A stretch of DNA of 64,000 bases, from assembly GCA_900143615.1 (NCBI GenBank), contig FREU01000001.1, positions 644,767 to 708,766 of the forward strand. The letters are read 5' to 3'. The DNA comes from Rhodobacteraceae bacterium Alg231-30. Lineage in GTDB: Bacteria > Pseudomonadota > Alphaproteobacteria > Rhodobacterales > Rhodobacteraceae. The first letter of the stretch is position 1, and every line of letters starts with the position of its first letter. Below the pieces are notes generated by a model that was not told the DNA's origin, searched no databases, and saw only the letters and a program-made list of their open reading frames with translations. Below are positions 1 through 64,000 of this stretch, in pieces. The translations under genes and the position numbers were made by a program.

Positions 1-168
1 GCGATTGCCCCGCCATGTGCCAGTAAAGCCCAGCATGCCGCGGACTTCGTTGATGCAGACTGCATCTTCCAAAAAGGTTTCGGCGGCCCATTTGGCGCGA
101 TAGGGATCGCCCGGCAACAGAACGGTTTCAGCGATATCGCCAGGTTTGGCGCCAATATGAACGGTCAT
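1..168 (-). CDS. deoD: Purine-nucleoside phosphorylase DeoD, 3' part outside window
   Basis: Only the first 56 codons are present; the gene runs off the left edge. The N-terminus reads [20 protein letters not shown] and continues with [16 protein letters not shown] and [13 protein letters not shown], which are the signature opening segments of hexameric DeoD phosphorylases. The family cleaves purine (deoxy)ribonucleosides with phosphate in the cytosol. The ATG is preceded by GAGGG at suitable spacing. It follows acyP on the same strand with a gap of about 77 bp, so the two may be co-transcribed. A BMP-type importer that may bring in nucleosides lies 10 kb away, which is suggestive only. Confidence 0.9.
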
Positions 169-245
169 GGATGATCCCTCGGACTAGGTAAAGTGAATGG
201 TGAGTGGCACATGCGCTTGTTGGGCGCTGGTTTCAAGGAAGCCAG

Positions 246-524
246 CTATCTTGAAATGGAAAAATCAGCAAATTCTGATGGCGTGGCTTTGTAGGACTGT
301 ACGTCGCGCACGGAGGCTGCTGCTGGGCCGGACCATAAATCGGTCAACATTTGATCCACATCGCGCGCGTCACCTTGCAAATGCGTTGTTACCGACCCGC
401 TTGCATCATTGCGTACCCAACCGGTTAAGCCCAACTTGCGGGCGCGGCTGCGTGTCCACGTGCGAAAGGCCACGCCTTGGACGTGGCCGGTTACTTTGGC
501 TTCAATGGTTTTTGTCTGGGACAT
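246..524 (-). CDS. acyP: Acylphosphatase
   Basis: A 92-residue protein of typical acylphosphatase length. The segment VTGHVQGVAFRTWTRSRARK carries the family's GxVQGVxFR phosphate-binding loop with the catalytic arginine, and GLTGWVRNDASGSV carries the GWVxN..GxV element with the catalytic asparagine. The family hydrolyses the carboxyl-phosphate bond of acyl phosphates in the cytosol. I chose the internal ATG at 524 because it is preceded by AAGGGTG and the protein begins normally there; an upstream in-frame start at 575 would add 17 unlike residues. It is upstream of deoD on the same strand. Confidence 0.9.
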   Translation of the reverse strand: MSQTKTIEAKVTGHVQGVAFRTWTRSRARKLGLTGWVRNDASGSVTTHLQGDARDVDQMLTDLWSGPAAASVRDVQSYKATPSEFADFSISR

Positions 525-612
525 GGCGGCACCCTTGTGTGTAACAAGTGTGCCGCAGTGCCCGAGTCGGTGCAAGAAGGCGATGAAGTCAGCTTAAAGC
601 TGCAGGAACGTG

Positions 613-933
613 CTAGATTTCCATTTGATCAGGCGCAATTCCAGCGGCAAGGGCTTCGTCAAACCATTTGGGTTTGCGGCCTTTGCCGGTCCAGGTTTTG
701 GTCTTATCATCAGGGTGCGCGTATTTCGGAACGCCTTTCATCAGGCCTCCCTTGCGTTTGCCGCCAGCCTGCTGTGCTGCCAATTCATCAAAAGAGAAGC
801 CGTATTTCTCGGCGGCTTCTGCCACTGCTTTTAAGGCATCGTGCTTGCGCTGTGCCTCAACTTTTTCAAGTTGGATGTCGATTTCGGCCTTGAGTTCAAG
901 GAGTTCGTCGCGCGTCATTCCGTCCAGTTTCAT
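613..933 (-). CDS. hvrA: H-NS family nucleoid protein, HvrA-like
   Basis: A 106-residue protein built like alphaproteobacterial H-NS homologues of the HvrA type. Residues 6-45 form a charged helical oligomerisation segment. A basic linker (GGKRKGG) follows, and then the DNA-binding core KYAHPDDKTKTWTGKGRKPK, which matches the H-NS C-terminal pattern of YxHP..TWtGkGRkPkW. Known members bind AT-rich or curved DNA and modulate transcription, including photosynthesis genes in Rhodobacter; the targets here are unknown. The upstream region (934-1016) is AT-rich and holds a perfect TTGACA. The gene stands alone between acyP and ecm. Confidence 0.88.
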   Translation of the reverse strand: MKLDGMTRDELLELKAEIDIQLEKVEAQRKHDALKAVAEAAEKYGFSFDELAAQQAGGKRKGGLMKGVPKYAHPDDKTKTWTGKGRKPKWFDEALAAGIAPDQMEI

Positions 934-1010
934 ACTGATGACCTACCATTAAAATAAACTGATTTGAATATATCGCAGAAAGAGAAAGGAAAAGACAAGA
1001 GTTCAATTTG

Positions 1011-1039
1011 TGTCAAATCCGTCCAAAATTGGGCGGATT
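1011..1039 (-). promoter_or_regulatory. Candidate hvrA promoter element and ecm-end stem-loop
   Basis: On the minus strand a perfect TTGACA (1016-1011) lies 78 bp before hvrA; the -10 is not clear at 17 bp spacing, so only the -35 is solid. An imperfect stem-loop with arms AATCCGTCC / GGGCGGATT and loop AAAATT covers 1016-1039, directly adjoining it, about 70 bp past the ecm stop. It lacks a T-run on the minus strand, so it may be a weak terminator or an operator. Confidence 0.35.
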
Positions 1040-1108
1040 ACTCAATTTTTTGGGCAATTCACATCGCAATTAGTCAGCGTGCCATTTTAAATTGAAGATG
1101 CGGCATAA

Positions 1109-3088
1109 CTACTCTGCTGCTACTTGTTCCCTATCAGCTAAGAATACTATGTCTTTCATAATTGTATTCAGTTCGAAATCTTTTGGGGTATAGACGCGGG
1201 CGACACCCATGGCGCGAAGGTGTTCGGCGTCATCGTCAGGAATAATGCCGCCAACGATCACCGGTGTGTCGCCAAGTCCGGCTTGGCGCATCTGCGTGAT
1301 TAGGTCCTGCACCAAAGGAATGTGGCTGCCAGACAGGATCGATAGTCCGACAACATGTGCCTGGTCTTCCAGTGCTTTGGCGACAATCTCGTCGGGCGTC
1401 AAACGGATGCCTTCATATGTAATGTCCATGCCACAGTCGCGCGCGCGAAATGCGATTTGCTCCGCGCCGTTTGAGTGGCCGTCCAAACCCGGTTTGCCAA
1501 TGATGAATTTGAGACGACGTCCCAAACGGTCCGAAACCGCATCAACAGCTTCGCGGATTTCCTCAAGGCCTTCTGTCTTATTGGATGGGGCGCCGGAAAC
1601 ACCGGTTGGCCCGCGATATTCGCCATGCACAGCGCGCATTTGCGCGGCCCATTCACCTGTGGTGACGCCAGCTTTGGCGGCGGCGATAGATGCGGGCATG
1701 ACGTTGTCACCGTTGGCTGCCGCAGCTCTTAGATCAGCCAGTGCTTTTTCAACCGCCGTTGTGTCGCGGCTTTCACGCCACTGGGCAAGAGCGTCGATCT
1801 GGTCTTGCTCGACTGCGGGATCAACAACCATGATTCCGCCGTCACCGGTCATAAGGGGGGATGCTTCGCCTTGTTGGTACTTGTTCACGCCCACAACGAC
1901 GGTTTCACCAGCTTCGATGCGGTTTAAGCGTTCGGCATTTGAATCCACGAGGCGTGACTTCATATAGTCGATGGCCCCGATGGCCCCGCCCATGCTGTCG
2001 AGATTGGCCAATTCATGACGTGCGCCGTCTTTGAGCGCTTCGACCTTGCGATCCACCGCAGGGTTGCCGTCAAACAGGTCGTCAAATTCCAACAGGTCTG
2101 TTTCATAGGCCATGATCTGCTGCATGCGCATCGACCATTGCTGATCCCAGGGACGCGGTAGGCCAAGGGCTTCGTTCCATGCTGGCAATTGCACAGCGCG
2201 GGCGCGGGCCTTTTTGGATAAGGTGACAGCCAGCATTTCAATCAAAATACGGTAGACGTTGTTTTCCGGTTGCTGCTCGGTCAGGCCCAAGCTGTTGACC
2301 TGGACCCCGTAACGGAAGCGGCGGAATTTTGGATCTTGAACGCCGTAGCGGTTTTCAAGGATCTCATCCCATAGATCGACAAAGGCGCGCATCTTGCACA
2401 TCTCGGTGACAAAGCGGATGCCGGCGTTTACGAAAAATGAAATACGACCTGCCAGGGCGGGGAAATCTTCGGCTGGAACGCGAGGCTTAAGTGCGTCCAA
2501 AACGGCGATTGCAGTGGCTAGAGCAAAGGCCAGCTCCTGTTCCGGCGTCGCGCCTGCCTCTTGCAGGTGATAGGAACAGACGTTCATCGGGTTCCATTTG
2601 GGCACGTTGGTGTAGCAGTATTCTGCGACATCCGCGATCATCTTGAGCGATGGCTCGGGCGGACAGATGTAAGTGCCGCGTGACAGATATTCTTTGATCA
2701 AGTCGTTTTGCACGGTGCCTTGTAGTTTTGAGACATCTGCACCCTGTTCTTCGGCCACCGCTATATAAAGAGAGAGCAACCAAGGCGCGGTCGCATTGAT
2801 CGTCATTGAGGTGTTCATCTGCTCCAATGGGATCTGGTCAAACAAAGCGCGCATGTCGCCCAGGTGACACACAGGCACGCCAACTTTGCCAACTTCGCCG
2901 CGCGACAGGATGTGATCGCTGTCATATCCGGTTTGGGTCGGCAGATCGAAAGCCACCGACAGGCCGGTTTGGCCTTTGGCAAGGTTGGATTTGTAAAGCG
3001 CGTTGGACGCGCTGGCGGTCGAGTGGCCGGCATAGGTGCGGATCAGCCACGGACGGTCAGGCTGGCGTTCTTTCTGCGGTTGCGACAT
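1109..3088 (-). CDS. ecm: Ethylmalonyl-CoA mutase (B12-dependent)
   Basis: A 659-residue protein of the methylmalonyl-CoA mutase superfamily in the single-chain ethylmalonyl-CoA mutase arrangement: a TIM-barrel substrate domain opening with RTYAGHSTASASNALYKSN, then a C-terminal cobalamin domain. The cobalamin motif DGHSNG (536-541) provides the axial histidine, with SILSGSH and VGGIIP downstream. Ecm converts (2R)-ethylmalonyl-CoA to methylsuccinyl-CoA in the ethylmalonyl-CoA pathway of acetate and C2 assimilation. It is divergent from the acyltransferase and ccr block, which supports the pathway call over a plain methylmalonyl-CoA mutase. The ATG has GGAGG five bases upstream. Confidence 0.93.
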   Translation of the reverse strand: MSQPQKERQPDRPWLIRTYAGHSTASASNALYKSNLAKGQTGLSVAFDLPTQTGYDSDHILSRGEVGKVGVPVCHLGDMRALFDQIPLEQMNTSMTINATAPWLLSLYIAVAEEQGADVSKLQGTVQNDLIKEYLSRGTYICPPEPSLKMIADVAEYCYTNVPKWNPMNVCSYHLQEAGATPEQELAFALATAIAVLDALKPRVPAEDFPALAGRISFFVNAGIRFVTEMCKMRAFVDLWDEILENRYGVQDPKFRRFRYGVQVNSLGLTEQQPENNVYRILIEMLAVTLSKKARARAVQLPAWNEALGLPRPWDQQWSMRMQQIMAYETDLLEFDDLFDGNPAVDRKVEALKDGARHELANLDSMGGAIGAIDYMKSRLVDSNAERLNRIEAGETVVVGVNKYQQGEASPLMTGDGGIMVVDPAVEQDQIDALAQWRESRDTTAVEKALADLRAAAANGDNVMPASIAAAKAGVTTGEWAAQMRAVHGEYRGPTGVSGAPSNKTEGLEEIREAVDAVSDRLGRRLKFIIGKPGLDGHSNGAEQIAFRARDCGMDITYEGIRLTPDEIVAKALEDQAHVVGLSILSGSHIPLVQDLITQMRQAGLGDTPVIVGGIIPDDDAEHLRAMGVARVYTPKDFELNTIMKDIVFLADREQVAAE

Positions 3089-3317
3089 GTGACCTCCACG
3101 TGAATCATCTTGGGTAATAATGTTTCACCAGACCGTATCTAGACGAAAGATCATGTGCAAGAGAATTCGCTGCGTTGCGGCGAAAAGCGACGCCACGTGA
3201 AAAAAGGGCGCAGATGTGGTCGTGTTTTTGCCGATTGGGTCGATTTGGTGCGCTGGGTTGGGAATTGCCATATTTTTTACGGTTTACCTGCTGGGCGTGG
3301 CTTGTAAGAGTCCCTTA
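3089..3317. promoter_or_regulatory. Divergent promoter region between ecm and the acyltransferase
   Basis: This stretch separates two divergent genes. The nonamer CCACGTGAA occurs twice in the same orientation, at 3096-3104 (overlapping the ecm leader) and 3193-3201. Between them is a short inverted pair TTCGC / GCGAA. No confident -35/-10 pair was identified. An upstream GTG at 3216 would put the last 102 bases of this region inside the acyltransferase reading frame. Confidence 0.35.
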
Positions 3318-4676
3318 ATGAACGCGACTGTTGAACTTCCTGTTTGGTTATTCATTCTGATTATGCTGTTTGCAGTGGTGACTGCGGCCAGCCATTTTTT
3401 GTTTCCATCCGTGCGCTGGTTTTTTCGTCGCCGCATGGAAAAAGCGGTCACGCAGCTGAATACCAAACTGCAACGACCAATTGAGCCATTCCGGCTGGCG
3501 CGGCGCTATGACATGATCCAGCGCCTGATATATCAGCCAGATGTGGCGCAGGCGGTATCGGACCATGCGGCAGAAAAAGGCATCCCCGAAAACGTGGCGT
3601 TTGAGCAGGCCAAACGATATGCGCGTGAGATTGTTCCGTCGTTTTCGGCCTCGATGTATTTTGGCTTTGCTATCCGGTTAACCCGGTTTGTCAGCACGTC
3701 GCTCTATCGCGTGCGTTTGGGTTATTTTGACGAAAAGGCGCTGAATCAGATCGATAAAGATGCCGCTGTGGTCTTTGTGATGAACCACCGCAGTAACATG
3801 GATTATATGTTGGTGACCTATTTGGCCGCAGAGCGTTCAGCGTTGGCATATGCGGTGGGGGAATGGGCGCGGGTTTGGCCGCTGAGCCGGTTGATCCGTG
3901 CTATGGGCGCCTATTTTATTCGCCGTAAATCGCAAAATGCCCTGTATCGCAAGGTATTGGCGGCTTATGTGCGGCTGGCCACGCAGGGCGGTGTCACGCA
4001 GGCGATGTTCCCCGAGGGGCGGCTTAGTCTGGATGGGGCACCTCAGGACCCAAAGCGAGGCCTGCTTAAGTACATTACAGATGGCGCGGATCCGGAAGGG
4101 CGTGACGTGGTCTTTGTGCCGGTTGCACTAAACTATGACCGAGTTCTGGAAGATCGTATTTTACTGGAGGCGTTGTCGCGGGGCGGGCGCGGGTTTCGCG
4201 CGCGGTTGGGCGTTGTTTCCAAATTCTTTCTGAAACATTTTTGGCTCAGGCTGCGCGGCAAGTATCACAAGTTCGGCTATGCGGCGGTCAGCTTTGGGCA
4301 TCCGTTGTCTTTGAGTACGTTTCTGCAGCATCCGCATGAGGAAGTGTCTGATGCGCTTGCCAACGAATTGATGGGGCGGATCAATGATGTTGTTCCGGTG
4401 TTGCCAGTGCCCATGGTGGCCGCGATTATTCAAGACGCTGATGAGGCCATGAGCCGTGCCGCAATCGAAGCGGCATATGCGACGTGGGTGATGAAATTAG
4501 ATCAGGCGCATGTACATTTGCCGCGCGATGATCTGAGCTATGCGGTTGAGACAGGGCTGCGTGCGTTGGAAGAACGCAACATTATTCTGAAAGACGGCGG
4601 GTGTTATCACGCAAACCCAGAGGAGGCGGATACATTGGCGTTTTATGCCAACTCGATCCGGCACCTTCTGAAATGA
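3318..4676 (+). CDS. PlsB-like 1-acyl/glycerol-phosphate acyltransferase
   Basis: A 452-residue membrane-associated acyltransferase. Residues 8-27 form a transmembrane segment. The catalytic HX4D motif is NHRSNMD (H157, D162); AYFIRRK (199-204) fits acyltransferase block II and FPEGR (231-235) is the block III phosphate-binding motif. The family esterifies glycerol-phosphate or lysophosphatidate, but the roughly 200-residue C-terminal part differs from PlsC and resembles PlsB-type organisation, so the substrate is uncertain. I chose ATG 3318 (AAGAG upstream; protein starts MNATVELPVW); a GTG at 3216 would add 34 hydrophobic residues. It lies between ecm and ccr. Confidence 0.75.
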   Translation: MNATVELPVWLFILIMLFAVVTAASHFLFPSVRWFFRRRMEKAVTQLNTKLQRPIEPFRLARRYDMIQRLIYQPDVAQAVSDHAAEKGIPENVAFEQAKRYAREIVPSFSASMYFGFAIRLTRFVSTSLYRVRLGYFDEKALNQIDKDAAVVFVMNHRSNMDYMLVTYLAAERSALAYAVGEWARVWPLSRLIRAMGAYFIRRKSQNALYRKVLAAYVRLATQGGVTQAMFPEGRLSLDGAPQDPKRGLLKYITDGADPEGRDVVFVPVALNYDRVLEDRILLEALSRGGRGFRARLGVVSKFFLKHFWLRLRGKYHKFGYAAVSFGHPLSLSTFLQHPHEEVSDALANELMGRINDVVPVLPVPMVAAIIQDADEAMSRAAIEAAYATWVMKLDQAHVHLPRDDLSYAVETGLRALEERNIILKDGGCYHANPEEADTLAFYANSIRHLLK

Positions 4677-4838
4677 CATGAGATATTTTGCAGCTGCAGC
4701 ACGTTTTTCTGCACTTGCTGGGTCATAAAATTACAAAATTGCATCAATTGAGGTTGCTTTGTTGCTTTGCCGTCGATATTCCAGTCTTAGGGAACGCGAT
4801 TCTGCATCGCGGCAATTGATTGGGAAGTGGAGGCACAC

Positions 4839-6125
4839 ATGGCTCTGGATACGGAATGCGGCATTGCGCCTTATGAGGCGCCACAAAAAGATCTTTATGA
4901 ACTCGGGGAAATGCCCCCTTTGGGTTATGTCCCGAAAAAGATGTATTCATGGGCGATCCGTCGCGAACGCCATGGCGAGCCGGACAAGTCTTTTCAAGTT
5001 GAGGTCGTAGATACGTGGCAGGTTGATAGCCATGAAGTTCTGGTTTTGGTGATGGCTGCGGGCGTGAATTATAACGGTGTTTGGGCGGGCCTTGGCCAAC
5101 CGATTAGCCCGTTTGATGTTCACAAACAGGACTTCCATATTGCGGGCTCTGATGCGTCGGGCATCGTTTGGGCCGTGGGCGACAAAGTGAAGAACTGGAA
5201 AGTCGGCGACGAAGTTGTCATTCACTGTAACCAAGACGACGGTGATGATGAGGAATGTAATGGCGGCGATCCGATGTTCTCGCCTACACAGCGCATTTGG
5301 GGCTATGAGACTGGGGATGGTTCGTTTTCGCAGTTCACCCGCGTCCAAGCGCAACAGTTGATGCCGCGTCCCAAGCACCTGACTTGGGAAGAGAGCGCCT
5401 GTTACACGCTGACACTGGCAACTGCGTATCGGATGTTGTTTGGTCACCATCCACACGAGTTGAAACCCGGTCAGAATGTTCTGGTTTGGGGCGCGTCAGG
5501 TGGTTTGGGATCATATGCGATCCAGCTTGCTAACACTGCAGGGGCCAATGCCATTGGTGTGATTTCGGACGAGAGCAAACGCCAGTTTGTGCTGGATCAG
5601 GGCGCCAAGGGTGTGATCAATCGCAAGGACTTTAAATGCTGGGGTCAATTGCCGATCGTGAACAGCCCCGAGTATAACGAGTGGCTGAAAGAAGCGCGTA
5701 AATTTGGCAAGGCGATCTGGGATATCACCGGCAAAGGCGTAAGCGTTGACATGGTGTTTGAACACCCGGGCGAGGCGACTTTCCCAGTGTCGACACTGGT
5801 TGTGAAAAAAGGCGGCATGGTTGTGATCTGTGCGGGCACCAGCGGTTTTAACACAACGTTTGATGTTCGCTACATGTGGATGCATCAGAAGCGTTTGCAA
5901 GGCTCACACTTTGCTAACCTTAAACAGGCTGCGTCTGCGAACCGTTTGATGGTTGAGCGTCGACTGGATCCTTGTATGTCGGAAGTGTTTGCATGGGATG
6001 AAATTCCCGAAGCGCACATGAAGATGCTGCGCAACGAGCATAAGCCAGGCAATATGGCAGTGCTGGTGCAGGCGCCCAAGACGGGCCTGCGCACATTGGA
6101 AGACGTTTTAGAAGCTGGCCGCTAA
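4839..6125 (+). CDS. ccr: Crotonyl-CoA carboxylase/reductase
   Basis: A 428-residue medium-chain dehydrogenase/reductase protein that reads as crotonyl-CoA carboxylase/reductase almost throughout: MALDTECGIAPYEAP at the start, VIHCNQDDGDDEECNGGDPM around 127-146, the NADPH-binding WGASGGLG at 217-224, and a C-terminus RTLEDVLEAGR. The enzyme reductively carboxylates crotonyl-CoA to (2S)-ethylmalonyl-CoA with NADPH and CO2 and is the defining step of the ethylmalonyl-CoA pathway. GGAGG sits five bases before ATG 4839; a GTG four codons earlier is less likely. A strong terminator follows. Confidence 0.96.
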   Translation: MALDTECGIAPYEAPQKDLYELGEMPPLGYVPKKMYSWAIRRERHGEPDKSFQVEVVDTWQVDSHEVLVLVMAAGVNYNGVWAGLGQPISPFDVHKQDFHIAGSDASGIVWAVGDKVKNWKVGDEVVIHCNQDDGDDEECNGGDPMFSPTQRIWGYETGDGSFSQFTRVQAQQLMPRPKHLTWEESACYTLTLATAYRMLFGHHPHELKPGQNVLVWGASGGLGSYAIQLANTAGANAIGVISDESKRQFVLDQGAKGVINRKDFKCWGQLPIVNSPEYNEWLKEARKFGKAIWDITGKGVSVDMVFEHPGEATFPVSTLVVKKGGMVVICAGTSGFNTTFDVRYMWMHQKRLQGSHFANLKQAASANRLMVERRLDPCMSEVFAWDEIPEAHMKMLRNEHKPGNMAVLVQAPKTGLRTLEDVLEAGR

Positions 6126-6168
6126 AGCGAAACGCTCTGGTTGAGTGAAATTCGATCCCTCGAATTAG

Positions 6169-6209
6169 AATCCCCCCTGCTTCAAAAAAATTGAGGCAGG
6201 GGGGATTTT
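6169..6209 (+). terminator. Rho-independent terminator after ccr
   Basis: A 17-bp stem with one G-U pair: arms at 6169-6185 and 6191-6207 built around a CCCCCC/GGGGGG core, an AAAAA loop, and a short T-run. It begins 44 bases after the ccr stop. The A-rich 5' side would also let it work on the opposite strand. Confidence 0.85.
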
Positions 6210-6356
6210 GCGTAATATTGCTCAAACGTGACAAGTTTTTAGCGGTTTAGCTGTCGTCCGTCTTGGTTTCGTGTATGTGGTCGTCCCGAAGGTCGCTTGT
6301 GGCCGCTCGTTCTAAACCGAAGCTGTTCGCGGATGTGAGTAGCGTGAAAGTTGAGT

Positions 6357-6557
6357 ATGAAAAACGCTTGGATATTAGACGTTCTGACAGATTTACAAAC
6401 ATTTGCGCGGGCAAATGGTCTTGTGAGCTTGGCCAACCAACTGGATACGACAAAACATGTGGCTGCGGGTGAACTCGTCGGGCAACTAGGTGGTGCCCAA
6501 ACGCCGTGTGATGAGGCCACAAGTGGCCTATTGCGCGGGACAGGTTCTGGATCTTGA
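6357..6557 (+). CDS. Small hypothetical protein (66 aa)
   Basis: Starts MKNAWILDVLTDLQTFARAN and continues GLVSLANQLDTTKHVAAGEL. The opening has a regular amphipathic helical pattern and resembles small uncharacterised proteins I recall from other Rhodobacteraceae, so I regard it as a real gene, but no function can be given. The last 20 residues are Gly/Thr-rich and probably disordered. The ATG has GAAAG about six bases upstream; a TTG two codons earlier is possible. It lies between the ccr terminator and a helicase gene on the same strand. Confidence 0.5.
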   Translation: MKNAWILDVLTDLQTFARANGLVSLANQLDTTKHVAAGELVGQLGGAQTPCDEATSGLLRGTGSGS

Positions 6558-6691
6558 ACTCTGGTCATCTCGGCTAAGCGTACTTCCGAAGGCGGACGCT
6601 AAGGTACAAGAGTAGAGCGATGTTTCGAGATTTTGTATCTGGGCGTGCATGGCATCTGGTGCCTTACGCACGCAGGCGATAGGGTCGCGCC

Positions 6692-8224
6692 ATGAACACA
6701 CCTGCGATTACTTTTAGCCACGATCAGGCTGCAGCCTTTGACACGATTTCCGAGCTATTGCGCGGTGTTGGGGTCAATCTTGATGACACACTTTTGACAC
6801 CGCAAAGTGATGGCAAACAGGTGGTGGCGGCGGTCACCGGCAAGGCTGGATCAGGGAAAACACTGCTGTTGGCAGAGCTGGTCAAGACGTTGGAGGAGGC
6901 CGGAGTCGACATTGTCTCCGGTGACTATGAGGGCAAAAAGCGTAAAGATCGTCGCACGTTGGCGGTGTTGGCGCCGACCAACAAAGCGGCGAGCGTTTTG
7001 CGTATGCGCGGGGTGCCTGCGACGACGATCCACCGGATTATTTATACACCAGTCTATGATCCTGAGTATGAAAAGATTGCCGAGTGGCTGGCCGATAATG
7101 GCGAGCGGCCCCAAATCGAGGGCCTGACTGACGAGGCTCTGGATCGCGCGGCTGAATTTTTTAAGCTGCATAAATCTGTGCCGGGAGCATTGGCCGCTGC
7201 GGGGCTGCGCGGGTCGGATTTCATCACCGGATGGAAGCGGCGCGATGATCCACTTGATATCGGGTTTGTCGATGAAAGCTCGATGCTGGATGACAAGCAG
7301 TTTGAGGATCTGAAGGAGATCTTCTCGACCCTCGTGTTGTTTGGCGATCCCGCTCAGTTGGCGCCGGTAAACCAGTCCGGCACGATGGTGTTTGATAAGT
7401 TGCCAGAGCCGTCCGTGTTGGCACTTGAGCGGATACACCGTCAGGATGCCGATAATCCGATCTTGGATTTGGCGCATGCTTTGGCTGACCCTCAGCTGGA
7501 ATTCCAAGACTTTGAACGCATGGTCGAAGAGGCCGCTCGTAAAGACGATCGCGTTGTCATGGCGCAGCGGGTGGAAGTGGATTTGATGGCGCGCTCGCCC
7601 GTTTTGGTGTGGCGCAACGCAACCCGCATCCGTCTGATCAATGCGTTTCGCGCAGTGCATGGCGCGCCGGAAGACGAGTTGATGGAAGGCGAACCGCTAA
7701 TCTGCGATGGGATCGAGTTGCCGATTAAGCACCGCAAAAAGCGGCTGGATCTTGAGGCGCGTGGACTGATCAAGGGTGCGCAAGTGATCTATCTTGGACC
7801 CGGCCGCAAACCTGGATTTTCGCGATTGCATGTAATGGGTGCAGAAGATCCGCGTGTGTCTGCCGCCTCGATTGTGAAAATTGAGAAGCCGGATGAAGAA
7901 GAGCCGTTCATTCCTTTTGCCGCGCGAATGGGGGCGACGTTTTTGCATGGCGCAGCTGTCACCATTCACAAGGCGCAGGGCTCGCAGTGGGAAAATGTAC
8001 AGGTGTTTGCGCCGGATTTGTTTGTCGCCGCACGTATGGGGCGGGTTGAGGCCGGTCAGCCATTGTGGAAGCGTCTGGCCTATGTGGCGATCACGCGGGC
8101 GAGCGAGCGGCTGCATTGGGTGGTACGCAATCGTTTGGCCAAGCCCACCGGACCATTGGTGATAGATGATTTGCAGGCTGCGCCCGCACCGCTAACGCTT
8201 GAGGTGCAAGACGAGATGTCGTGA
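6692..8224 (+). CDS. RecD/Pif1-like superfamily 1 DNA helicase
   Basis: A 510-residue ATPase with helicase motifs in order: Walker A GKAGSGKT (50-57), APTNKAA, Walker B DESSM, LFGDPAQLAPVN (motif III), and near the C-terminus TIHKAQGSQW and YVAITRASERL (motifs V-VI of the UvrD-like C-terminal fold). This arrangement is that of RecD2/TraA/Pif1-type SF1B 5'-3' helicases. There are no RecB or RecC genes nearby, so it is a stand-alone helicase rather than an exonuclease V subunit. Its role may be recombinational repair or replication-fork processing (inference). AGGG precedes the ATG. It converges on the next gene with 24 bp between. Confidence 0.82.
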   Translation: MNTPAITFSHDQAAAFDTISELLRGVGVNLDDTLLTPQSDGKQVVAAVTGKAGSGKTLLLAELVKTLEEAGVDIVSGDYEGKKRKDRRTLAVLAPTNKAASVLRMRGVPATTIHRIIYTPVYDPEYEKIAEWLADNGERPQIEGLTDEALDRAAEFFKLHKSVPGALAAAGLRGSDFITGWKRRDDPLDIGFVDESSMLDDKQFEDLKEIFSTLVLFGDPAQLAPVNQSGTMVFDKLPEPSVLALERIHRQDADNPILDLAHALADPQLEFQDFERMVEEAARKDDRVVMAQRVEVDLMARSPVLVWRNATRIRLINAFRAVHGAPEDELMEGEPLICDGIELPIKHRKKRLDLEARGLIKGAQVIYLGPGRKPGFSRLHVMGAEDPRVSAASIVKIEKPDEEEPFIPFAARMGATFLHGAAVTIHKAQGSQWENVQVFAPDLFVAARMGRVEAGQPLWKRLAYVAITRASERLHWVVRNRLAKPTGPLVIDDLQAAPAPLTLEVQDEMS

Positions 8225-8248
8225 TTTAGAGCGGTGCGTTTTGCGCAA

Positions 8249-9013
8249 TTAGCTTTGGCGCAGAAGTTGGAAGGCGGCAGATGCCCCCCATCCGGCGGCA
8301 ATGGCAATCGCCAGCGACATCAAACCGTACAGCAGGGGTTTCTGGCGGGACATGTCATAGAGCCAACGCTCAAGTCCTACTTTGTCGACGTCAATTACGG
8401 TTTCGAACTGCGAGACGACCTGACCATCTCGGGTTAGGAAAATGCGGGTGGGGTATTCGCCTTCGGTTAGGTTGGCAGGCATTTGGATCGACGTGCGAAA
8501 CAGGGTTTGCTCGTCGATCTGCACCGAGTTCTCCAGCAGTTGATACAGCCCTTCATTGGTGCGAATGCGGACCACCGCTTCGGTAAAGCTCTGGGCGTCC
8601 GTAATATTCATCGGCGCGCCCACGGAGCGGATCGCGCGGGGGATGGAAACGCGGTGGCGTTGGTCTTCGACGTTGCTCATCACTTGGCTGAAGGGGCCGG
8701 AGCTGGCCACGGCATAAAAGCTCGGAGCGGCGTCAACTTGTACTGCGTCGGTATTGACCCAGATGCCGAGGCGGCGCGCTTTGCGCCAGACGGTGACGGG
8801 GTGGTCGGGACCAGAGACGGTTATCACCACTTCGAGCGGGGAGCCTTGCGGAATGGCTTGCTCACGCTTGACCGCGCCAAAAATCAGGATTTCTGAACCT
8901 TCAAAGGTGGCGGTGATGGCAACGCGATCTTGGCTTAAGCCTAGCACAACTTCTTCGGCGCGCGCAGGCAAGGAGATTAGGGTGAGCAATAAAAGCAGGG
9001 AGCGTAAGATCAT
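8249..9013 (-). CDS. PF09608/TIGR02186-type transmembrane protein
   Basis: A 254-residue protein with a cleavable signal peptide (LLLLLTLISLPARA, then EEVVLGLSQDRVAITATFEG), a long periplasmic domain rich in beta-strand pattern, and one C-terminal transmembrane helix near 228-248 with a short cytosolic tail. This matches the alphaproteobacterial family PF09608 (TIGR02186), whose function is unknown and which I recall as commonly adjacent to TauE/SafE permeases. Its ATG immediately follows the TAA of the permease gene, so the two are translationally linked and probably act together on the same exported anion. Confidence 0.78.
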   Translation of the reverse strand: MILRSLLLLLTLISLPARAEEVVLGLSQDRVAITATFEGSEILIFGAVKREQAIPQGSPLEVVITVSGPDHPVTVWRKARRLGIWVNTDAVQVDAAPSFYAVASSGPFSQVMSNVEDQRHRVSIPRAIRSVGAPMNITDAQSFTEAVVRIRTNEGLYQLLENSVQIDEQTLFRTSIQMPANLTEGEYPTRIFLTRDGQVVSQFETVIDVDKVGLERWLYDMSRQKPLLYGLMSLAIAIAAGWGASAAFQLLRQS

Positions 9014-9928
9014 TTAGTGCCCTCCTGCGCCAAGCAGATAAAGCTCGGACGGCTGAATAAGCAAGTCCAGTGCAAGTTTGCCGCAGACGATGATTACGAG
9101 AAGAGCCAGCAAGATGCGGAGTTGCTCTGCCTTGAGGTAAGTTCCCAGTCGGGTGCCGATTTGGGCACCAATAACACCACCAATCAGCAGCAGCACAGCC
9201 AGCGCGATATCCACAGTGTAGTTGGTGGTGGCATGTAGTAGCGTGGTGAAGCTTGTGACAAAAATGATCTGAAAGAGGGAGGTTCCGACCACAACTTTGG
9301 TTGGCATGCCTAACAGATAGATCATCGCAGGCACCATGATGAAGCCACCTCCGACCCCCATGATGGCCGCAAGAACACCAACCAGAACACCTACGATGAG
9401 CGGTGGGATAACCGAAATATAGAGGCCCGAGACACGGAAGCGCATTTTGAAAGGTAGACCGTGAATCCAGTTGTGTTTCTTGCGCGTCGGGACACGGCCG
9501 CCTTTACGCGATTTTCGTAGCGCGTTCAGACTCTCAATGAACATCAAGCTGCCAATGATGCCCAAGAACACCACATAACAGAGCTGGACAAGCAACTCGA
9601 CTTGCCCCAGCGATTTTAAGTAGTTGAACAGCACCACGCCGAGGGCTGCGCCAAACAGGCCGCCGATGAGCAGCACGGTGCCCATTTTGAGGTCAACCGT
9701 GCGCCGTTTTAGATGCGCTAGGACACCGGAAAAAGATGAGGCGACAATTTGGTTGGCCTCAGTGGCGACCGCTACGGCGGGCGGGATGCCAATAAAAAAC
9801 AAAAGCGGCGTCATTAAGAAACCGCCGCCAACACCAAACATGCCCGATAAGATGCCCACCATTCCGCCCAAGCCTAAGAGGAGAAAGGCGTTCACAGAGA
9901 CTTCGGCAATCGGAAGGTAGATCAGCAT
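9014..9928 (-). CDS. TauE/SafE family sulfite/organoacid exporter
   Basis: A 304-residue polytopic membrane protein with two repeats of the TauE/SafE signature: MFGVGGGFLMTPLL in the first half and IMGVGGGFIMVPAMIYLLG in the second. The family exports sulfite, sulfoacetate and related anions or moves other small organic acids; the substrate here is not evident. The cytoplasmic loop between the halves is basic (RKSRKGGRVPTRKKHNW). No clear ribosome binding site precedes ATG 9928 (a run of T and A lies there), so the exact start is less certain. It is first in a two-gene unit with the PF09608 protein. Confidence 0.87.
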   Translation of the reverse strand: MLIYLPIAEVSVNAFLLLGLGGMVGILSGMFGVGGGFLMTPLLFFIGIPPAVAVATEANQIVASSFSGVLAHLKRRTVDLKMGTVLLIGGLFGAALGVVLFNYLKSLGQVELLVQLCYVVFLGIIGSLMFIESLNALRKSRKGGRVPTRKKHNWIHGLPFKMRFRVSGLYISVIPPLIVGVLVGVLAAIMGVGGGFIMVPAMIYLLGMPTKVVVGTSLFQIIFVTSFTTLLHATTNYTVDIALAVLLLIGGVIGAQIGTRLGTYLKAEQLRILLALLVIIVCGKLALDLLIQPSELYLLGAGGH

Positions 9929-9963
9929 GTTTTTTTGTACGTTATGCGGACGCAGAAAAGCAA

Positions 9964-9991
9964 CCTGCCAGCACGACTAAATGCTGGCAGG
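9964..9991 (-). terminator. Terminator of the BMP-type ABC importer operon
   Basis: Perfect 10-bp arms CCTGCCAGCA / TGCTGGCAGG with an 8-base loop, 31 bases past the last permease stop on the minus strand, followed on that strand by TTGCTTTTC. It also separates this operon from the TauE gene. Confidence 0.7.
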
Positions 9992-10022
9992 ACTGAAGTA
10001 GGTCATCAAACTGGACTTATTG

Positions 10023-10997
10023 CTACCGTTCTTTGACGTATGCCTCACCGCCCGCACGCGGTCCGATTGCCTTGCCGACAAAGCCTGCAAGAATAACAAC
10101 CGTCAGGATATAGGGCAGTGCGTCGAGCAATTGCACCGGAATATCAACGCGGGTCAATATCTTGACCGCGTCTGGGCGTAGCGACAGGGCCTGCAAGAAG
10201 CCAAAGAGCAAACAGGCTCCAAGGGCATGCCATGGACGCCATTTTGCAAAGATCAACGCCGCCAAAGCGATAAAACCGCGACCTGCGGACATGTCTTTAA
10301 CAAAACCTGCCTGAAGGCCGGTGGCAAGATATGCACCAGCGAGGCCACAGAGCAGACCACAGATCAAAACTGCGGAGTAGCGTAAACCGATAACCGAGAC
10401 GCCTGCGGTGTCCACCGCTGCAGGGTTTTCGCCCACAGCACGCAGACGCAGCCCATAGCGGGTGCGGTACAAAATCCACCAAGTGGCCGGAACCGCCAGA
10501 AGGGCGATGTAGACCAAGAACGAATGACCTGAGATCAGCTCGGAATAGATCGGGCCAACGACAGGCACATCGGCAAGCGCCGCTGCGCCCGGGAATTCAA
10601 TTGGGCCAAAACGTGCGTCGCCCTGAAGCGAGGGGGTACGCCCGCCCTGTTTAAACCAGTCCTGTGCAACAAGCACGGTCATACCCGCCGCCAAGAAGTT
10701 GATCGCCACTCCTGAAATCAGTTGATTGCCGCGGAACGTGATTGAGGCCAACCCGTGGATCAGCGACAGCGCAATGGAGGCAGCGATGCCTGCCAGCATG
10801 CCCAGCCAAACGTTGCCGGACGTATAGGCAATGGCCGCCGAGAAAAACGCTGCTGCCAGCATTTTGCCTTCGAGGCCAATGTCAAATACACCTGCACGTT
10901 CAGAGAACAGACCGGCGAGACAGGCAAACAACAGTGGTGTTGCCAGTCGCATGGTGGAATCCAAAATCGGAAGCAGAATTGTAACGAGATCCATCAT
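10023..10997 (-). CDS. BMP-type ABC importer, permease 2 (NupQ/YufQ-like)
   Basis: A 324-residue inner-membrane protein with about nine hydrophobic segments and the permease features of simple-sugar/nucleoside importers: ACLAGLFSERAGVFDIGLEG near the N-terminus and AVGENPAAVDTAGVSVIGLR in the central cytoplasmic loop that docks on the ATPase. It is the last gene of the unit, overlapping the upstream permease by 4 bp, and GGAGG precedes its ATG pair. With the neighbouring ATPase and binding protein it would form a purine nucleoside or related BMP-family importer. The substrate is inferred from the family only. Confidence 0.88.
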   Translation of the reverse strand: MMDLVTILLPILDSTMRLATPLLFACLAGLFSERAGVFDIGLEGKMLAAAFFSAAIAYTSGNVWLGMLAGIAASIALSLIHGLASITFRGNQLISGVAINFLAAGMTVLVAQDWFKQGGRTPSLQGDARFGPIEFPGAAALADVPVVGPIYSELISGHSFLVYIALLAVPATWWILYRTRYGLRLRAVGENPAAVDTAGVSVIGLRYSAVLICGLLCGLAGAYLATGLQAGFVKDMSAGRGFIALAALIFAKWRPWHALGACLLFGFLQALSLRPDAVKILTRVDIPVQLLDALPYILTVVILAGFVGKAIGPRAGGEAYVKER

Positions 10998-12088
10998 GCT
11001 TTCCTCCGACGCAGGGCAAGGAACATCTTCTCAAGCGGCATGCGCACCATATTATCCAGAGCACCGGTAAAGAGGATCACCAAGGCTTGGATGACCACGA
11101 TCAACTCGCGCGGGATGCTGGTCCAGAGTGCCAGTTCGGCGCCGCCCTGATAGAGGAAGCCAAACAGAATGGCGGCCAAGAAGACGCCAAAGGGATGAGA
11201 GCGTCCCATCAGGGCCACAGCGATACCAATAAAGCCCGCACCTTCGGTGGCGTTCAGGATCAGGCGTTCGCTTTCGCCCATGGTGGTGTTCACTGCCATC
11301 ATCCCAGCCAGCGCGCCCGAGATCAGCATGGCGATCACGGTAATGCGTACGGGGCTGATACCTGCGTATTTCGCGCCGGATTCAGAATGGCCAAAGGCAC
11401 GCAATTCATAACCCAACCGTGTGCGCCAGATCAGGAACCAGACCAACACACAGGCCGCAATGGCCAGAAAGAATGTCACGTTGGCCGGTGAGCCGCGAAA
11501 CAGGATGTTGTCAGCTGTTGAGAACATGTCGCGGAATGTGGGCAGGTGTGTGCCAGAGGGGAACTTGGCGCTGGCTGGATCCATTGCACCGACGGGGCGC
11601 AGAAGATTGACCAGTACATAGTTCAAAAGCGCAGCCGCAATAAAGTTGAACATGATCGTGGTGATCACGATGTGGCTGCCGCGTTTGGCCTGAAGGTAGG
11701 CAGGGATAAGCGCCCAAGCGGCGCCAAAGATCGCAGCCCCCGCAGAGGCTCCAAGAATGGCCAGCGACCAATGAGGCCAAGGGATGTAGAGGCAGACAAG
11801 CGCAACACCCAAGCCGCCAATCATTGCCTGACCTTCGCCGCCGATGTTGAACATGCGGGCATGAAAGGCGACAGAGACGGCAAGGCCTGTGAACATGAAG
11901 TTGGTGGCGTAATAGAGCGTATAGCCCCAGCCTGCCGAACGCATCAGTGCGCCTTCGACCATCAGCGTGAAGGCCGCAACCGGACTTTCACCGATGGCGA
12001 GGATCACCAAGGCCGAGAAGAAAGCTGCGAGGATCAACGAAATGATCGGGATTAGGACGATGTCCGCCCAATGAGGCATCTTATCCAT
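10994..12088 (-). CDS. BMP-type ABC importer, permease 1 (NupP/YufP-like)
   Basis: A 364-residue polytopic inner-membrane protein of the BPD_transp_2 class. FNIGGEGQAMIGGLG is the hallmark N-terminal loop, and RAFGHSESGAKYAGISPVRI is the cytoplasmic coupling loop. It pairs with the adjacent shorter permease as the heterodimeric channel of a nucleoside-type importer. It overlaps the ATPase gene upstream by 8 bp and the second permease downstream by 4 bp, as expected for tight operon coupling. Confidence 0.88.
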   Translation of the reverse strand: MDKMPHWADIVLIPIISLILAAFFSALVILAIGESPVAAFTLMVEGALMRSAGWGYTLYYATNFMFTGLAVSVAFHARMFNIGGEGQAMIGGLGVALVCLYIPWPHWSLAILGASAGAAIFGAAWALIPAYLQAKRGSHIVITTIMFNFIAAALLNYVLVNLLRPVGAMDPASAKFPSGTHLPTFRDMFSTADNILFRGSPANVTFFLAIAACVLVWFLIWRTRLGYELRAFGHSESGAKYAGISPVRITVIAMLISGALAGMMAVNTTMGESERLILNATEGAGFIGIAVALMGRSHPFGVFLAAILFGFLYQGGAELALWTSIPRELIVVIQALVILFTGALDNMVRMPLEKMFLALRRRKA

Positions 12089-13631
12089 TGGTTTGCGCCT
12101 CCGTGCCTTTCGTGTCGGTAATTCCAGCCATCATCAGGCCCAATTCTTTTTCATCGGTTTGCGCGGGATCGCGCTCTCCCATGATGTGACCATCAAACAT
12201 CACGGCAATGCGATCTGACAGCGACATGATTTCGTCGAGCTCAACAGAGACCAACAGGATGGCTTTGCCTTGATCGCGCAGATTGACGATTTGCTGGTGG
12301 ATGAACTCGATGGCACCGATGTCAACGCCACGTGTCGGTTGGCCAATCAACAAAAGATCAGGATTTCGCTCAATCTCGCGTGCCAGAACGATTTTCTGCT
12401 GGTTGCCACCTGAGAAGTTCTTGGCTGCCAGTCTGGGATCGGGGGGGCGCACGTCAAAGCGGTCCATCTTGGCCTGCGCTTCGGTCTGGATGCCCGAATT
12501 GTCCATCAACATGCCGGATTGGTATTCAGGCGCGTGGTGATAGCCGAACACGGTGTTTTCCCATGCGGAGTACTCCATGATCAGACCTTCGCGTTGGCGG
12601 TCTTCAGGCACATGTGCAATGCCTGCCGCGCGTCGCGCCTGTCCGTCGGCACCATGACCCGTCAGTGGGATCTGCTTACCGTTGACCGTAATTGTGCCGG
12701 TGCCGTCGGCAAAACCGCCAAGCACTTCGAGTAATTCTGACTGCCCGTTGCCAGCCACGCCTGCGATGCCCACGATTTCGCCAGCCCGCACAGTCAAATC
12801 GATACCTTTGACGCGCTCCACGCCTTTGTCATCGATCACCCGCAGGCTTTGGACATCCAGTACAGTGGATGTCGGCTCGGCTGGCTTTTTGTCGACGCGC
12901 AGAAGTACTTTGCGGCCGACCATCAGTTCGGCAAGCTCTTCCGGGCTGGTTTCGGCGGTTTTCACAGTGGCCGTCATCTCGCCACGGCGCATCACCGACA
13001 CGGTGTTGGTGATATCCATGATCTCGCGCAGCTTGTGGGTGATCAGGATGATGGTTTTGCCTTCGTCGCGCAAACGATCGAGGATGCGAAACAACTGATC
13101 CGCTTCGGCAGGGGTCAAAACGCCAGTGGGTTCATCCAAAATCAGGATGTCGGCCTGACGGTATAGTGCCTTGAGGATTTCCACGCGCTGCTGATGACCT
13201 ACCGAGAGGTTTTCAATTAGAGCATCGGGATCAACGTTCAGGCCGTATTCTTCGGCCAGATGTTTGAGCTGTTTGCGGGCCTTGCCCAGTGAACTGTTCA
13301 GCATCGCGCCTTCTTCAGCGCCAAGGATGATGTTTTCCAAAACCGTAAAGTTTTCGACCAGCTTGAAGTGCTGGAACACCATGCCGATGCCAGCCTTGAT
13401 GGCGTGCAAACTGTCAGGGATCTGGGTTTTCTCACCCTTGATATAGATCTCGCCAGCGTCAGCTTTGTAAAACCCGTAGAGAATCGACATCAGCGTGGAT
13501 TTCCCCGCGCCGTTTTCGCCGATGATTCCATGAATGGTCCCGGGTTGAACCGAGATTGAGATGTCCTTGTTGGCCTGGACAGGGCCAAAGGCTTTGGAAA
13601 TGCCTTTTAATTCAATTGCCGGTGCGGTCAT
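12081..13631 (-). CDS. BMP-type ABC importer, duplicated ATPase (NupA/YufO-like)
   Basis: A 516-residue protein with two ABC cassettes in tandem, as in RbsA/XylG/YufO-type importers. The first has Walker A GENGAGKS (38-45), signature LSVGHQQRVEILKAL and Walker B LILDEP. The second has the degenerate Walker A GVAGNGQSE, signature FSGGNQQKIVLARE, and a Walker B with LLIGQPTRGVD where Glu is replaced by Gln, a common variation in cassette two of this family. It energises uptake through the two permeases downstream. It overlaps the SnoaL-like gene by 4 bp (ATGA). Confidence 0.92.
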   Translation of the reverse strand: MTAPAIELKGISKAFGPVQANKDISISVQPGTIHGIIGENGAGKSTLMSILYGFYKADAGEIYIKGEKTQIPDSLHAIKAGIGMVFQHFKLVENFTVLENIILGAEEGAMLNSSLGKARKQLKHLAEEYGLNVDPDALIENLSVGHQQRVEILKALYRQADILILDEPTGVLTPAEADQLFRILDRLRDEGKTIILITHKLREIMDITNTVSVMRRGEMTATVKTAETSPEELAELMVGRKVLLRVDKKPAEPTSTVLDVQSLRVIDDKGVERVKGIDLTVRAGEIVGIAGVAGNGQSELLEVLGGFADGTGTITVNGKQIPLTGHGADGQARRAAGIAHVPEDRQREGLIMEYSAWENTVFGYHHAPEYQSGMLMDNSGIQTEAQAKMDRFDVRPPDPRLAAKNFSGGNQQKIVLAREIERNPDLLLIGQPTRGVDIGAIEFIHQQIVNLRDQGKAILLVSVELDEIMSLSDRIAVMFDGHIMGERDPAQTDEKELGLMMAGITDTKGTEAQTNG

Positions 13632-13984
13632 TCAGGCACTCCTGAGCCTGCAAAGCCAACCAGCCGCGCGGCGCGGGACTGGTCGTCAAGTGTAATGAAA
13701 TACTGGCCCAACTGGGCAGTGCCGTCGGGCATGCCAAATTCGACAGTCGCGCGGAAATGCCCTGAAGTTTCGGAAAGGTCAACCACCTTGGCCGTCGCTC
13801 CCGGCGCATATTGAGAAAACATGCCTACATAACCTATCAATTCATCCAAGTCAGAGATTGGCTCGGGGGTGCGGGGGTCAAGATAGGTGAGATCGGTGGG
13901 CAGACAGTTGCACAGCGTGGTCGCGCGGCTGTCGGCGTCGGTGTCCCCCCATGCGGCAAAGAATTGTTCTATCGCGTGCATCAT
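13628..13984 (-). CDS. SnoaL/NTF2-like protein inside the importer operon
   Basis: A 118-residue protein with NTF2/SnoaL-like layout: MMHAIEQFFAAWGDTDADSR (N-terminal helix), the loop TDLTYLDPRTPEPISDLDEL, and C-terminal strands HFRATVEFGMPDGTAQLGQY. The fold holds small-molecule enzymes and binding proteins, and no catalytic set is obvious here. It lies between the binding-protein gene and the ATPase gene, overlapping the latter by 4 bp, so it is made together with the transport machinery and may process or sense the imported compound (inference). There is no signal peptide, so it is cytosolic. Start: one of two adjacent ATGs (13984 or 13981). Confidence 0.7.
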   Translation of the reverse strand: MMHAIEQFFAAWGDTDADSRATTLCNCLPTDLTYLDPRTPEPISDLDELIGYVGMFSQYAPGATAKVVDLSETSGHFRATVEFGMPDGTAQLGQYFITLDDQSRAARLVGFAGSGVPE

Positions 13985-14005
13985 CAAGGCCCTTTTTGTT
14001 CAAAA

Positions 14006-14028
14006 GGCCGCGCCGCAAGGGCACGGCC
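14006..14028 (-). terminator. Intercistronic stem-loop after the BMP binding-protein gene
   Basis: Arms GGCCGTGCC / GGCGCGGCC on the minus strand (one mismatch), 5-base loop, followed by TTTTG. It lies about 40 bases after the binding-protein stop and just before the SnoaL-like gene. In import operons such a structure usually attenuates read-through or protects the upstream mRNA 3' end, favouring binding-protein synthesis. Confidence 0.6.
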
Positions 14029-14068
14029 AGTTTTTACGTCCGACCAAAAAAGCCGGAGCGTGCCTGTC

Positions 14069-15058
14069 TTATTCGACTGGGCAGGTGTTGTCGGTCATGT
14101 AGTCGTGCACTTCCAGCTCGCCAGACGCGATTTTCAGCTTGGCCGCGTCTACAGCTGCTTTCATCTCGTCAGAAACCAGATCGGCGTTGTGCTCATCCAT
14201 TGCATAGTCGATGCCGCCATTGGCAACGCCCATGATGTTAAAGCCCATTTCCAGATCCATGCCCGCAGTCATGGCATCATACACCGCGTTGTCGACACGT
14301 TTCATCATAGATGTCAGGACTTTGCCCGAGTGCAGGTGGTTTTGGTTGCTGTCTACGCCAACTGACAGAATGCCTTCGTCGGCAGCAGTTTGCAGAACAC
14401 CAACACCGGTGCCGCCAGCGGCGGCATACACAACGTCAGCACCTTGAGCGATCTGAGCTTTGGTCAACTCGGAGCCTTTTACCGGGTCGTTCCATGCTGC
14501 AGGTGTGGTGCCTGTCATGTTCTGGATCACAGTGGCGTCTGCATCGACGGATTTGACACCCTGAACGTAGCCACATGCAAACTTGCGGATCAGCGGGATG
14601 TCCATACCGCCGATAAAGCCAACGGTGTCGGTTTCAGACGCCATCGCAGCCATCATGCCAACAAGGTAGGAGCCTTCGTGCTCGTTAAACACCACGGAGC
14701 GTACGTTTGGCGCATCCACAACCATGTCGATGATGGCAAATTTAGTGTCAGGATAATCAGGTGCCACTTCGGTCAGTACGTTGCCAAAAGCAAAACCGGT
14801 CATGATGATCGGGTTGGCGCCAGCTTCTGCGAAACGGCGCAGGGCCTGTTCGCGCTGTGCTTCGGATTGAAGCTCGATCTCGCGGAATGATCCGCCAGTC
14901 TCTTCAGCCCAGCGGGTCGCACCGCCAAAAGCAGCTTCGTTGAAGGATTTGTCGAACTTACCACCGAGGTCAAAAATCAGGGCTGGTTCGGCCATTGCCG
15001 CACCAGCGGTCAGGGCCATGGCGGCAGCAGCGCCCATGAATTTGTGCATCAGGCTCAT
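14069..15058 (-). CDS. BMP family ABC importer, periplasmic binding protein
   Basis: A 329-residue exported protein. The signal peptide (MSLMHKFMGAAAAMALTAGA, cleavage after AMA) is followed by EPALIFDLGGKFDKSFNEAA, the start of the Bmp/PnrA/Med fold; later GFIGGMDIPLIRKFACGYVQ and GVDSNQN are typical ligand-pocket segments. Proteins of this family bind purine nucleosides or related compounds and deliver them to the ABC permease encoded downstream. ATG 15058 is preceded by GGGAG; upstream in-frame starts would add 83 residues without sense. The operon order is binding protein, SnoaL-like, ATPase, permease, permease. Confidence 0.92.
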   Translation of the reverse strand: MSLMHKFMGAAAAMALTAGAAMAEPALIFDLGGKFDKSFNEAAFGGATRWAEETGGSFREIELQSEAQREQALRRFAEAGANPIIMTGFAFGNVLTEVAPDYPDTKFAIIDMVVDAPNVRSVVFNEHEGSYLVGMMAAMASETDTVGFIGGMDIPLIRKFACGYVQGVKSVDADATVIQNMTGTTPAAWNDPVKGSELTKAQIAQGADVVYAAAGGTGVGVLQTAADEGILSVGVDSNQNHLHSGKVLTSMMKRVDNAVYDAMTAGMDLEMGFNIMGVANGGIDYAMDEHNADLVSDEMKAAVDAAKLKIASGELEVHDYMTDNTCPVE

Positions 15059-15225
15059 AAAAGTCGTCTCCCATTTGGTACACACGCTGATCGTTTCCAG
15101 TCCTGTCAGCGCAGAAAAATTTGAAATCCTAAAGGATCGCTCACTAAGTAAGGCGACAGGAACCCGAAGGGTCAACCTGTTTTTGACCAAATGGCCGAGA
15201 TTGGCCCGTGGTAAATGGCTGCAGA
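15059..15225 (-). promoter_or_regulatory. Leader/promoter region of the BMP importer
   Basis: On the minus strand a TTGACC lies within a short inverted repeat, ACAGG...CCTGT enclosing ACCC-GAA-GGGT (15158-15182). The repeat could end rimI transcription or act as an operator for the importer. No good -10 is evident at 17 bp from TTGACC, so promoter assignment is tentative. Confidence 0.3.
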
Positions 15226-15639
15226 TTAGATGAGAGGCTTGTCCATCAGGCAGGCATCTACCTGTGTGCCATCGTTTCGGGTGTAATAGTTGGGGCGATG
15301 CCCGCAAACCGCGTAAGTTTGCGTAGCGTAAAGCGCGATAGCGGCCGCATTATCTGCGGCGACTTCGAGAAAAACCCGTGTTGCACCGCGGGTTTGCGAT
15401 TCGCGTTCAAAGGATTTCAGCAGGGTTTTCCCCAAACCCTGACGGCGCTGGTTGGGCTGCACTGCAATGGTGAGAAGTTCGGCTTCATCCGCGATGGCGC
15501 GGCCTAGAGCAAAGCCGCCGTGCTGGGCGATGACAAAAACAAAGGGCGAGCTGAGCAGGTCGGAAAACTCCTTAGCGCTCCAGCTGCGGCTGTCGCTAAA
15601 CGCAGCCGCATGGAGTGTCGCGAGGTCTTCGGGCCTCAA
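15226..15639 (-). CDS. rimI: Ribosomal protein alanine N-acetyltransferase RimI-like (GNAT)
   Basis: A 137-residue GNAT-fold acetyltransferase. The acetyl-CoA loop appears as QPNQRRQGLGKTLLKSFERE, following AELLTIAV, and VFLEVAADNAAAIALYA is the conserved RimI-type C-terminal motif. RimI acetylates the N-terminal alanine of ribosomal protein S18. It overlaps tsaB by 4 bp, and rimI-tsaB pairing is a widely conserved arrangement, which strengthens the call. Confidence 0.85.
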   Translation of the reverse strand: MRPEDLATLHAAAFSDSRSWSAKEFSDLLSSPFVFVIAQHGGFALGRAIADEAELLTIAVQPNQRRQGLGKTLLKSFERESQTRGATRVFLEVAADNAAAIALYATQTYAVCGHRPNYYTRNDGTQVDACLMDKPLI

Positions 15640-16214
15640 GGCAGGATCACCGGTGCCGGATCGCGCGGCGGAGCTGCGTCGGCGGGTTTGACATAGAGCG
15701 GTGCGGGGCGCGAGGGGGTATCGGTGTGCCGGCGATGTGCCACAAGTGCAATTTTCTCAACCAACTGAGCTGGAGCTTGCGGCAGAACGAGTTCGGTTGT
15801 GAACGGCGTGGCCGCAGGGAGCAGCGCTGGCGTCTCGTAGCCCTGACCGAAGACATATAATTGATCCCTAGGTGCGGGAACCGCCGCGATATGAGGGGCG
15901 GTTCGACCAAACGAAATAGTGTCAAAGGTTGAGACGCCCACAGCCGGAATATCCAGACCGAGAGCAAGGCCACGGGCGGTGGACACAGAAATGCGAATGC
16001 CAGTGAAATTTCCGGGGCCGACACCGACTCCAATCGCTGTCAGATTTTGCCAACTGACATCCGCGTCCTCAAGCAGTTGGGTCAGCATCGGCATCAAATG
16101 CTCGGCCTGTCCGCGTTTCATTTCATCCACTTGGGTTTGAACAATTTCGCCGTCACGGAGCAGAGCAGCAGCACAATAGGGACCGGAAGTGTCAAAGCCT
16201 AGGATCAAACTCAT
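15636..16214 (-). CDS. tsaB: tRNA t6A biosynthesis protein TsaB
   Basis: A 192-residue ASKHA-fold protein: MSLILGFDTSGPYCAAALLR at the N-terminus and GVGVGPGNFTGIRISVSTAR in the middle are TsaB signatures. TsaB partners TsaD and TsaE to attach threonylcarbamoyl to A37 of ANN-decoding tRNAs. It is shorter than the roughly 230 residues of the E. coli protein, with a reduced C-terminal half, as is common in Rhodobacteraceae. It overlaps the GFA-like gene upstream and rimI downstream by 4 bp each. Confidence 0.9.
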   Translation of the reverse strand: MSLILGFDTSGPYCAAALLRDGEIVQTQVDEMKRGQAEHLMPMLTQLLEDADVSWQNLTAIGVGVGPGNFTGIRISVSTARGLALGLDIPAVGVSTFDTISFGRTAPHIAAVPAPRDQLYVFGQGYETPALLPAATPFTTELVLPQAPAQLVEKIALVAHRRHTDTPSRPAPLYVKPADAAPPRDPAPVILP

Positions 16215-16666
16215 GTGTGCTTTCCTGTAGAGCGGGCGTTAAGGGCATCGCGAGCAGACCCTGATGCATGTTCTAGATCGTTGCCAAGATGTATCCAAGG
16301 GAGGGCGGCATCTGTGTGACACTGAATTCGCGGCGGCAAGTCTGCGGCCTGATCGATCAGGCCAAGCGGTACATAGACCTGGTCGGGGAGATATTCAAAC
16401 CGCGCCATCAGGGGCGATCCGCAGGTTGCACAATTCCATCGGGTGACGTTCGCAGAATGGGATTTGCCGCGACCTTGGTTCGGAGTGAACGTGAGGGCCG
16501 TTGGGATGAAGGCGGCAAAAGCCGGAAGCGGTGAGCCGGTCCAGCGGCGGCAATCATCGCAATGGCAATAAACCACGGTGACGGGCGCCGCGTCTGAACG
16601 CAAAGAGACGGCGCCACAATAGCACCGCCCCGTAAATTGTTGGCTCTGTTCGCCGTTAGACGGCAA
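16211..16666 (-). CDS. GFA-family (glutathione-dependent formaldehyde-activating fold) protein
   Basis: A 151-residue zinc-binding protein with the GFA cysteine pattern: GRCYCGAV near residues 14-20, YCHCDDCRRWTG (34-44), and NCATCGSPL (about 79-87). Gfa itself promotes S-hydroxymethylglutathione formation, but most family members have no proven activity, so only the fold is secure. The start appears to be a TTG at 16666 overlapping the end of nfu by 11 bp, suggesting translational coupling; no strong ribosome binding site is visible. It forms part of the nfu-gfa-tsaB-rimI unit. Confidence 0.75.
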   Translation of the reverse strand: MPSNGEQSQQFTGRCYCGAVSLRSDAAPVTVVYCHCDDCRRWTGSPLPAFAAFIPTALTFTPNQGRGKSHSANVTRWNCATCGSPLMARFEYLPDQVYVPLGLIDQAADLPPRIQCHTDAALPWIHLGNDLEHASGSARDALNARSTGKHT

Positions 16667-17219
16667 CAGGCCGCACTTCGGTCACTTCGGGAATGTAGTG
16701 GCGCAGAAGGTTTTCGATGCCCATTTTTAGCGTCAGTGTCGAAGACGGACAACCGGCGCAGGCGCCTTGCATGTGCAGATAGACCACGCCGCGATCAAAG
16801 CCGTGGAAGGTGATGTCGCCGCCATCCTGTGCCACGGCGGGACGTACACGCGTATCCAGCAGATCTTTGATCTGATCCACGATCTGGCCATCTTCGCCGG
16901 TGTGTTCTGCGTGGCCTGATGGGGCTGTTGCTTCGCCTGCCATGACAGGTTGGCCGGACTGGAAATGCTCCATGATCGCGCCAAGGATGGCTGGCTTGAT
17001 GTGATCCCACTCAACCGTCTCAGCTTTGGTGACGGTGACAAAGTCATTGCCAAAGAACACGCCAGACACACCGCTAACGGCAAACACGCGCGACGCCAGT
17101 GGAGAGGCTGAGGCACCTTCGGCGGTTGGAAAGTCAGCTGTCCCAACTTCTAAAACGGTCTGGCCGGGCAGAAATTTCAGAGTGGCAGGGTTTGGAGTGG
17201 ATTCAGTTTGGATGAACAT
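16656..17219 (-). CDS. nfu: Nfu-type iron-sulfur cluster scaffold (NifU family)
   Basis: A 187-residue protein with the two Nfu domains: the N-terminal Scaffold domain (MFIQTESTPNPATLKFLPGQ ... FFGNDFVTVTK) and the C-terminal NifU-like domain with the cluster-binding CxxC in GACAGCPSSTLTLKMGIE. It assembles and transfers 4Fe-4S clusters in the cytosol. ATG 17219 gives the conserved N-terminus; an earlier start at 17276 would run through the promoter. It heads an overlapping unit with gfa, tsaB and rimI. A probable Irr box and a good promoter precede it, so iron-dependent control is likely. Confidence 0.92.
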   Translation of the reverse strand: MFIQTESTPNPATLKFLPGQTVLEVGTADFPTAEGASASPLASRVFAVSGVSGVFFGNDFVTVTKAETVEWDHIKPAILGAIMEHFQSGQPVMAGEATAPSGHAEHTGEDGQIVDQIKDLLDTRVRPAVAQDGGDITFHGFDRGVVYLHMQGACAGCPSSTLTLKMGIENLLRHYIPEVTEVRPVAV

Positions 17220-17247
17220 CGTGCAATACCTTATCTGGCTTGTCGGA

Positions 17248-17276
17248 TATATGTGCCTGTCAAAGGCCACTGTCAA
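17248..17276 (-). promoter_or_regulatory. Candidate sigma70-type promoter of nfu
   Basis: TTGACA at 17276-17271 and CATATA at 17253-17248 on the minus strand, spaced by 17 bp; the ATG of nfu lies 29 bp beyond the -10. The iron box is immediately upstream. Confidence 0.6.
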
Positions 17277-17278
17277 GG

Positions 17279-17295
17279 TTTAGAATTATTCTAAA
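17279..17295 (-). promoter_or_regulatory. Probable Irr box (iron control element)
   Basis: Perfect palindrome TTTAGAA-TTA-TTCTAAA, extended by one more G/C pair on each side, matching the ICE-type Irr box as I recall it for alphaproteobacteria. It ends 2 bp upstream of the -35 of nfu and follows the usp stop codon. Irr, a haem-responsive Fur-family protein, controls iron-consuming genes, which fits an Fe-S scaffold target. Confidence 0.7.
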
Positions 17296-17299
17296 CTTG

Positions 17300-17758
17300 T
17301 CAGGTGACCGCTTCAAGTTGTTCTTTTGACAGATCGCCAGGCACGATGGTGATCGGAATTGGCAAGGACCCCAAATTGCGCGAAAGTTGGCTCACCAAGG
17401 GGCCGGGGCCTTTGCGCCCAGTGCCTGCGCCTAGCACAAGTACGCCAATTTCGGTGTCCTCTTTGATTTCTGCTAGAATTTCGGAGACGCCTTCGCCTTC
17501 GCGGATTTTTAGCTCGGGGTCGACGTTTTGTCGGTCGCGCATCCATTTGGCGAAAACTTCGAAATGCACTTCAATCCGTTCACGTGCTTCTTCACGCATG
17601 ATGTCGCCAACGCCAATCCAGTGGTTGAACTCTTCCGGAGCAATGATCGACAAGATTTTTACGCCGCCGCCCGTATTGGAGGCGCGCATCGCAGCAAACC
17701 GCATTGCGTTCAGGCATTCACGGCTGTCATCCAGCACGACCAAAAACTTACGCATCAA
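17300..17758 (-). CDS. Universal stress protein family (UspA)
   Basis: A 152-residue single-domain Usp protein: MRKFLVVLDDSRECLNAMRF at the start, and the nucleotide-binding C-terminal motif GVLVLGAGTGRKGPGPLVSQ, matching the G-x2-G-x9-G-S/T pattern in loose form. Such proteins bind ATP or related ligands and support survival under stress; no specific partner is indicated. It sits between the aminotransferase and nfu on the same strand, but the nfu promoter in between suggests independent expression of the downstream unit. The ATG codes MMRKF with either Met possible. Confidence 0.82.
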   Translation of the reverse strand: MMRKFLVVLDDSRECLNAMRFAAMRASNTGGGVKILSIIAPEEFNHWIGVGDIMREEARERIEVHFEVFAKWMRDRQNVDPELKIREGEGVSEILAEIKEDTEIGVLVLGAGTGRKGPGPLVSQLSRNLGSLPIPITIVPGDLSKEQLEAVT

Positions 17759-17815
17759 AGCTCCCCTTTTGCGGGATCATGACGTCAACAGGGACCGCGC
17801 GCAACATATCTTTGT

Positions 17816-18679
17816 TTAGACGCCAGAGGCGGCCCAGTCCCAATACATCTCACGCGCGCGACGTGTGATCGGACCAATTTGATATTGGCAATCTTCAAAG
17901 GCAGATACAGGCGTGACCTTGTTCATGTTGCCGGACATGAAGATTTCGTCGGCTTCTTCAAAGTCTGTATAAGTCAATACGGTCTCATGGACTTGCACGC
18001 CATCGGCCCGCAGGTTTTTCATGTGGCGCGCGCGGGTGATGCCAGCCAGGAAGGTTCCATTGGAGACAGGTGTAAAGACCTCGCCATCACGTACCATAAA
18101 GATATTGGCTGTGGCGGTTTCGGCAACGTTGCCCATGGCGTCCGTCACCAAGGCGTTGGAAAAGCCTTTGGAACGGGCTTCGGCCAGCATACGCGCGTTG
18201 TTGGGATAAAGGCACCCAGCTTTGGCGTTGACCACTGCGCTCTCCAAAACCGGGCGGCGGAACCGTGTTTTCGTCAGCGTGACCGAGGCGGTTTCAGGTG
18301 CCATTGGGACTTCTTCAAGACAGAGAGCAAAGCCTGTGGTGTCAGCACTTGGGACAATCGCGCTGGGATCACCGTCGATGCCCCAATACATTGGCCGGAT
18401 ATAGACGGCGCTGTCATTTGTGAAACCTTTGAGGCCCTCGAGGGCAATTTCCACCATATCTTCGGCTGTGACGGTTGGCGTCATCATCAAGGCACTTGCC
18501 GAGCGGTTTGTGCGCGCACAGTGTTTGTCCAGATCAGGAGTGAGGCCGTCAAAGAAACGGGCTCCGTCAAATACGGTCGAGCCCACCCAAGCGCCATGAT
18601 CCGCTGCGCGCATGATCGGGACGTTGCCGTCATGCCAGCTGCCGTTGAAATAGGTCCGGATGTTGCCGCCAATTGCCAT
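17816..18679 (-). CDS. ilvE: Branched-chain amino acid aminotransferase (class IV PLP enzyme)
   Basis: A 287-residue fold-type IV aminotransferase. MAIGGNIRTYFNGSWHDGNV opens the protein; the PLP lysine is K153 in NAKAGCLYPNN; NVAETATANIF and TFLAGITRARH carry the phosphate and cofactor contacts. The family interconverts branched-chain amino acids and 2-keto acids, but D-amino acid transaminases share the fold, so substrate is not fully proven. The start is ATG 18679, with AAAGG upstream; an in-frame ATG at 18793 would place the leader hairpin inside the gene and is unlikely. A stem-loop with T-run lies 68 bp upstream of the start and may control expression. Confidence 0.85.
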   Translation of the reverse strand: MAIGGNIRTYFNGSWHDGNVPIMRAADHGAWVGSTVFDGARFFDGLTPDLDKHCARTNRSASALMMTPTVTAEDMVEIALEGLKGFTNDSAVYIRPMYWGIDGDPSAIVPSADTTGFALCLEEVPMAPETASVTLTKTRFRRPVLESAVVNAKAGCLYPNNARMLAEARSKGFSNALVTDAMGNVAETATANIFMVRDGEVFTPVSNGTFLAGITRARHMKNLRADGVQVHETVLTYTDFEEADEIFMSGNMNKVTPVSAFEDCQYQIGPITRRAREMYWDWAASGV

Positions 18680-18746
18680 AGTACTACGCCTTTTGTTGAT
18701 CGGCGCGAGACTAGGGCGGGCTTGGCGCTGCGTCCATAGGGAAAGG

Positions 18747-18777
18747 AAAACCCCTCGGCGAAAAATACACCGAGGGG
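18747..18777 (-). terminator. Stem-loop terminator in the leader of the aminotransferase gene
   Basis: Perfect 8-bp arms CCCCTCGG / CCGAGGGG, 11-base loop, followed on the minus strand by TTTTCC. It is about 215 bases past the trpS stop and 68 bases before the aminotransferase ATG, so it may end a short transcript from this gap or act as an attenuator. Confidence 0.7.
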
Positions 18778-18936
18778 CGAAAGGTTTGGTCATGGAAAAG
18801 GGACTTAAGGGGTAACAGGTCGTCGGTCTTAAACCATCGAAAATACGACAGTCCTTAGTTCACGGATGAGGCTAAAGGCGATTTGCAACAGTGCTGTGAC
18901 AGAATGTCCGCATCTGCAAAAAGGGTAGCTCAAGGA
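18778..18936 (-). other. Non-coding stretch between two terminators, possible small RNA
   Basis: Part of the 313-bp gap between trpS and the aminotransferase gene. It is bounded by the trpS stem-loop on one side and a T-tailed terminator on the other, contains no convincing reading frame on either strand, and carries a C-rich segment (CTGTTACCCCTTAAGTCCC on the minus strand). A small RNA or a long leader is possible, but no good promoter was recognised. Confidence 0.3.
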
Positions 18937-18968
18937 AATACGGCACCGCAAATCTGCGATGCCGTATT
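18937..18968 (-). terminator. Stem-loop downstream of trpS
   Basis: Arms AATACGGCA / TGCCGTATT with an inner CGCA / TGCG pair and an AATC loop, 24 bases after the trpS stop. Only a weak T-run follows on the minus strand, but the position and stem length suit a terminator. Confidence 0.6.
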
Positions 18969-18992
18969 GTGAGTGCCTCAAGTTCTACGAGA

Positions 18993-20033
18993 TTACTTGC
19001 CAGCGCCAACCATGCCGACGATTTCGTAGGTGCGCGCCAAAATTGGCGAGGCAATTTCGCGAGCTTGCTGTGCGCCATGAGCCAAAATGCGGTCGATTTC
19101 GGATGTGTCCTGCATCAAGCGGGCCATTTCGGTTGAAATTGGCGCAAGCTTTTCAACAGCAACATCCGCGAGCATCGGTTTGAATTCCGAGAATTGTTTG
19201 CCACCCACGTCCGCGAGTACTTGATCCACAGTTTTATCTGCGAGGGCCGCGTAGATATTCACAAGGTTGCGGGCTTCCGGTCTCTCTTCCAAGCCTTTGG
19301 CCTCAGACGGCAACCCGTCAGGATCGGTTTTGGCTTTGCGGATTTTCTTGGCAATCGTGTCGGCGTCATCGGTCATATTGATGCGGCTGGCATCTGACGG
19401 ATCAGATTTGGACATCTTCTTGGAGCCATCACGGAACGACATTACCCGTGTGGCAGCCCCTTCGATCACCGGTTCGGTGATCGGGAAGAAATCCACACCA
19501 TAGTCGTGATTGAATTTGGTGGCGATATCACGGGTTAGCTCGAGGTGCTGTTTCTGGTCTTCGCCCACAGGAACCTGCGTGGCGTGATAGATCAAGATGT
19601 CAGCGGCCATCAGGGCAGGGTAGGCAAACAGGCCCAGCGAAGCGTTTTGCTGGTTCTTACCGGCTTTGTCTTTCCATTGGGTCATACGCTGCATCCAACC
19701 CATGCGGGCGACGCAATTAAACACCCATGCCAATTGTGCATGTTCTGGCACTTGCGACTGGTTGAACAAAATGGATTTTGCGGGATCAAGGCCGGCGGCA
19801 ATGAAACCGGCACAGAGTTCGCGCGTGGCTTGTTGCAGATCCGCGGGGTTTTGCCAGACGGTGATCGCGTGCATGTCGACCATGCAATAAAGCGTCTGAA
19901 GCTCATCACTTTGCATGTCTACAAAGCGCTTGAGCGCGCCAAGATAGTTGCCCAAATGCAGGTTGCCCGAGGGTTGGATACCCGAGAAGACCCGCGGGGT
20001 GAAAGTAGAGGACGTTTGGACCGCCTCGTTCAT
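18993..20033 (-). CDS. trpS: Tryptophanyl-tRNA synthetase
   Basis: A 346-residue class I aminoacyl-tRNA synthetase. The HIGH-equivalent is [18 protein letters not shown] near residues 18-35, [11 protein letters not shown] follows, and the KMSKS loop is [10 protein letters not shown]. These are the bacterial TrpRS signatures. It charges tRNA-Trp with tryptophan in the cytosol. The gene is monocistronic with its own stem-loop after it; the divergent rhomboid-like gene starts 73 bp upstream. Confidence 0.96.
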
Positions 20034-20106
20034 GGGAATACTCCGTCTGGATTTATTGGTGAGCTTGCCTTACCCATGCGACAAAACCCCGTCAAGGAGC
20101 GTAGGC

Positions 20107-20805
20107 ATGAGCAGCCCCGACCATCAACCTCAAGAACCGTCCGCCGTGAACCCTTTGCCACCCGTGGTGGTGGCTCTGTTCTTGGTGATTGTCGGCATCG
20201 AAGCTGCTTTCTGGCTTGGCGCACAAGGCGTGGTCGGCGGGCCTGACGCGTTGGGCTGGCGGTTGGCTGCTATCCAAAAATATGCGTTTTCAGCTGATAT
20301 TTTTGATTGGATGATGTCGCGCGGACAATGGCCGAGCGAACATATGATCCGCTTTGTGACTTACCTGTTTGTGCATGTGAACTTTACCCACACTCTGTTT
20401 GGGGGTGTTTTGCTGCTGGCGATTGGAAAAATGGTCGGAGAAGTGTTTTCCGGCTGGGCCACATTGGTTGTCTTTGTTGGCTCGGGCATCGTTGGCGCGC
20501 TGGGCTATGCGCTAATCTTGGATACGTCGACGCCACTGATAGGATCATATCCCGGTGTGTACGGGTTGATCGGGGCATTTACGTTTTTGATGTGGATCCG
20601 TCTTGGGCTGGTTGGAGCACCACAAGCTCGGGCGTTTTCACTGATCGGTATGTTGGTTGCGATCCAGCTGGGCTTTGGGCTGTTGTTTGGCGGCAACCCT
20701 GACTGGGTGGCGGATGTGATTGGATTTGCAACCGGCTTTGCCTTGTCGTTTTTGTTGGTGCCGGGCGGCTGGCGCCGGATCCTTGAGCGAATCCGGCGCG
20801 AGTGA
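20107..20805 (+). CDS. Rhomboid-fold membrane protein lacking catalytic residues
   Basis: A 232-residue protein with about six transmembrane segments arranged as in rhomboid proteases. The expected catalytic Ser motif GxSG is GSYPGVYGLIG (146-156), with Tyr148 where Ser is expected; the HxxGxxxG motif of the sixth helix is DVIGFATG, with Asp203 where His is expected; the oxyanion Asn after the VHVNFTH segment (90-95) is Gly. These readings are by eye against the family pattern. It is therefore probably an inactive rhomboid-like protein (compare iRhoms/derlins) with a binding or quality-control role. AAGGAG precedes ATG 20107. Confidence 0.8.
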   Translation: MSSPDHQPQEPSAVNPLPPVVVALFLVIVGIEAAFWLGAQGVVGGPDALGWRLAAIQKYAFSADIFDWMMSRGQWPSEHMIRFVTYLFVHVNFTHTLFGGVLLLAIGKMVGEVFSGWATLVVFVGSGIVGALGYALILDTSTPLIGSYPGVYGLIGAFTFLMWIRLGLVGAPQARAFSLIGMLVAIQLGFGLLFGGNPDWVADVIGFATGFALSFLLVPGGWRRILERIRRE

Positions 20806-20816
20806 TGTCGTCGCGA

Positions 20817-21329
20817 TTAGGCGTTGCGAGTCGACATGCCCATGGCAATCGCGCTGACGCCATTTGAGATTAGTTCGACTGACAGCAAGATGCCGAGAAC
20901 AACGGTGGCTGACTGTGGGAAATTTGACAGCACCATTGCGCCCAGCACAATTGAGATGATGCCGGAAAACAGCAGCGCCATGCGGAAGGGACCCTCTGCA
21001 TGAGCAAAGCCGATCCAGGCCTTAAATATACCAGATACTAGAAAACTGATCCCAGCGATGAAGGTAAGCGCGACAAGGCCCTGTAGTGGTTCACCCACCA
21101 AATTGACGCCAATGACCAAGGCTACAAGTCCCAAGAGTGCCCCCAGTATTTTGCTGCTTGTGCCTTCGGCGCGCAGCCCTGCCCAGACTTGGAGCACACC
21201 AAGTATGACAAAACTCCACCCCGCCAGAAGTGTGGCGGTGATCGATGCTGCAAACGGATTCATCAGCGCGAAGATCCCAGCGAGCAGTGATAGAACGCCG
21301 ACGATTACCATAATTACCCAATTAGACAT
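20817..21329 (-). CDS. HdeD family (DUF308) membrane protein
   Basis: A 170-residue protein with six short transmembrane helices in three hairpins, starting MSNWVIMVIVGVLSLLAGIF and repeating the LLAGxFALxxP pattern typical of DUF308. HdeD of E. coli is linked to acid resistance at high cell density; the function elsewhere is unknown. ATG 21329 has GAGAGGGA upstream. A 15-bp palindrome (21344-21358) sits just before the ribosome binding site. It converges on the rhomboid-like gene with 11 bp between stops. Confidence 0.82.
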   Translation of the reverse strand: MSNWVIMVIVGVLSLLAGIFALMNPFAASITATLLAGWSFVILGVLQVWAGLRAEGTSSKILGALLGLVALVIGVNLVGEPLQGLVALTFIAGISFLVSGIFKAWIGFAHAEGPFRMALLFSGIISIVLGAMVLSNFPQSATVVLGILLSVELISNGVSAIAMGMSTRNA

Positions 21330-21343
21330 TTCGTTCCCTCTCC

Positions 21344-21358
21344 CGAACATGATGTTCG
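21344..21358 (-). promoter_or_regulatory. 15-bp palindrome before the HdeD-like gene
   Basis: CGAACAT-G-ATGTTCG, perfect with a single central base, 15 bases upstream of the start codon and touching the ribosome binding site. It may be an operator or an mRNA hairpin that hides the start. It does not fit the alphaproteobacterial LexA direct-repeat pattern. Confidence 0.4.
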
Positions 21359-21413
21359 TGGGGATGTAACGCCAAAAAACGGTCCTACGGCAATAGTTTA
21401 TTGGATATTTGGG

Positions 21414-22958
21414 TTACTGACTTCTTTTTGCGGCGTTTCGGATGTCTGAAAACCGAAATGCTCCGGTAACGCTTGAGGCCGCGAAATAGACGATGACTCC
21501 GATGCCAATCAGAATAAGTAAGGCGATATAGCGCCAGCCTGCCAAGCCGAACCACGGACCGATTATGAGTGCGGTTGCATAGAGCGCTGCTGCCATTAAC
21601 GCGGCCGACAGGCAGATGCGCCAAACCCGGCTGCGCAAGCGGGCGTCAAAGCGGGCAACTTCACCATAGCGGCGCGCACCGATGGCCAGTTGCAACACCA
21701 TGATCCAAGCCGCAACCGAGGCAGCGACTGCAGGCGCCAACCATTCGATGTAAGGCTCAAGACCAAAAGCAAGAGCGGCGTTCACGACCATTGCAACCAT
21801 GGCATATCGAAACGGGCTTTTGGTGTCTTCGCGCGCAAAGAACAGCGGCTGCAGAAGTTTCTGCAACACAAAAGCGGGGAGACCCAAACCATAGATCGCC
21901 AGAGCCACAGCGATCGCCGCGGAATCGTCGGCGGTGGTCGCGCCGCGCTCATAAAGGACAGAGACCATCGGCAAGGGGATCACGAGAAAGGCGACTGCGC
22001 AGGGCAATGTTAGGAAAAGAGAAAACTCACCCGCGCGTGAAAACGCATGACGCGCCCCGTCGTTGTCGCCAGCCTTAAGGCGGCGCGACAGATCCGGCAA
22101 AAGTACAATGCCCACGGCGATGCCGACCACGCCAAGCGGTAGTTGATAGAGGCGATCTGCAGCAAAGAGCCAGCTGACCGCGCCGGGCGTAGATGAGGCC
22201 ACGATCTGTCCAACCACGAGGTTGATCTGCATGACACCCGAGGCCAGAGCGGCAGGAACCGCAATGCGCAACATGCGGCTCATGTCTGGCGTCCAACGCG
22301 GTAGGCTGGGGCGGATAGTGATACCAGCGCGCACCGTGGCCACCCACACCAGTGTCAGTTGAGCGACACCGGCAATGGGAATGGTCCAAAGCAGCCACAT
22401 CACTACGTCGCCACCGACCGCGGCGCCGATGATCAGCGCGGGAACGGCGATAATATTGAGTAGAACTGGAGCTGCAGCGGCAACTGCAAAACGGCCTGTT
22501 GCGTTGAGCACACCCGAAAATAGCGCGGCGAGAGACATGAATAGAATGTAGGGAAAGACGATGCGGCCAAAGCCGACGGTCATGTCAAACCGTTCATCTC
22601 CGGAAAATCCTTCGGCGGTGGCCCATACGAGGGCAGGCATAAAGATCATCGCCAAAGCGGTGAGACCTAGTACGGATGCCGCGAGCAAGTTAAAGGCGTC
22701 GTTTGCGAATTTCTGAGCAGCGTCGTCTGCTTCATATTTCTTGGAAAACATCGGCACAAAGGCGGCGTTAAAGGCACCTTCGGCAAAGAAGCGGCGAAAC
22801 ATATTAGGCAAGCGAAACGCAGCGACAAATGCGTCCAGCGTGCTGCCCGGTCCAATGTAGTTCAGGATCAGTATTTCACGCACAAATCCTAGAATACGGC
22901 TGGCCAAAGTCCAAAAGCCAACCGTCAGGAAACCGCGTATTAGGCGGATAGGCTTCAA
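21414..22958 (-). CDS. murJ: Lipid II flippase MurJ
   Basis: A 514-residue MOP-superfamily protein with about 14 transmembrane segments. Typical MurJ segments are GFWTLASRILGFVREILI at the start, NMFRRFFAEGAFNAAFVPMF (residues 51-70), and FSRAGEFSLFLTLPCAVAFL. MurJ moves undecaprenyl-linked lipid II across the inner membrane for peptidoglycan synthesis. It overlaps glnD by 4 bp, the glnD-murJ pairing being common in alphaproteobacteria. Confidence 0.94.
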   Translation of the reverse strand: MKPIRLIRGFLTVGFWTLASRILGFVREILILNYIGPGSTLDAFVAAFRLPNMFRRFFAEGAFNAAFVPMFSKKYEADDAAQKFANDAFNLLAASVLGLTALAMIFMPALVWATAEGFSGDERFDMTVGFGRIVFPYILFMSLAALFSGVLNATGRFAVAAAAPVLLNIIAVPALIIGAAVGGDVVMWLLWTIPIAGVAQLTLVWVATVRAGITIRPSLPRWTPDMSRMLRIAVPAALASGVMQINLVVGQIVASSTPGAVSWLFAADRLYQLPLGVVGIAVGIVLLPDLSRRLKAGDNDGARHAFSRAGEFSLFLTLPCAVAFLVIPLPMVSVLYERGATTADDSAAIAVALAIYGLGLPAFVLQKLLQPLFFAREDTKSPFRYAMVAMVVNAALAFGLEPYIEWLAPAVAASVAAWIMVLQLAIGARRYGEVARFDARLRSRVWRICLSAALMAAALYATALIIGPWFGLAGWRYIALLILIGIGVIVYFAASSVTGAFRFSDIRNAAKRSQ

Positions 22959-25765
22959 GTCTTGGCCCTCGCCGCGCCTTGTTCAATCGCCTCGCGCAGG
23001 CGTTTTTCCAAGGTCTTTTGCTTGGATGCCGCATGGAACTTTAAGCCAAACATGTCTTTGACGTAAAAGCTGTCGACCACTTGCTCGCCAAAGGTCGCGA
23101 TCACGGCAGAGGCAATATACACATTGCTATTGGCCAAGGTGCGGGTGAGGTCAAAAAGGAGGCCCGGCCGGTCACGGGTGTCGACTTCGATAATCGTGTA
23201 GATTTCGGAGCCATCATTGTCAAAGGTGATGGTTGTCGGCACTTTGAAGGCGCGTTCGCGCTTTTTGATCACGTCACGAGACCGGATGGCTTCGGTGGTG
23301 ACCACTTCGCCGCCAAGAGTTTTTTCGATCATCTGGCGTAGGCGCGGCAGGCGAGACGCTTCATAAGGGCTGCCTTCGGCGTCTTGAATCCAGAAGGCCG
23401 CGGTGGCGTACCCATCCTTGGAGGTGAAGGTGCGCGCATCCACAATGTTGGCGCCGACCAATGCAAGGGCTCCGCACATGCGGCTGAAGATGCCTGGATG
23501 GTCGGCCATGGCAAAGCAGGCGCGGGTCGCGTCGCGATCTTCGTCGGGATGCAAATCAATGCGGACTTCGTCGTTGCCAATATCACGCAGCAGTTCGGCA
23601 AAAACTGTGTGCGCGGTGACATGCAAACCCTGCCAATAAGGTTCGTAGTGACGCGCTGTTTCGCGTTTGAGATCCTTGCTAGCCCATTCAGAAAGCTCGG
23701 CACGCAGTTTCTTTTTCGCTTCAGTGCCGCGATTCTCGCGCGTGATGCTCTCCATGCCGTCTTCCAACACCAGTTTTGTCTGGCGGTAGAGGGCGCGGAT
23801 GAGAACCGCTTTCCAGTTGTTCCATGTTTCAGGCGCAACGCCACGAATGTCACAGACGGTTAGCACCGTGAGTAAATTCAACCGTTCGACTGTCTTCACC
23901 GCTTTTGCAAAATCGCGCACGGTGCGCGGGTCTGCAATGTCGCGTTTCTGGGCCATGTCCGACATCAAGAGGTGATAGCGTACCAGCCATTCGACGGTGT
24001 CCGCTTCGGCTTTGGATAGTCCCAACTGCGGCGCAACCTTGCGCGAAATCTGTGCCCCAAGAACAGAGTGGTCGATTTCGCGCCCTTTGCCGATGTCGTG
24101 CAATAACATGGCGACCATCAGAACCTTGCGGTTGACGCCGGATTTCAGGATCGAGCTCGCCACAGGAAGCTCGTCTTCCAGTTCTTTATGCTCGATTTGG
24201 GTGAAGTTCGAAATCACCTGAATGGTGTGCTCATCGACCGTGTAGGCATGATACATGTTGAACTGCATCATCGCCACAATGGGTTCAAATTCGGGGATAA
24301 ACGCGGCCAGAACACCAAGTTCGTTCATGCGACGCAGGGCGCGTTCGGGATTGCCGTGTTTGAGTAATAGATCAAGAAATATGCGCTGAGCTTCTTTGTT
24401 CGCGCGCATTTCATCGTCGATCAAATGCAAGTTTGCCGTGATGAGACGCATTGCGTCGGGATGGATCAACATACCGGTGCGCAGGCCTTCCTCAAAGATG
24501 CGCAGCAAGTTGACCTTGTCGGCAAGAAAGCCGTCTTCATCTGCGATCGCAAGGCGGTTGTGAATGACCTTGTAGGCGGCTTTTACGCGCGGCTTGCGGC
24601 GGAATAGCCGCTCCATCAAAGGCGCTGCTTTGGCGTGGATTGCTTCGAGGTTGGTCAAGAGGATGCGGGTAAGATCGCCCACCGAGGTGGCATGCCGGAA
24701 ATAGTCCTGCATGAAATGCTCAACCGCGCGACGCCCGCCTTTGTCCGCGTAGCCCATGCGATCGGCAACTTCGACTTGGGTGTCAAAGCTGAGTAGCTCA
24801 ACGGGACGGTTTGAAATCAAGTGTAGATGTCCACGCACCGCCCACAGGAAATTCTCGGCCTCGATAAAGCGCACAAGCTCGTCTTGGCGCAGTACGTCCA
24901 TCGCCACCAGTTCGGAGACCTCGGTCACATGGTAGACGTATTTGGCGATCCAGAAGAGTGATTGAAGATCGCGCAGGCCACCTTTGCCTTCTTTCACATT
25001 TGGCTCAACTACATAGCGCTCGCCTTGTTTCAGGTGGCGCGCATCGCGCTCTTCCAGTTTGGCGTCAATAAATTCGCGTTCTGTGCCCTTGAAAAGATCT
25101 TCGTTCAGCCGTGTCGAGAGCTCGTCTGCCAAGGGGGCATGGCCGCGTAAAAAACGGTGTTCCAGCAGGGCGGTGCGAATTGTGTAGTCTTCACGCCCCA
25201 GTCGCACACAGTCTTTGACAGTGCGCGAGGCGTGGCCAACTTTGAGACGTAAATCCCAAAGGATATAGAGCATGGATTCAATCACACTCTCGGCCCATGG
25301 GGTGATTTTGTAAGGTGTAAGAAACAGCAGGTCGACGTCAGAGTGTGGCGCCATTTCTCCTCTGCCATAACCCCCTACAGCAAACAGCGCGATGCGCTCT
25401 GCTTCGGTGGGATTTGCCAGCGGATAGAACCGCGAGGTGGCTACATAATAAGCGCAGCTCACAAGACAATCTGTCAGCCATGTGTACGAACGCGTCATTT
25501 CGCGTGCGGCAAAAGGTTTCTCGCCAAACGCTTGCGCAATTCTGTCCATGCCTGCTTTGCGCCGCGCCAGAAGTTCTTTGACAATGTCACCACGCAGGGA
25601 GCGTTCGTCCGCCTTTTGTGCGCAAATCTCATCCAACCGCGCCGTCACGGTGGCGCGGTCAAAGATGTCGTCTGGAGGGCAGATGAGATCTGCGTGGGGG
25701 AGGTCTGTTGTAGAGGGGCGGGCCTTAGAAGCCAGCTCCGCCAAATCGTGAGGGGGCAGGGTCAA
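22955..25765 (-). CDS. glnD: [Protein-PII] uridylyltransferase/uridylyl-removing enzyme
   Basis: A 936-residue nitrogen sensor with all GlnD domains: nucleotidyltransferase (GGYGRGEMAPHSDVDLLFL, 131-149, with the metal-binding DVD), the helical GlnD-UR-UTase region, an HD hydrolase domain (LLHDIGKGREIDHS), and two C-terminal ACT domains (about 735-815 and 850-925). It uridylylates PII when glutamine is low and removes the group when glutamine is high. The start is probably TTG at 25765 (or a TTG seven codons on); its first codons overlap the 3' end of the LpoA-like gene by up to 41 bp. Confidence 0.93.
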   Translation of the reverse strand: MTLPPHDLAELASKARPSTTDLPHADLICPPDDIFDRATVTARLDEICAQKADERSLRGDIVKELLARRKAGMDRIAQAFGEKPFAAREMTRSYTWLTDCLVSCAYYVATSRFYPLANPTEAERIALFAVGGYGRGEMAPHSDVDLLFLTPYKITPWAESVIESMLYILWDLRLKVGHASRTVKDCVRLGREDYTIRTALLEHRFLRGHAPLADELSTRLNEDLFKGTEREFIDAKLEERDARHLKQGERYVVEPNVKEGKGGLRDLQSLFWIAKYVYHVTEVSELVAMDVLRQDELVRFIEAENFLWAVRGHLHLISNRPVELLSFDTQVEVADRMGYADKGGRRAVEHFMQDYFRHATSVGDLTRILLTNLEAIHAKAAPLMERLFRRKPRVKAAYKVIHNRLAIADEDGFLADKVNLLRIFEEGLRTGMLIHPDAMRLITANLHLIDDEMRANKEAQRIFLDLLLKHGNPERALRRMNELGVLAAFIPEFEPIVAMMQFNMYHAYTVDEHTIQVISNFTQIEHKELEDELPVASSILKSGVNRKVLMVAMLLHDIGKGREIDHSVLGAQISRKVAPQLGLSKAEADTVEWLVRYHLLMSDMAQKRDIADPRTVRDFAKAVKTVERLNLLTVLTVCDIRGVAPETWNNWKAVLIRALYRQTKLVLEDGMESITRENRGTEAKKKLRAELSEWASKDLKRETARHYEPYWQGLHVTAHTVFAELLRDIGNDEVRIDLHPDEDRDATRACFAMADHPGIFSRMCGALALVGANIVDARTFTSKDGYATAAFWIQDAEGSPYEASRLPRLRQMIEKTLGGEVVTTEAIRSRDVIKKRERAFKVPTTITFDNDGSEIYTIIEVDTRDRPGLLFDLTRTLANSNVYIASAVIATFGEQVVDSFYVKDMFGLKFHAASKQKTLEKRLREAIEQGAARAKT

Positions 25766-26894
25766 TGATTACAACCTTCCTGTCGCGCACTGTGGCCACA
25801 GCCAACCCGCGCTCGTTAGTTCCGTCCGAGCGCAGTCGGAAAATGCCGTTTACGCCCTGAAAGCCAGCACCTTGTGTCAGTGCATTTGTTGTGAGTGCAT
25901 CAGATTTACCCGCTTTGACCAGTGCGCCGATTGCCGCGATCCCATCATATGCCAAGCCGCCGATTGGATGCGGGAGGCCGCCGTATGTGCTGGCATAACG
26001 TGTCTGAAACTGTTGCGTCAGCGAAGGATCAGGCATAGCGAACCAGCCGCCCTGTATACCCGGGAGTTCGAGCGTTTGCGCAGGGATGTCCCAACGGGTG
26101 AGGCCAAGATACTGAATGGCTGCGGGGCTAAGACCAGCTTCGGGCAGCAGCTGGGTCATCAGCGGCAACGCGCCTGAGGTGTCAGACGTCAAAAACAGCG
26201 CGTCTGCACCATTGGTTTCGGCAGTCAGTTTGATCTGTGAGGTGGCCGCGATCACACCTTCTTGGGAGAATTCATAGCTGACTGTTCCCGCTTCCTGTGC
26301 GCGTTGGTTGGCGATGGCCGCCAGAATGGCATTGCGTCCAATTTGCCCCGAGACGTTGTCGGCATGCGCAACCAAGACGTTTTCTTTACCGTTGGCCTTG
26401 GCGTAGCCCACCAAACGATCAGCGGTGTTCTCAAATGTTGGCCCAAGCACAAACAGGTTTCCACCAGCAATTGTGGTGTTGTTGGAGAAGGCCAGGACAT
26501 TCACATTGCGGTTGGCGACTGCTTTTGCTGCGGCGTTTGCAGCTTCGGCAAAGACTGGACCGAGAATAATTTTAGCACCTTCATTGACCGCCTGAATGGC
26601 TGCAGCATGGGCCGTTTCAGCGTTGCCGCTAGTTGAATAGACGCGCAGATCAATTTGCACGCCATCCAGATCGGCGATTGCAAGGCGGGCTGCATTCTCA
26701 AGGCTTTGCGCCAAAAGGGCGTCGCCGGAATTACCAGAATCCTTTGGGACCAGAAGCGCAACAGGCACTGGGGCGCTGGTCGAAATGCTGGGGCCTGAGC
26801 TACTCACCGTGTCACAAGCAACCAAAGCAAAGCCTGACAAGGCCAATGCGGCCCCTTTCAGAATTCTGCGGGCAGGTTTAAGAAAAGAAAACAT
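25725..26894 (-). CDS. LpoA-like lipoprotein (periplasmic-binding-protein fold)
   Basis: A 389-residue lipoprotein. The N-terminal signal ends in a lipobox at LSGFALVACDT, then a Ser/Pro linker leads to a type I periplasmic-binding-protein domain (PVALLVPKDSGNSGDALLAQ ... GLAYDGIAAIGALV). It corresponds in synteny (divergent rsmI, then yraN) to YraM/LpoA, the outer-membrane activator of PBP1A, though the N-terminal TPR-like domain of gammaproteobacterial LpoA is absent. Peptidoglycan-synthase activation is thus a reasonable but unproven role. ATG 26894 has GGAG upstream. Confidence 0.82.
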   Translation of the reverse strand: MFSFLKPARRILKGAALALSGFALVACDTVSSSGPSISTSAPVPVALLVPKDSGNSGDALLAQSLENAARLAIADLDGVQIDLRVYSTSGNAETAHAAAIQAVNEGAKIILGPVFAEAANAAAKAVANRNVNVLAFSNNTTIAGGNLFVLGPTFENTADRLVGYAKANGKENVLVAHADNVSGQIGRNAILAAIANQRAQEAGTVSYEFSQEGVIAATSQIKLTAETNGADALFLTSDTSGALPLMTQLLPEAGLSPAAIQYLGLTRWDIPAQTLELPGIQGGWFAMPDPSLTQQFQTRYASTYGGLPHPIGGLAYDGIAAIGALVKAGKSDALTTNALTQGAGFQGVNGIFRLRSDGTNERGLAVATVRDRKVVIIDPAPSRFGGAGF

Positions 26895-26991
26895 CACTCA
26901 AGCTCCAATTTCATTTGGGGTCGCGTCCGCGTTTCCAATCCGGCCGCCCGTTGGTGCCAGATCATAAACGCTAAGAAGGGCGGGTCCAGAG

Positions 26992-27849
26992 GTGAATCAC
27001 AAGATAGAGAAATTGCAGCCCGGGTTGTATTTTGTAGCCACACCGATTGGCACGGCCCGCGACATTACCCTGCGTGCGCTTGATTTGTTGGCTTCGGCAG
27101 ATGTGCTGGCGGCAGAAGATACACGATCCATGAAACGATTGCTGGAAATTCATGGGGTTCCACTGGGCGATAGACCGCTGATTTCGTACCACGATCACTC
27201 TGGCGCAGGCGCGCGGGCTAAGTTGTTGGCACATTTAGAGGCAGGGCGCTCAGTGGCCTATGCATCTGAGGCTGGCACGCCATTGATTGCGGACCCTGGA
27301 TACCATCTGTCCAAAGACGCCGCCGAAGCGGGCTATCTTGTGACATCAGCGCCAGGACCGTCGGCAATTGTGACGGCTTTGACGCTGGCGGGCTTGCCGA
27401 CGGATGCGTTTTTCTTTGCCGGATTTCTGCCGAATGCACACAAAGCGCGCCTTTCGGCGCTGCAAGCACTGGCGGAAGTGCCCGGAACCTTGGTGTTTTA
27501 CGAATCACCTCGGCGAATCGCGGACATGCTGGAAGATGCTGCGACGGCGTTGGGTGGAACACGTCAGGCAGCGGTCGCGCGGGAGTTGACCAAGAAGTTT
27601 GAAGAAGTCTTGCGAGGGTCGTTGAGCGAGCTGCACACGGTCGCACAGGACCGCACGTTCAAAGGGGAATGTGTGGTGCTGGTGGATCGCGCCCGTGGCG
27701 AGGCGGCGGGTGAAGACGATTTGCAGGCGGCATTGAGCCAAGCGCTGGAAAGCATGAGTGTGCGCGATGCTGCGGAAACTGTGGCGAAGGCCTATGGCGT
27801 GAATAAACGTAAAATTTATGGAATGGCTCTTAAACTGCAGGACAAGTAA
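26992..27849 (+). CDS. rsmI: 16S rRNA (cytidine1402-2'-O)-methyltransferase RsmI
   Basis: A 285-residue SAM-dependent methyltransferase of the tetrapyrrole-methylase fold: GLYFVATPIGTARDITLRAL at the start, AAEDTRSMKRLL, YHDHS, and SEAGTPLIADPGYHLSKDA (more often SDAGTP). RsmI methylates the ribose of C1402 in the decoding centre. The start is GTG at 26992. It is followed by yraN with 21 bp between and is divergent from the LpoA-like gene, as in many proteobacteria. Confidence 0.94.
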   Translation: MNHKIEKLQPGLYFVATPIGTARDITLRALDLLASADVLAAEDTRSMKRLLEIHGVPLGDRPLISYHDHSGAGARAKLLAHLEAGRSVAYASEAGTPLIADPGYHLSKDAAEAGYLVTSAPGPSAIVTALTLAGLPTDAFFFAGFLPNAHKARLSALQALAEVPGTLVFYESPRRIADMLEDAATALGGTRQAAVARELTKKFEEVLRGSLSELHTVAQDRTFKGECVVLVDRARGEAAGEDDLQAALSQALESMSVRDAAETVAKAYGVNKRKIYGMALKLQDK

Positions 27850-27870
27850 TGTGCTGTTTGGGCGAGTTTT

Positions 27871-28251
27871 ATGCCAAAGGAAAATCAAAGACAGAATCGT
27901 GGACATCTCGGATATTTGGCGGGGCAAGCCGCCGAGGAAAGCGTTGCGCGTTTTTACGAAGCTGCAGGCGGGAAAATACTGCAACAGCGTTGGCGTGGAC
28001 AGGCTGGTGAGATCGACCTGATCGTTTCGGCTGACGATGAAATAGTTTTTGTGGAAGTCAAGAAAAGCCGTGATTTTGCGCGTGCCGCCGCGGCGTTGAG
28101 GCCAGCGCAGATGGCGCGATTGAGGGGCGCAGGCGAAGAGTATTTGGGACGGCTACCCAATGGGTTGCTGACAAATGCACGTTTTGATGTCGCGCTGGTA
28201 GATGTTCACGGTGCCGTGAAAATTTTGGAAAACGCGTTGATGGAAGCCTAG
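27871..28251 (+). CDS. yraN: YraN family nuclease-fold protein (UPF0102)
   Basis: A 126-residue protein of the Holliday-junction-resolvase-like endonuclease fold. GHLGYLAGQAAEESVARFYE is the N-terminal helix; WRGQAGEIDLIV (E, D) and VFVEVKKS (E-x-K) together form the PD-(D/E)xK metal site of the family. The biological role is not established. It follows rsmI closely and precedes gshB. Confidence 0.9.
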   Translation: MPKENQRQNRGHLGYLAGQAAEESVARFYEAAGGKILQQRWRGQAGEIDLIVSADDEIVFVEVKKSRDFARAAAALRPAQMARLRGAGEEYLGRLPNGLLTNARFDVALVDVHGAVKILENALMEA

Positions 28252-28314
28252 GGTGGCATTGCAACGCTGTCTATGTTGCGCCATGTAATGGGGGCATAAA
28301 CAGAGGTTGCCCCT

Positions 28315-29256
28315 ATGAAAATCGCATTTCAGATGGATCCCATTCAGTCGGTGGATATCAATGCCGACAGCTCTTTTCGTTTAGCTGAAGAAGCACAGGC
28401 GCGTGGGCATGAATTGTTTTTCTACTCGCCTGACAAGTTGGCCTATGAAGAAGGCGTGATCACTGCGCGTGGACAGACGATGACTGTGCGGCGCGAGCAG
28501 GGCAATCATGTTGACCTAGGGCCGGAAGAGCGTGTGGAGTTGCGCGATTTTGATGTGGTTTGGCTACGTCAAGACCCGCCATTTGACATGCACTACATTA
28601 CGGCCACCCATTTGTTGGATCGATTGATGCCTGAGACGTTGGTGGTCAATGATCCGTTTTGGGTGCGCAATTATCCCGAAAAACTCTTGGTATTGGATTT
28701 TCCAGATCTCACTCCGCCGACAACTGTTGCGCGAGATCTGGACACTATCAAAGCTTTTAAGGCCAAGCACAAAGACGTCATTCTGAAGCCGCTTTATGGC
28801 AATGGAGGCGCGGGCGTCTTCCGGCTTGATGCGAATGACAGAAATCTGACCTCGCTGCACGAGCTGTTCTCAAGTTTTAGCCGTGAGCCGTTGATTGTGC
28901 AGAAGTTTTTGCCTGATGTCAGCAATGGTGACAAACGTGTGATTCTTGTGGATGGCGAGCCTGTTGGGGCGATCAACCGCGTTCCTGCTGCTGGAGAAAC
29001 GCGCAGCAATATGCACGTTGGCGGGCGACCCGAAAAGATCGAGCTGAGTGCGCGGGATCGTGAGATTTGTGAAGCCATTGGCCCGCTGTTGCGTGAAAAA
29101 GGGCAGGTATTTGTCGGCATCGATGTGATTGGTGACTATCTGACTGAAATCAACGTGACGTCGCCGACGGGTATTCAAGAGCTTGAGCGATTTGACGGGA
29201 TTAATGTGGCCGAAAAGATCTGGGAAGTGATCGAAGCCAAGCGCGCTGCAATCTGA
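28315..29256 (+). CDS. gshB: Glutathione synthetase
   Basis: A 313-residue ATP-grasp enzyme. MKIAFQMDPIQSVDINADSS and VWLRQDPPFDMHY are GshB N-terminal signatures; VILKPLYGNGGAGVFRL is the glycine-rich ATP loop; FVGIDVIGDYLTEINVTSPT carries the magnesium-binding acid and Asn. It joins gamma-glutamylcysteine to glycine. Glutathione use in the neighbourhood (GST, GFA-fold protein) fits the context. It converges on the tail-collar gene with a stem-loop between them. Confidence 0.96.
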   Translation: MKIAFQMDPIQSVDINADSSFRLAEEAQARGHELFFYSPDKLAYEEGVITARGQTMTVRREQGNHVDLGPEERVELRDFDVVWLRQDPPFDMHYITATHLLDRLMPETLVVNDPFWVRNYPEKLLVLDFPDLTPPTTVARDLDTIKAFKAKHKDVILKPLYGNGGAGVFRLDANDRNLTSLHELFSSFSREPLIVQKFLPDVSNGDKRVILVDGEPVGAINRVPAAGETRSNMHVGGRPEKIELSARDREICEAIGPLLREKGQVFVGIDVIGDYLTEINVTSPTGIQELERFDGINVAEKIWEVIEAKRAAI

Positions 29257-29300
29257 GCTGGGCACGCCGGCTTATGGGACTGAAACGGCGATCTTTGCAA

Positions 29301-29328
29301 GATTGGGGAAGCTTATGCCTCCCCGATC
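29301..29328. terminator. Bidirectional stem-loop between gshB and the tail-collar gene
   Basis: Arms GATTGGGGA / TCCCCGATC (one G-U pair) separating two converging stop codons. No long T-run on either side. Confidence 0.45.
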
Positions 29329-29335
29329 AAGTCCC

Positions 29336-29854
29336 TTAGCTGCGTGAGGGGTAAATGCCCTCAAGGCACATGCAGTAGGATACGGCCAGATAAGGTTGCA
29401 TGTTGTCATGCGCTTGATTTCCTCCGGCGGATGTGGTGGGGAACATAACGCCGTCAGCTGACGTCTGATAAAGCTTGTGAACAGCGTTCGTTTCGTCTGC
29501 TGGGACGGCATTGGCGGGAAGCTGTTGATTGCCGGGTTGGTCGCTGCATTGGGGATTGTGCGAGTGGCTGGGCATTTCGGCCGGAGTGAGCTGCACCATC
29601 TCCATTCCACTTTTTTGCCCTTGGCGATAGTCACGGAGGCCGGGCCCTTGACCTTTGTGAAGCGGCACGCGACCACGCAAATCCGGTAGCGCAAAGGTAC
29701 TTCGTCCGTCTCCGCCATAAGTTGTTCCGATCAGTGAAAATAATGCGGTATGTTGCGAGACCGAAAGCAGGGTTCCGTCGCAAAAGGCCCAATCGACCGG
29801 CGCAAAAGTGAAGCCGAAAAGGCGAATTTCTCCGATGTAGGCTATGTCAGTCAT
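29336..29854 (-). CDS. Phage tail-collar/microcystin-dependent (MdpB-like) protein
   Basis: A 172-residue protein with the tail-collar domain: YIGEIRLFGFTFAPVDWAFC, then DGTLLSVSQHTALFSLIGTT, YGGDGRSTFALPDLRGRVPL, and a C-terminus ending in NMQPYLAVSYCMCLEGIYPS. Phage members sit on receptor-binding tail fibres; bacterial homologues such as MdpB are chromosomal and of unknown role. No other phage genes are nearby. The upstream region (29855-29950) is strongly AT-rich compared with its surroundings, and GAGG precedes the ATG. Confidence 0.85.
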   Translation of the reverse strand: MTDIAYIGEIRLFGFTFAPVDWAFCDGTLLSVSQHTALFSLIGTTYGGDGRSTFALPDLRGRVPLHKGQGPGLRDYRQGQKSGMEMVQLTPAEMPSHSHNPQCSDQPGNQQLPANAVPADETNAVHKLYQTSADGVMFPTTSAGGNQAHDNMQPYLAVSYCMCLEGIYPSRS

Positions 29855-29950
29855 GTGTACCTCACTAAAGTTGAAGGGTTTTTCTTATTTCCCCTTTAAG
29901 ATGTTTTTCAAAATAACCTTTAGATTGAATTTGTCTAACAAAAACTGCTC
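29855..29950 (-). promoter_or_regulatory. AT-rich region before the tail-collar gene
   Basis: A markedly AT-rich 96-bp stretch between the yifB stop and the tail-collar start, holding an inverted TTAGA-N9-TCTAA. It probably contains the promoter; AT-richness makes it a plausible H-NS (HvrA) target, by inference. Confidence 0.35.
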
Positions 29951-31465
29951 TTAGTTGCTATTGCGAGTCGGCAGGCGAAAGCTGATCGCTTCGGCGATGT
30001 GTGGCTTGAGCACAGCATCGCTCTGGTCAAGGTCGGCAATTGTTCGAGCGACCCGTAAAACCCTGTGATAGGCGCGCGCCGAAAGACTGAACCGTTTCGC
30101 GGCTTTGGCAAAAAATTCGCGGCCCTCCGGATCCGGCGTCGCAATCTCTTCTAGAATTTGGCCTTGCGCATCGGCATTGACGCGCAACAGCGGGTTCTGT
30201 TCAAAACGTTTTTGCTGGATGTCTCGAGCGTTGGCGACGCGCGCGGCAATATCGGATGAACTTGCGCCGTTTGCTGGCAGTTCTAAATCGCTAAAGCTGA
30301 CGGGGGGGACTTCGATCCTTAGGTCTAGCCTGTCGAGTAAAGGCCCAGATAGGCGGCCGAGATAGTCCTCACCACAATCCGGCACGCGCGCGCAGGCGCG
30401 CTCGGGGTCAAACATGTGGCCGCATCGACAGGGATTGGCTGCAGCCACCAGCATGAATTTACTAGGATATGTGACATGCGCATTTGCGCGCGCAATCATG
30501 ACTTCACCAGACTCAATGGGCTGGCGCAAGGTTTCCAATACAGCCCGGGAGAATTCGGGTAATTCATCCATGAACAGGACACCGTTATGGGCCAGCGATA
30601 TTTCACCCGGCATGGCGCGGCGTCCACCTCCGACAATTGCTGCCATTGACGCCGTGTGATGGGGTTCGCGAAACGGGCGCACCCGAGAAATTCCACCCTG
30701 ATCCATTAATCCGGCAACGGAATGTATCATAGAGGTTTCCAAGGCCTCGGTGGGGCTGAGCGGTGGAAGTATGGACGGCAGACGCGCCGCGAGCATGGAT
30801 TTGCCCGACCCCGGCGCGCCGATCATAAAAAGATGATGTCGACCGGCCGCCGCGATTTCCAAAGCGCGTTTGGCCCGCTCTTGACCTTTCACATCGCGCA
30901 AGTCCAGACCGCTGCTTTCGCCCGTAACTTCGCCGGGTTCTGACGGTGCGAGCGGGGATTGGCCGGAATAGTGGCGCACCACGTCCGCAAGACAATCGGC
31001 TCCAATCACTTGCGTCGCAGCGACCCAAGCAGCTTCGGCCCCTGAGGCGCGCGGGCACAGGAGGCTGCGGTCGTCTTGAGCGGCGGACATCGCCGCCGGC
31101 AATGCGCCGGTGACTGGAATGAGGGAGCCATCAAGGGAGAGCTCTCCTAAGCTGACGGTGCTTTCGGCGGCATCTTCGGGGATTGTACCAAGTGCCGCCA
31201 AAAGCGCCACGGCGATGGGCAAATCAAAGTGGCTGCCTTCCTTTGGCAGATCAGCAGGAGACAAATTGATTGTGATCCGCTTGGAGGGAAGAGCGATGGC
31301 CATTGCCGCCAGAGCAGAGCGTACGCGGTCGCGTGCCTCGGACACAGCTTTGTCTGGCAGGCCTACAATCGAGAAAGCAGGCAGTCCCGGAGTGACCGCG
31401 CATTGGACCTCGACCTGATGGGCCTGCACGCCTTCGAAGGCAACCGTATATGCGCGCGATACCAT
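29951..31465 (-). CDS. comM: YifB/ComM-type Mg-chelatase-like AAA ATPase
   Basis: A 504-residue protein: an N-terminal ChlI/Lon-like domain (GLPAFSIVGLPDKAVSEARD and ITINLSPADLPKEGSHFDLP), an AAA+ ATPase with Walker A MIGAPGSGKS and Walker B LFMDELPEF, and the C-terminal Mg-chelatase subunit domain (LSARAYHRVLRVARTIADL). ComM homologues act as helicases that extend branch migration during natural transformation, though the gene is widespread. ATG 31465 is chosen because GGAGG lies eight bases upstream. There are four Cys (AANPCRCGH ... ERACARVPDC) that likely bind zinc. Confidence 0.92.
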   Translation of the reverse strand: MVSRAYTVAFEGVQAHQVEVQCAVTPGLPAFSIVGLPDKAVSEARDRVRSALAAMAIALPSKRITINLSPADLPKEGSHFDLPIAVALLAALGTIPEDAAESTVSLGELSLDGSLIPVTGALPAAMSAAQDDRSLLCPRASGAEAAWVAATQVIGADCLADVVRHYSGQSPLAPSEPGEVTGESSGLDLRDVKGQERAKRALEIAAAGRHHLFMIGAPGSGKSMLAARLPSILPPLSPTEALETSMIHSVAGLMDQGGISRVRPFREPHHTASMAAIVGGGRRAMPGEISLAHNGVLFMDELPEFSRAVLETLRQPIESGEVMIARANAHVTYPSKFMLVAAANPCRCGHMFDPERACARVPDCGEDYLGRLSGPLLDRLDLRIEVPPVSFSDLELPANGASSSDIAARVANARDIQQKRFEQNPLLRVNADAQGQILEEIATPDPEGREFFAKAAKRFSLSARAYHRVLRVARTIADLDQSDAVLKPHIAEAISFRLPTRNSN

Positions 31466-31530
31466 CGCCAAAACCTCCACCAGACCGAATTAGCCTAGGT
31501 GGAAGTTGGTTAGCGAAAGGTAAACGCGAT

Positions 31531-32397
31531 CTACATCAGCGCCATGAAGGCAGGCCATGCTTCTGGATCAGCGACGGTTTTGTCGCGGCAAAATGGATTG
31601 CAAAAGCCAAATGTTCGGCCGTCTATTTCCATCAGATCAGTCGCGGGTTTGCCGGAGTAAGGACAGTTGTCGTTCTCTGGAACACCATCATGCACGGCCA
31701 TTGCTGTGCGCAGTGTCGGTCCAGGCCATGGGCGCGTGGCAAAATCCTTGGCGTACCAAGGCAGAGTTGCCCCATGGACAAGTCCCATGGCGCGCCAACG
31801 ACGAAAGGCAGGATCGGCAAGGTGAGCGACCACGTATGCTTGGGCTTCGCTGGCCATTGGCAGATCATATCCTGCAATGCGTGCCGCAATTGGTGCATAG
31901 AACACATCGGCAATGGAATAGGTGCCGCAAAGCCATGGCCCTTGGGAGTTGCAGGCTTCCCGAGCATGCCGCCAAATGGCCTCGAGCCTGTCGAGATCGG
32001 CGCGCACCGCGTCAGACGGCTCAGTGTCGACATAGCTGAGCCGCAAGTTCATTGGACAGTCTGTTCGCAATGCACCAAATCCGGAATGCATCTCTGCCGC
32101 CAAGCTACGCGCAATAGAACGGGCCTTTGGATCGACCGGCCAGAGGCCTGCGTCCGGATGGCGGGTTGCGAGCTCTTCGCCAATCGCAAGACTGTCTGAC
32201 ACCACGGCGCCTTCGGGTGTAATCATAGTGGGGACGGTTTTTGCGGGGGCATACCGTTGTAATTGTTGTGCAACCGAGCGGTCGGAAAAGTCGACCATTT
32301 CGGATTTGAAAGGGATGTTAAAACGTTCAAATAATAGCCAGCCGCGTAGCGACCAAGATGAATAGGCGTAATCGCCAAGAAGAAGATGATAGGTCAT
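31531..32397 (-). CDS. Glutathione S-transferase with a C-terminal cysteine tail
   Basis: A 288-residue protein. The first part is a two-domain GST (YAYSSWSLRGWLLFERFNIP, then VPTMITPEGAVVSDSLAIGE). After the helical domain, about residue 240, comes an extra 45-residue segment with CPYSG, then FGFCNPFC (C245, C266, C270), resembling a YHS-like or zinc-ribbon metal-binding tail that GSTs normally lack. The conserved tail suggests metal sensing or a tethered redox function (inference). Same strand as its neighbours with 60-70 bp gaps. Confidence 0.8.
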   Translation of the reverse strand: MTYHLLLGDYAYSSWSLRGWLLFERFNIPFKSEMVDFSDRSVAQQLQRYAPAKTVPTMITPEGAVVSDSLAIGEELATRHPDAGLWPVDPKARSIARSLAAEMHSGFGALRTDCPMNLRLSYVDTEPSDAVRADLDRLEAIWRHAREACNSQGPWLCGTYSIADVFYAPIAARIAGYDLPMASEAQAYVVAHLADPAFRRWRAMGLVHGATLPWYAKDFATRPWPGPTLRTAMAVHDGVPENDNCPYSGKPATDLMEIDGRTFGFCNPFCRDKTVADPEAWPAFMALM

Positions 32398-32456
32398 GCG
32401 GATCAGGCTAGCGCGAGAATGCCCGTCGCCAAAGTCAAAGGTTTTGCGCTAGCCCA

Positions 32457-33035
32457 TCACGGATTGTGATTGATGTGATTTAGTGACCACGGCGATGGGG
32501 CAATTCGAATGGAGGTTACGGAGAGATTGTCGATCCGGTGCGCAAAGGTTTGGGATGCGGTGAGTTGCTCTGCACGCTGTACTTGGGTGAGGATCACGCC
32601 AAAATGGGCAACAATGATAATGTTACGGTTTCGATGTGCCGCAATCAGGCGATCAATGGCACCGCTGACACGATTTGAAACCTCGTTCCAGCTCTCGCCG
32701 CCGGGGGGGCGCACGTCACCGGGCGTGTCCCAATAGGCTCGAATGCGATCGGGGTCGGTGGCGTCGATTTCACGCCAGCTCTTGAGTTCCCAATCGCCAA
32801 AATGGATTTCACGCAACTCGCGATCATGGGCCAGCCGGGGGCGGCTGCCTTGGATCGCGTCCGCAGTCGCGCTTGCGCGGCTCAGGTCGGAGCTAATGAC
32901 CACCGCATCATTTGGAAGAAATTCTTCGAGGCGCTTGATCGCGGCTGTGTCGGACAGGTCGGCAGGCAAATCGGACCAACCGACCATGGTTTTTGCGTGT
33001 GTCGGCCCGTGGCGCACCAAATACAGGCTGGTCAT
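32457..33035 (-). CDS. Histidine phosphatase, CobC-like (alpha-ribazole phosphatase candidate)
   Basis: A 192-residue member of the phosphoglycerate-mutase superfamily: the RHG motif is at residues 8-10 (MTSLYLVRHGPTHAKTMVGW) and the second histidine is in IIIVAHFGVIL. The family includes CobC, the alpha-ribazole-5'-phosphate phosphatase of cobalamin assembly. Its 4-bp overlap with cobU supports this role, but general phosphatases share the motifs. ATG 33035 gives the normal N-terminus. Confidence 0.72.
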   Translation of the reverse strand: MTSLYLVRHGPTHAKTMVGWSDLPADLSDTAAIKRLEEFLPNDAVVISSDLSRASATADAIQGSRPRLAHDRELREIHFGDWELKSWREIDATDPDRIRAYWDTPGDVRPPGGESWNEVSNRVSGAIDRLIAAHRNRNIIIVAHFGVILTQVQRAEQLTASQTFAHRIDNLSVTSIRIAPSPWSLNHINHNP

Positions 33036-33553
33036 GGCATCACGCCCTTTAAGACCATCGGCAGTCCAGCGACGACAAGCGCTGCAAAATCGGCTTGAGC
33101 CGCAATGCTTTGATTTAACTTGCCTTGGGCATCGCGGAATTGGCGTGCCAATGCATTGTCGGGCACGACGTCCAAGCCAACTTCGTTGGACACGACAACA
33201 ACCCGCGCTTTGCAGTTGGATAAGGCCAGTAACAGTTGAGACGTCTCGTGCGCCAAGTCGCTTTCCGCCAGAAGGTGATTTGATAACCACATGGTTGCAC
33301 AGTCCAGCAAGACCACTTCTTCGGCAGAGATTGCTTTCAGAGCTTGTGCAGCTGTTAAGGGTGTTTCAAGGGTGCGCCAGTCAGAGCCACGCATTCTTAG
33401 ATGCGCGGCGATCTTGGTGCGCATCTCGTCATCAAACGCCTGCGCTGTCGCCAGATAAACCCTTGGAGCTTCGCTTTGTACCACAAGCGATTCCGCAAAT
33501 GCCGATTTTCCGGAGGAAGCCCCGCCAAGGATGAGGGAAAGTTTCGGCAGCAT
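33032..33553 (-). CDS. cobU: Adenosylcobinamide kinase/guanylyltransferase
   Basis: A 173-residue P-loop enzyme. MLPKLSLILGGASSGKSAFA carries the Walker A GGASSGKS (10-17); VYLATAQAFDDEMRTKIAAH and VVVVSNEVGLDVVPDNALAR are CobU/CobP signatures, the latter being the guanylyltransferase part. The enzyme phosphorylates and then guanylylates cobinamide in nucleotide-loop assembly of cobalamin, needed by the Ecm mutase encoded 30 kb away. It overlaps the phosphatase gene by 4 bp. No cobalamin riboswitch could be recognised upstream. Confidence 0.93.
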   Translation of the reverse strand: MLPKLSLILGGASSGKSAFAESLVVQSEAPRVYLATAQAFDDEMRTKIAAHLRMRGSDWRTLETPLTAAQALKAISAEEVVLLDCATMWLSNHLLAESDLAHETSQLLLALSNCKARVVVVSNEVGLDVVPDNALARQFRDAQGKLNQSIAAQADFAALVVAGLPMVLKGVMP

Positions 33554-33682
33554 AACGTTTTCCTTTGCACCCGTTGAGGCGTAATTTGCTCAATCGCAGG
33601 CAATAAGACAAGTCACGTGATGGTGTTTTGTTTCGTGTTGCAAGGTCTTGCCTGTGCTGGAAAGTGGTGGCATTTCAAGCTT

Positions 33683-34477
33683 ATGAAAAGACTCCTATCA
33701 AGCCTGCTGATCGTGGCGTCCCCGCTTGGGGCCGCTGAAATCTCACCCGCTGATGTTCAGAACATGGCATCTGTTGACGTGGTGTTTCTTGGCGAGGTGC
33801 ATGATAATCCGCACCATCACGCCAATCAGACCGAAATGTTAAAGGAACTTGCCCCTGCTGCGGTGGTGTTTGAAATGCTGACCCCTGAGCAAGGCGAGAT
33901 TGTCACACCTGCCTTGTTGCAGGACAAGGCTGCGCTTGAAGCCGCTTTGGATTGGGCGAATGGCGGTTGGCCGGATTTTGCGATGTATTATCCGATATTC
34001 GCCGCCGCTGAAGGGACCAAGATATTTGGTGCGCAGGTCACTCGCGAAGCCGCCCGCGCGGCGATCATGGATGGTGACATTCCGGGCCTGTTTGGCGAAG
34101 ATGCCACGCGCTTTGGTTTGACAGCGGACCTGCCACAAGAGCAGCAACAGACGCGCGAAGCCAAACAAATGGAAGCGCATTGCAATGCTTTGCCGGAATC
34201 GATGCTCTCGGGAATGGTTTTAGTGCAGCGTTTGCGTGATGCGACTTTGGCACGGGCTATTGTGCAGGCGCATGAGGCGACGGATGGTCCTGTTGTGGTT
34301 ATAACTGGCAATGGTCACGCACGTATGGATTGGGGCGCGCCAGCTTTGCTGCCTGATGAGCTGCGGGTCTTGACGGTTGCGCAATTCGAAAGCGCGTCAG
34401 AGGGCGATGAGCCCTTTGATTATTGGATTGTCACAGATCCGGTTGAGCGCGAAGACCCCTGTAAGGCTTTTGAATAA
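33683..34477 (+). CDS. ChaN-like haem/iron-associated exported protein
   Basis: A 264-residue protein of the ChaN (PF04187) family: a short signal (MKRLLSSLLIVASPLGAAEI) then VVFLGEVHDNPHHHANQTEM, EMLTPEQGEIV and ITGNGHARMDWGAP, the conserved His-rich and GH motifs. Campylobacter ChaN binds haem at the cell surface. Unlike lipoprotein members, no lipobox cysteine is seen, so the protein is probably periplasmic and soluble. ATG 33683 chosen as the first that yields a signal peptide. Divergent from cobU. Confidence 0.8.
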   Translation: MKRLLSSLLIVASPLGAAEISPADVQNMASVDVVFLGEVHDNPHHHANQTEMLKELAPAAVVFEMLTPEQGEIVTPALLQDKAALEAALDWANGGWPDFAMYYPIFAAAEGTKIFGAQVTREAARAAIMDGDIPGLFGEDATRFGLTADLPQEQQQTREAKQMEAHCNALPESMLSGMVLVQRLRDATLARAIVQAHEATDGPVVVITGNGHARMDWGAPALLPDELRVLTVAQFESASEGDEPFDYWIVTDPVEREDPCKAFE

Positions 34478-34553
34478 CGTCTCAAGTGTTCTCAAGCTTG
34501 TGCGCAGCGGCACCGCGGCCTAAGTTTGAAGCGATTTGCTTAAAGAGGGTCTT

Positions 34554-35750
34554 ATGATGCTGACAGACAAGCGCATTCTGCTGATCATTGCTGGCGGGAT
34601 TGCCGCGTTCAAGTCTCTGGACCTGATCCGGCGGTTGCGCGAACGTGGGGCGACTGTGACGCCTGTTCTGACCCGTGCAGGTGCCGAGTTTGTAACTCCG
34701 TTGTCAGTGTCCGCCTTGGCGGGCGAAAAGGTGTTTCAAGACCTTTTCGATCTCACCGATGAGGCCGAAATGGGCCATATCGAGTTGTCGCGCTCGGCTG
34801 ATCTGATCGTGGTCGCGCCCGGGACGGCAGATTTATTGGCCAAGATGGCACAGGGGCATGCCAATGATCTGGCCTCAACATTGTTGTTGGCGACGGACAC
34901 ACCGGTTTTGGTTGCACCCGCGATGAATGTGCGCATGTGGGAGCATCCTGCGACGCAGCGCAATTTGGAAACCCTTCGTAAGGATGGTGTATTGTTCGTT
35001 GGCCCCAACGAAGGAGACATGGCCTGTGGTGAATATGGCCCGGGCCGGATGTCTGAACCTATGGAGATCGTGGCCGCGATTTCTTCCGCGCTGGCCGAAG
35101 GTCCGTTGAGCGGGCGGCGTATTTTGGTGACCTCTGGGCCGACGCATGAACCCATTGATCCTGTTCGATATATAGCCAATCGATCCTCTGGCGCGCAGGG
35201 CACCGCAATTGCACGGGCGTTAAATGCGCTGGGCGCGGAAGTTGTGTTTGTCACCGGACCTGCTGACGCTGCGCGGCCGGAAGGGGCGCATGTGGTTGAA
35301 GTTCAAACTGCTGCCGAAATGTTAGGTGCGGTGCAGGCGGTTTTGCCTGTGGATGCGGCGGTATTTTCGGCAGCGGTGGCAGATTGGCGGGTCGCAAGTG
35401 CCTCGGGAAGTAAGATCAAGAAAACCAAAGATGGATTGCCGACGCTGGAATTTGCGGAAAACCCCGATATTCTGGCGACCGTGAGCCAAATGGCGCAGGG
35501 GCGGCCCGAGCTTGTGGTTGGGTTTGCTGCAGAAACAGATGATGTGATTGAGAACGCAACATCCAAGCGACTACGTAAAGGATGTGATTGGATTTTGGCC
35601 AATGATGTGAGCCCCGAAACGGGTATTATGGGCGGCGCAGAAAACGCGGTGACATTGATTTTCGAAGATGGATCAGAGACTTGGCCTCGCATGGGCAAAG
35701 ATGAAGTAGCGCAACAGCTTGCGGCTCGTATTGCCGAAACATTGGGCTAG
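34554..35750 (+). CDS. coaBC: CoaBC: phosphopantothenoylcysteine synthetase/decarboxylase
   Basis: A 398-residue bifunctional enzyme. The N-terminal flavoprotein (CoaC) has VLVAPAMNVRMWEHPATQRN and CGEYGPGRM; the C-terminal CoaB synthetase has SGPTHEPIDPVRYIANRSSG and the CTP-binding region ILANDVSPETGIMGGAENAV. It makes 4'-phosphopantetheine from 4'-phosphopantothenate in CoA synthesis. The start is ATG 34554 or 34557, with AAGAGGG upstream. It is followed by dut with the same orientation, as in many alphaproteobacteria. Confidence 0.95.
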   Translation: MMLTDKRILLIIAGGIAAFKSLDLIRRLRERGATVTPVLTRAGAEFVTPLSVSALAGEKVFQDLFDLTDEAEMGHIELSRSADLIVVAPGTADLLAKMAQGHANDLASTLLLATDTPVLVAPAMNVRMWEHPATQRNLETLRKDGVLFVGPNEGDMACGEYGPGRMSEPMEIVAAISSALAEGPLSGRRILVTSGPTHEPIDPVRYIANRSSGAQGTAIARALNALGAEVVFVTGPADAARPEGAHVVEVQTAAEMLGAVQAVLPVDAAVFSAAVADWRVASASGSKIKKTKDGLPTLEFAENPDILATVSQMAQGRPELVVGFAAETDDVIENATSKRLRKGCDWILANDVSPETGIMGGAENAVTLIFEDGSETWPRMGKDEVAQQLAARIAETLG

Positions 35751-35792
35751 AATTTGCACGGATTAATGACGGGTTTTGGAGCAAGTGACAGC

Positions 35793-36260
35793 ATGAGCGC
35801 GGTATCCATCAAAGTAAGCTGGCTGGACGACGCAGATCAGGACATAGCGTTGCCTGCCTATGCCACTGCGGGTGCTGCGGGGGCAGATGTGCGCGCGAAT
35901 TTTCAGCAAGATCAACGAGATGGATTAGTCTTGCAACCCGGTGCGCGCGCGTTGGTGCCGACCGGGCTTCGATTGGAAATACCGGATGGGTTTGAAGTGC
36001 AGGTGCGGCCGCGAAGTGGCTTGGCGCTAAAGCATGGGATCACATTGCCCAACAGCCCAGGCACAATTGACAGCGACTATCGGGGACCGCTTGGGGTGAT
36101 TGTGATAAATGCCGGACAGGAGCCGTTTCACATCACGCATGGCATGCGGATCGCGCAGTTGGTTGTCGCACCTGTTACGCGCGGGGATTTTTGCATCGAA
36201 GACAGTCTTTCACAGTCAGAGCGTGGTGATGGCGGCTTTGGGTCTACCGGAGTAAGCTGA
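35793..36260 (+). CDS. dut: dUTP diphosphatase
   Basis: A 155-residue trimeric dUTPase with its five motifs: [12 protein letters not shown] (I), [12 protein letters not shown] (II), [12 protein letters not shown] (III), [10 protein letters not shown] (IV) and GDGGFGSTG (V) at the C-terminus. It hydrolyses dUTP to dUMP, preventing uracil incorporation. Of several in-frame ATGs, 35793 gives the usual length; an earlier one at 35766 adds nine residues. The stop TGA overlaps the next ATG (TGATG). Confidence 0.94.
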
Positions 36261-37312
36261 TGTTATTGTTTATTTTCATGGCGTCAGTCCTGTGGGGGAC
36301 CGGTGTTCTTATGGGTGCGCCGCGTCGGGCGCGCTGGATCATGATCCTGATCCTTTATTTCGCGATGCTGGGCGCGCAGTTTTTGCCGGAAGGTAATCCT
36401 GTGCGCGTGGCGACGGGGGACAGCCGGGAGATGTGGCTGCTTGTTGGTGGCGGTGTTGCCATGGTGTTGATTTACAGCTCGGTTTTGGGCGCAATCCGAC
36501 GTCGCGTGCAGGCCAAAGGGGCTCAGGATGACGCCGAGAGCGCGCCGCAGGTGAGCTTTAGTGACACTGAATTGAACCGCTACGCGCGCCATGTGGTGCT
36601 GCGTGAAATTGGTGGGTTGGGGCAGAAAAAACTTAAAGATGCCAGAGTGTTGGTCATTGGGGCTGGGGGCTTGGGCTCGCCTGTGCTGCTCTATCTGGCG
36701 GCGGCTGGCGTGGGCACAATTGGGGTGGTGGATGACGATGAAGTCGACAACTCGAACCTCCAGAGGCAAGTGATCCACCGCGATGCGTCTATTGGCACGC
36801 CCAAGGTGTTTTCCGCCCAAGAAGCCATGGTGGCGCAGAACCCCTTTGTGAATGTGCTGCCGTATGAACGGCGGTTGAGCGAAGAAGACTCAAGTGAATT
36901 GATCGCCGACTATGATCTGGTTCTGGATGGAACCGATAACTTTGACACGCGGTATTTGGTCAATGAAGTCTGTGTGCAGCAGGGTAAGCCGCTGATTTCC
37001 GGGGCATTATCACAATGGGAAGGTCAGTTGAGTGTGTTTGATCCCGCCCAAGGTGCGCCGTGTTATCAATGTATTTTCCCCGAAGCGCCACAAGACGGAT
37101 TAGCTCCTAGCTGCGCCGAGGCCGGGGTGATTGGACCGCTGCCCGGTGTGATTGGCACCATGATGGCGGTGGAGGCGATTAAGGTCATAACAGGAGCGGG
37201 TGCCGTGTTGCGCGGCGAGATGATGATCTATGACGCGCTGTGGGGTGAGACCCGAAAAATCGGCCTGAAACCGAGGCTGGATTGCCCGATTTGTGGTGCT
37301 GCAAAAGGCTGA
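36260..37312 (+). CDS. moeB: ThiF/MoeB/HesA-family adenylyltransferase with N-terminal membrane anchor
   Basis: A 350-residue protein. Two transmembrane helices (about 1-21 and 55-76) precede a complete E1-like domain: GAGGLGSPVLLYLAAAGVGT (ATP loop), DLVLDGTDNFDTRYL, CYQCIF and a final CPICG zinc pair. MoeB adenylates the C-terminal Gly of MoaD in molybdopterin synthesis; ThiF does so for ThiS. A membrane anchor is unusual for the soluble E. coli protein. It is coupled to dut by a 1-bp overlap. Confidence 0.85.
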   Translation: MLLFIFMASVLWGTGVLMGAPRRARWIMILILYFAMLGAQFLPEGNPVRVATGDSREMWLLVGGGVAMVLIYSSVLGAIRRRVQAKGAQDDAESAPQVSFSDTELNRYARHVVLREIGGLGQKKLKDARVLVIGAGGLGSPVLLYLAAAGVGTIGVVDDDEVDNSNLQRQVIHRDASIGTPKVFSAQEAMVAQNPFVNVLPYERRLSEEDSSELIADYDLVLDGTDNFDTRYLVNEVCVQQGKPLISGALSQWEGQLSVFDPAQGAPCYQCIFPEAPQDGLAPSCAEAGVIGPLPGVIGTMMAVEAIKVITGAGAVLRGEMMIYDALWGETRKIGLKPRLDCPICGAAKG

Positions 37313-37457
37313 AAATGCCTGTCTGTATCGCGTCGGTATTGCGTCGGTAACACGACGGTGCGGATTTGGCGGGATTTTGCGCGCAAATGTGAGCGCAAGT
37401 TGGATTGCGAGCGGCTGTTTGCGGGCATAGGGTGGCGTCAAAAGGAGACACGCGCCC

Positions 37458-39473
37458 ATGACCAATCCGCTTCTATCGCACTGGAATACACCGTTTGAGT
37501 TGGCCCCGTTTGATACCATCACGGACGAGGATTTTGAGCCAGCATTTGAGCAGGCGCTGAGCGCCCATAAGGCCGAGATTGACGCCATTGCGCAATCTGG
37601 CGAGCCCGCGAGTTTTGCCAACACCATCGAAGCGCTGGAGCAGGCGGGCGTAGGGTTGGACAAGGTGCTGTCGGTGTTTTTCACCGTGGCTGGTGCGGAC
37701 AGCAATCCGGCGCGTGAGGCGTTGCAACGGGCATTCTCTCCTAAACTGGCTGCGCATTCGGCTGAGATTTCGTCTAACAAAGACCTGTTTGAGCGCATTG
37801 CGTCGGTCTGGGCCGCGCGGGATAGCTTGGGGTTAAGCCAAGAGCAGCAACGCGTGTTGATGTTAACACATCGCGGGTTTGTGCGTGGCGGCGCGGCGCT
37901 GGAAGGGGCGCAAGATGCGCGGATGAAAGACATCAAAGGCCGCTTGGCCGTGTTGGGCACCGATTTCACGCAGAACCTTTTGGCGGATGAGCGCGCATGG
38001 TTCATGGAGCTGTCTGAGTCTGATCTGGAAGGATTGCCAGCGTTTGCGGTGGACGCCGCGCGGGCTGCTGGCGAGGAAAAAGGCGCGGCAGGTCCGGTTG
38101 TGACTCTGTCGCGCTCAATCATCGTGCCGTTTTTGCAGTTTTCACCCCGTCGCGATTTGCGTGAAACCGCGTTTCGCGCATGGGAGGCACGTGGTGCTAA
38201 CGGCGGCGAAACAGACAACCGCGCAATTGCGGGTGAGATTTTGGCGCTGCGCGAGGAGCGCGCCAAATTGCTGGGCTACGACAGCTTTGCAGCCTTTAAG
38301 CTTGAGACAGAGATGGCCAAAACACCCGAAGCGGTGCGCGATCTGTTGATGGCTGTTTGGGCTCCGGCCAAGGCGCAAGCAGAGAGCGATGCAGAGGTTC
38401 TGGTCCAGATGATGCAGGCCGATGGCGTGAACGGGCCGCTTGAGCCTTGGGATTGGCGCTATTATGCGGAGAAGCGACGCAAGGCTGAGCATGATCTCGA
38501 TGAGGCGGCGTTAAAACCCTACTTGCAGCTGGATCGGATGATCGAGGCCAGCTTTGCTTGTGCCACACGGCTTTTTGGCTTGCAGTTCAAGGCGTTGGAT
38601 GTGCCGCTGTATCATGAGGATTGTCGCGCATGGGAAGTGACGCGGGATGGTCAGCATGTTGCAGTGTTTATTGGCGATTATTTTGCGCGTGGTTCCAAAC
38701 GCTCTGGTGCGTGGTGTTCGGCGATGCGCAGTCAGGCGAAATTTCCAGAGGTGCAAGCGCCTGTTGTGATTAATGTATGCAATTTTGCAAAGGGTGAGCC
38801 CGCTCTGCTAAGCTATGATGATGCGCGCACGCTGTTTCACGAGTTTGGTCATGCGCTGCATCAGATGTTGTCAAATGTGACTTATGAGAGCATTTCGGGC
38901 ACTTCGGTGGCGCGGGATTTTGTAGAGTTGCCGAGCCAGCTGTATGAGCACTGGCTGGAAGTGCCGGAGGTGTTGGCGGAATTTGCCACCCATGCTGAGA
39001 CTGGCGCGGCGATGCCGGCGGCAATGCTGGAAAAGGTTCTGGGCGCGGCTAATTTTGATCAGGGGTTTGCGACCGTGGAATATGTGGCGTCTGCCCTTGT
39101 TGATTTGGCGTTTCACGATGGTGTGGCGCCTGCCGATCCGATGGTGAAACAGGCTGAGGTTTTGGCGCAATTGGGGATGCCGCGGGCGATCCGGATGCGC
39201 CATGCTACGCCGCAGTTTGCGCATGTCTTTGCAGGTGATGGTTATTCGTCGGGCTATTACAGCTATATGTGGTCCGAGGTTATGGATGCGGACGCTTTTG
39301 CCGCCTTTGAAGAGGCCGGAGGCGCGTTTGATCCGGAAATGGCCAAGGCGTTGGAGGAGAATATCCTCTCCTCAGGCGGTTCTGTGGACGCAGAGGAGCT
39401 TTACCTGCGGTTTCGGGGGCGACTGCCTGGTGTTGAGGCGCTTTTGAAGGGGCGCGGTTTGGTTGCAGTCTGA
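37458..39473 (+). CDS. M3 family metallopeptidase (oligopeptidase A/Dcp type)
   Basis: A 671-residue zinc peptidase. The HExxH motif appears as TLFHEFGHALHQML, with the third ligand region ...SGTSVARDFVELPSQLYEHW downstream, as in PrlC, Dcp and thimet oligopeptidase. These enzymes degrade short peptides in the cytosol. No signal peptide is present. AAAGGAG lies ten bases before ATG 37458. It converges on the NYN-type nuclease gene with 7 bp between stops. Confidence 0.9.
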   Translation: MTNPLLSHWNTPFELAPFDTITDEDFEPAFEQALSAHKAEIDAIAQSGEPASFANTIEALEQAGVGLDKVLSVFFTVAGADSNPAREALQRAFSPKLAAHSAEISSNKDLFERIASVWAARDSLGLSQEQQRVLMLTHRGFVRGGAALEGAQDARMKDIKGRLAVLGTDFTQNLLADERAWFMELSESDLEGLPAFAVDAARAAGEEKGAAGPVVTLSRSIIVPFLQFSPRRDLRETAFRAWEARGANGGETDNRAIAGEILALREERAKLLGYDSFAAFKLETEMAKTPEAVRDLLMAVWAPAKAQAESDAEVLVQMMQADGVNGPLEPWDWRYYAEKRRKAEHDLDEAALKPYLQLDRMIEASFACATRLFGLQFKALDVPLYHEDCRAWEVTRDGQHVAVFIGDYFARGSKRSGAWCSAMRSQAKFPEVQAPVVINVCNFAKGEPALLSYDDARTLFHEFGHALHQMLSNVTYESISGTSVARDFVELPSQLYEHWLEVPEVLAEFATHAETGAAMPAAMLEKVLGAANFDQGFATVEYVASALVDLAFHDGVAPADPMVKQAEVLAQLGMPRAIRMRHATPQFAHVFAGDGYSSGYYSYMWSEVMDADAFAAFEEAGGAFDPEMAKALEENILSSGGSVDAEELYLRFRGRLPGVEALLKGRGLVAV

Positions 39474-39480
39474 GGAGAGC

Positions 39481-40080
39481 TTAGGACGCGATCTCTTTGA
39501 ACTCGATCTGGCTGTATAGATAGAGTTTTCCTTTCGTGAACCGCCCGCCAATCAGGTGGGCGGGCTCTTTCACTTCGGGAAAGTCATTGGCCCAGTCACG
39601 GTAGCGGTCATTTGTGACAACCCCCGCAGATAGATCACGTGCAGCCCGCAATATATATTCGTCTGCTATTGTGCCTTTGGGGACGACAAAGCATTGGTCA
39701 CCAGGCAGGCCGAGCAATTGGGCAAACTCAGCGTCATCGACATAGCGACTGAAAAGAACATGGCCTGCCGAGGCGTCAAAGATAACCCCGACCCGAAAGC
39801 CTTTGGTGCGAAGTTCTTCCAGAAGTATGCGCACTGTGTCCAGATTTGGCGTTTTGTCTTGCCAGAACATGACATTGGAGCCATCGACAACGAGCATTTC
39901 GCCCGCTTCCGGCTCTTTCGGCTGTGTTTTGGCGCGGTGCGCGCTTCTGAGCCCAAGCAGTCCGCTGATTGCAGCTGCGGATGCGGCGATGGGCAGTAAG
40001 TCAGCGAATTGTGGCAAGACGACTGCGGCGGCAAAGCCTGCCGCAGAGATCAAAAACACAAGAATCCAAAGAGTACGCAT
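39481..40080 (-). CDS. Membrane-anchored NYN/Zc3h12a-type ribonuclease
   Basis: A 199-residue protein: an N-terminal membrane region (about 4-46, one or two helices), a basic linker, then a domain resembling the RNase domain of eukaryotic Zc3h12a/Regnase (PF11977). Matching elements are VVDGSNVMFW (D66, N69), GVIFDASA (D102), GTIADEYILRAA (D140) and GVVTNDRYRDW (D158, D162), the ordered acidic metal-binding set of NYN/PIN nucleases. It should cleave RNA near the membrane, by inference. It lies 18 bp after the phosphomannomutase gene and seems to be the last gene of the capsule/Kdo operon. Confidence 0.75.
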   Translation of the reverse strand: MRTLWILVFLISAAGFAAAVVLPQFADLLPIAASAAAISGLLGLRSAHRAKTQPKEPEAGEMLVVDGSNVMFWQDKTPNLDTVRILLEELRTKGFRVGVIFDASAGHVLFSRYVDDAEFAQLLGLPGDQCFVVPKGTIADEYILRAARDLSAGVVTNDRYRDWANDFPEVKEPAHLIGGRFTKGKLYLYSQIEFKEIAS

Positions 40081-40098
40081 AGGCGAGTTCTGTTTGTC

Positions 40099-41595
40099 CT
40101 AGATCGTTTGGTCGTAATCCCCGACGCCCGGCTCGGTGCGAATAACTTCGTTGAGCGCATCAAAGATAGCGCGCATCTCTTCTTCGCTTTGTGCGCTCTC
40201 ACAGACCACCACGAGGTTAGGCGTATTGGAGGAGGCGCGCACAAGACCCCACGAGCCGTTGTCCAGAATGACGCGGGCGCCATTCACGGTGACGACCTCT
40301 TTGATCGCGCGTCCGGCAAAGCTCTCGCCGGCGTCAAATTTAGCAACCAGTTTGGCCACGAGACGCTCAAGAATATCGTATTTCTCGGTGTCTGCGGCAT
40401 AGGGTGACATGGTGGGGGTCGACCATGTTTTGGGCAGCGCTTTGCGCAGGTCAGACATGGATTTGTCCGCGTTGCGGTCCAGCATTTTGCAGACTTCTAC
40501 CGCGACGCGCATGCCGCAGTCATAGCCGCGACCAATCGGCTCGGCGAGGAAGTAGTGGCCGGACTTCTCAAAGCCTGCCAGTGCGCCAATTTCCTTGACG
40601 CGGCGCTTCATGTGACTGTGGCCGGTTTTCCAGTAGTCCGCCGTCACGCCATTGGCCTGCAACTCGGGGTCGGCGGCGAACAATCCGGTGGATTTCACAT
40701 CGGCGACAAAAGTCGCATTGGGGTAAATTTTGGACAAGTCGCGCGCCATGATGACGCCAACCTTATCGGCGAAAATCTCTTCGCCTTCGTCGTCCACAAC
40801 ACCACAGCGATCGCCGTCGCCATCAAACCCGAGCGCCAGATCGGCACCGGAGGCGCGCACTGAATCCGCCATGTCATGCAGCATCAGCATGTCTTCGGGG
40901 TTGGGGTTGTAGTTGGGGAAGGTGTAGTCAAGCTCGGTGTGGCTGGGCACAACTTCGACGCCGATGCGCTCGAAGATTTCCGGAGCAAAGGCGGCGGCTG
41001 TGCCGTTGCCGGTTGCACAGACAACCTTGAGCGGGCGTGACATTTTGAAGTCACCCACAAGGTCGTCGATGTAGGCCTCTTTAACGCCACTGACAAATTC
41101 GTATTTGCCGCCCTCGGTCTCGTCAAAATCACCGTTGAGAACGATGTCGCGTAGCTCGGCCATCTCATCGGGGCCATGCGTCAGAGGTTTCTCAAAGCCC
41201 ATCTTCACACCGGTCCAGCCATTTGGATTATGGCTGGCAGTGATCATGGCCACAGCAGGCGTGTTGAGGTGGAATTGCGAGAAATAGGCCATCGGCGAGA
41301 CCGCCGGACCGATATCCTTGACGTGAATGCCAGCCCGCATCAGTCCCAAAATCACAGCGTGTTTGATTGCCAGAGAATAGTCTCGATAGTCATTGGCAAC
41401 CGAAATCACCGGCTCGATACCCCGACGCTGCATTTGTGTGCCAAGACCAAAGCCCAGAGCGGTCATGCCAACGAGGTTGATCTCATCGGGATATTTCCAA
41501 CGTGCGTCATATTCACGAAAGCCGGTTGGCTTGATCATCGGGTCGCGCAGAAATTCCCAAGTATTCGGGCGCACGTCGGGCATTGGTTTAGTCAT
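40099..41595 (-). CDS. Phosphomannomutase/phosphoglucomutase
   Basis: A 498-residue alpha-D-phosphohexomutase with the four family motifs: TASHNPNGWTG (phosphoserine loop), GFDGDGDRCG (metal loop), FEKSGHYFL (sugar loop, with GxEESG-like function) and RASSNTPNL (phosphate-binding). It interconverts hexose 1- and 6-phosphates, supplying precursors for polysaccharide and lipopolysaccharide. The relative of this branch (AlgC-type PMM/PGM) acts on both mannose and glucose phosphates. It lies in the kpsT-kpsE-kdsA unit, 18 bp after kdsA. Confidence 0.9.
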   Translation of the reverse strand: MTKPMPDVRPNTWEFLRDPMIKPTGFREYDARWKYPDEINLVGMTALGFGLGTQMQRRGIEPVISVANDYRDYSLAIKHAVILGLMRAGIHVKDIGPAVSPMAYFSQFHLNTPAVAMITASHNPNGWTGVKMGFEKPLTHGPDEMAELRDIVLNGDFDETEGGKYEFVSGVKEAYIDDLVGDFKMSRPLKVVCATGNGTAAAFAPEIFERIGVEVVPSHTELDYTFPNYNPNPEDMLMLHDMADSVRASGADLALGFDGDGDRCGVVDDEGEEIFADKVGVIMARDLSKIYPNATFVADVKSTGLFAADPELQANGVTADYWKTGHSHMKRRVKEIGALAGFEKSGHYFLAEPIGRGYDCGMRVAVEVCKMLDRNADKSMSDLRKALPKTWSTPTMSPYAADTEKYDILERLVAKLVAKFDAGESFAGRAIKEVVTVNGARVILDNGSWGLVRASSNTPNLVVVCESAQSEEEMRAIFDALNEVIRTEPGVGDYDQTI

Positions 41596-41613
41596 GAAAA
41601 ATCTCTTAAATCA

Positions 41614-42447
41614 TCAAATATTAATAGGATCGGCTTTCGCCAGTTTGTCGAAACTCATCAAGGAGTCAACCAGCGCGGGCATACGTTGCAAATGTATCAT
41701 GTTTGGCCCGTCGGATGGGGCATTGTCCGGGTCTTCATGAGTCTCAATGAAGACGGCTGCCACGCCGATGGCCACCGCTGCGCGCGCCATAACAGGGGCA
41801 AACTCGCGCTGACCTCCAGAGCTGCCGCCTTGACCTCCGGGTTGTTGCACCGAATGTGTGGCATCCATCACGACAGGGTAGCCGGTTTTGGCCATCCGTG
41901 GCAGAGCGCGCATATCAGCTACCAAGGTGTTGTAGCCAAAAGATGTGCCGCGCTCGGTCAACATGATCTTGTCGTTGCCGGTGCTGGCGATTTTGGCGAC
42001 AACATTGTCCATATCCCAAGGCGCTAAAAACTGGCCTTTTTTGACGTTCACAACAGCACCAGTTTGGCCCGCCGCCAGCAACATATCAGTTTGGCGGCAC
42101 AGAAAGGCAGGGATTTGAAGGATGTCGACGGCGTCCGCCGCAGGTGCGCATTGCGCCTCAGTGTGCACATCCGTCAGGGTTGGGATGTCCATTGTGGTGC
42201 GAATGTCGCTGAGCACCTTGAGGCCAGCATCCATGCCAAGGCCACGTACACCGGACAAAGATGTTCGGTTGGCTTTGTCATAGCTGGCTTTGAACACATA
42301 TTGGGCGCCCGCTGCCTCGCAGGCTTCTTTCATTGTGCCAGCAATCATCTGTGCGTGGTCTGCACTCTCGAGCTGGCAAGGACCGGCGATGATGGTCAGG
42401 GGGCAGTTATTGCCAATGGTGAGGCCAGCGACATCAATGGTTTTCAT
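41614..42447 (-). CDS. kdsA: 3-deoxy-8-phosphooctulonate (Kdo-8-P) synthase
   Basis: A 277-residue DAHP/Kdo-8-P synthase-fold enzyme. LTIIAGPCQLESADHAQMIA, VFKASYDKANRTSLSGVRGL, LTDVHTEAQ and TERGTSFGYNTLVADMRALP are KdsA signatures. It condenses arabinose-5-phosphate with phosphoenolpyruvate to begin Kdo synthesis for lipid A inner core or Kdo-linked capsule. The ATG starts right after the TAG of the kpsE-like gene, so translation is coupled with the export genes. Confidence 0.95.
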   Translation of the reverse strand: MKTIDVAGLTIGNNCPLTIIAGPCQLESADHAQMIAGTMKEACEAAGAQYVFKASYDKANRTSLSGVRGLGMDAGLKVLSDIRTTMDIPTLTDVHTEAQCAPAADAVDILQIPAFLCRQTDMLLAAGQTGAVVNVKKGQFLAPWDMDNVVAKIASTGNDKIMLTERGTSFGYNTLVADMRALPRMAKTGYPVVMDATHSVQQPGGQGGSSGGQREFAPVMARAAVAIGVAAVFIETHEDPDNAPSDGPNMIHLQRMPALVDSLMSFDKLAKADPINI

Positions 42448-44142
42448 CTAGGAAGATACCTGTTCTCTGAGAATGGACGCGGTAAGCGAGATCATCAGAT
42501 AGATGCCTGAAAAGATCAGAAAGGCCAAGATCGTGTTTTCAAAGCTGCGCGGATATGAGGCGTCCTCAGAAGCGACCGGCTCAACACTTGTGGTTAGGTA
42601 ACGCACCTGACGGCTGGCTTCTAATTCGGTTTGTTTCAGGGTTTGGAGCGTAGATTGCATCAACAAATCGGCGGTTGCCAAATCGGCCTGTGCCATCTGG
42701 ATCTGAGAAGTCTTCTGCGCCAGAGAATCCTCTCCTTCGGTGGCGGCGTTCATGTTGGTCTCAAGGCGCAATAGCAGCCCCTGAAGGCGGCGAATGTCAC
42801 CTTTTACACCCTCAACACGGGCTTGGTTCGGACGCGTGTTGTCTTCATATGCGGCCAACTGCAGCTCTTTTTCCTGAAGTTGGATTTGCACGTTGGAAAT
42901 CTGCTGACGCAAAGAAGCGATGAGACCTTCGGGGTCAAGAACGCTGCTTTCTTGAAGCTCCACAAGGGTGGCTTGGGCTTCGCGTCGCTCGGCTTTGGCT
43001 TTTTCCAGACTTGCACGGGCGTCGCGAAGTTGGTCTTCGCGTTTGCGCCGAGACAATTCGTCAACCCGCGTTTCAGCGTAGCCGATTAAGGCACGGGAGA
43101 AACTTGTCGCGATGAGAGGGTCCGCTGCAATGACTTCCATGCGAATTGACCCTTCGGTCGGATCATATCCGATTTTGACGTTTTTCTTATAAAGCTTGAA
43201 CGCCTCTTCGTTGGAAGGGGTTGCGCTAAGTCGTTGAACTGGATCGATTGCTTGATCCGAGAAATGCGATTTGAAACCAACATCATTGTCGAGACGGATC
43301 ATGGCGTCTTTGGACGTCAGATAGTCCTGAACCGCAATAGCATCCTGATTGGCATTTAGCTGGGACGGTAGCAGAGCCCCGAGGCCTGTGCCGCCGCTGC
43401 CGTCTGCTTGTTGTACAAAGAAGGCAGACTTGGTTGCGTACATGGGTGTGGCGACAGAGTAGAAATACCATGCTGCAAACAGAGTTGGAAGGAACACAAA
43501 CACCGAAAGGCGGGCCAGCAAGAGCGCGGTGCGGCGGCGACGGCGACGGGCGATGTCACGCTGAATCTCGCCGATTTCCATGGCCCGCATCTCGGACGGA
43601 GAGCGGGTCTCTGTTGATGGCAGATTTGTCTTGTCCACTTTCATCGTCTGTGGAAGCTGAATGCGGCCAGAAGAGGCTTTGGCCGGTACGTTGTCCGCCC
43701 CCGAGCTGCCCTCGTTGCGCGGGACAAGATCCAACATATTGGTGCGTTGGAAGGGATCCACACCGGAGGCGCGCAGCAGGCGCACCGCATCATAATCCGA
43801 TGTTGCGGCCAAACCGTTCTTTTGAGCCATTCGGCGCGCAAGTCGTAATTGACGGCCGGTCAGGCCTTCACGTTTGATCTCATCTATTTCCTGCTCGGCC
43901 GGCTTAACCTGACCGGGCGCAGGTGGTTTGCCAGTTGGTTTGCCTGTAGCGGTCTCTTGTGCTGGCGGTGTTGGTGCGGGCTGTGGTCGTTTCGTTGTTC
44001 GCGGCAAATCGGCCGCGGCTGGCGCAGGGCTGGCCGTGCCTGCGGTGTTTGCGGCAGTGTTCGCAGCTGTGGGCGCTGCGCTTTGCTCAGGCGCAGGTGT
44101 GCGGCGAATGCGAAATTTCTTAGCCTTGGGTTTGGTAGTCAT
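42448..44142 (-). CDS. KpsE/CtrB-type capsule export inner-membrane protein with long N-terminal extension
   Basis: A 564-residue polysaccharide co-polymerase. The conserved part begins near residue 200 with a transmembrane helix (LLLARLSVFVFLPTLFAAWY, about 208-228), a periplasmic domain with coiled coil (330-470) and a C-terminal transmembrane helix (AFLIFSGIYLMISLTASI). The first 200 residues are extra: basic start (MTTKPKAKKFRIRRTPAPEQ), an Ala/Pro-rich stretch, then a Thr/Arg helix. KpsE proteins are near 380 residues, so this tail is unusual. With the adjacent ATPase it would export capsule or other polysaccharide. No KpsM permease is in the window. Confidence 0.82.
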   Translation of the reverse strand: MTTKPKAKKFRIRRTPAPEQSAAPTAANTAANTAGTASPAPAAADLPRTTKRPQPAPTPPAQETATGKPTGKPPAPGQVKPAEQEIDEIKREGLTGRQLRLARRMAQKNGLAATSDYDAVRLLRASGVDPFQRTNMLDLVPRNEGSSGADNVPAKASSGRIQLPQTMKVDKTNLPSTETRSPSEMRAMEIGEIQRDIARRRRRRTALLLARLSVFVFLPTLFAAWYFYSVATPMYATKSAFFVQQADGSGGTGLGALLPSQLNANQDAIAVQDYLTSKDAMIRLDNDVGFKSHFSDQAIDPVQRLSATPSNEEAFKLYKKNVKIGYDPTEGSIRMEVIAADPLIATSFSRALIGYAETRVDELSRRKREDQLRDARASLEKAKAERREAQATLVELQESSVLDPEGLIASLRQQISNVQIQLQEKELQLAAYEDNTRPNQARVEGVKGDIRRLQGLLLRLETNMNAATEGEDSLAQKTSQIQMAQADLATADLLMQSTLQTLKQTELEASRQVRYLTTSVEPVASEDASYPRSFENTILAFLIFSGIYLMISLTASILREQVSS

Positions 44143-44779
44143 AAAGCTGCTTTGCCTCTTCCAAGGTGTCAAACATATAGAGTTTCCCGTTTAGCAGCAC
44201 AGCTGCAGAACGGGCAAATTTTTCAAGCACTTCGGGCTTGTGTGACACAATTACGATTGTTGTTGTGCGTAGGCGTTCGCGTAGGACTTCGCCTGCTTTT
44301 TTGTTGAACTCGACATCGGTTGACGAGGGCATGCCCTCGTCGATCAGATACATGTCAAAATCCAGTGCCAGCATGAGCGCAAAGGTGAAGCGTGCGCGCA
44401 TGCCGGAGGAATAGGTGCCAAGGGGCTGCTCAAAGTATTCGCCAAGATTGCAGAGCCAGCGGCAGAAGGCCTCGACGTAGTCAGGGTCAAGCCCGTATAG
44501 GCGGGCGATGTAGCGGCTGTTCTCAACGGCGGAGTGTTTGCCAACAACGCCCCCCATGAAACCAAGTGGGAAAGAAATCCGACAATCGCGTCGGATGATG
44601 CCCTCGTCAGGTTTCTCTAGGCCGGCCATCATATTGATCAGGGTGGTCTTGCCTGTGCCATTGGGGGCGAGAATTCCTACGGAATTGCCCAATTCCACGC
44701 GAAACGACACGCGGTCAAGGATCACCTTGCGCTGTGTGCCTGTCCAAAAGGACTTACTCACGTTATCGAATTCGAGCAT
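44120..44779 (-). CDS. kpsT: Capsule polysaccharide export ATPase KpsT-like
   Basis: A 219-residue ABC ATPase: Walker A APNGTGKT (38-45), a signature TYSSGMRARFTFALMLALDF, Walker B MYLIDE, and SHKPE (H-loop). Length and pattern fit KpsT/CtrD of group 2-type capsule exporters. It drives polysaccharide transport together with a KpsM permease not present here. ATG 44779 is preceded by GGGAG; the long in-frame extension upstream is not protein-like. Its 3' end overlaps the KpsE-like gene by 23 bp. Confidence 0.9.
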   Translation of the reverse strand: MLEFDNVSKSFWTGTQRKVILDRVSFRVELGNSVGILAPNGTGKTTLINMMAGLEKPDEGIIRRDCRISFPLGFMGGVVGKHSAVENSRYIARLYGLDPDYVEAFCRWLCNLGEYFEQPLGTYSSGMRARFTFALMLALDFDMYLIDEGMPSSTDVEFNKKAGEVLRERLRTTTIVIVSHKPEVLEKFARSAAVLLNGKLYMFDTLEEAKQLYDYQTQG

Positions 44780-45000
44780 CGACTGCTCCCAGCCTGTATT
44801 TCTCAACCTTATAACATGTTGATTAACGCTCTGTCGGCGTTTTGTCACAATATGTCGGATTACCCCCGTGGATAGCAACGGTCTGGGGCAACAATAGGGC
44901 GGAAATGTCCTCTTATTTGGTGAAAAAACCCAGAAACGCGCATCACGTCGGGTCAATCAAAAGATATTTGGGACACGCGAAACATGGATGAACGCGATAA
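44780..45000 (-). promoter_or_regulatory. Upstream region of the capsule/Kdo operon
   Basis: A 221-bp region without a gene. On the minus strand a TTGTGA and GTTAAT pair (17-bp spacing, about 44850-44822) could be the promoter of kpsT; a TATAAG is nearby. Nothing else stands out besides the terminator of the converging-side permease operon. Confidence 0.3.
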
Positions 45001-45027
45001 AACCGAGGCGTTGATCGCGCCTCGGTT
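45001..45027 (-). terminator. Terminator of the ArsR-permease operon
   Basis: Perfect 10-bp arms AACCGAGGCG / CGCCTCGGTT with a 7-base loop, followed on the minus strand by TTTTATC, 26 bases past the permease stop. Confidence 0.85.
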
Positions 45028-45052
45028 GCGTGTTTGTGCGTGGAGTGTGGGG

Positions 45053-46087
45053 TTAAGCGATGGCCTGCCACGCCATTCCCGCAATCATTGCGCCCAGCAT
45101 GGCGTAACCGATATAGGCAAAGAAAACGCGTGGTTTTACCAATGCCCATACCGCAATTGCGGCCGGAATACAGCTGACGCCGCCCGCGATCACAAAGCTC
45201 ATCGCAGCACCATTGGCCATACCTTGATCCAAGAGGCCAGCCACCAAAGGCACGGCAGCATAGCCGTTTAGATAAGCAGGTGCGCCGACCAATGCGCCGA
45301 GCAGGATTGGCTTGAAGCCTTCACCGCCGAGAACATTTGCGATCATTTCGGCAGGGACGTAATGGATCATGAGGGCTTCGAGAACATAGGCTAGAGCCAA
45401 CCATTTGAGCAGGAACAAACCATTTTCCAAAGAGGCCGTCCGAAAGGTGTCGCGACGATCAGAGTCAGTCCAGAATTTCCAGACTGGTTTGTTTGAGAAA
45501 GGTTTCTTGACCCCGCAGCAGCCGCCGGCCTGTGGTTTTTCACGCAGAGGGTTGGCAAAAACGGGGGTGGATTTCAAAAGCATAGTACCAAATCCGCCCA
45601 GCATGCCCAAACCAATGGCCGCGACAGCTTTGGCAACTGCGAATTCAAATCCAAGTGTGCCTGAGGTTATGGCGAACATCGCCGGATCCATCAGCGGCGA
45701 GGCCAGCCAGAACGCCATGACCGCAGAGAGCGGGGCGCCTACTGCCAGAAGGGCCGCGATAAAGGGGATGACTTCGCATGAACAGAAAGGCGAGAGCCCT
45801 CCCAAGAGCGCTGCAAACACGATCATGCGGGTTTCACGCCCTTCAAAGGCTTTGGCCAAAACATTCTCGGCGCCTGTGGCCTTGAGGTAGCCAATGGCAA
45901 ATACCGCAAACAGGATAAAGGGCGCTGTGTGCAGCAAGGCGCCACTGGCAAATTCGATTGTCGGGATGAATTGCGGTGTGTCCAGTATCGCGACCGCAAG
46001 CAAGATCAGCGCAAAGGCGAGCCATGCTTTGTCAATGCGCGCCAGTCTGGCCCCAAGGGGGGAGGGCGATTGCGTTGTATCAGCCAT
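45053..46087 (-). CDS. ArsP/DUF318-type permease
   Basis: A 344-residue membrane protein with about eight to ten helices, belonging to the permease family PF03773 (ArsP, SO_0444). The motif LSPFCSCEVIPFI is the conserved cysteine signature, and GGCCGVKKP in the central cytosolic loop is a further CxC-like metal-binding site. Family members export organoarsenicals or act in copper/zinc efflux. Context with an ArsR-family repressor supports metal or metalloid efflux, but not which. It overlaps the regulator by 8 bp. Confidence 0.83.
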   Translation of the reverse strand: MADTTQSPSPLGARLARIDKAWLAFALILLAVAILDTPQFIPTIEFASGALLHTAPFILFAVFAIGYLKATGAENVLAKAFEGRETRMIVFAALLGGLSPFCSCEVIPFIAALLAVGAPLSAVMAFWLASPLMDPAMFAITSGTLGFEFAVAKAVAAIGLGMLGGFGTMLLKSTPVFANPLREKPQAGGCCGVKKPFSNKPVWKFWTDSDRRDTFRTASLENGLFLLKWLALAYVLEALMIHYVPAEMIANVLGGEGFKPILLGALVGAPAYLNGYAAVPLVAGLLDQGMANGAAMSFVIAGGVSCIPAAIAVWALVKPRVFFAYIGYAMLGAMIAGMAWQAIA

Positions 46088-46424
46088 GAGAGTGGTCCTT
46101 GTGAGGTGTTGTGCTGTCCGCGCAACATTCTTTCAGCAGGAAGGAAGACAATTGTTTGACCGCGTCAAAAGCGACGGCGGCGCAGATGATCGAGCGCCCC
46201 TTGCGCTCTTGGACAACAAGCCCTGCTTGCGCGAGAATCTTCATATGATGGGTTAGGGTCGAACCGGTCACGCCGCTACGTTTTCCAAGCTCGCCAATCG
46301 AAAGCCCGTCGGCACCCGCGCGTACAAGGCAGCGCAAAACCGAGAGGCGTTGCTCTGAGCCGAGGGCTGCAAAAGTTGACGCGGCCACTTCGAGAGAGAT
46401 GTCTGTAATGGAATCATGTTTCAT
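46080..46424 (-). CDS. ArsR-family transcriptional regulator
   Basis: A 114-residue winged-helix repressor: VAASTFAALGSEQRLSVLRC, then the recognition helix SGVTGSTLTHHMKILAQAGL and wing VQERKGRSI. Cysteines at the end of helix one and near the C-terminus (KECCADST) and a His-rich tail (HKDHSHG) may bind a metal. ArsR-type repressors leave DNA on metal binding. The start ATG lies inside a 16-bp palindrome, suggesting autoregulation. It is transcribed with the permease. Confidence 0.86.
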   Translation of the reverse strand: MKHDSITDISLEVAASTFAALGSEQRLSVLRCLVRAGADGLSIGELGKRSGVTGSTLTHHMKILAQAGLVVQERKGRSIICAAVAFDAVKQLSSFLLKECCADSTTPHKDHSHG

Positions 46425-46438
46425 ATTTCTAGAAATAT
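46423..46438. promoter_or_regulatory. Palindromic operator of the ArsR-permease unit
   Basis: Perfect 16-bp palindrome ATATTTCTAGAAATAT, with a second, outer inverted pair TTTCAT / ATGAAA at 46420-46447. It covers the regulator's start codon and is 12 bp before the divergent glycosylase frame. Confidence 0.6.
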
Positions 46439-46509
46439 AGAAATGAAAGATGTTTGCAAGCGTTATTTCGAACTTTGTCGAAATGAAAGTCGCAAGCTAT
46501 ACCGTGCGG

Positions 46510-47091
46510 ATGGAGTTGATCAAAGATATTTCGGCCTGTCAGGCTTGTGCTGCGCGTTTTGCGGCGACGGCTTCGCGTCATGTGCCACGTCCGGTTGTCT
46601 GGTTTCGGTCAAATGCTAGAATCTTGATTGCCGGACAGGCCCCCGGTGCGCGGGTGCATGAGAGCGGGCGGCCGTTTACCGATCCGTCTGGCGATCGGTT
46701 GCGCGACTGGACCGGACTTGATGACCAAGTGTTTTATGACCGAGATCAGGTGGCCATTCTGCCAATGGCGTTTTGCTTTCCCGGATATGATGCCAAGGGG
46801 AGTGATCTGCCGCCTCCTAAGGAGTGCGCGAAGTTGTGGCGCCAACCGGCGGTGGCGTCCTTGGGTGAGGTGAGGTTGACCTTATTGGTTGGAGGCTATG
46901 CGCAGAAGTGGCATTTGAACACCAAGGCGGGCGTGACCGAGACCGTTGCACGCTGGCGGGAATATGCGCCGGACGTGTTCCCCTTGCCTCATCCGTCGTG
47001 GCGCAATACTGCGTGGGTCAGGAAAAATCCGTGGTTTGAGGCCGAGCTGTTGCCCGAGCTGCGCACCCGCATCAAGGACGTGCTGACATGA
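46510..47091 (+). CDS. Uracil-DNA glycosylase superfamily protein
   Basis: A roughly 193-residue protein of the uracil-DNA glycosylase fold: ILIAGQAPGARVHESGRPFT (motif 1, GQAPG), SGDRLRDWTG and LPHPSWRNTAW (motif 2, HPSxxN). Cys at the start (CQACAARF) plus two more (CFPGYD, KECAKLW) suggest the iron-sulfur cluster of family 4-like enzymes, although spacing differs. It likely removes uracil or another base lesion. In-frame ATGs at 46450 and 46483 would lengthen it by 20 or 9 residues; none has a strong binding site. It overlaps the SseB-like gene by 4 bp. Confidence 0.75.
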   Translation: MELIKDISACQACAARFAATASRHVPRPVVWFRSNARILIAGQAPGARVHESGRPFTDPSGDRLRDWTGLDDQVFYDRDQVAILPMAFCFPGYDAKGSDLPPPKECAKLWRQPAVASLGEVRLTLLVGGYAQKWHLNTKAGVTETVARWREYAPDVFPLPHPSWRNTAWVRKNPWFEAELLPELRTRIKDVLT

Positions 47092-47891
47092 GCGAGACAA
47101 GCCAGACCGCAACCCCTTTGGACAAAGCCCACGCGACTATGGAAGCGGCCCCGAGTGATGACGCGGCGCGGATGCGGTTTTATGAACGGCTGGCCGATGC
47201 TGAGCTGTTCATTTTGCTGGAGAAAGAACCCGAAGGGGAGCGTATCGCGCCGGAGATTTTTGAGACTTCTGATGCGTCGTTTATCCTGGTGTTTGATACC
47301 GAAGAACGGCTGGCAAAGTTTGTGGGTAGGGTTGCGCCTTATGCGGCTCTATCAGGGCGCGCAATTGCAGGCATGCTGGCAGGGCAAGGCATTGGGTTGG
47401 CTGTGAACCCCGAAGTGGCTCCGTCCTCAATTTTGATCCCGTCTGAGGCCGTAGGTTGGCTGGCTGAAACTCTGACCCATGCGCCGGATGAAGTTGAGGC
47501 GCGCGCGCAGAGCTTTACCTCGCCCGCCGGATTGCCAGAGTCTCTCATTACTGCCTTGGACGTGAAACTTGCCACTGCGGCGGGGTTTGCCAAATCTGCT
47601 TATTTGGTTGGTGTGACCTATGAGGGAGGGGCGCAGTCGCATTTGTTGGGTTTTGTCGATGCATTGGAGCAGGCGCAGGGGGCGCTGGCCAAGGCGGTCA
47701 ACGAAGCGCTGACATTCTCGGGCATCGAGGCGGGTGCGCTGGATGTGGGGTTCTTTGCCGCGTCTGATCCGGTTGCTGCGCAATTAGCGCGGGCCGGGTT
47801 GCGGTTTGATCTGCCTGAGCCTGAAAAACCCAGTGAATATGTGCCGATCATGCCGGGTAGCGATCCAGATAATCCCCCAAAGCTTCGCTAG
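47088..47891 (+). CDS. SseB-family protein
   Basis: A 267-residue cytosolic protein with the SseB N-terminal domain pattern: FYERLADAELFILLEKEPEG, then FILVFDTEERLAKF and GIGLAVNPEVAPSSILIPSE. The C-terminal half (roughly 135-230) resembles the SseB C-terminal domain. The function is not established; E. coli SseB is linked with serine sensitivity. It is coupled to the glycosylase gene by an ATGA overlap. Confidence 0.75.
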   Translation: MSETSQTATPLDKAHATMEAAPSDDAARMRFYERLADAELFILLEKEPEGERIAPEIFETSDASFILVFDTEERLAKFVGRVAPYAALSGRAIAGMLAGQGIGLAVNPEVAPSSILIPSEAVGWLAETLTHAPDEVEARAQSFTSPAGLPESLITALDVKLATAAGFAKSAYLVGVTYEGGAQSHLLGFVDALEQAQGALAKAVNEALTFSGIEAGALDVGFFAASDPVAAQLARAGLRFDLPEPEKPSEYVPIMPGSDPDNPPKLR

Positions 47892-47989
47892 ATATTGCGT
47901 GCCTATTTGGTTGCAAATCCGAAGACTTCGCGCGACGCTAACGGCCAAGAGCGACCTGATTTAGGCCGCGTGGAACGGGGGCGTAGAGC

Positions 47990-48973
47990 ATGCAAGTCAC
48001 ACTGGATGAAATTGAAGAAAAAAGCCGCGCGGCGTTGATTGCGCATGGGGCGGGGGAATGGCAAGCGGGCGAAGTGGCCCGCGCCGTGCGTCGTGCAGAA
48101 GAGACCGGCAACGTTATTTGCGGGCTCTACTATCTGGAAAGCTACTGTCTGCAGCTCACTTCGGGGCGCGTCAAAGGATTGGCAGCACCGGATGTCACGC
48201 ATTCACGCCCCGGGGCTGTGACGGTGGATGCCAAGTTTGGCTTTGCCCAGCCAGCGTTTTTGCATGCTTTGCCTGAGGCGGTGAAAGCGGCGCGGGCCAA
48301 TGGGATTGCGTCGCTGGCGGTGGCGCATTCGCACACCTGCACGTCGCTTGGGTATTTCACCGAGCAAATTGCGGCGGCGGGTTTGATCGGCATCGGTGCA
48401 ACCAATGCTTCGGCAATTGTCGCGCCTCCGGGTGGCAAGCAGCCTGTTTTGGGAACCAATCCGATTGCGATGACCATACCCGGCGATGGCGCGCCTCTGA
48501 TGCATGCGGATTTCTCAACGGCTGCGGTGGCGCTGGGCAAGATCACCATGGCCAAAGCTGCCGGTGAAAAGATTCCACTGGGCTGGGCCGTGGATGCCGA
48601 CGGGCAGCCGACAACTGATCCTGAGGCCGCTTTGGGTGGGGCTTTGGTGTCTGCTGCCGAGCATAAGGGGTGGGCTTTGGGGCTGTTGGTGGAAGCTCTG
48701 GCGGCGGGGCTGACAGGCTCGGTCAACTCTGTGGATGTGAAGGGGCTTAAGCTTGCCGAGGGGGCGCCGCATGATTTGGGGCAGTTCTATATTTTGATTG
48801 ATCCCGGGGCCCATGGCGGAGCGTTGGAGGCGCGCTTTGAGCGGGTTTCACAGATAGTCGCAGAGGATTCAGGTGCCCGCATTCCCGGCACGCCGCGGCG
48901 GCATTTGGATCCGGTGGAGGTGCCGGATACGCTTTGGGCAACAGTGCAAGAACTGGGCCAAAAGCTTACATGA
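47990..48973 (+). CDS. LDH2-family NAD(P)-dependent oxidoreductase (malate/lactate/sulfolactate type)
   Basis: A 327-residue protein of the Ldh_2 fold: SLAVAHSHTCTSLGYFTEQI (with the catalytic His), GIGATNASAIVAPPGGKQPV, LGTNPIAMTIPGDG and GALVSAAEHKGWALGLLVEA. The family reduces or oxidises 2-hydroxy acids such as malate, ureidoglycolate, 3-sulfolactate and Delta1-piperideine-2-carboxylate. The context does not select a substrate. The ATG has a G-rich upstream run and a GAG at about -3. Confidence 0.83.
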   Translation: MQVTLDEIEEKSRAALIAHGAGEWQAGEVARAVRRAEETGNVICGLYYLESYCLQLTSGRVKGLAAPDVTHSRPGAVTVDAKFGFAQPAFLHALPEAVKAARANGIASLAVAHSHTCTSLGYFTEQIAAAGLIGIGATNASAIVAPPGGKQPVLGTNPIAMTIPGDGAPLMHADFSTAAVALGKITMAKAAGEKIPLGWAVDADGQPTTDPEAALGGALVSAAEHKGWALGLLVEALAAGLTGSVNSVDVKGLKLAEGAPHDLGQFYILIDPGAHGGALEARFERVSQIVAEDSGARIPGTPRRHLDPVEVPDTLWATVQELGQKLT

Positions 48974-49121
48974 TGCTGTGCTCAAGCAGGGCATTTTTGC
49001 AGACACTAAGAGCCGGTGGATGACCGTAAAAATGTGAAGCTGACGCCGGGCGTGAATGGTGGGAGGTACGGATAGGTTTTCTGCGTTCGCCCTGCGATCG
49101 GTCAGTGTCGCTCTCTGTGGC

Positions 49122-49997
49122 TTAGTGGCTTAGAGACTCCAAAAGTAAACGTATTAATCCACGTTTTGGCGCGTTGGCGGGCCAATCGGCATAGACGTCT
49201 ACTGCCTCTAGTGTCCATTCCGGGAGGACGTGAACCATGTCCCCTGACGCGAGATGGTGCTCGGCCAGAAAGTCGGGAACCACTGCAACGCCTGCTCCGG
49301 CCCGAGTAAGTCTAAAAAGGGCCTGCGCGTCGTTTGTCGAAAGCTGGGCATTCGGCTTGAACGCGCTTGTCTCACCCGCAACGCCAAAAAACTTCAGCGG
49401 CTTGCTATGAACTTGCTTTAGAACGGACCAATCCCAGTTTTGCACCTGCTTTGGATGTGTTGGGTGTGATTTTGTTGCCATGTATTCAGCTGAGGCCACA
49501 AGGATGCGTTGCACGGAAAAAAGAAGGCGCGATGTCGTTGAATTTACGCCTCCTGGCGTCATCCGGATGGCGAGATCAAAACCGTCGTCGATCAAATCCT
49601 TGCGCGAGTCCGTAAAATCCAGAGACAGTCGAATGCGTGGGTATCGTCGGGCAAAGGCCGCGATCTTGTCGGGCAATTGAGAAAGCGACAACACAGAAGG
49701 GGCGGTGATGCGTAACTCGCCGCTAGGCTCGCGCGCTGAAAGTGAAAGTTCGACAAGATCCTGCTCAACGGCTTCCATCATCTTGTGAGCGGCTGCCAGT
49801 AGTTTCTCGCCTTCCCGCGTTAAGGATAGTTTGCGTGTTGAGCGATAGATTAACGCGACACCCAGATGGTCTTCGAGTTGGGAAATGTGGTGGCTGACGA
49901 CGGAAGGGGATAAATTCAACTCGTGCGCAGCGCCGCGAAAGGATCCGTGGTTTATCACTTTCGCAAAGATGGCCATCTGACGGAGGCGATCAATCAT
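49122..49997 (-). CDS. LysR-family transcriptional regulator
   Basis: A 291-residue LysR protein: winged-helix MIDRLRQMAIFAKVINHGSF, GAAHELNLSPSVVSHHISQL, then LysR_substrate domain (LRITAPSVLSLSQLPDKIAA). It is divergent from two exported SnoaL-like genes and a QorB-like gene, which are therefore its likely targets. The ATG lacks a clear ribosome binding site. The subtype resembles DhdR/PgrR-like repressors with the VVSHHISQLE helix, but this is only an impression. Confidence 0.9.
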   Translation of the reverse strand: MIDRLRQMAIFAKVINHGSFRGAAHELNLSPSVVSHHISQLEDHLGVALIYRSTRKLSLTREGEKLLAAAHKMMEAVEQDLVELSLSAREPSGELRITAPSVLSLSQLPDKIAAFARRYPRIRLSLDFTDSRKDLIDDGFDLAIRMTPGGVNSTTSRLLFSVQRILVASAEYMATKSHPTHPKQVQNWDWSVLKQVHSKPLKFFGVAGETSAFKPNAQLSTNDAQALFRLTRAGAGVAVVPDFLAEHHLASGDMVHVLPEWTLEAVDVYADWPANAPKRGLIRLLLESLSH

Positions 49998-50047
49998 TCA
50001 TCCATCCAATCGAACAGTTAATTTTTATAATCGTAGCTTATGCTCTA

Positions 50048-50063
50048 ATTGAATTTGGTCAAT
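50048..50063. promoter_or_regulatory. Candidate LysR-type operator
   Basis: ATTGA-N6-TCAAT in the 125-bp gap between the divergent LysR gene and the first SnoaL-like gene. It has the T-N11-A spacing of LysR sites within TTGA-N6-TCAA. Confidence 0.4.
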
Positions 50064-50122
50064 GCTGTGTGTGCCTCCCGAAGTTCGGTATGGGGGTCTG
50101 GTTTTGTAGAAGGAAATTTTGA

Positions 50123-50599
50123 ATGACCAAATTTTCGTGTTTAGTTATGGCAGCCGCAGTGGCATCAACCTTTGCAAACGTCGCGGTTGCTGATGAGAAA
50201 GAAGCTGTGGCAGCGTTTTATGATCTGCTCAGCAATCCAGGCGCTCAGGCGCAAACAGAAGCTTTTCTCAAATCAACTTCCGAGGATTGGGAAAGCATCG
50301 GGAACTATTCAGGCAAGAACAAAACGCGCGATGCATTTCTCGGACAAATGGGGGGCTTTGGCCAACTTGTCCCCGATTTGACCTGGGCCATTCAGGACAT
50401 TCATCAAGATGGCAATGTCTTTACCGTCCGCAGCCGCGCCACCGGCACTCCGGTTGCACCGATGTTTGGTGTTGATGGCGAAGGGCGCAGTTTTGACATT
50501 CTGACAATCGACATTCACGAAACAGAAGACGGCAAGGTTGTGCGGACCTACCACGTCGAAGACTGGGCCGGTGCTCTGCGCCAGCTCTCTGGTAAATAG
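50123..50599 (+). CDS. Exported SnoaL-like (ester cyclase/NTF2-fold) protein
   Basis: A 158-residue protein with a Sec signal (MTKFSCLVMAAAVASTFANV ending AVA, cleavage before DEKE). The mature part is SnoaL-like: EAVAAFYDLLSN, LTWAIQDIHQDGNVFTVRSR (strands), FDILTIDIHETEDGKVVRTY. SnoaL folds carry polyketide cyclases and binding proteins; the ester-cyclase subtype matches best. It may act on a periplasmic compound. Divergent from the LysR regulator and followed by a second SnoaL-like gene. Confidence 0.78.
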   Translation: MTKFSCLVMAAAVASTFANVAVADEKEAVAAFYDLLSNPGAQAQTEAFLKSTSEDWESIGNYSGKNKTRDAFLGQMGGFGQLVPDLTWAIQDIHQDGNVFTVRSRATGTPVAPMFGVDGEGRSFDILTIDIHETEDGKVVRTYHVEDWAGALRQLSGK

Positions 50600-50664
50600 T
50601 TAAATGGTGCAACTCGTCAGATCTTCCTGCACAGGGCAGGTCTGCTTTGAGTGGGAGACTGAAG

Positions 50665-51156
50665 ATGAACCGAAGAAAAGCTCTGAAATTTGGTGCGGCC
50701 TCATTGGTTGGCCTAACTGCGGCCAAAGTGGTGATTGCGCAAACCAGTGGTGACGAAAGCCAAGCTTCGTTTGACACTGTGATGGTATTCATGGGCGCTA
50801 TGGGATCTGGTGATATGGACGCTATGTCGGCGTTAATGGCGCAAGACATGGTTTGGATGAACGATGGTGATACCAGTCTTCCTTGGATCGGAACGTGGTC
50901 TGGAAAAGATGAAGTGTTCGAATTCCTTGGTGTGTTTTCCTCAAACTTTCAGGCGACCTTGTGGGAAAACACGGACGCTTTTGCGTCGGGCGATACTGTT
51001 GCCGTGTTTGGGCGGATGAAAGGCATCACCGCAAAGTCAGGTCAAGAAACGCCGGAATTCAGCTTTGGCTTGCGTGCCAAAGTGCGCGATGGGCAAGTGG
51101 TCTTGTGGAATTGGTTCGAAGACAGTTTCGCTGTGAGCCAAGCTTACCACGCCTGA
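50665..51156 (+). CDS. Second exported SnoaL-like protein, Tat-type signal
   Basis: A 163-residue protein. Its N-terminus MNRRKALKFGAASLVGLTAA ends with VVIAQ and has a twin-arginine-like RRK motif, so export by Tat is possible. The mature part is SnoaL-like (SFDTVMVFMGAMGSGDMDAM, then MVWMNDGDTSLPWIGTWSGK). ATG 50665 is preceded by GGGAG. Tat export would suggest a cofactor or folded state, by inference. Same strand as the first SnoaL-like gene (65 bp gap) and the QorB-like gene. Confidence 0.75.
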   Translation: MNRRKALKFGAASLVGLTAAKVVIAQTSGDESQASFDTVMVFMGAMGSGDMDAMSALMAQDMVWMNDGDTSLPWIGTWSGKDEVFEFLGVFSSNFQATLWENTDAFASGDTVAVFGRMKGITAKSGQETPEFSFGLRAKVRDGQVVLWNWFEDSFAVSQAYHA

Positions 51157-51412
51157 AGCCAAGTCGTCTGCGGGACGATGATGCCAAAAAGGACTGGTCT
51201 TTGCTGACAAGTTCAGCCTACTTTTCAACCCAGCGCGCCAGTGGCTGTTTGCAACAGATTTGCGCGCATTTCGGGCATAGAGTTCCACGGGAATTCACTG
51301 CGGGCATGGACGAAATAACCCTGCTATTTGATGCGCCTCGCATTTGGCGACGCGTTGGAGGTGACGGGGCAGTAAAACGCCTGAAGGTCATCTTGGAAAA
51401 GGAACCAATCTG
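51157..51412 (+). other. Gap before the QorB-like gene
   Basis: A 256-bp stretch with no confident gene. An in-frame open segment ends in a TGA overlapping the QorB-like ATG, containing a 35-codon ATG-started stretch from 51306 (ends VKRLKVILEKEPI). It may be a translated leader peptide for coupling or a remnant; I could not match it to a family. Confidence 0.3.
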
Positions 51413-52258
51413 ATGACAATTGCAGTGACTGCCGTTTCAGGACAGCTTGGCCGCGAAATTGCCAAGGCCCTTTTGGAGCTGAATGTGAACCAGCCGATTA
51501 TCGGGTTAGCGCGCACACCGAAGAACGCACAGGATTTGGGTATCGAAGTTCGCCCCGGAGACTACTCCGAGCCCGAGCAACTTAGGGCGTCGCTGGAGGG
51601 GGTAGACACATTGTTGCTGGTGTCCGGTATGGACGCGCCTGACGCCCGGATCCCTCAGCACCGCAATGTAATTGAGGCGGCGCGCCAAGCTGGCGTCCAG
51701 AAAATCGTTTATACCAGTGTTCAAGGTCCGGAAGTGGATGCGGGTTTTTCGCCCATTGTGCAAAGCAATCGTCAAACCGAAGCAGATGTGCGCGATAGCG
51801 GATTGGACTGGGTGATTGGGCGCAATGGGATCTATATTGAGCCGGACGTCGCATATATCGAAACTTACAAAGAGCTTGGCGAGATCATCAATTGTGCTGA
51901 TCACGGCAAATGTGGCTATGTAACACGTCCGGAACTGGCCTATGCCTATGCGCAATTGCTGACCAGCGATGTCAATAACGGCAAAACCTTTAACTTGCAT
52001 GGTGAGGCCATAACCCAAGCGCAGTTGGCAGAGCATCTAAATGCCGCCTTTGGAACCTCTCTGATCTATCGCGCGAGCACGGTTGAAGCCTTTCGCAACA
52101 GAAGCGTCACAGAGTTGGGCGACTTTATCGGAAATGTTGTCACAGGTATTTACGAAGGCATCCGCAAAGGCGCTTTTGACAATGTCAGCGATTATGAAGA
52201 CGCTGCTGGTCGCCAACACCAAAGTTGGGAAAACTACTTTGAAACGGTGCGCCAGTAA
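51413..52258 (+). CDS. NmrA-like NAD(P)H:quinone oxidoreductase (QorB/YtfG-like)
   Basis: A 281-residue atypical SDR: MTIAVTAVSGQLGREIAKAL (dinucleotide loop), ADVRDSGLDWVIGRNGIYIE, and HGKCGYVTRPELAYAYAQLL. The arrangement matches E. coli YtfG (QorB), an NADPH-dependent quinone reductase, and the conserved PQHRNVIEAARQAGVQKIVY is similar. It probably reduces a quinone or electrophile as part of detoxification with the SnoaL-like proteins (inference). AAAGGA lies nine bases upstream of the ATG. Confidence 0.8.
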   Translation: MTIAVTAVSGQLGREIAKALLELNVNQPIIGLARTPKNAQDLGIEVRPGDYSEPEQLRASLEGVDTLLLVSGMDAPDARIPQHRNVIEAARQAGVQKIVYTSVQGPEVDAGFSPIVQSNRQTEADVRDSGLDWVIGRNGIYIEPDVAYIETYKELGEIINCADHGKCGYVTRPELAYAYAQLLTSDVNNGKTFNLHGEAITQAQLAEHLNAAFGTSLIYRASTVEAFRNRSVTELGDFIGNVVTGIYEGIRKGAFDNVSDYEDAAGRQHQSWENYFETVRQ

Positions 52259-52475
52259 CCTTTAGCTGTCACTGGCGTGCACGGGGGGCGCCATAATTTT
52301 CGAGCAGACATACTCAGGGAAAACAACTCTGAAACAAAGGCTGACTTTAGCGCTGACGTCAGGTCCTTGAAGCAAAGAGGTGGCCATGGACCAAGGACAC
52401 ACTCCTTGCCTTAAGTGGACCGTCGCCTATTCATCCGGTTGGACAACGCCACCGCAATTTGCGCGGTTGTTTGTG
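52259..52475. other. Convergent intergenic region without a gene
   Basis: 217 bp between the QorB-like and ghrA stops. No reading frame is convincing on either strand. A weak stem ACCGC / GCGGT around the GCAAATT spacer lies just after the ghrA stop and may terminate it. Confidence 0.4.
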
Positions 52476-53405
52476 TTAGTATCCGGCATTCCGGTTCACG
52501 AGATGTAGGAAGGGCTCGCCCGTTTCCCCGCGCAGGATGTTTTCCGCTATAACCCGCGTGGCCGTTTTCGCGCGGGTTTCTGATGCGATGTGTGGCGTCA
52601 CTGTGACGTGGGGGTGCGCCCAAAAGGGATGTTCGGGCGGCAGGGGCTCAACACGAAACACATCCAATGTGGCGTGTGCGATCTGGCCGCTGTTGAGCGC
52701 GGCAAGAAGTGCTCCGTCGTCGATAAGTGGGCCGCGCCCCGGGTTCACGATAAACGCGCCGTGCGGCATGAGCGCCAATGTTTCTGCGTTCAGCGTGTTT
52801 TCGGTCGCTGCGGTTTGCGGCAGCAGCAGAACAAGGATATCGGCGCGGGAAAGCGCTTCGCCAAGCCCGTCTTGGCCATGGAGGCAGGTCATGCCGTTGA
52901 TGGACTTGGGATTGCGGCTCCAGCCTGTGACCGGGAAACCCAAGTGAGAAAGAGTTCGTGCACAAGCAGTGCCCAGCTCCCCAAGGCCAAGTATGGTCAC
53001 GCGGCGATCTTCTGCAAGCGGGGGCACATGGCTTTCCCAGGTGCCGTTTTGTCCAAGAATATGGCGGTCCATACCAAGATGGTGGCGCATGACATGGCCG
53101 CTCACCCATTCGACCATACCGCGGGTCATGCCGGGGTCTACCATCCGCGCCAAGGGTTGTGTGAGAGTCGGGTTTTGAACGACATTCTCCACACCTGCCC
53201 ATAGGTTTAAGACGGCTTTGCACCCTGTGTAGGGTGTAAAATCTTGCACGGCGCTATTGGGGGCATAAACGATGTAGTCCACTTGTTCAGGTGCAAATTC
53301 GGTTTGCAGATTGACGTGCAAATTCAACGCGGCAAAGGCGACCTGTAAATGCGGTGCATAACGCTCCCAATTCTCGGGTGTGGCGGCAAAAAGTACGTTG
53401 ATCAT
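52476..53405 (-). CDS. ghrA: Glyoxylate/hydroxypyruvate reductase A
   Basis: A 309-residue D-2-hydroxyacid dehydrogenase of the GhrA type. MINVLFAATPENWERYAPHL opens it; GLGELGTACARTLSHLGFPV is the NAD(P)-binding loop; the catalytic Arg, Glu and His appear in VNPGRGPLIDDGALLAALNS, DVFRVEPLPPEHPFW and VTPHIAS. It reduces glyoxylate and hydroxypyruvate to glycolate and glycerate with NADPH. ATG 53405 is preferred; an upstream start would add 21 residues without family support. Confidence 0.88.
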   Translation of the reverse strand: MINVLFAATPENWERYAPHLQVAFAALNLHVNLQTEFAPEQVDYIVYAPNSAVQDFTPYTGCKAVLNLWAGVENVVQNPTLTQPLARMVDPGMTRGMVEWVSGHVMRHHLGMDRHILGQNGTWESHVPPLAEDRRVTILGLGELGTACARTLSHLGFPVTGWSRNPKSINGMTCLHGQDGLGEALSRADILVLLLPQTAATENTLNAETLALMPHGAFIVNPGRGPLIDDGALLAALNSGQIAHATLDVFRVEPLPPEHPFWAHPHVTVTPHIASETRAKTATRVIAENILRGETGEPFLHLVNRNAGY

Positions 53406-53512
53406 TCCCAGCGCTCCGGATTTTGGGGTCGTGGCGACAGTCAGGTCATAGACGTTGTCAAAATACAAGCCATGCGTACTACAAGAGTCCGCTGAATTTA
53501 TGCGATGTTCAG

Positions 53513-53566
53513 GCTCAGCTTTGCTGAGCTTGGCCCAACGGGAGGCGTCGCATCTGTGATGCGGCG
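53513..53566 (-). terminator. Two consecutive stem-loops after rodA
   Basis: First: GCTCAGC / GCTGAGC, loop TTT (53513-53529, one G-U pair added). Second: CGTCGCATC / GATGCGGCG, loop TGT (53546-53566). Both lie within 95 bases past the rodA stop. No long T-run follows, so one or both could be terminator or mRNA-end structures. Confidence 0.5.
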
Positions 53567-53603
53567 GCGACGGGCGGGAGGATTTGGCGTGCGTACTGTT
53601 TTT

Positions 53604-54743
53604 CTAACGGGGACGGTGGACGTGGGCACTTTGAATAAGGCCAAAGGCCAGCATCAACACCAGCATGGCGGAGCCGCCGTAGCTGACCAAAGGAAGCGGC
53701 ACGCCAACCACGGGGGCGAGCCCCATGACCATGGACATGTTTACGGCAAAAAACAGGAAGAAGGTTCCGGTGATACCGAGCGTGAGCAGAGAGGAAAAAC
53801 GGTCTTTGTTGGCGAGAGCCGCTGCGACGCAGAACACGATCAACAGGGTGTAAAGCGAGAGCAGGGAAATGCCGCCGATATAGCCAAATTCTTCCGCCAA
53901 TGTGGTAAAGATAAAATCGGTGTGTTTCTCGGGCAGAAAATTCAATCGGCTTTGGGTGCCTTGCATAAATCCCCGTCCGGTCCAGCCGCCCGATCCTAGC
54001 GCGATTTTGGATTGGGTGATGTGATAGCCCGCACCTAATGGGTCAGAAGCCGGATCCAGAAAGGTATCGATGCGGCGGAATTGATAATCTTTGAGCAATT
54101 GCCATGTTGTTCCACGCGATTGAAACACAGCGACAATAATACCGGTGACCATCCCAAACACCGCCGCGAAATAAGCCCAGTGCACGCCGGCCAAGAACAT
54201 CACCATTGCACCGCCAGCCAGCAGCAGAATTGAGGTGCCAAGGTCAGGTTGGCGCAGCACCAGAGCCGTTGGTAGAAGGATCAGAAGGACCGGCAATAAA
54301 ACCCACAGTGGTCGTGAGGTTTTCTTGGCAGGCAGCCAGTCATAATAGGCTGCAAGGCACATCACCAGCGTGATTTTCATCAACTCTGAGGGTTGCAGGC
54401 GCATAAATCCAAGGTCGATCCAGCGCTGCGCGCCCATGCCGACGCTGCCCATGATTTCAACAAGAACCAATAGAATGAGGCTAACGAGATAGGCCGCACC
54501 AGATACAGAGCGCCAAAACCAGATCGGTACCATCGCAACGATCAACATCACCCCGAGGCCCAAAGCGTAGCGCTTCATTTGTGGTTCGGCCCAAGGTGAG
54601 TAAGATCCCCCCGCGACCGAATACAGCATAAGAAAGCCAACGCCGCTGACGGCGCTGAGCAGCAAGATAATCGGCCAGTTTAGGTGCAGAACCTTTCGAA
54701 TTCCGGTGGGGACATATTTAATGTGATATTCAAGATAACTCAT
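53604..54743 (-). CDS. rodA: Rod shape-determining glycosyltransferase RodA
   Basis: A 379-residue SEDS-family membrane protein. Typical elements include RWIDLGFMRLQPSELMKITL (the conserved loop), QPDLGTSILLLAGGAMVMFL (the QPDLG signature), and APVVGVPLPLVSYGGSAMLV near the C-terminus. RodA polymerises glycan strands from lipid II with the class B transpeptidase encoded just upstream. It follows the mrdA gene with 11 bp between. Confidence 0.95.
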   Translation of the reverse strand: MSYLEYHIKYVPTGIRKVLHLNWPIILLLSAVSGVGFLMLYSVAGGSYSPWAEPQMKRYALGLGVMLIVAMVPIWFWRSVSGAAYLVSLILLVLVEIMGSVGMGAQRWIDLGFMRLQPSELMKITLVMCLAAYYDWLPAKKTSRPLWVLLPVLLILLPTALVLRQPDLGTSILLLAGGAMVMFLAGVHWAYFAAVFGMVTGIIVAVFQSRGTTWQLLKDYQFRRIDTFLDPASDPLGAGYHITQSKIALGSGGWTGRGFMQGTQSRLNFLPEKHTDFIFTTLAEEFGYIGGISLLSLYTLLIVFCVAAALANKDRFSSLLTLGITGTFFLFFAVNMSMVMGLAPVVGVPLPLVSYGGSAMLVLMLAFGLIQSAHVHRPR

Positions 54744-54754
54744 GGCCGCCCCCC

Positions 54755-56698
54755 TTATGCCCGATCGCTGCGCGTTAAATTGCGGCTGGGAACGAGTTTA
54801 CGTAACTCTTCCTGTTGCTCTTGGATACGCTTGCGGTCCTTAGATGGATACGCCTCTAGCGGAGGGTCCCCTTTGTAGAGCGCTTGCAAGGTGATGTCGC
54901 GCGCAATTGGGGCTGCAACAGCGGAGCCGCCGCCGCCATGCTCTACAATTACAGCTACGGCGATGCGAGGGTTTTCGACAGGAGCGTAATTCACAAATAG
55001 CGCGTGATCGCGTCGATTCCACGGCAGATCCTCGTTGCGAAACACGCCCTGCGCGCGTTCGGCAGCCGTAATATTGCGCACCTGACTGGTGCCGGTCTTA
55101 CCGGCCAAGCGGTAGCCATCTTCAATGATCCGGCTACCATAAGCCGTGCCGCGTCGGTTGTTGGACACGGTGTTCATACCTCGTCGGACTTCGGCGAGAT
55201 GGGCGGGGTTGATATCAAGTGCTTCTGCGACTGCCACGGGTCGTTCAACGCCATCAACGGATTTCACCAATCGTGGCTGAATCGCTTTGCCGCTGGCGAT
55301 GCGGGCGGTCATCACGGCTAATTGCAGCGGTGAGGCCAGCACGAAGCCTTGGCCAATCGAGACGTTCACCGTGTCTCCGGGCAGCCACGACTGCCCGCGC
55401 ACAGCCTGTTTCCATTCGCGTGTCGGATTAAGACCCTGTGCGACGCCAGACATCGGCAAATCAAATCGGTGCCCTAGCCCAAGGCGTTCCGCCATTGCCG
55501 AGATTTTGTCGATCCCAACCTGCAAGGCCACGTCGTAGAAATAGACGTCACAGCTTTGGGCGAGCGCTTGTTCAAGGTTCATATGGCCGTGCCCGCCGCG
55601 TTTCCAGCAATGGAAACGCCGGTTGGAAACCTCCATGTGCCCCGGGCACCAAACAGTGTTGTCCGACGAGATAATGCCTTCTTCCATCGCCGCCAGCGCT
55701 GTGACCATTTTAAAGGTAGAGCCGGGCGGGTAGGTGCCCTGAACCGATTTGGTCGCCAGAGGGCGGTGATCGTTTTCGGTCAGGCGTCTGTAGTTGGCAA
55801 CCGAGATGCCTTCGACAAACAGGTTTGGGTCAAAACTAGGGGCGGAGACCACCGAAAGGAGATCACCATTTTGGCAGTCGATCACCACCGCTGCCGCGCT
55901 TTCATCGCCAAGTCGGGCTTGGGTGTAGGACTGAAGTTTTTGGTCTACTGTGAGCTGAATATCTTCGCCTTGCTGCCCGTCGCGGCGATCTAGCTCACGC
56001 ATAACGCGGCCCACGGCGTTCACTTCGACGCGTTTGGTGCCAGCGACACCACGCAGATTGTCTTCCAAGCGGCCTTCTAGGCCAACTTTGCCGATTTGAA
56101 AGCGTGGGATGCGCAACAATTGATCGGGGTCGTCGATTTTGGAGAGATCATAGTCTGATACTGGTCCGACATAGCCGATGACATGCGCAAAATCGCTGCG
56201 CAACGGGTAGAACCGCGACAGTCCCACCTCGGGGGTGATACCGGGCAGGGCGGGTGCATTGACAGCCACGCGGCTCATTTCTTCCCAGCTGATCCGGTCC
56301 GCAATGGTGACAGGCAGGAAGGGAGGTGAGCGCCGCATTTCGGTCATCGCCCGTTCAAGTTCGACTTCATCTAGTTTTACGAGCTTGGAGAGACGATCAA
56401 TGACTTGGTCCACATCGCCTGCATCCTCCCGCACCATGATGATACGATAGGAGGGCTCATTTCGGGCAATGGCCACGCCGTTGCGGTCAAAAATTTCGCC
56501 ACGCGCAGGTGCAATGAGGCGAATATTGACGCGGTTTTCTTCGGCCAAAAGACGGTATTGATCCGCTTGATCCAGTTGCAAAAACCGCATGCGCATACCC
56601 AGTCCGGCAACCAATGCAAGCTGGGCACCGCCCAACAGAAGTGTGCGTCGGGAGAGTTTGACGTGGCTGTCGTTAACTTCGGTCTGGGATTTTCTCAT
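54755..56698 (-). CDS. mrdA: Peptidoglycan transpeptidase PBP2
   Basis: A 647-residue class B penicillin-binding protein. One N-terminal transmembrane helix (about 20-40), a PBP dimer domain, then the transpeptidase domain with PPGSTFKMVTAL (SxxK), a SCD-type loop LAQSCDVYFY and KTGTSQ (KTG). It cross-links peptidoglycan during elongation with RodA. It overlaps mreD by 4 bp. Confidence 0.95.
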   Translation of the reverse strand: MRKSQTEVNDSHVKLSRRTLLLGGAQLALVAGLGMRMRFLQLDQADQYRLLAEENRVNIRLIAPARGEIFDRNGVAIARNEPSYRIIMVREDAGDVDQVIDRLSKLVKLDEVELERAMTEMRRSPPFLPVTIADRISWEEMSRVAVNAPALPGITPEVGLSRFYPLRSDFAHVIGYVGPVSDYDLSKIDDPDQLLRIPRFQIGKVGLEGRLEDNLRGVAGTKRVEVNAVGRVMRELDRRDGQQGEDIQLTVDQKLQSYTQARLGDESAAAVVIDCQNGDLLSVVSAPSFDPNLFVEGISVANYRRLTENDHRPLATKSVQGTYPPGSTFKMVTALAAMEEGIISSDNTVWCPGHMEVSNRRFHCWKRGGHGHMNLEQALAQSCDVYFYDVALQVGIDKISAMAERLGLGHRFDLPMSGVAQGLNPTREWKQAVRGQSWLPGDTVNVSIGQGFVLASPLQLAVMTARIASGKAIQPRLVKSVDGVERPVAVAEALDINPAHLAEVRRGMNTVSNNRRGTAYGSRIIEDGYRLAGKTGTSQVRNITAAERAQGVFRNEDLPWNRRDHALFVNYAPVENPRIAVAVIVEHGGGGSAVAAPIARDITLQALYKGDPPLEAYPSKDRKRIQEQQEELRKLVPSRNLTRSDRA

Positions 56699-57231
56699 GA
56701 AGATGCCCCCATTCCTGCGTCACGCGCCCTGGCGCGGCCGACACCAAAAATCAATTTTGAGAGCGCCACAACCAGGGGGAACACAGCGATATTCATCATC
56801 GCTTGCATCAAGGTGAGCCCCAGAGAGCTGCGCTCGACCATAAAAATAATGAGCAACAGGCGATAACCGACGGCAATAAATATCAACATTGCGGCGGCGG
56901 TCATCCATTCGGCGACATAAGTTGCATCCCGCAACGATAAAGCGCGATTGCGCAGAACCTCACTGGCGAGAACCATCAAAGCGGCCATCAGACCCGGAGG
57001 TCTCATCAACAGGAAATCTGCCAGCAAAAATATCGCCGCGACGAGTAGCGGTGGCACATAGGCAGGCTGGCGTCCCGCCCAAGCCAATGTCAGCACTACC
57101 AGAAAGTCAGGACCAGCCCAGCGTCTCGGAGTGGTTTCCAATGGTAAAAGCTGCAAGAACAACATCACAAGACATGTCCCGACAAAGGCGATCCGCATCA
57201 GCCATTTATGTGGAATCAGGCTCTCACCCAT
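56695..57231 (-). CDS. mreD: Rod shape-determining protein MreD
   Basis: A 178-residue membrane protein with about six helices; the loop RRWAGPDFLVVLTLAWAGRQ is a recognisable MreD element. It links MreC/MreB with the elongation machinery in the membrane. It overlaps mreC by 8 bp and mrdA by 4 bp. The sequence is poorly conserved, so identification leans on position in the mreBCD-mrdA-rodA operon. Confidence 0.88.
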   Translation of the reverse strand: MGESLIPHKWLMRIAFVGTCLVMLFLQLLPLETTPRRWAGPDFLVVLTLAWAGRQPAYVPPLLVAAIFLLADFLLMRPPGLMAALMVLASEVLRNRALSLRDATYVAEWMTAAAMLIFIAVGYRLLLIIFMVERSSLGLTLMQAMMNIAVFPLVVALSKLIFGVGRARARDAGMGASS

Positions 57232-58126
57232 CGCCGAGGTCTCTTAGTCGCGGGGTGGGGTTAGGGCCATATGGGGTTACCAATTCCCCGTGTGTATTGA
57301 TGTTTTCGCGGCCGTGGTGGCGCAAAACACGCAGGAATTCCAAGCGTTCATAGTCGGCAGAGAGGCGCACACGCAGGCGACCGCTGGGGTCCGAGGTCAC
57401 CTGCCCGATCAGCAAGCCACCGGGCAGCACGCCGCCGTCGCCCGAGGTTACCACCCGATCTCCGGGGCGTACTAAATCAGGTGTTTCGACAAAATCAATC
57501 AGCGGGGCAATGGTGTTGTCGCCAACAATTAATGCCGTTTGTCCAGAGGGTTGGATAAGTGCGGGAACCCGGCTTGAGTTGTCGGTCAGCAGCATTGTGC
57601 GCGAAGATGTTTCGCCGACGCCGGAAATACGCCCGACAAGGCCGATGCCGTCCATCGCTGCCCAACCATCAAGGATCCCGTCACGCGCGCCGACGTTCAG
57701 CAGCACGGATTGGCGAAACGGTGAGCCGCTGTCGGCAAGCACAACGCCGGTGACATAAGTGAGGCGGGGATCAAGGCGAACATTATTAAGGTCCAGAAGA
57801 CGCGCGTTTTCTTGCTCCAATTGCAGCGCGGCCTCTTTCCAGGCCTTCATTTGCTGAAGCTCGCGGCGGAGCTCGCGGTTTTGGTCCACGATGCGTTGAT
57901 AGCTTTGGAAATCGCGGATCAGGTGAACCGCGCCGGTGACGGGCGCCATGGCCCAGTCAAAATTGGGCACCATTACATCGGTGATTTGAGCGCGAAAACG
58001 TTCAACGCGTGGGCTGTCGATTCGCCACACCAGAAAAATCCCGATCAGGATCAGGAGCACAACGCCCAGCAATAAACGCTTGAGCGGGCCTGAATAGTCG
58101 TCACCCTGATTGCGGTCTTTGGCCAT
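57224..58126 (-). CDS. mreC: Rod shape-determining protein MreC
   Basis: A 300-residue protein with an N-terminal transmembrane helix (LLLGVVLLILIGIFLVWRID), a short coiled coil (YQRIVDQNRELRRELQQMKA), and a beta-rich periplasmic domain (GLVGRISGVGETSSRTMLLT, then GVLPGGLLIGQVT). MreC scaffolds the elongasome in the periplasm. It lies 81 bp downstream of mreB, across a stem-loop. Confidence 0.92.
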   Translation of the reverse strand: MAKDRNQGDDYSGPLKRLLLGVVLLILIGIFLVWRIDSPRVERFRAQITDVMVPNFDWAMAPVTGAVHLIRDFQSYQRIVDQNRELRRELQQMKAWKEAALQLEQENARLLDLNNVRLDPRLTYVTGVVLADSGSPFRQSVLLNVGARDGILDGWAAMDGIGLVGRISGVGETSSRTMLLTDNSSRVPALIQPSGQTALIVGDNTIAPLIDFVETPDLVRPGDRVVTSGDGGVLPGGLLIGQVTSDPSGRLRVRLSADYERLEFLRVLRHHGRENINTHGELVTPYGPNPTPRLRDLGDG

Positions 58127-58164
58127 CTTGCCCTCGGTCGTGTGGTCTTAGGGTTAGATGTAGC

Positions 58165-58198
58165 ACGCGCCCGATGAAGAGAGAAACCACGGGCGCGT
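58165..58198 (-). terminator. Stem-loop between mreB and mreC
   Basis: Perfect 9-bp arms ACGCGCCCG / CGGGCGCGT with a 16-base loop, just after the mreB stop. No T-run follows, so it looks like a partial attenuator or mRNA stabiliser, giving more MreB than MreC and downstream products. Confidence 0.5.
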
Positions 58199-58207
58199 TA
58201 CAGAAGA

Positions 58208-59350
<1,143 letters not shown>

Positions 59351-59372
59351 TTAGCGTGATTTCGCTGTGAAA

Positions 59373-59392
59373 AGCGGCCCGATTGGGCCGCT
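59373..59392 (-). terminator. Terminator after the TorF-like gene
   Basis: Arms AGCGGCCC / GGGCCGCT with loop GATT, followed by TTTTC on the minus strand, 35 bases past the TorF stop. Confidence 0.8.
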
Positions 59393-59427
59393 ACAGGAGG
59401 CAAATGCTTCAAAAGTTAGTGAAGCGA

Positions 59428-60063
59428 TCAGAAGGCGACGCTCACCGAACCAACCCAACCTTCGTTTTTGTCGTCCGAGCCATGGTAGCCTAGGTTCAGC
59501 GCCATGTTCTCGTTCAAAGCAAGGCTTCCGCCGAGTTCGAAGAATTGATTGTCATAGCCATCAGACCAACCGTAAAGAGCTTTGCCGGAGATCATTGGGG
59601 TAAAACTCATGTCAAATGCGACGGATTTGGTCCAGTCAGAGGCTTTAGGGTCATATGCCAAGTGGCCGATAAGGTCGGCATTGGGTAGAATTGCATAGCT
59701 GAGTGTGCCAAGGAATTCGCCGCAGCAATCGCCGGTGTAGTCGTACATGTAGCGCGCATAGCCGATGTCAAATGTCATCGCATAGCCCAGCTCGCCGCGG
59801 TAGCCGCCGTAAAAATCGATTTCGACGTTGTCTTTACCCATGCTCACGCTTGACGCCCAAGTCCCGAAATAGAAGCCGTTGTTTTCCATTTCTGCCCAAG
59901 CTTGAAGCGCGCCTTTGCCATCGCTTTGGCTAACGCCGTTCAGCACATAGTTGGACGTGAATTCCGTTCCCCAAGACAGTGTCCAATAGTTTGCCGAAGC
60001 GACGTTTGCCATTGCCAAGGGGGCACAAAGTGCAAGGATGCCTGCGGTTGCGCGAAGTTTCAT
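59428..60063 (-). CDS. TorF-family (TIGR02001) putative porin
   Basis: A 211-residue exported protein. The signal peptide MKLRATAGILALCAPLAMAN ends before VASANYWTLSWG. The mature part has beta-strand alternation with aromatic ends (SWGTEFTSNYVLNGVSQSDG is the first, typical of TIGR02001), and the final residues VGSVSVAF end in Phe as outer-membrane beta-barrel proteins do. It should form a small outer-membrane channel. GAGGGA precedes ATG 60063. Confidence 0.8.
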   Translation of the reverse strand: MKLRATAGILALCAPLAMANVASANYWTLSWGTEFTSNYVLNGVSQSDGKGALQAWAEMENNGFYFGTWASSVSMGKDNVEIDFYGGYRGELGYAMTFDIGYARYMYDYTGDCCGEFLGTLSYAILPNADLIGHLAYDPKASDWTKSVAFDMSFTPMISGKALYGWSDGYDNQFFELGGSLALNENMALNLGYHGSDDKNEGWVGSVSVAF

Positions 60064-60295
60064 GGGTCGATCCCTCATTTTATTGATAATTTCATCATGT
60101 TGTGCGGATTTTCTAAGGTGAAATTCCGCGTTTCTCTGCTCGGTTTGGGTTTGCATTGATATTGTTTGAGGGTCTAGGAGATGTTGCGACAAAGCGTTTG
60201 GTGCGCGAATTTGCGCCTGTGAAAACGCCGCAGCAAACGACTGTCTTCGGCATCTCAGATTGTATGTTGAGGGATAGGTAGGTTAGGTTCGCAAA
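60064..60295. promoter_or_regulatory. Divergent region between the TorF-like gene and rlmJ
   Basis: A 232-bp gap with leader sequences on both sides. No convincing promoter pairs or palindromes were found. Confidence 0.3.
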
Positions 60296-61090
60296 ATGCT
60301 GTCTTACCAACATATATTTCACGCCGGAAATCTGGCCGATGTTCAAAAACATGCGCTTTTGGCGATGATGCTAGAGTATATGGTGCGCAAGCCCAAACCG
60401 ATGACCTATATTGAAACCCATTCCGGGCGCGGCTTGTATCAACTTGATGCCGAAGAAGCGGTGAAGACGGGAGAGGCTGATGCAGGCATCGGCATCGCGC
60501 AAGATTGGTTTGAACAGGATCACCCTTACGCGCGCGCTCTAAACAAACTTCGCACCCAAAGAGGGGAGGCGTCATATCCGGGATCACCCGCAGTAGCGGC
60601 AACGGTTTTGCGGCGAGACGATAAGATGCATCTTGCCGAATTACACCCACAGGAAGCTGTCGCTTTGCGTCAGAATATGCGCGGCAGCGGGGCGAAAATT
60701 TATCAACAAGATGGTTTTGAATTGGCCATGGGGCTGTGTCCGCCAACGCCGCGGCGCGGCTTGCTGCTGATTGATCCGAGTTATGAGATCAAGGATGATT
60801 ACGCGTCGATCCCGCGCTTCATTGAGCAAGTGCATCGTAAATGGAATGTTGGCGTCATCGCGTTGTGGTATCCGATTCTCACGGAAGCCCGTCATACAGA
60901 GATGGTGGAAGCCTTGAAGGCGTTGAATCTGCCGAAAGTGTTGCGCCATGAGGTTTCTTTCGCGGCTGCGCGGGAAGGGCATCGGATGATTGGGTCGGGC
61001 ATGTTCATTGTGAATGCTCCCTATGGTACTGAGGATGAGGCATCACGATTGGATGGTCTCTTCTCCGAGCATTTTTCGAAGCGTCGCTAA
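60296..61090 (+). CDS. rlmJ: 23S rRNA (adenine2030-N6)-methyltransferase RlmJ
   Basis: A 264-residue SAM methyltransferase: MLSYQHIFHAGNLADVQKHA is the RlmJ start, YIETHSGRGLYQL is near the SAM site, and LLIDPSYE is the catalytic [DNS]PP[YFW]-type motif. RlmJ methylates A2030 of 23S rRNA. Monocistronic, with a 308-bp gap after it. Confidence 0.93.
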   Translation: MLSYQHIFHAGNLADVQKHALLAMMLEYMVRKPKPMTYIETHSGRGLYQLDAEEAVKTGEADAGIGIAQDWFEQDHPYARALNKLRTQRGEASYPGSPAVAATVLRRDDKMHLAELHPQEAVALRQNMRGSGAKIYQQDGFELAMGLCPPTPRRGLLLIDPSYEIKDDYASIPRFIEQVHRKWNVGVIALWYPILTEARHTEMVEALKALNLPKVLRHEVSFAAAREGHRMIGSGMFIVNAPYGTEDEASRLDGLFSEHFSKRR

Positions 61091-61398
61091 ACAATTCAGC
61101 TTTGAGTGATGGCCAACGTTTGGTGGTCAGAAATGCAACGCAATTCCATGAGGCGATTGCGACCGCTTGGTGGTGGAAAAATGCCATTTATTACAGCCCA
61201 ATTGACGCCGATGGAATGGCGCGAAAATAATGCCGGAATAAATATCGATATTTCTTGACTGATGGAGTAATAATCGTCATCTTTCCAGTAACGGCGGGTT
61301 TTGTTACCACCGATTGGGGTTTGTTGGCGGATTGACGTTGGCGCTCCAAGGCAGTGGTGCGGCGCGCGTGACTATGAATTAGAGGCACGGAGAAATAG
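61091..61398 (+). promoter_or_regulatory. Region between rlmJ and the rutE-like gene
   Basis: A 308-bp stretch with no gene. It contains a perfect 14-bp palindrome AAATATCGATATTT (61240-61253), followed at once by TTGACT, plus two loosely similar TTGGTGGT-containing segments at about 61110-61180. It should hold the promoter for the downstream unit, with the palindrome a possible operator overlapping the -35. Confidence 0.4.
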
Positions 61399-62064
61399 AT
61401 GTCTGGACTAAGCGGAGCAGAATTGGACGCGGCGCGCGCTGAAGCTCAAGAGGCGGTACGCGCATTGCGGTCTCGCCGCACGACTTTGGATGAGGCATCC
61501 ATTGATGTGATCTTGGGCGACGCACGTTCGCATTACGCGTGGCAGGATCGCCCCGTGTCGGACGAGTTGCTGCACCAGCTCTACACTATCACAGCCGCAG
61601 GCCCGACCAGTATGAATACCTGTCCTGCGCGGTTTATTTTTGTCACCTCCGAGGCGGGCAAGGATCGTTTGGCCAAGTCGTTGAAAGCAAAAAACATTGA
61701 TAAAATGCGCGCGGCACCAGTGACAGCGATTATTGCGCATGATCTTGAGTTTTGGCGCGACCTGCCGTTCCTGTTTCCACATGAAGACCGTCGCCCGCAT
61801 TTTGAAGGTAAGCCTGAGCATTCCGAGGAAACTGCCTTTCGCAATGGAACATTGCAGGGTGGTTACTTCATGATCGCGGCGCGGGCCTTGGGGTTGGATG
61901 TTGGTGCGATGAGCGGGTTTGACAATGCCATCGTAGATGAAGAGTTTTTCAGCGGCACAACGTTGAAATCAAACTTCTTGTGCAACCTTGGATATGCCGA
62001 CGAAAGTGCGCTGTTTCAGAAATTGCCCAGATTTGAATTCGACCAAGTTTGTTCATTTGTGTGA
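61399..62064 (+). CDS. rutE: Malonic semialdehyde reductase-like nitroreductase (RutE/HadB)
   Basis: A 221-residue FMN-dependent nitroreductase-fold protein. RSHYAWQDRPVSDELLHQLY and AAGPTSMNTCPARFIFVTS match the RutE pattern, with FMN-binding AARALGLDVGAMSGFDNAIV towards the C-terminus. RutE reduces malonic semialdehyde to 3-hydroxypropionate. There is no rut pyrimidine operon in the window, so the substrate could differ. GGAG lies eight bases before the ATG. It is followed by an OsmC-like gene and a TRAP transporter. Confidence 0.82.
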   Translation: MSGLSGAELDAARAEAQEAVRALRSRRTTLDEASIDVILGDARSHYAWQDRPVSDELLHQLYTITAAGPTSMNTCPARFIFVTSEAGKDRLAKSLKAKNIDKMRAAPVTAIIAHDLEFWRDLPFLFPHEDRRPHFEGKPEHSEETAFRNGTLQGGYFMIAARALGLDVGAMSGFDNAIVDEEFFSGTTLKSNFLCNLGYADESALFQKLPRFEFDQVCSFV

Positions 62065-62076
62065 GGAGATGCGCTG

Positions 62077-62532
62077 ATGGCTATTCGTCAAAAATCAGTC
62101 ATTCAAGTAAAAATGAGCGGAAGCGCTGACAGTCATTCACATTGTGTTGTGGCCACACGAGATCTGACTTTGACAATTGACGAGCCAGTGGAACGGGGCG
62201 GAACCAATCTGGGATTTTCGCCGACTGAGACCGCTTTTGCTGCTCTGGTAGGGTGTACCAATACCATTGGTCACAAATGTGCGGCCAAGCTGGGCATCGA
62301 CATTGGCAATCTGAGTTTTGACATGACGATTGACTTTGATCGCCGAGGTGTTTTGTTGATGGAAGAGGTCGAGGTGCCGTTTAAAGCGATCCGGCTTCAA
62401 GTCACATCAGATGGGCCGGCGACGCAATCGCAACTTGTGGAGGTTGCGGCCGAGACCGAAAAATACTGTGCTGTATCAAAGCTATACAAAAACGCAGGCA
62501 CAGACGTGGAGGTTCACTGGGGTTTGAAGTGA
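62077..62532 (+). CDS. OsmC-family protein
   Basis: A 151-residue OsmC/Ohr-fold protein. GGTNLGFSPTETAFAALVGC carries the first Cys, and EKYCAVSKLYKNAG the second, the pair that forms the peroxide-reducing thiolate site. OsmC proteins detoxify organic peroxides, though many subgroups are uncharacterised. It lies 12 bp after the rutE-like gene and 30 bp before dctP, so the three could be co-expressed. Confidence 0.85.
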   Translation: MAIRQKSVIQVKMSGSADSHSHCVVATRDLTLTIDEPVERGGTNLGFSPTETAFAALVGCTNTIGHKCAAKLGIDIGNLSFDMTIDFDRRGVLLMEEVEVPFKAIRLQVTSDGPATQSQLVEVAAETEKYCAVSKLYKNAGTDVEVHWGLK

Positions 62533-62562
62533 GCTTTGAATTTAGCATCTAGGGAGGAGAAG

Positions 62563-63636
62563 ATGACTATGTTTAATAAAGGACTAGCGCTTGCGGCGCT
62601 GATGGCTGGGGTTGCTGCGGCACCGGCTTTTGCAACGGAAACCATCAAGGCAGTTGTGATTGACGGCTATCCGGCGCGCGCGCTTTGGGTGAAGGAATTC
62701 ACAAATTTCTTTATTCCTGAAGTTGATAAGAAGTTGGCGGAAACCGGCAACTACGCAATGGACTGGCAAGAGAGCTATGGCGGTGCCATCGTTAAACCAA
62801 AGGGTGTCCTGGAGGGCGTCAAGTTGGGCTTGGGCGATATCGGTATCGTCACCACAATTTTCCACAGCTCGAAACTGCCAAGTCAGGCGATTTCTGCGGT
62901 AACGCCGTTTGTAGCAACCGATGCTGTGGCCGTGGCCAAGGCCGTGGATGAAATCGCCAAAGAATTCCCGACCATGCAGGACGAATTTGCTGCACAGAAC
63001 CAGGTTTATTTGGCGACCGGCGTTGTGCTGGATACCTATCAGGTGTTCTCGAAAGACCCGATCACATCGATCAAGGACATTGAAGGCGCCAAAGTGGCGG
63101 GTGCGGGTATGAACCTGCGCTATCTGGAAGGCATTGACGGCGCGGCTGGTGTGCGTGGTGGTCTAACCGATTTCTACAACATGCTCGATACCGGACTGGT
63201 GGACAAAGCCATGCTGTGGCCAGAAGCGGCTAAGACCTTCAAGATCGCCGAAGTTGCTCCGCATATGTATGCGGCGGATCTGGGCGCGGTGAACTCTAAG
63301 ACAGTGACTGTGAATGCTGACTATTGGGCCAGCCTGCCGGGCGAAGTTCAGGAAGCGCTGCAGGAAGTGGCTGTCATGTACCGCGATCACATCGCTGGAC
63401 TGGCGATGGGGCGTGCGGCTGAAAGCCGTGAAGCCTATGTGGCCGCAGGTGGCACTATCACCGAAGCCAGCGCAGAAGATCGCGCAGCTTGGGCAGCTGC
63501 GATGCCAAACATCGCTGCGGAATGGGTCAAGACTCTGAACGACAAAGGCGCGCCAGGTACAGAAATGCTGGAAGCCTACTTGGGCAAGCTGGAAGCGGCC
63601 GGATACACCGGTGTTCGTGACTGGACTGCCGAATAA
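62563..63636 (+). CDS. dctP: TRAP transporter solute-binding protein (DctP type)
   Basis: A 357-residue periplasmic protein with signal MTMFNKGLALAALMAGVAAA (cleavage after FA). The mature part shows the TRAP family pattern: GDIGIVTTIFHSSKLPSQAI, then SIKDIEGAKVAGAGMNLRYL. It delivers a carboxylate or other organic solute to the membrane subunits. GGGAGGAG precedes ATG 62563. A perfect 11-bp stem-loop separates it from the small permease gene. Confidence 0.9.
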   Translation: MTMFNKGLALAALMAGVAAAPAFATETIKAVVIDGYPARALWVKEFTNFFIPEVDKKLAETGNYAMDWQESYGGAIVKPKGVLEGVKLGLGDIGIVTTIFHSSKLPSQAISAVTPFVATDAVAVAKAVDEIAKEFPTMQDEFAAQNQVYLATGVVLDTYQVFSKDPITSIKDIEGAKVAGAGMNLRYLEGIDGAAGVRGGLTDFYNMLDTGLVDKAMLWPEAAKTFKIAEVAPHMYAADLGAVNSKTVTVNADYWASLPGEVQEALQEVAVMYRDHIAGLAMGRAAESREAYVAAGGTITEASAEDRAAWAAAMPNIAAEWVKTLNDKGAPGTEMLEAYLGKLEAAGYTGVRDWTAE

Positions 63637-63649
63637 TTCACCAACTAGG

Positions 63650-63679
63650 GTCTCCGCACAGTGCAATTTGTGCGGAGAC
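63650..63679 (+). terminator. Stem-loop between dctP and the small permease gene
   Basis: Perfect 11-bp arms GTCTCCGCACA / TGTGCGGAGAC, 8-base loop, 13 bases past the dctP stop. No T-run follows, so it more likely stabilises the dctP message or attenuates than fully terminates. Confidence 0.65.
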
Positions 63680-63703
63680 AACAGATAGAGAAAGGGCCAT
63701 AAC

Positions 63704-64000
63704 GTGTTCCTGACGACTTTACGGAAAGCGGTTTTGGCCCTTTCACAACTTGGCAACGGGGTGGCGATTGGCGCCAATGCGATTGGCACACTTGTCGTGC
63801 TCGGCCTCGTGCTGGTGGTTAACTTTGATGTGGTGGCCCGCGGCGTGTTCAACGCGCCATTTTTAGGCGCCGTCGAAGTTGTACAATTCTCCATGGTTTT
63901 GATCGTATTTTTGCAGTTGCCCGACGTGGTGCGTGTCAGCCGCTTGACCCGATCGGACGGCTTTTTGGTGGTGATCGGCACACGGTATCCACGTTTTGCA
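63704..64000 (+). CDS. dctQ: TRAP transporter small permease (DctQ type), cut at the window edge
   Basis: The first 99 codons of a membrane protein (GTG start, with AAAGGG upstream): MFLTTLRKAVLALSQLGNGV, then the transmembrane LVVLGLVLVVNFDVVARGVF and APFLGAVEVVQFSMVLIVFL, as in DctQ subunits, where the F-x2-V-x2-R-x2-F pattern is typical. It anchors the large DctM subunit and links to the binding protein. The large subunit would follow beyond the window. Confidence 0.85.
   Translation, partial: MFLTTLRKAVLALSQLGNGVAIGANAIGTLVVLGLVLVVNFDVVARGVFNAPFLGAVEVVQFSMVLIVFLQLPDVVRVSRLTRSDGFLVVIGTRYPRFA

Follow-up and report, generated by a model that had tools for sequence, protein, structure and literature searches.

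A predicted membrane-anchored NYN protein of the Zc3h12a type, encoded behind a kdsA-pmm unit, belongs to a patchily distributed family in Rhodobacteraceae

The window analyzed here is a 64,000-nucleotide stretch of contig FREU01000001.1 from Rhodobacteraceae bacterium Alg231-30, and it harbors a minus-strand kpsT-kpsE-kdsA-pmm-NYN unit in which the gene for an NYN protein comes last (Table 1). The original prediction described a unit on one strand with gaps of 0 to 18 bp. Strand and order are as described, as are the gaps between kpsE and kdsA (0 bp), between kdsA and pmm (18 bp), and between pmm and the NYN gene (18 bp), whereas the kpsT and kpsE frames share about 23 bp. The start used for the KpsE-like protein is the first ATG, and its open frame runs from a TTG at 44172. 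On the far side from pmm, the gene for an M3-family peptidase ends 7 bp from the NYN gene.

Table 1. Features of the unit and its flank, in window coordinates
Feature	Coordinates	Strand	Basis
M3-family peptidase, convergent, bounds the operon slot, outside the unit	37458..39473	+	PF01432
Membrane-anchored Zc3h12a-type NYN protein, 199 aa (anchor predicted)	39481..40080	-	PF11977, AF2 model, Regnase-family fold matches
NYN/PIN-like nuclease domain, residues 62-184	39529..39897	-	Pfam stretch, invariant columns, alignment to ZC3H12C/KHNYN
Predicted anchor of two membrane helices with the beginning of the linker, residues 2-52	39925..40077	-	Hydropathy; AF2 model
pmm, phosphomannomutase/phosphoglucomutase type	40099..41595	-	PGM_PMM domains I-IV
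kdsA, Kdo-8-phosphate synthase	41614..42447	-	TIGR01362, 390 bits vs 314-bit cut-off
KpsE/CtrB-like polysaccharide export protein, long N-terminal extension	42448..44142	-	TIGR01010, 172.5 bits, E 1.3e-50
KpsT/VexC-type ABC ATPase	44120..44779	-	PF00005; VexC-type equivalog, E 3e-28

The kdsA product scored above its equivalog cut-off and was the sole match genome-wide. The match of the KpsE-like protein to TIGR01010 fell below the cut-off of 437.5 bits, and that of the ATPase to the VexC-type equivalog (98.8 bits) fell below 313 bits; the names KpsE and KpsT denote resemblances under the NCBIfam cut-offs. Each of the 25 genomes searched in the genus, the window's genome counted, had a close kpsE match. 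No ABC-2 permease gene adjoins the KpsT- and KpsE-like genes, and the genome's only three PF01061 permease matches lie elsewhere, one of them near a second KpsE-like match. A scan for a promoter of the NYN gene's own gave 3 promoter-like sites, where shuffled sequence gave 2.7 on average. For terminator-like sites the count was 11 (shuffle mean 7.2), and no listed site lies on the minus strand immediately downstream of the NYN gene.

The Zc3h12a/NYN domain had been called by eye, and both profile and structure comparisons bear this out. The protein matched PF11977 (RNase_Zc3h12a) at 48 bits, above the gathering cut-off of 23 and far beyond chance (E 1.4e-12), and no other open reading frame of the genome matched this family. 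All 67 aligned rows, including that of the window, matched PF11977 and no other Pfam family (E <= 0.001); this structure alignment takes in 67 of 81 rows, 14 loci having been omitted by hand. The AlphaFold2 model (mean pLDDT 91.1) has an NYN/PIN fold, and in a Foldseek search of the PDB, ranks 1 to 19 were chains of ZC3H12C, ZC3H12B, KHNYN, and MCPIP1/Regnase (E 7.8e-7 to 2.4e-5; TM-score 0.54 to 0.65 by target length), with PRORP next. A second structure aligner gave a Z score of 14.4 to Regnase-1, with an rmsd of 2.5 over 128 residues. When PDB sequences were searched with the single NYN protein sequence, nothing significant was found (best E 0.12), so the link to Regnase requires profiles or the model; a profile search of the same database retrieved ZC3H12C at E 7.8e-5. 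The PF11977 and Foldseek matches, the Z scores, and the agreement of the 67 rows rule out a false NYN call, and the protein belongs to the Zc3h12a-type NYN family PF11977.

The Regnase/ZC3H12 proteins (Regnase-1/MCPIP1, ZC3H12B, and ZC3H12C) and KHNYN share with the window protein membership in PF11977, which is named after Zc3h12a, and are the closest structures to it (Z 13 to 14). Their DGSN motif, central Asp, [TS]ND motif, and [FY]RD motif can be aligned with the window protein, to which their identity is about 20%. In Regnase proper, that is, the eukaryotic ZC3H12A-D proteins, a CCCH zinc finger follows the NYN domain. The Pfam search of the 199-aa protein found only PF11977 and no zinc-finger family, and the protein is therefore not a Regnase proper. 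It differs from the Regnase/ZC3H12 proteins further in its predicted membrane anchor, in an Ala at the position of D225, and in an extra invariant Asp, D102. The bacterial NYN endoribonuclease Rae1/YacP of Bacillus subtilis is a weaker structural match (Z 8.6), is not known to be membrane-anchored, and belongs to a Pfam family other than PF11977. The metallonuclease domain of PRORP (protein-only RNase P) has the NYN fold in common with the window protein (PRORP2, Z 12.4), but no PPR family was found in the latter, and relative to the second PRORP signature, as given in PMC5039416, DD is replaced by AD and DH by DW.

The acidic set originally proposed (D66, N69, D102, D140, and D158) was correctly numbered, and it is conserved in homologs. 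These five residues and D162 are invariant across 34 rows, and in the 67-row alignment the five are again invariant and D162 is kept in at least 90%. In profile alignments to ZC3H12C and KHNYN chains, the DGSN motif (D66 and N69), D140, D158, and D162 coincide with motifs of the Regnase family, D162 lying opposite the YRD aspartate, whereas D102, in an FDA[NS] motif kept in the bacterial family, aligns with no Regnase-family acid. The proposed set thus holds for four residues, and on the same alignments D162, which it omitted, should be added and D102 marked as family specific.

In Regnase-1 numbering, N144 and D248 belong to the site. The acidic site of Regnase-1 is given as D141, D225, D226, and D244 in PMC12982082. 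By HMM alignment, three of the four metal-Asp positions are present in the window protein (D66, D140, and D158), and A139 sits opposite the first Asp of the DD pair, D225. This raises the possibility that the NYN domain is catalytically weak or dead and acts as an RNA-binding membrane adaptor, which would agree with the Ala found at this position in all 34 rows. We regard this as very unlikely: the remaining site residues are invariant across those rows, and according to a review (PMC5039416), Ala is common at the first position of the DD pair in NYN proteins outside PRORP.

The membrane anchoring suggested for the protein stands as a prediction. Hydropathy peaks at residues 6 to 22 and 28 to 44, and the AlphaFold2 model places helices at residues 2 to 21 and 23 to 52. 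An N-terminal hydrophobic anchor was predicted in 90 of 92 rows (one segment in 25, two in 62, and three in 3) by a simple hydropathy threshold on protein starts chosen by rule; the two rows without one (L070 and L102) both have doubtful starts, and the copy behind pmm in genome G023 has a TTG start under the same rule. Beyond the last hydrophobic segment, the linker is net positive in 83 of the 90 rows, and by the positive-inside rule the nuclease would therefore face the cytosol. Ratios of dN/dS were 0.10 to 0.40 among the 30 close pairs listed, which shows purifying selection despite the fast divergence of the protein.

The family is patchy in Rhodobacteraceae. The NYN gene was present in about a quarter of an even draw from the larger family group (107 of 394 genomes; 105 with a single-protein query) and in 9 of 25 genomes of the genus, the window's genome counted. 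Only 4 of 289 genomes in a sample of the class carried it, all within the same family. PF11977 itself extends more widely than this NYN family: among 14 control genomes it also matched one, that of an archaeon. One relative (L049) bears the name of a species from another family, Maritalea mobilis, and clusters among Roseicyclus in the tree. Relatives occurred in 3 of 72,556 plasmid records (Rhodobacter, Pseudorhodobacter, and Salipiger), and the two that were inspected are annotated only as "hypothetical protein." No relatives were found in viral contigs or phage records, and PHROGs matches appeared only at E 0.31 or worse; a phage origin was rejected on these grounds.

Genomic context was compared for 80 named relatives, the best 80 of 453 found; the flanks extend 7.5 kb or more to either side in 56 of them and 3 kb or more in 66. 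None of these 80 had a kdsA, pmm, or kpsE match near the NYN gene in the stretch examined, and 4 had weak KpsT-like matches to generic ABC ATPases only. With frames overlapping the NYN gene set aside, the most recurrent neighbor family, called from raw open frames, was found at no more than 11 of the 80 loci, and a conserved partner gene was therefore rejected. An upstream frame on the same strand within 40 bp of the NYN gene was seen in 9 of 78 relatives. Linkage to pmm was counted with 150 of the 151 genomes tallied at a strict match limit (1e-120); the count covers 43 of the 107 NYN genomes, those with both genes. The two genes are adjacent in 4 of the 43 and apart in 39, on the same contig in 11 and on different contigs in 28, where a contig break could conceal a neighbor. 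The link between pmm and NYN is thus real in a minority, whereas most of the genomes checked lack it, and an obligatory capsule linkage was rejected. With adjacency in 4 of 43, the NYN gene lacks the conserved linkage of a dedicated capsule/Kdo component. The proposal that the protein cleaves RNA near the export site, or exerts feedback on capsule mRNA, finds no backing in this separation or in the best 80 relatives.

A slot behind pmm is nevertheless occupied repeatedly. In seven genomes of four genera, pmm is followed by the NYN gene on the same strand: the window's genome, G001, G006, and G023, which make up 4 of the 25 genomes of the genus, and G033, G100, and G118 from three other genera, those of G100 and G118 being represented by one genome each in the search. 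The pmm stop lies 5 to 33 nt from the NYN start in six of the seven; in G001 the gap is about 800 bp and holds a further open frame. The M3 peptidase gene lies beyond the NYN gene in all but G001. The unit includes kdsA in five of the seven genomes, and no kdsA match was found in G033 or G100 within the 14 kb fetched around the slot. The kdsA-pmm-NYN order predicted from the window therefore recurs in four other genomes (three congeners, one with the extra frame, and one genome of another genus), but elsewhere the genes are mostly unlinked. The pmm locus was fetched in 6 of the 21 congeners without an NYN gene in the slot. In two of these (G013 and G014) pmm adjoins the M3 gene directly, leaving the slot empty, and in four the M3 gene falls outside the stretch. 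G013 has NYN matches elsewhere in its genome.

Six of the slot copies share 56 to 79% identity over the nuclease domain and form one clade (support 100/99), whereas the window NYN protein is only 43 to 51% identical to these copies, against 81 to 92% for PMM, and groups with L042, L046, and L068 (support 99/92). None of these three has pmm beside it in the stretch examined, which for L068 reaches only about 1.8 kb upstream. The tree was built from 45 of 92 rows picked by hand, with G013 removed for its long branch. This pattern suggests either that the copy in the slot was replaced or that the window copy entered the slot independently. An AU test did not reject all seven slot copies as one clade (p-AU 0.31), and thus the window copy may instead have diverged fast in place.

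These observations bear on two further explanations. The NYN protein could be a dedicated envelope regulator that acts at the membrane on the transcript of its own operon, or on other envelope mRNAs, and by cleaving them tunes the supply of Kdo or polysaccharide. The one-strand arrangement in seven genomes and four genera, the short spacing in six of them, the possibility that the window copy represents a second NYN lineage in this position, and the sole kdsA of the genome lying in this unit would all be consistent with such a role. We nevertheless consider it unlikely, given the 39 of 43 genomes in which NYN and pmm are apart, the best 80 of 453 relatives without kdsA, pmm, or kpsE nearby, the two slot genomes whose unit has no kdsA, and the occupation of the slot in 4 of 25 congeners although all 25 have a kpsE match. 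A further reading, which we find quite unlikely, is that two NYN lineages, that of the window and that of the six other copies, filled the pmm slot because co-expression with envelope-polysaccharide genes was selected, and that the enzyme cuts envelope mRNAs at the membrane. If this were true, the protein would parallel Regnase-type mRNA control in bacteria, in a membrane-bound form.

Alternatively, the gene may serve in conflict, as a membrane-tethered RNase for phage defense or as a toxin-like abortive effector. Such a role would account for the patchiness (107 of 394 genomes), for the shifting location without a fixed neighbor family among the best 80 of 453 relatives, and for the fast divergence visible in the contrast between NYN and PMM identities across the slot genomes. 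We judge it improbable, since PADLOC-DB 2023 gave no match (0 families at E <= 1), the PHROGs and viral searches described above were equally unproductive, and those 80 relatives offered no recurrent partner gene either.

The explanation we favor, with a probability of roughly 0.6, is that the window protein, a member of a patchy Rhodobacteraceae family, acts as an accessory endoribonuclease that depends on a metal, is tethered to the membrane, and is expressed from the promoter of this operon. The computed basis comprises the NYN fold, the acidic site, the hydrophobic anchor, purifying selection, and the distribution of the family. The anchor would keep the catalytic domain on the cytosolic side of the inner membrane; there a divalent metal may be bound through D66, D140, and D158, together with N69 and D162, and the tethered domain would cut RNA endonucleolytically. 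Its role would be accessory RNA turnover at the membrane. The kpsT-kpsE-kdsA-pmm operon would be a source of transcription and not a target, because relatives lie elsewhere without a fixed neighbor. Three observations weigh against this explanation: A139 replaces one of the four metal aspartates of Regnase-1, the spacing of 5 to 33 nt behind pmm in six of seven genomes would be unneeded for a purely opportunistic position, and the best E value of the single-sequence PDB search was 0.12.

Regnase-type NYN nucleases are known chiefly as enzymes of eukaryotic mRNA decay. For the activity of a bacterial member, an analogy is offered by the CRISPR-associated NYN protein of Bacteroides fragilis, bacterial like the window protein but found in a CRISPR context. 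According to PMC11346440, it is a Mn2+-dependent RNase whose activity is lost on mutation of D13, and VPA0982 and MARF1 are named as similar folds. The literature searched, which included few subscription papers, yielded no published study of the Rhodobacteraceae NYN family and no description of a membrane-anchored NYN architecture in this group. Membership in PF11977 makes the domain one of a known kind. A family with a Regnase fold that is predicted to reside in the membrane constitutes an uncharacterized RNase candidate of a large bacterial group, and it raises the question of whether an NYN enzyme can carry out mRNA decay at the inner membrane of bacteria.

The gene preceding kpsT is not that of a kpsM permease but encodes an ArsP-type permease, and the three permeases of family PF01061 in the genome all lie away from kpsT. 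The KpsE-like protein carries an N-terminal extension of ~200 residues that is rich in Ala, Pro, and Thr, after which its family match begins, at residue 221.

The stretch downstream of pmm, which carries the predicted membrane-anchored NYN gene in some genomes, differs among members of the genus. In congener G001, an additional open frame of ~250 codons separates pmm from the NYN gene. In congener G014, no NYN gene lies between pmm and the M3 peptidase gene, and the ~190 bp that separate these two contain several short inverted repeats, as judged by eye. A more diverged set of NYN matches occurs in the family, with about 33 to 41% identity and longer open frames, and at some places these matches lie in pairs close together.

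Locations of the features described

Feature	Genome or locus	Position
Additional open frame	G001, locus L134	7865-8661
pmm/M3 slot without NYN	G014, locus L147	8824-9015
Diverged NYN matches	genome G215, contig C58	near 25.4-26.7 kb
Diverged NYN matches	locus L154, Salipiger plasmid NZ_CP014597.1	
KpsE-like protein	window	42448-44172
Region upstream of kpsT, on the side of the ArsP-type permease gene	window	44780-45052

Among the gene clusters listed in a survey of archaeal pseudomurein genes (PMC11915815) is one with a Zc3h12a-like NYN protein and an adjoining nucleotide cyclase. This cluster offers a loose parallel to the placement of an NYN gene near cell-envelope genes.
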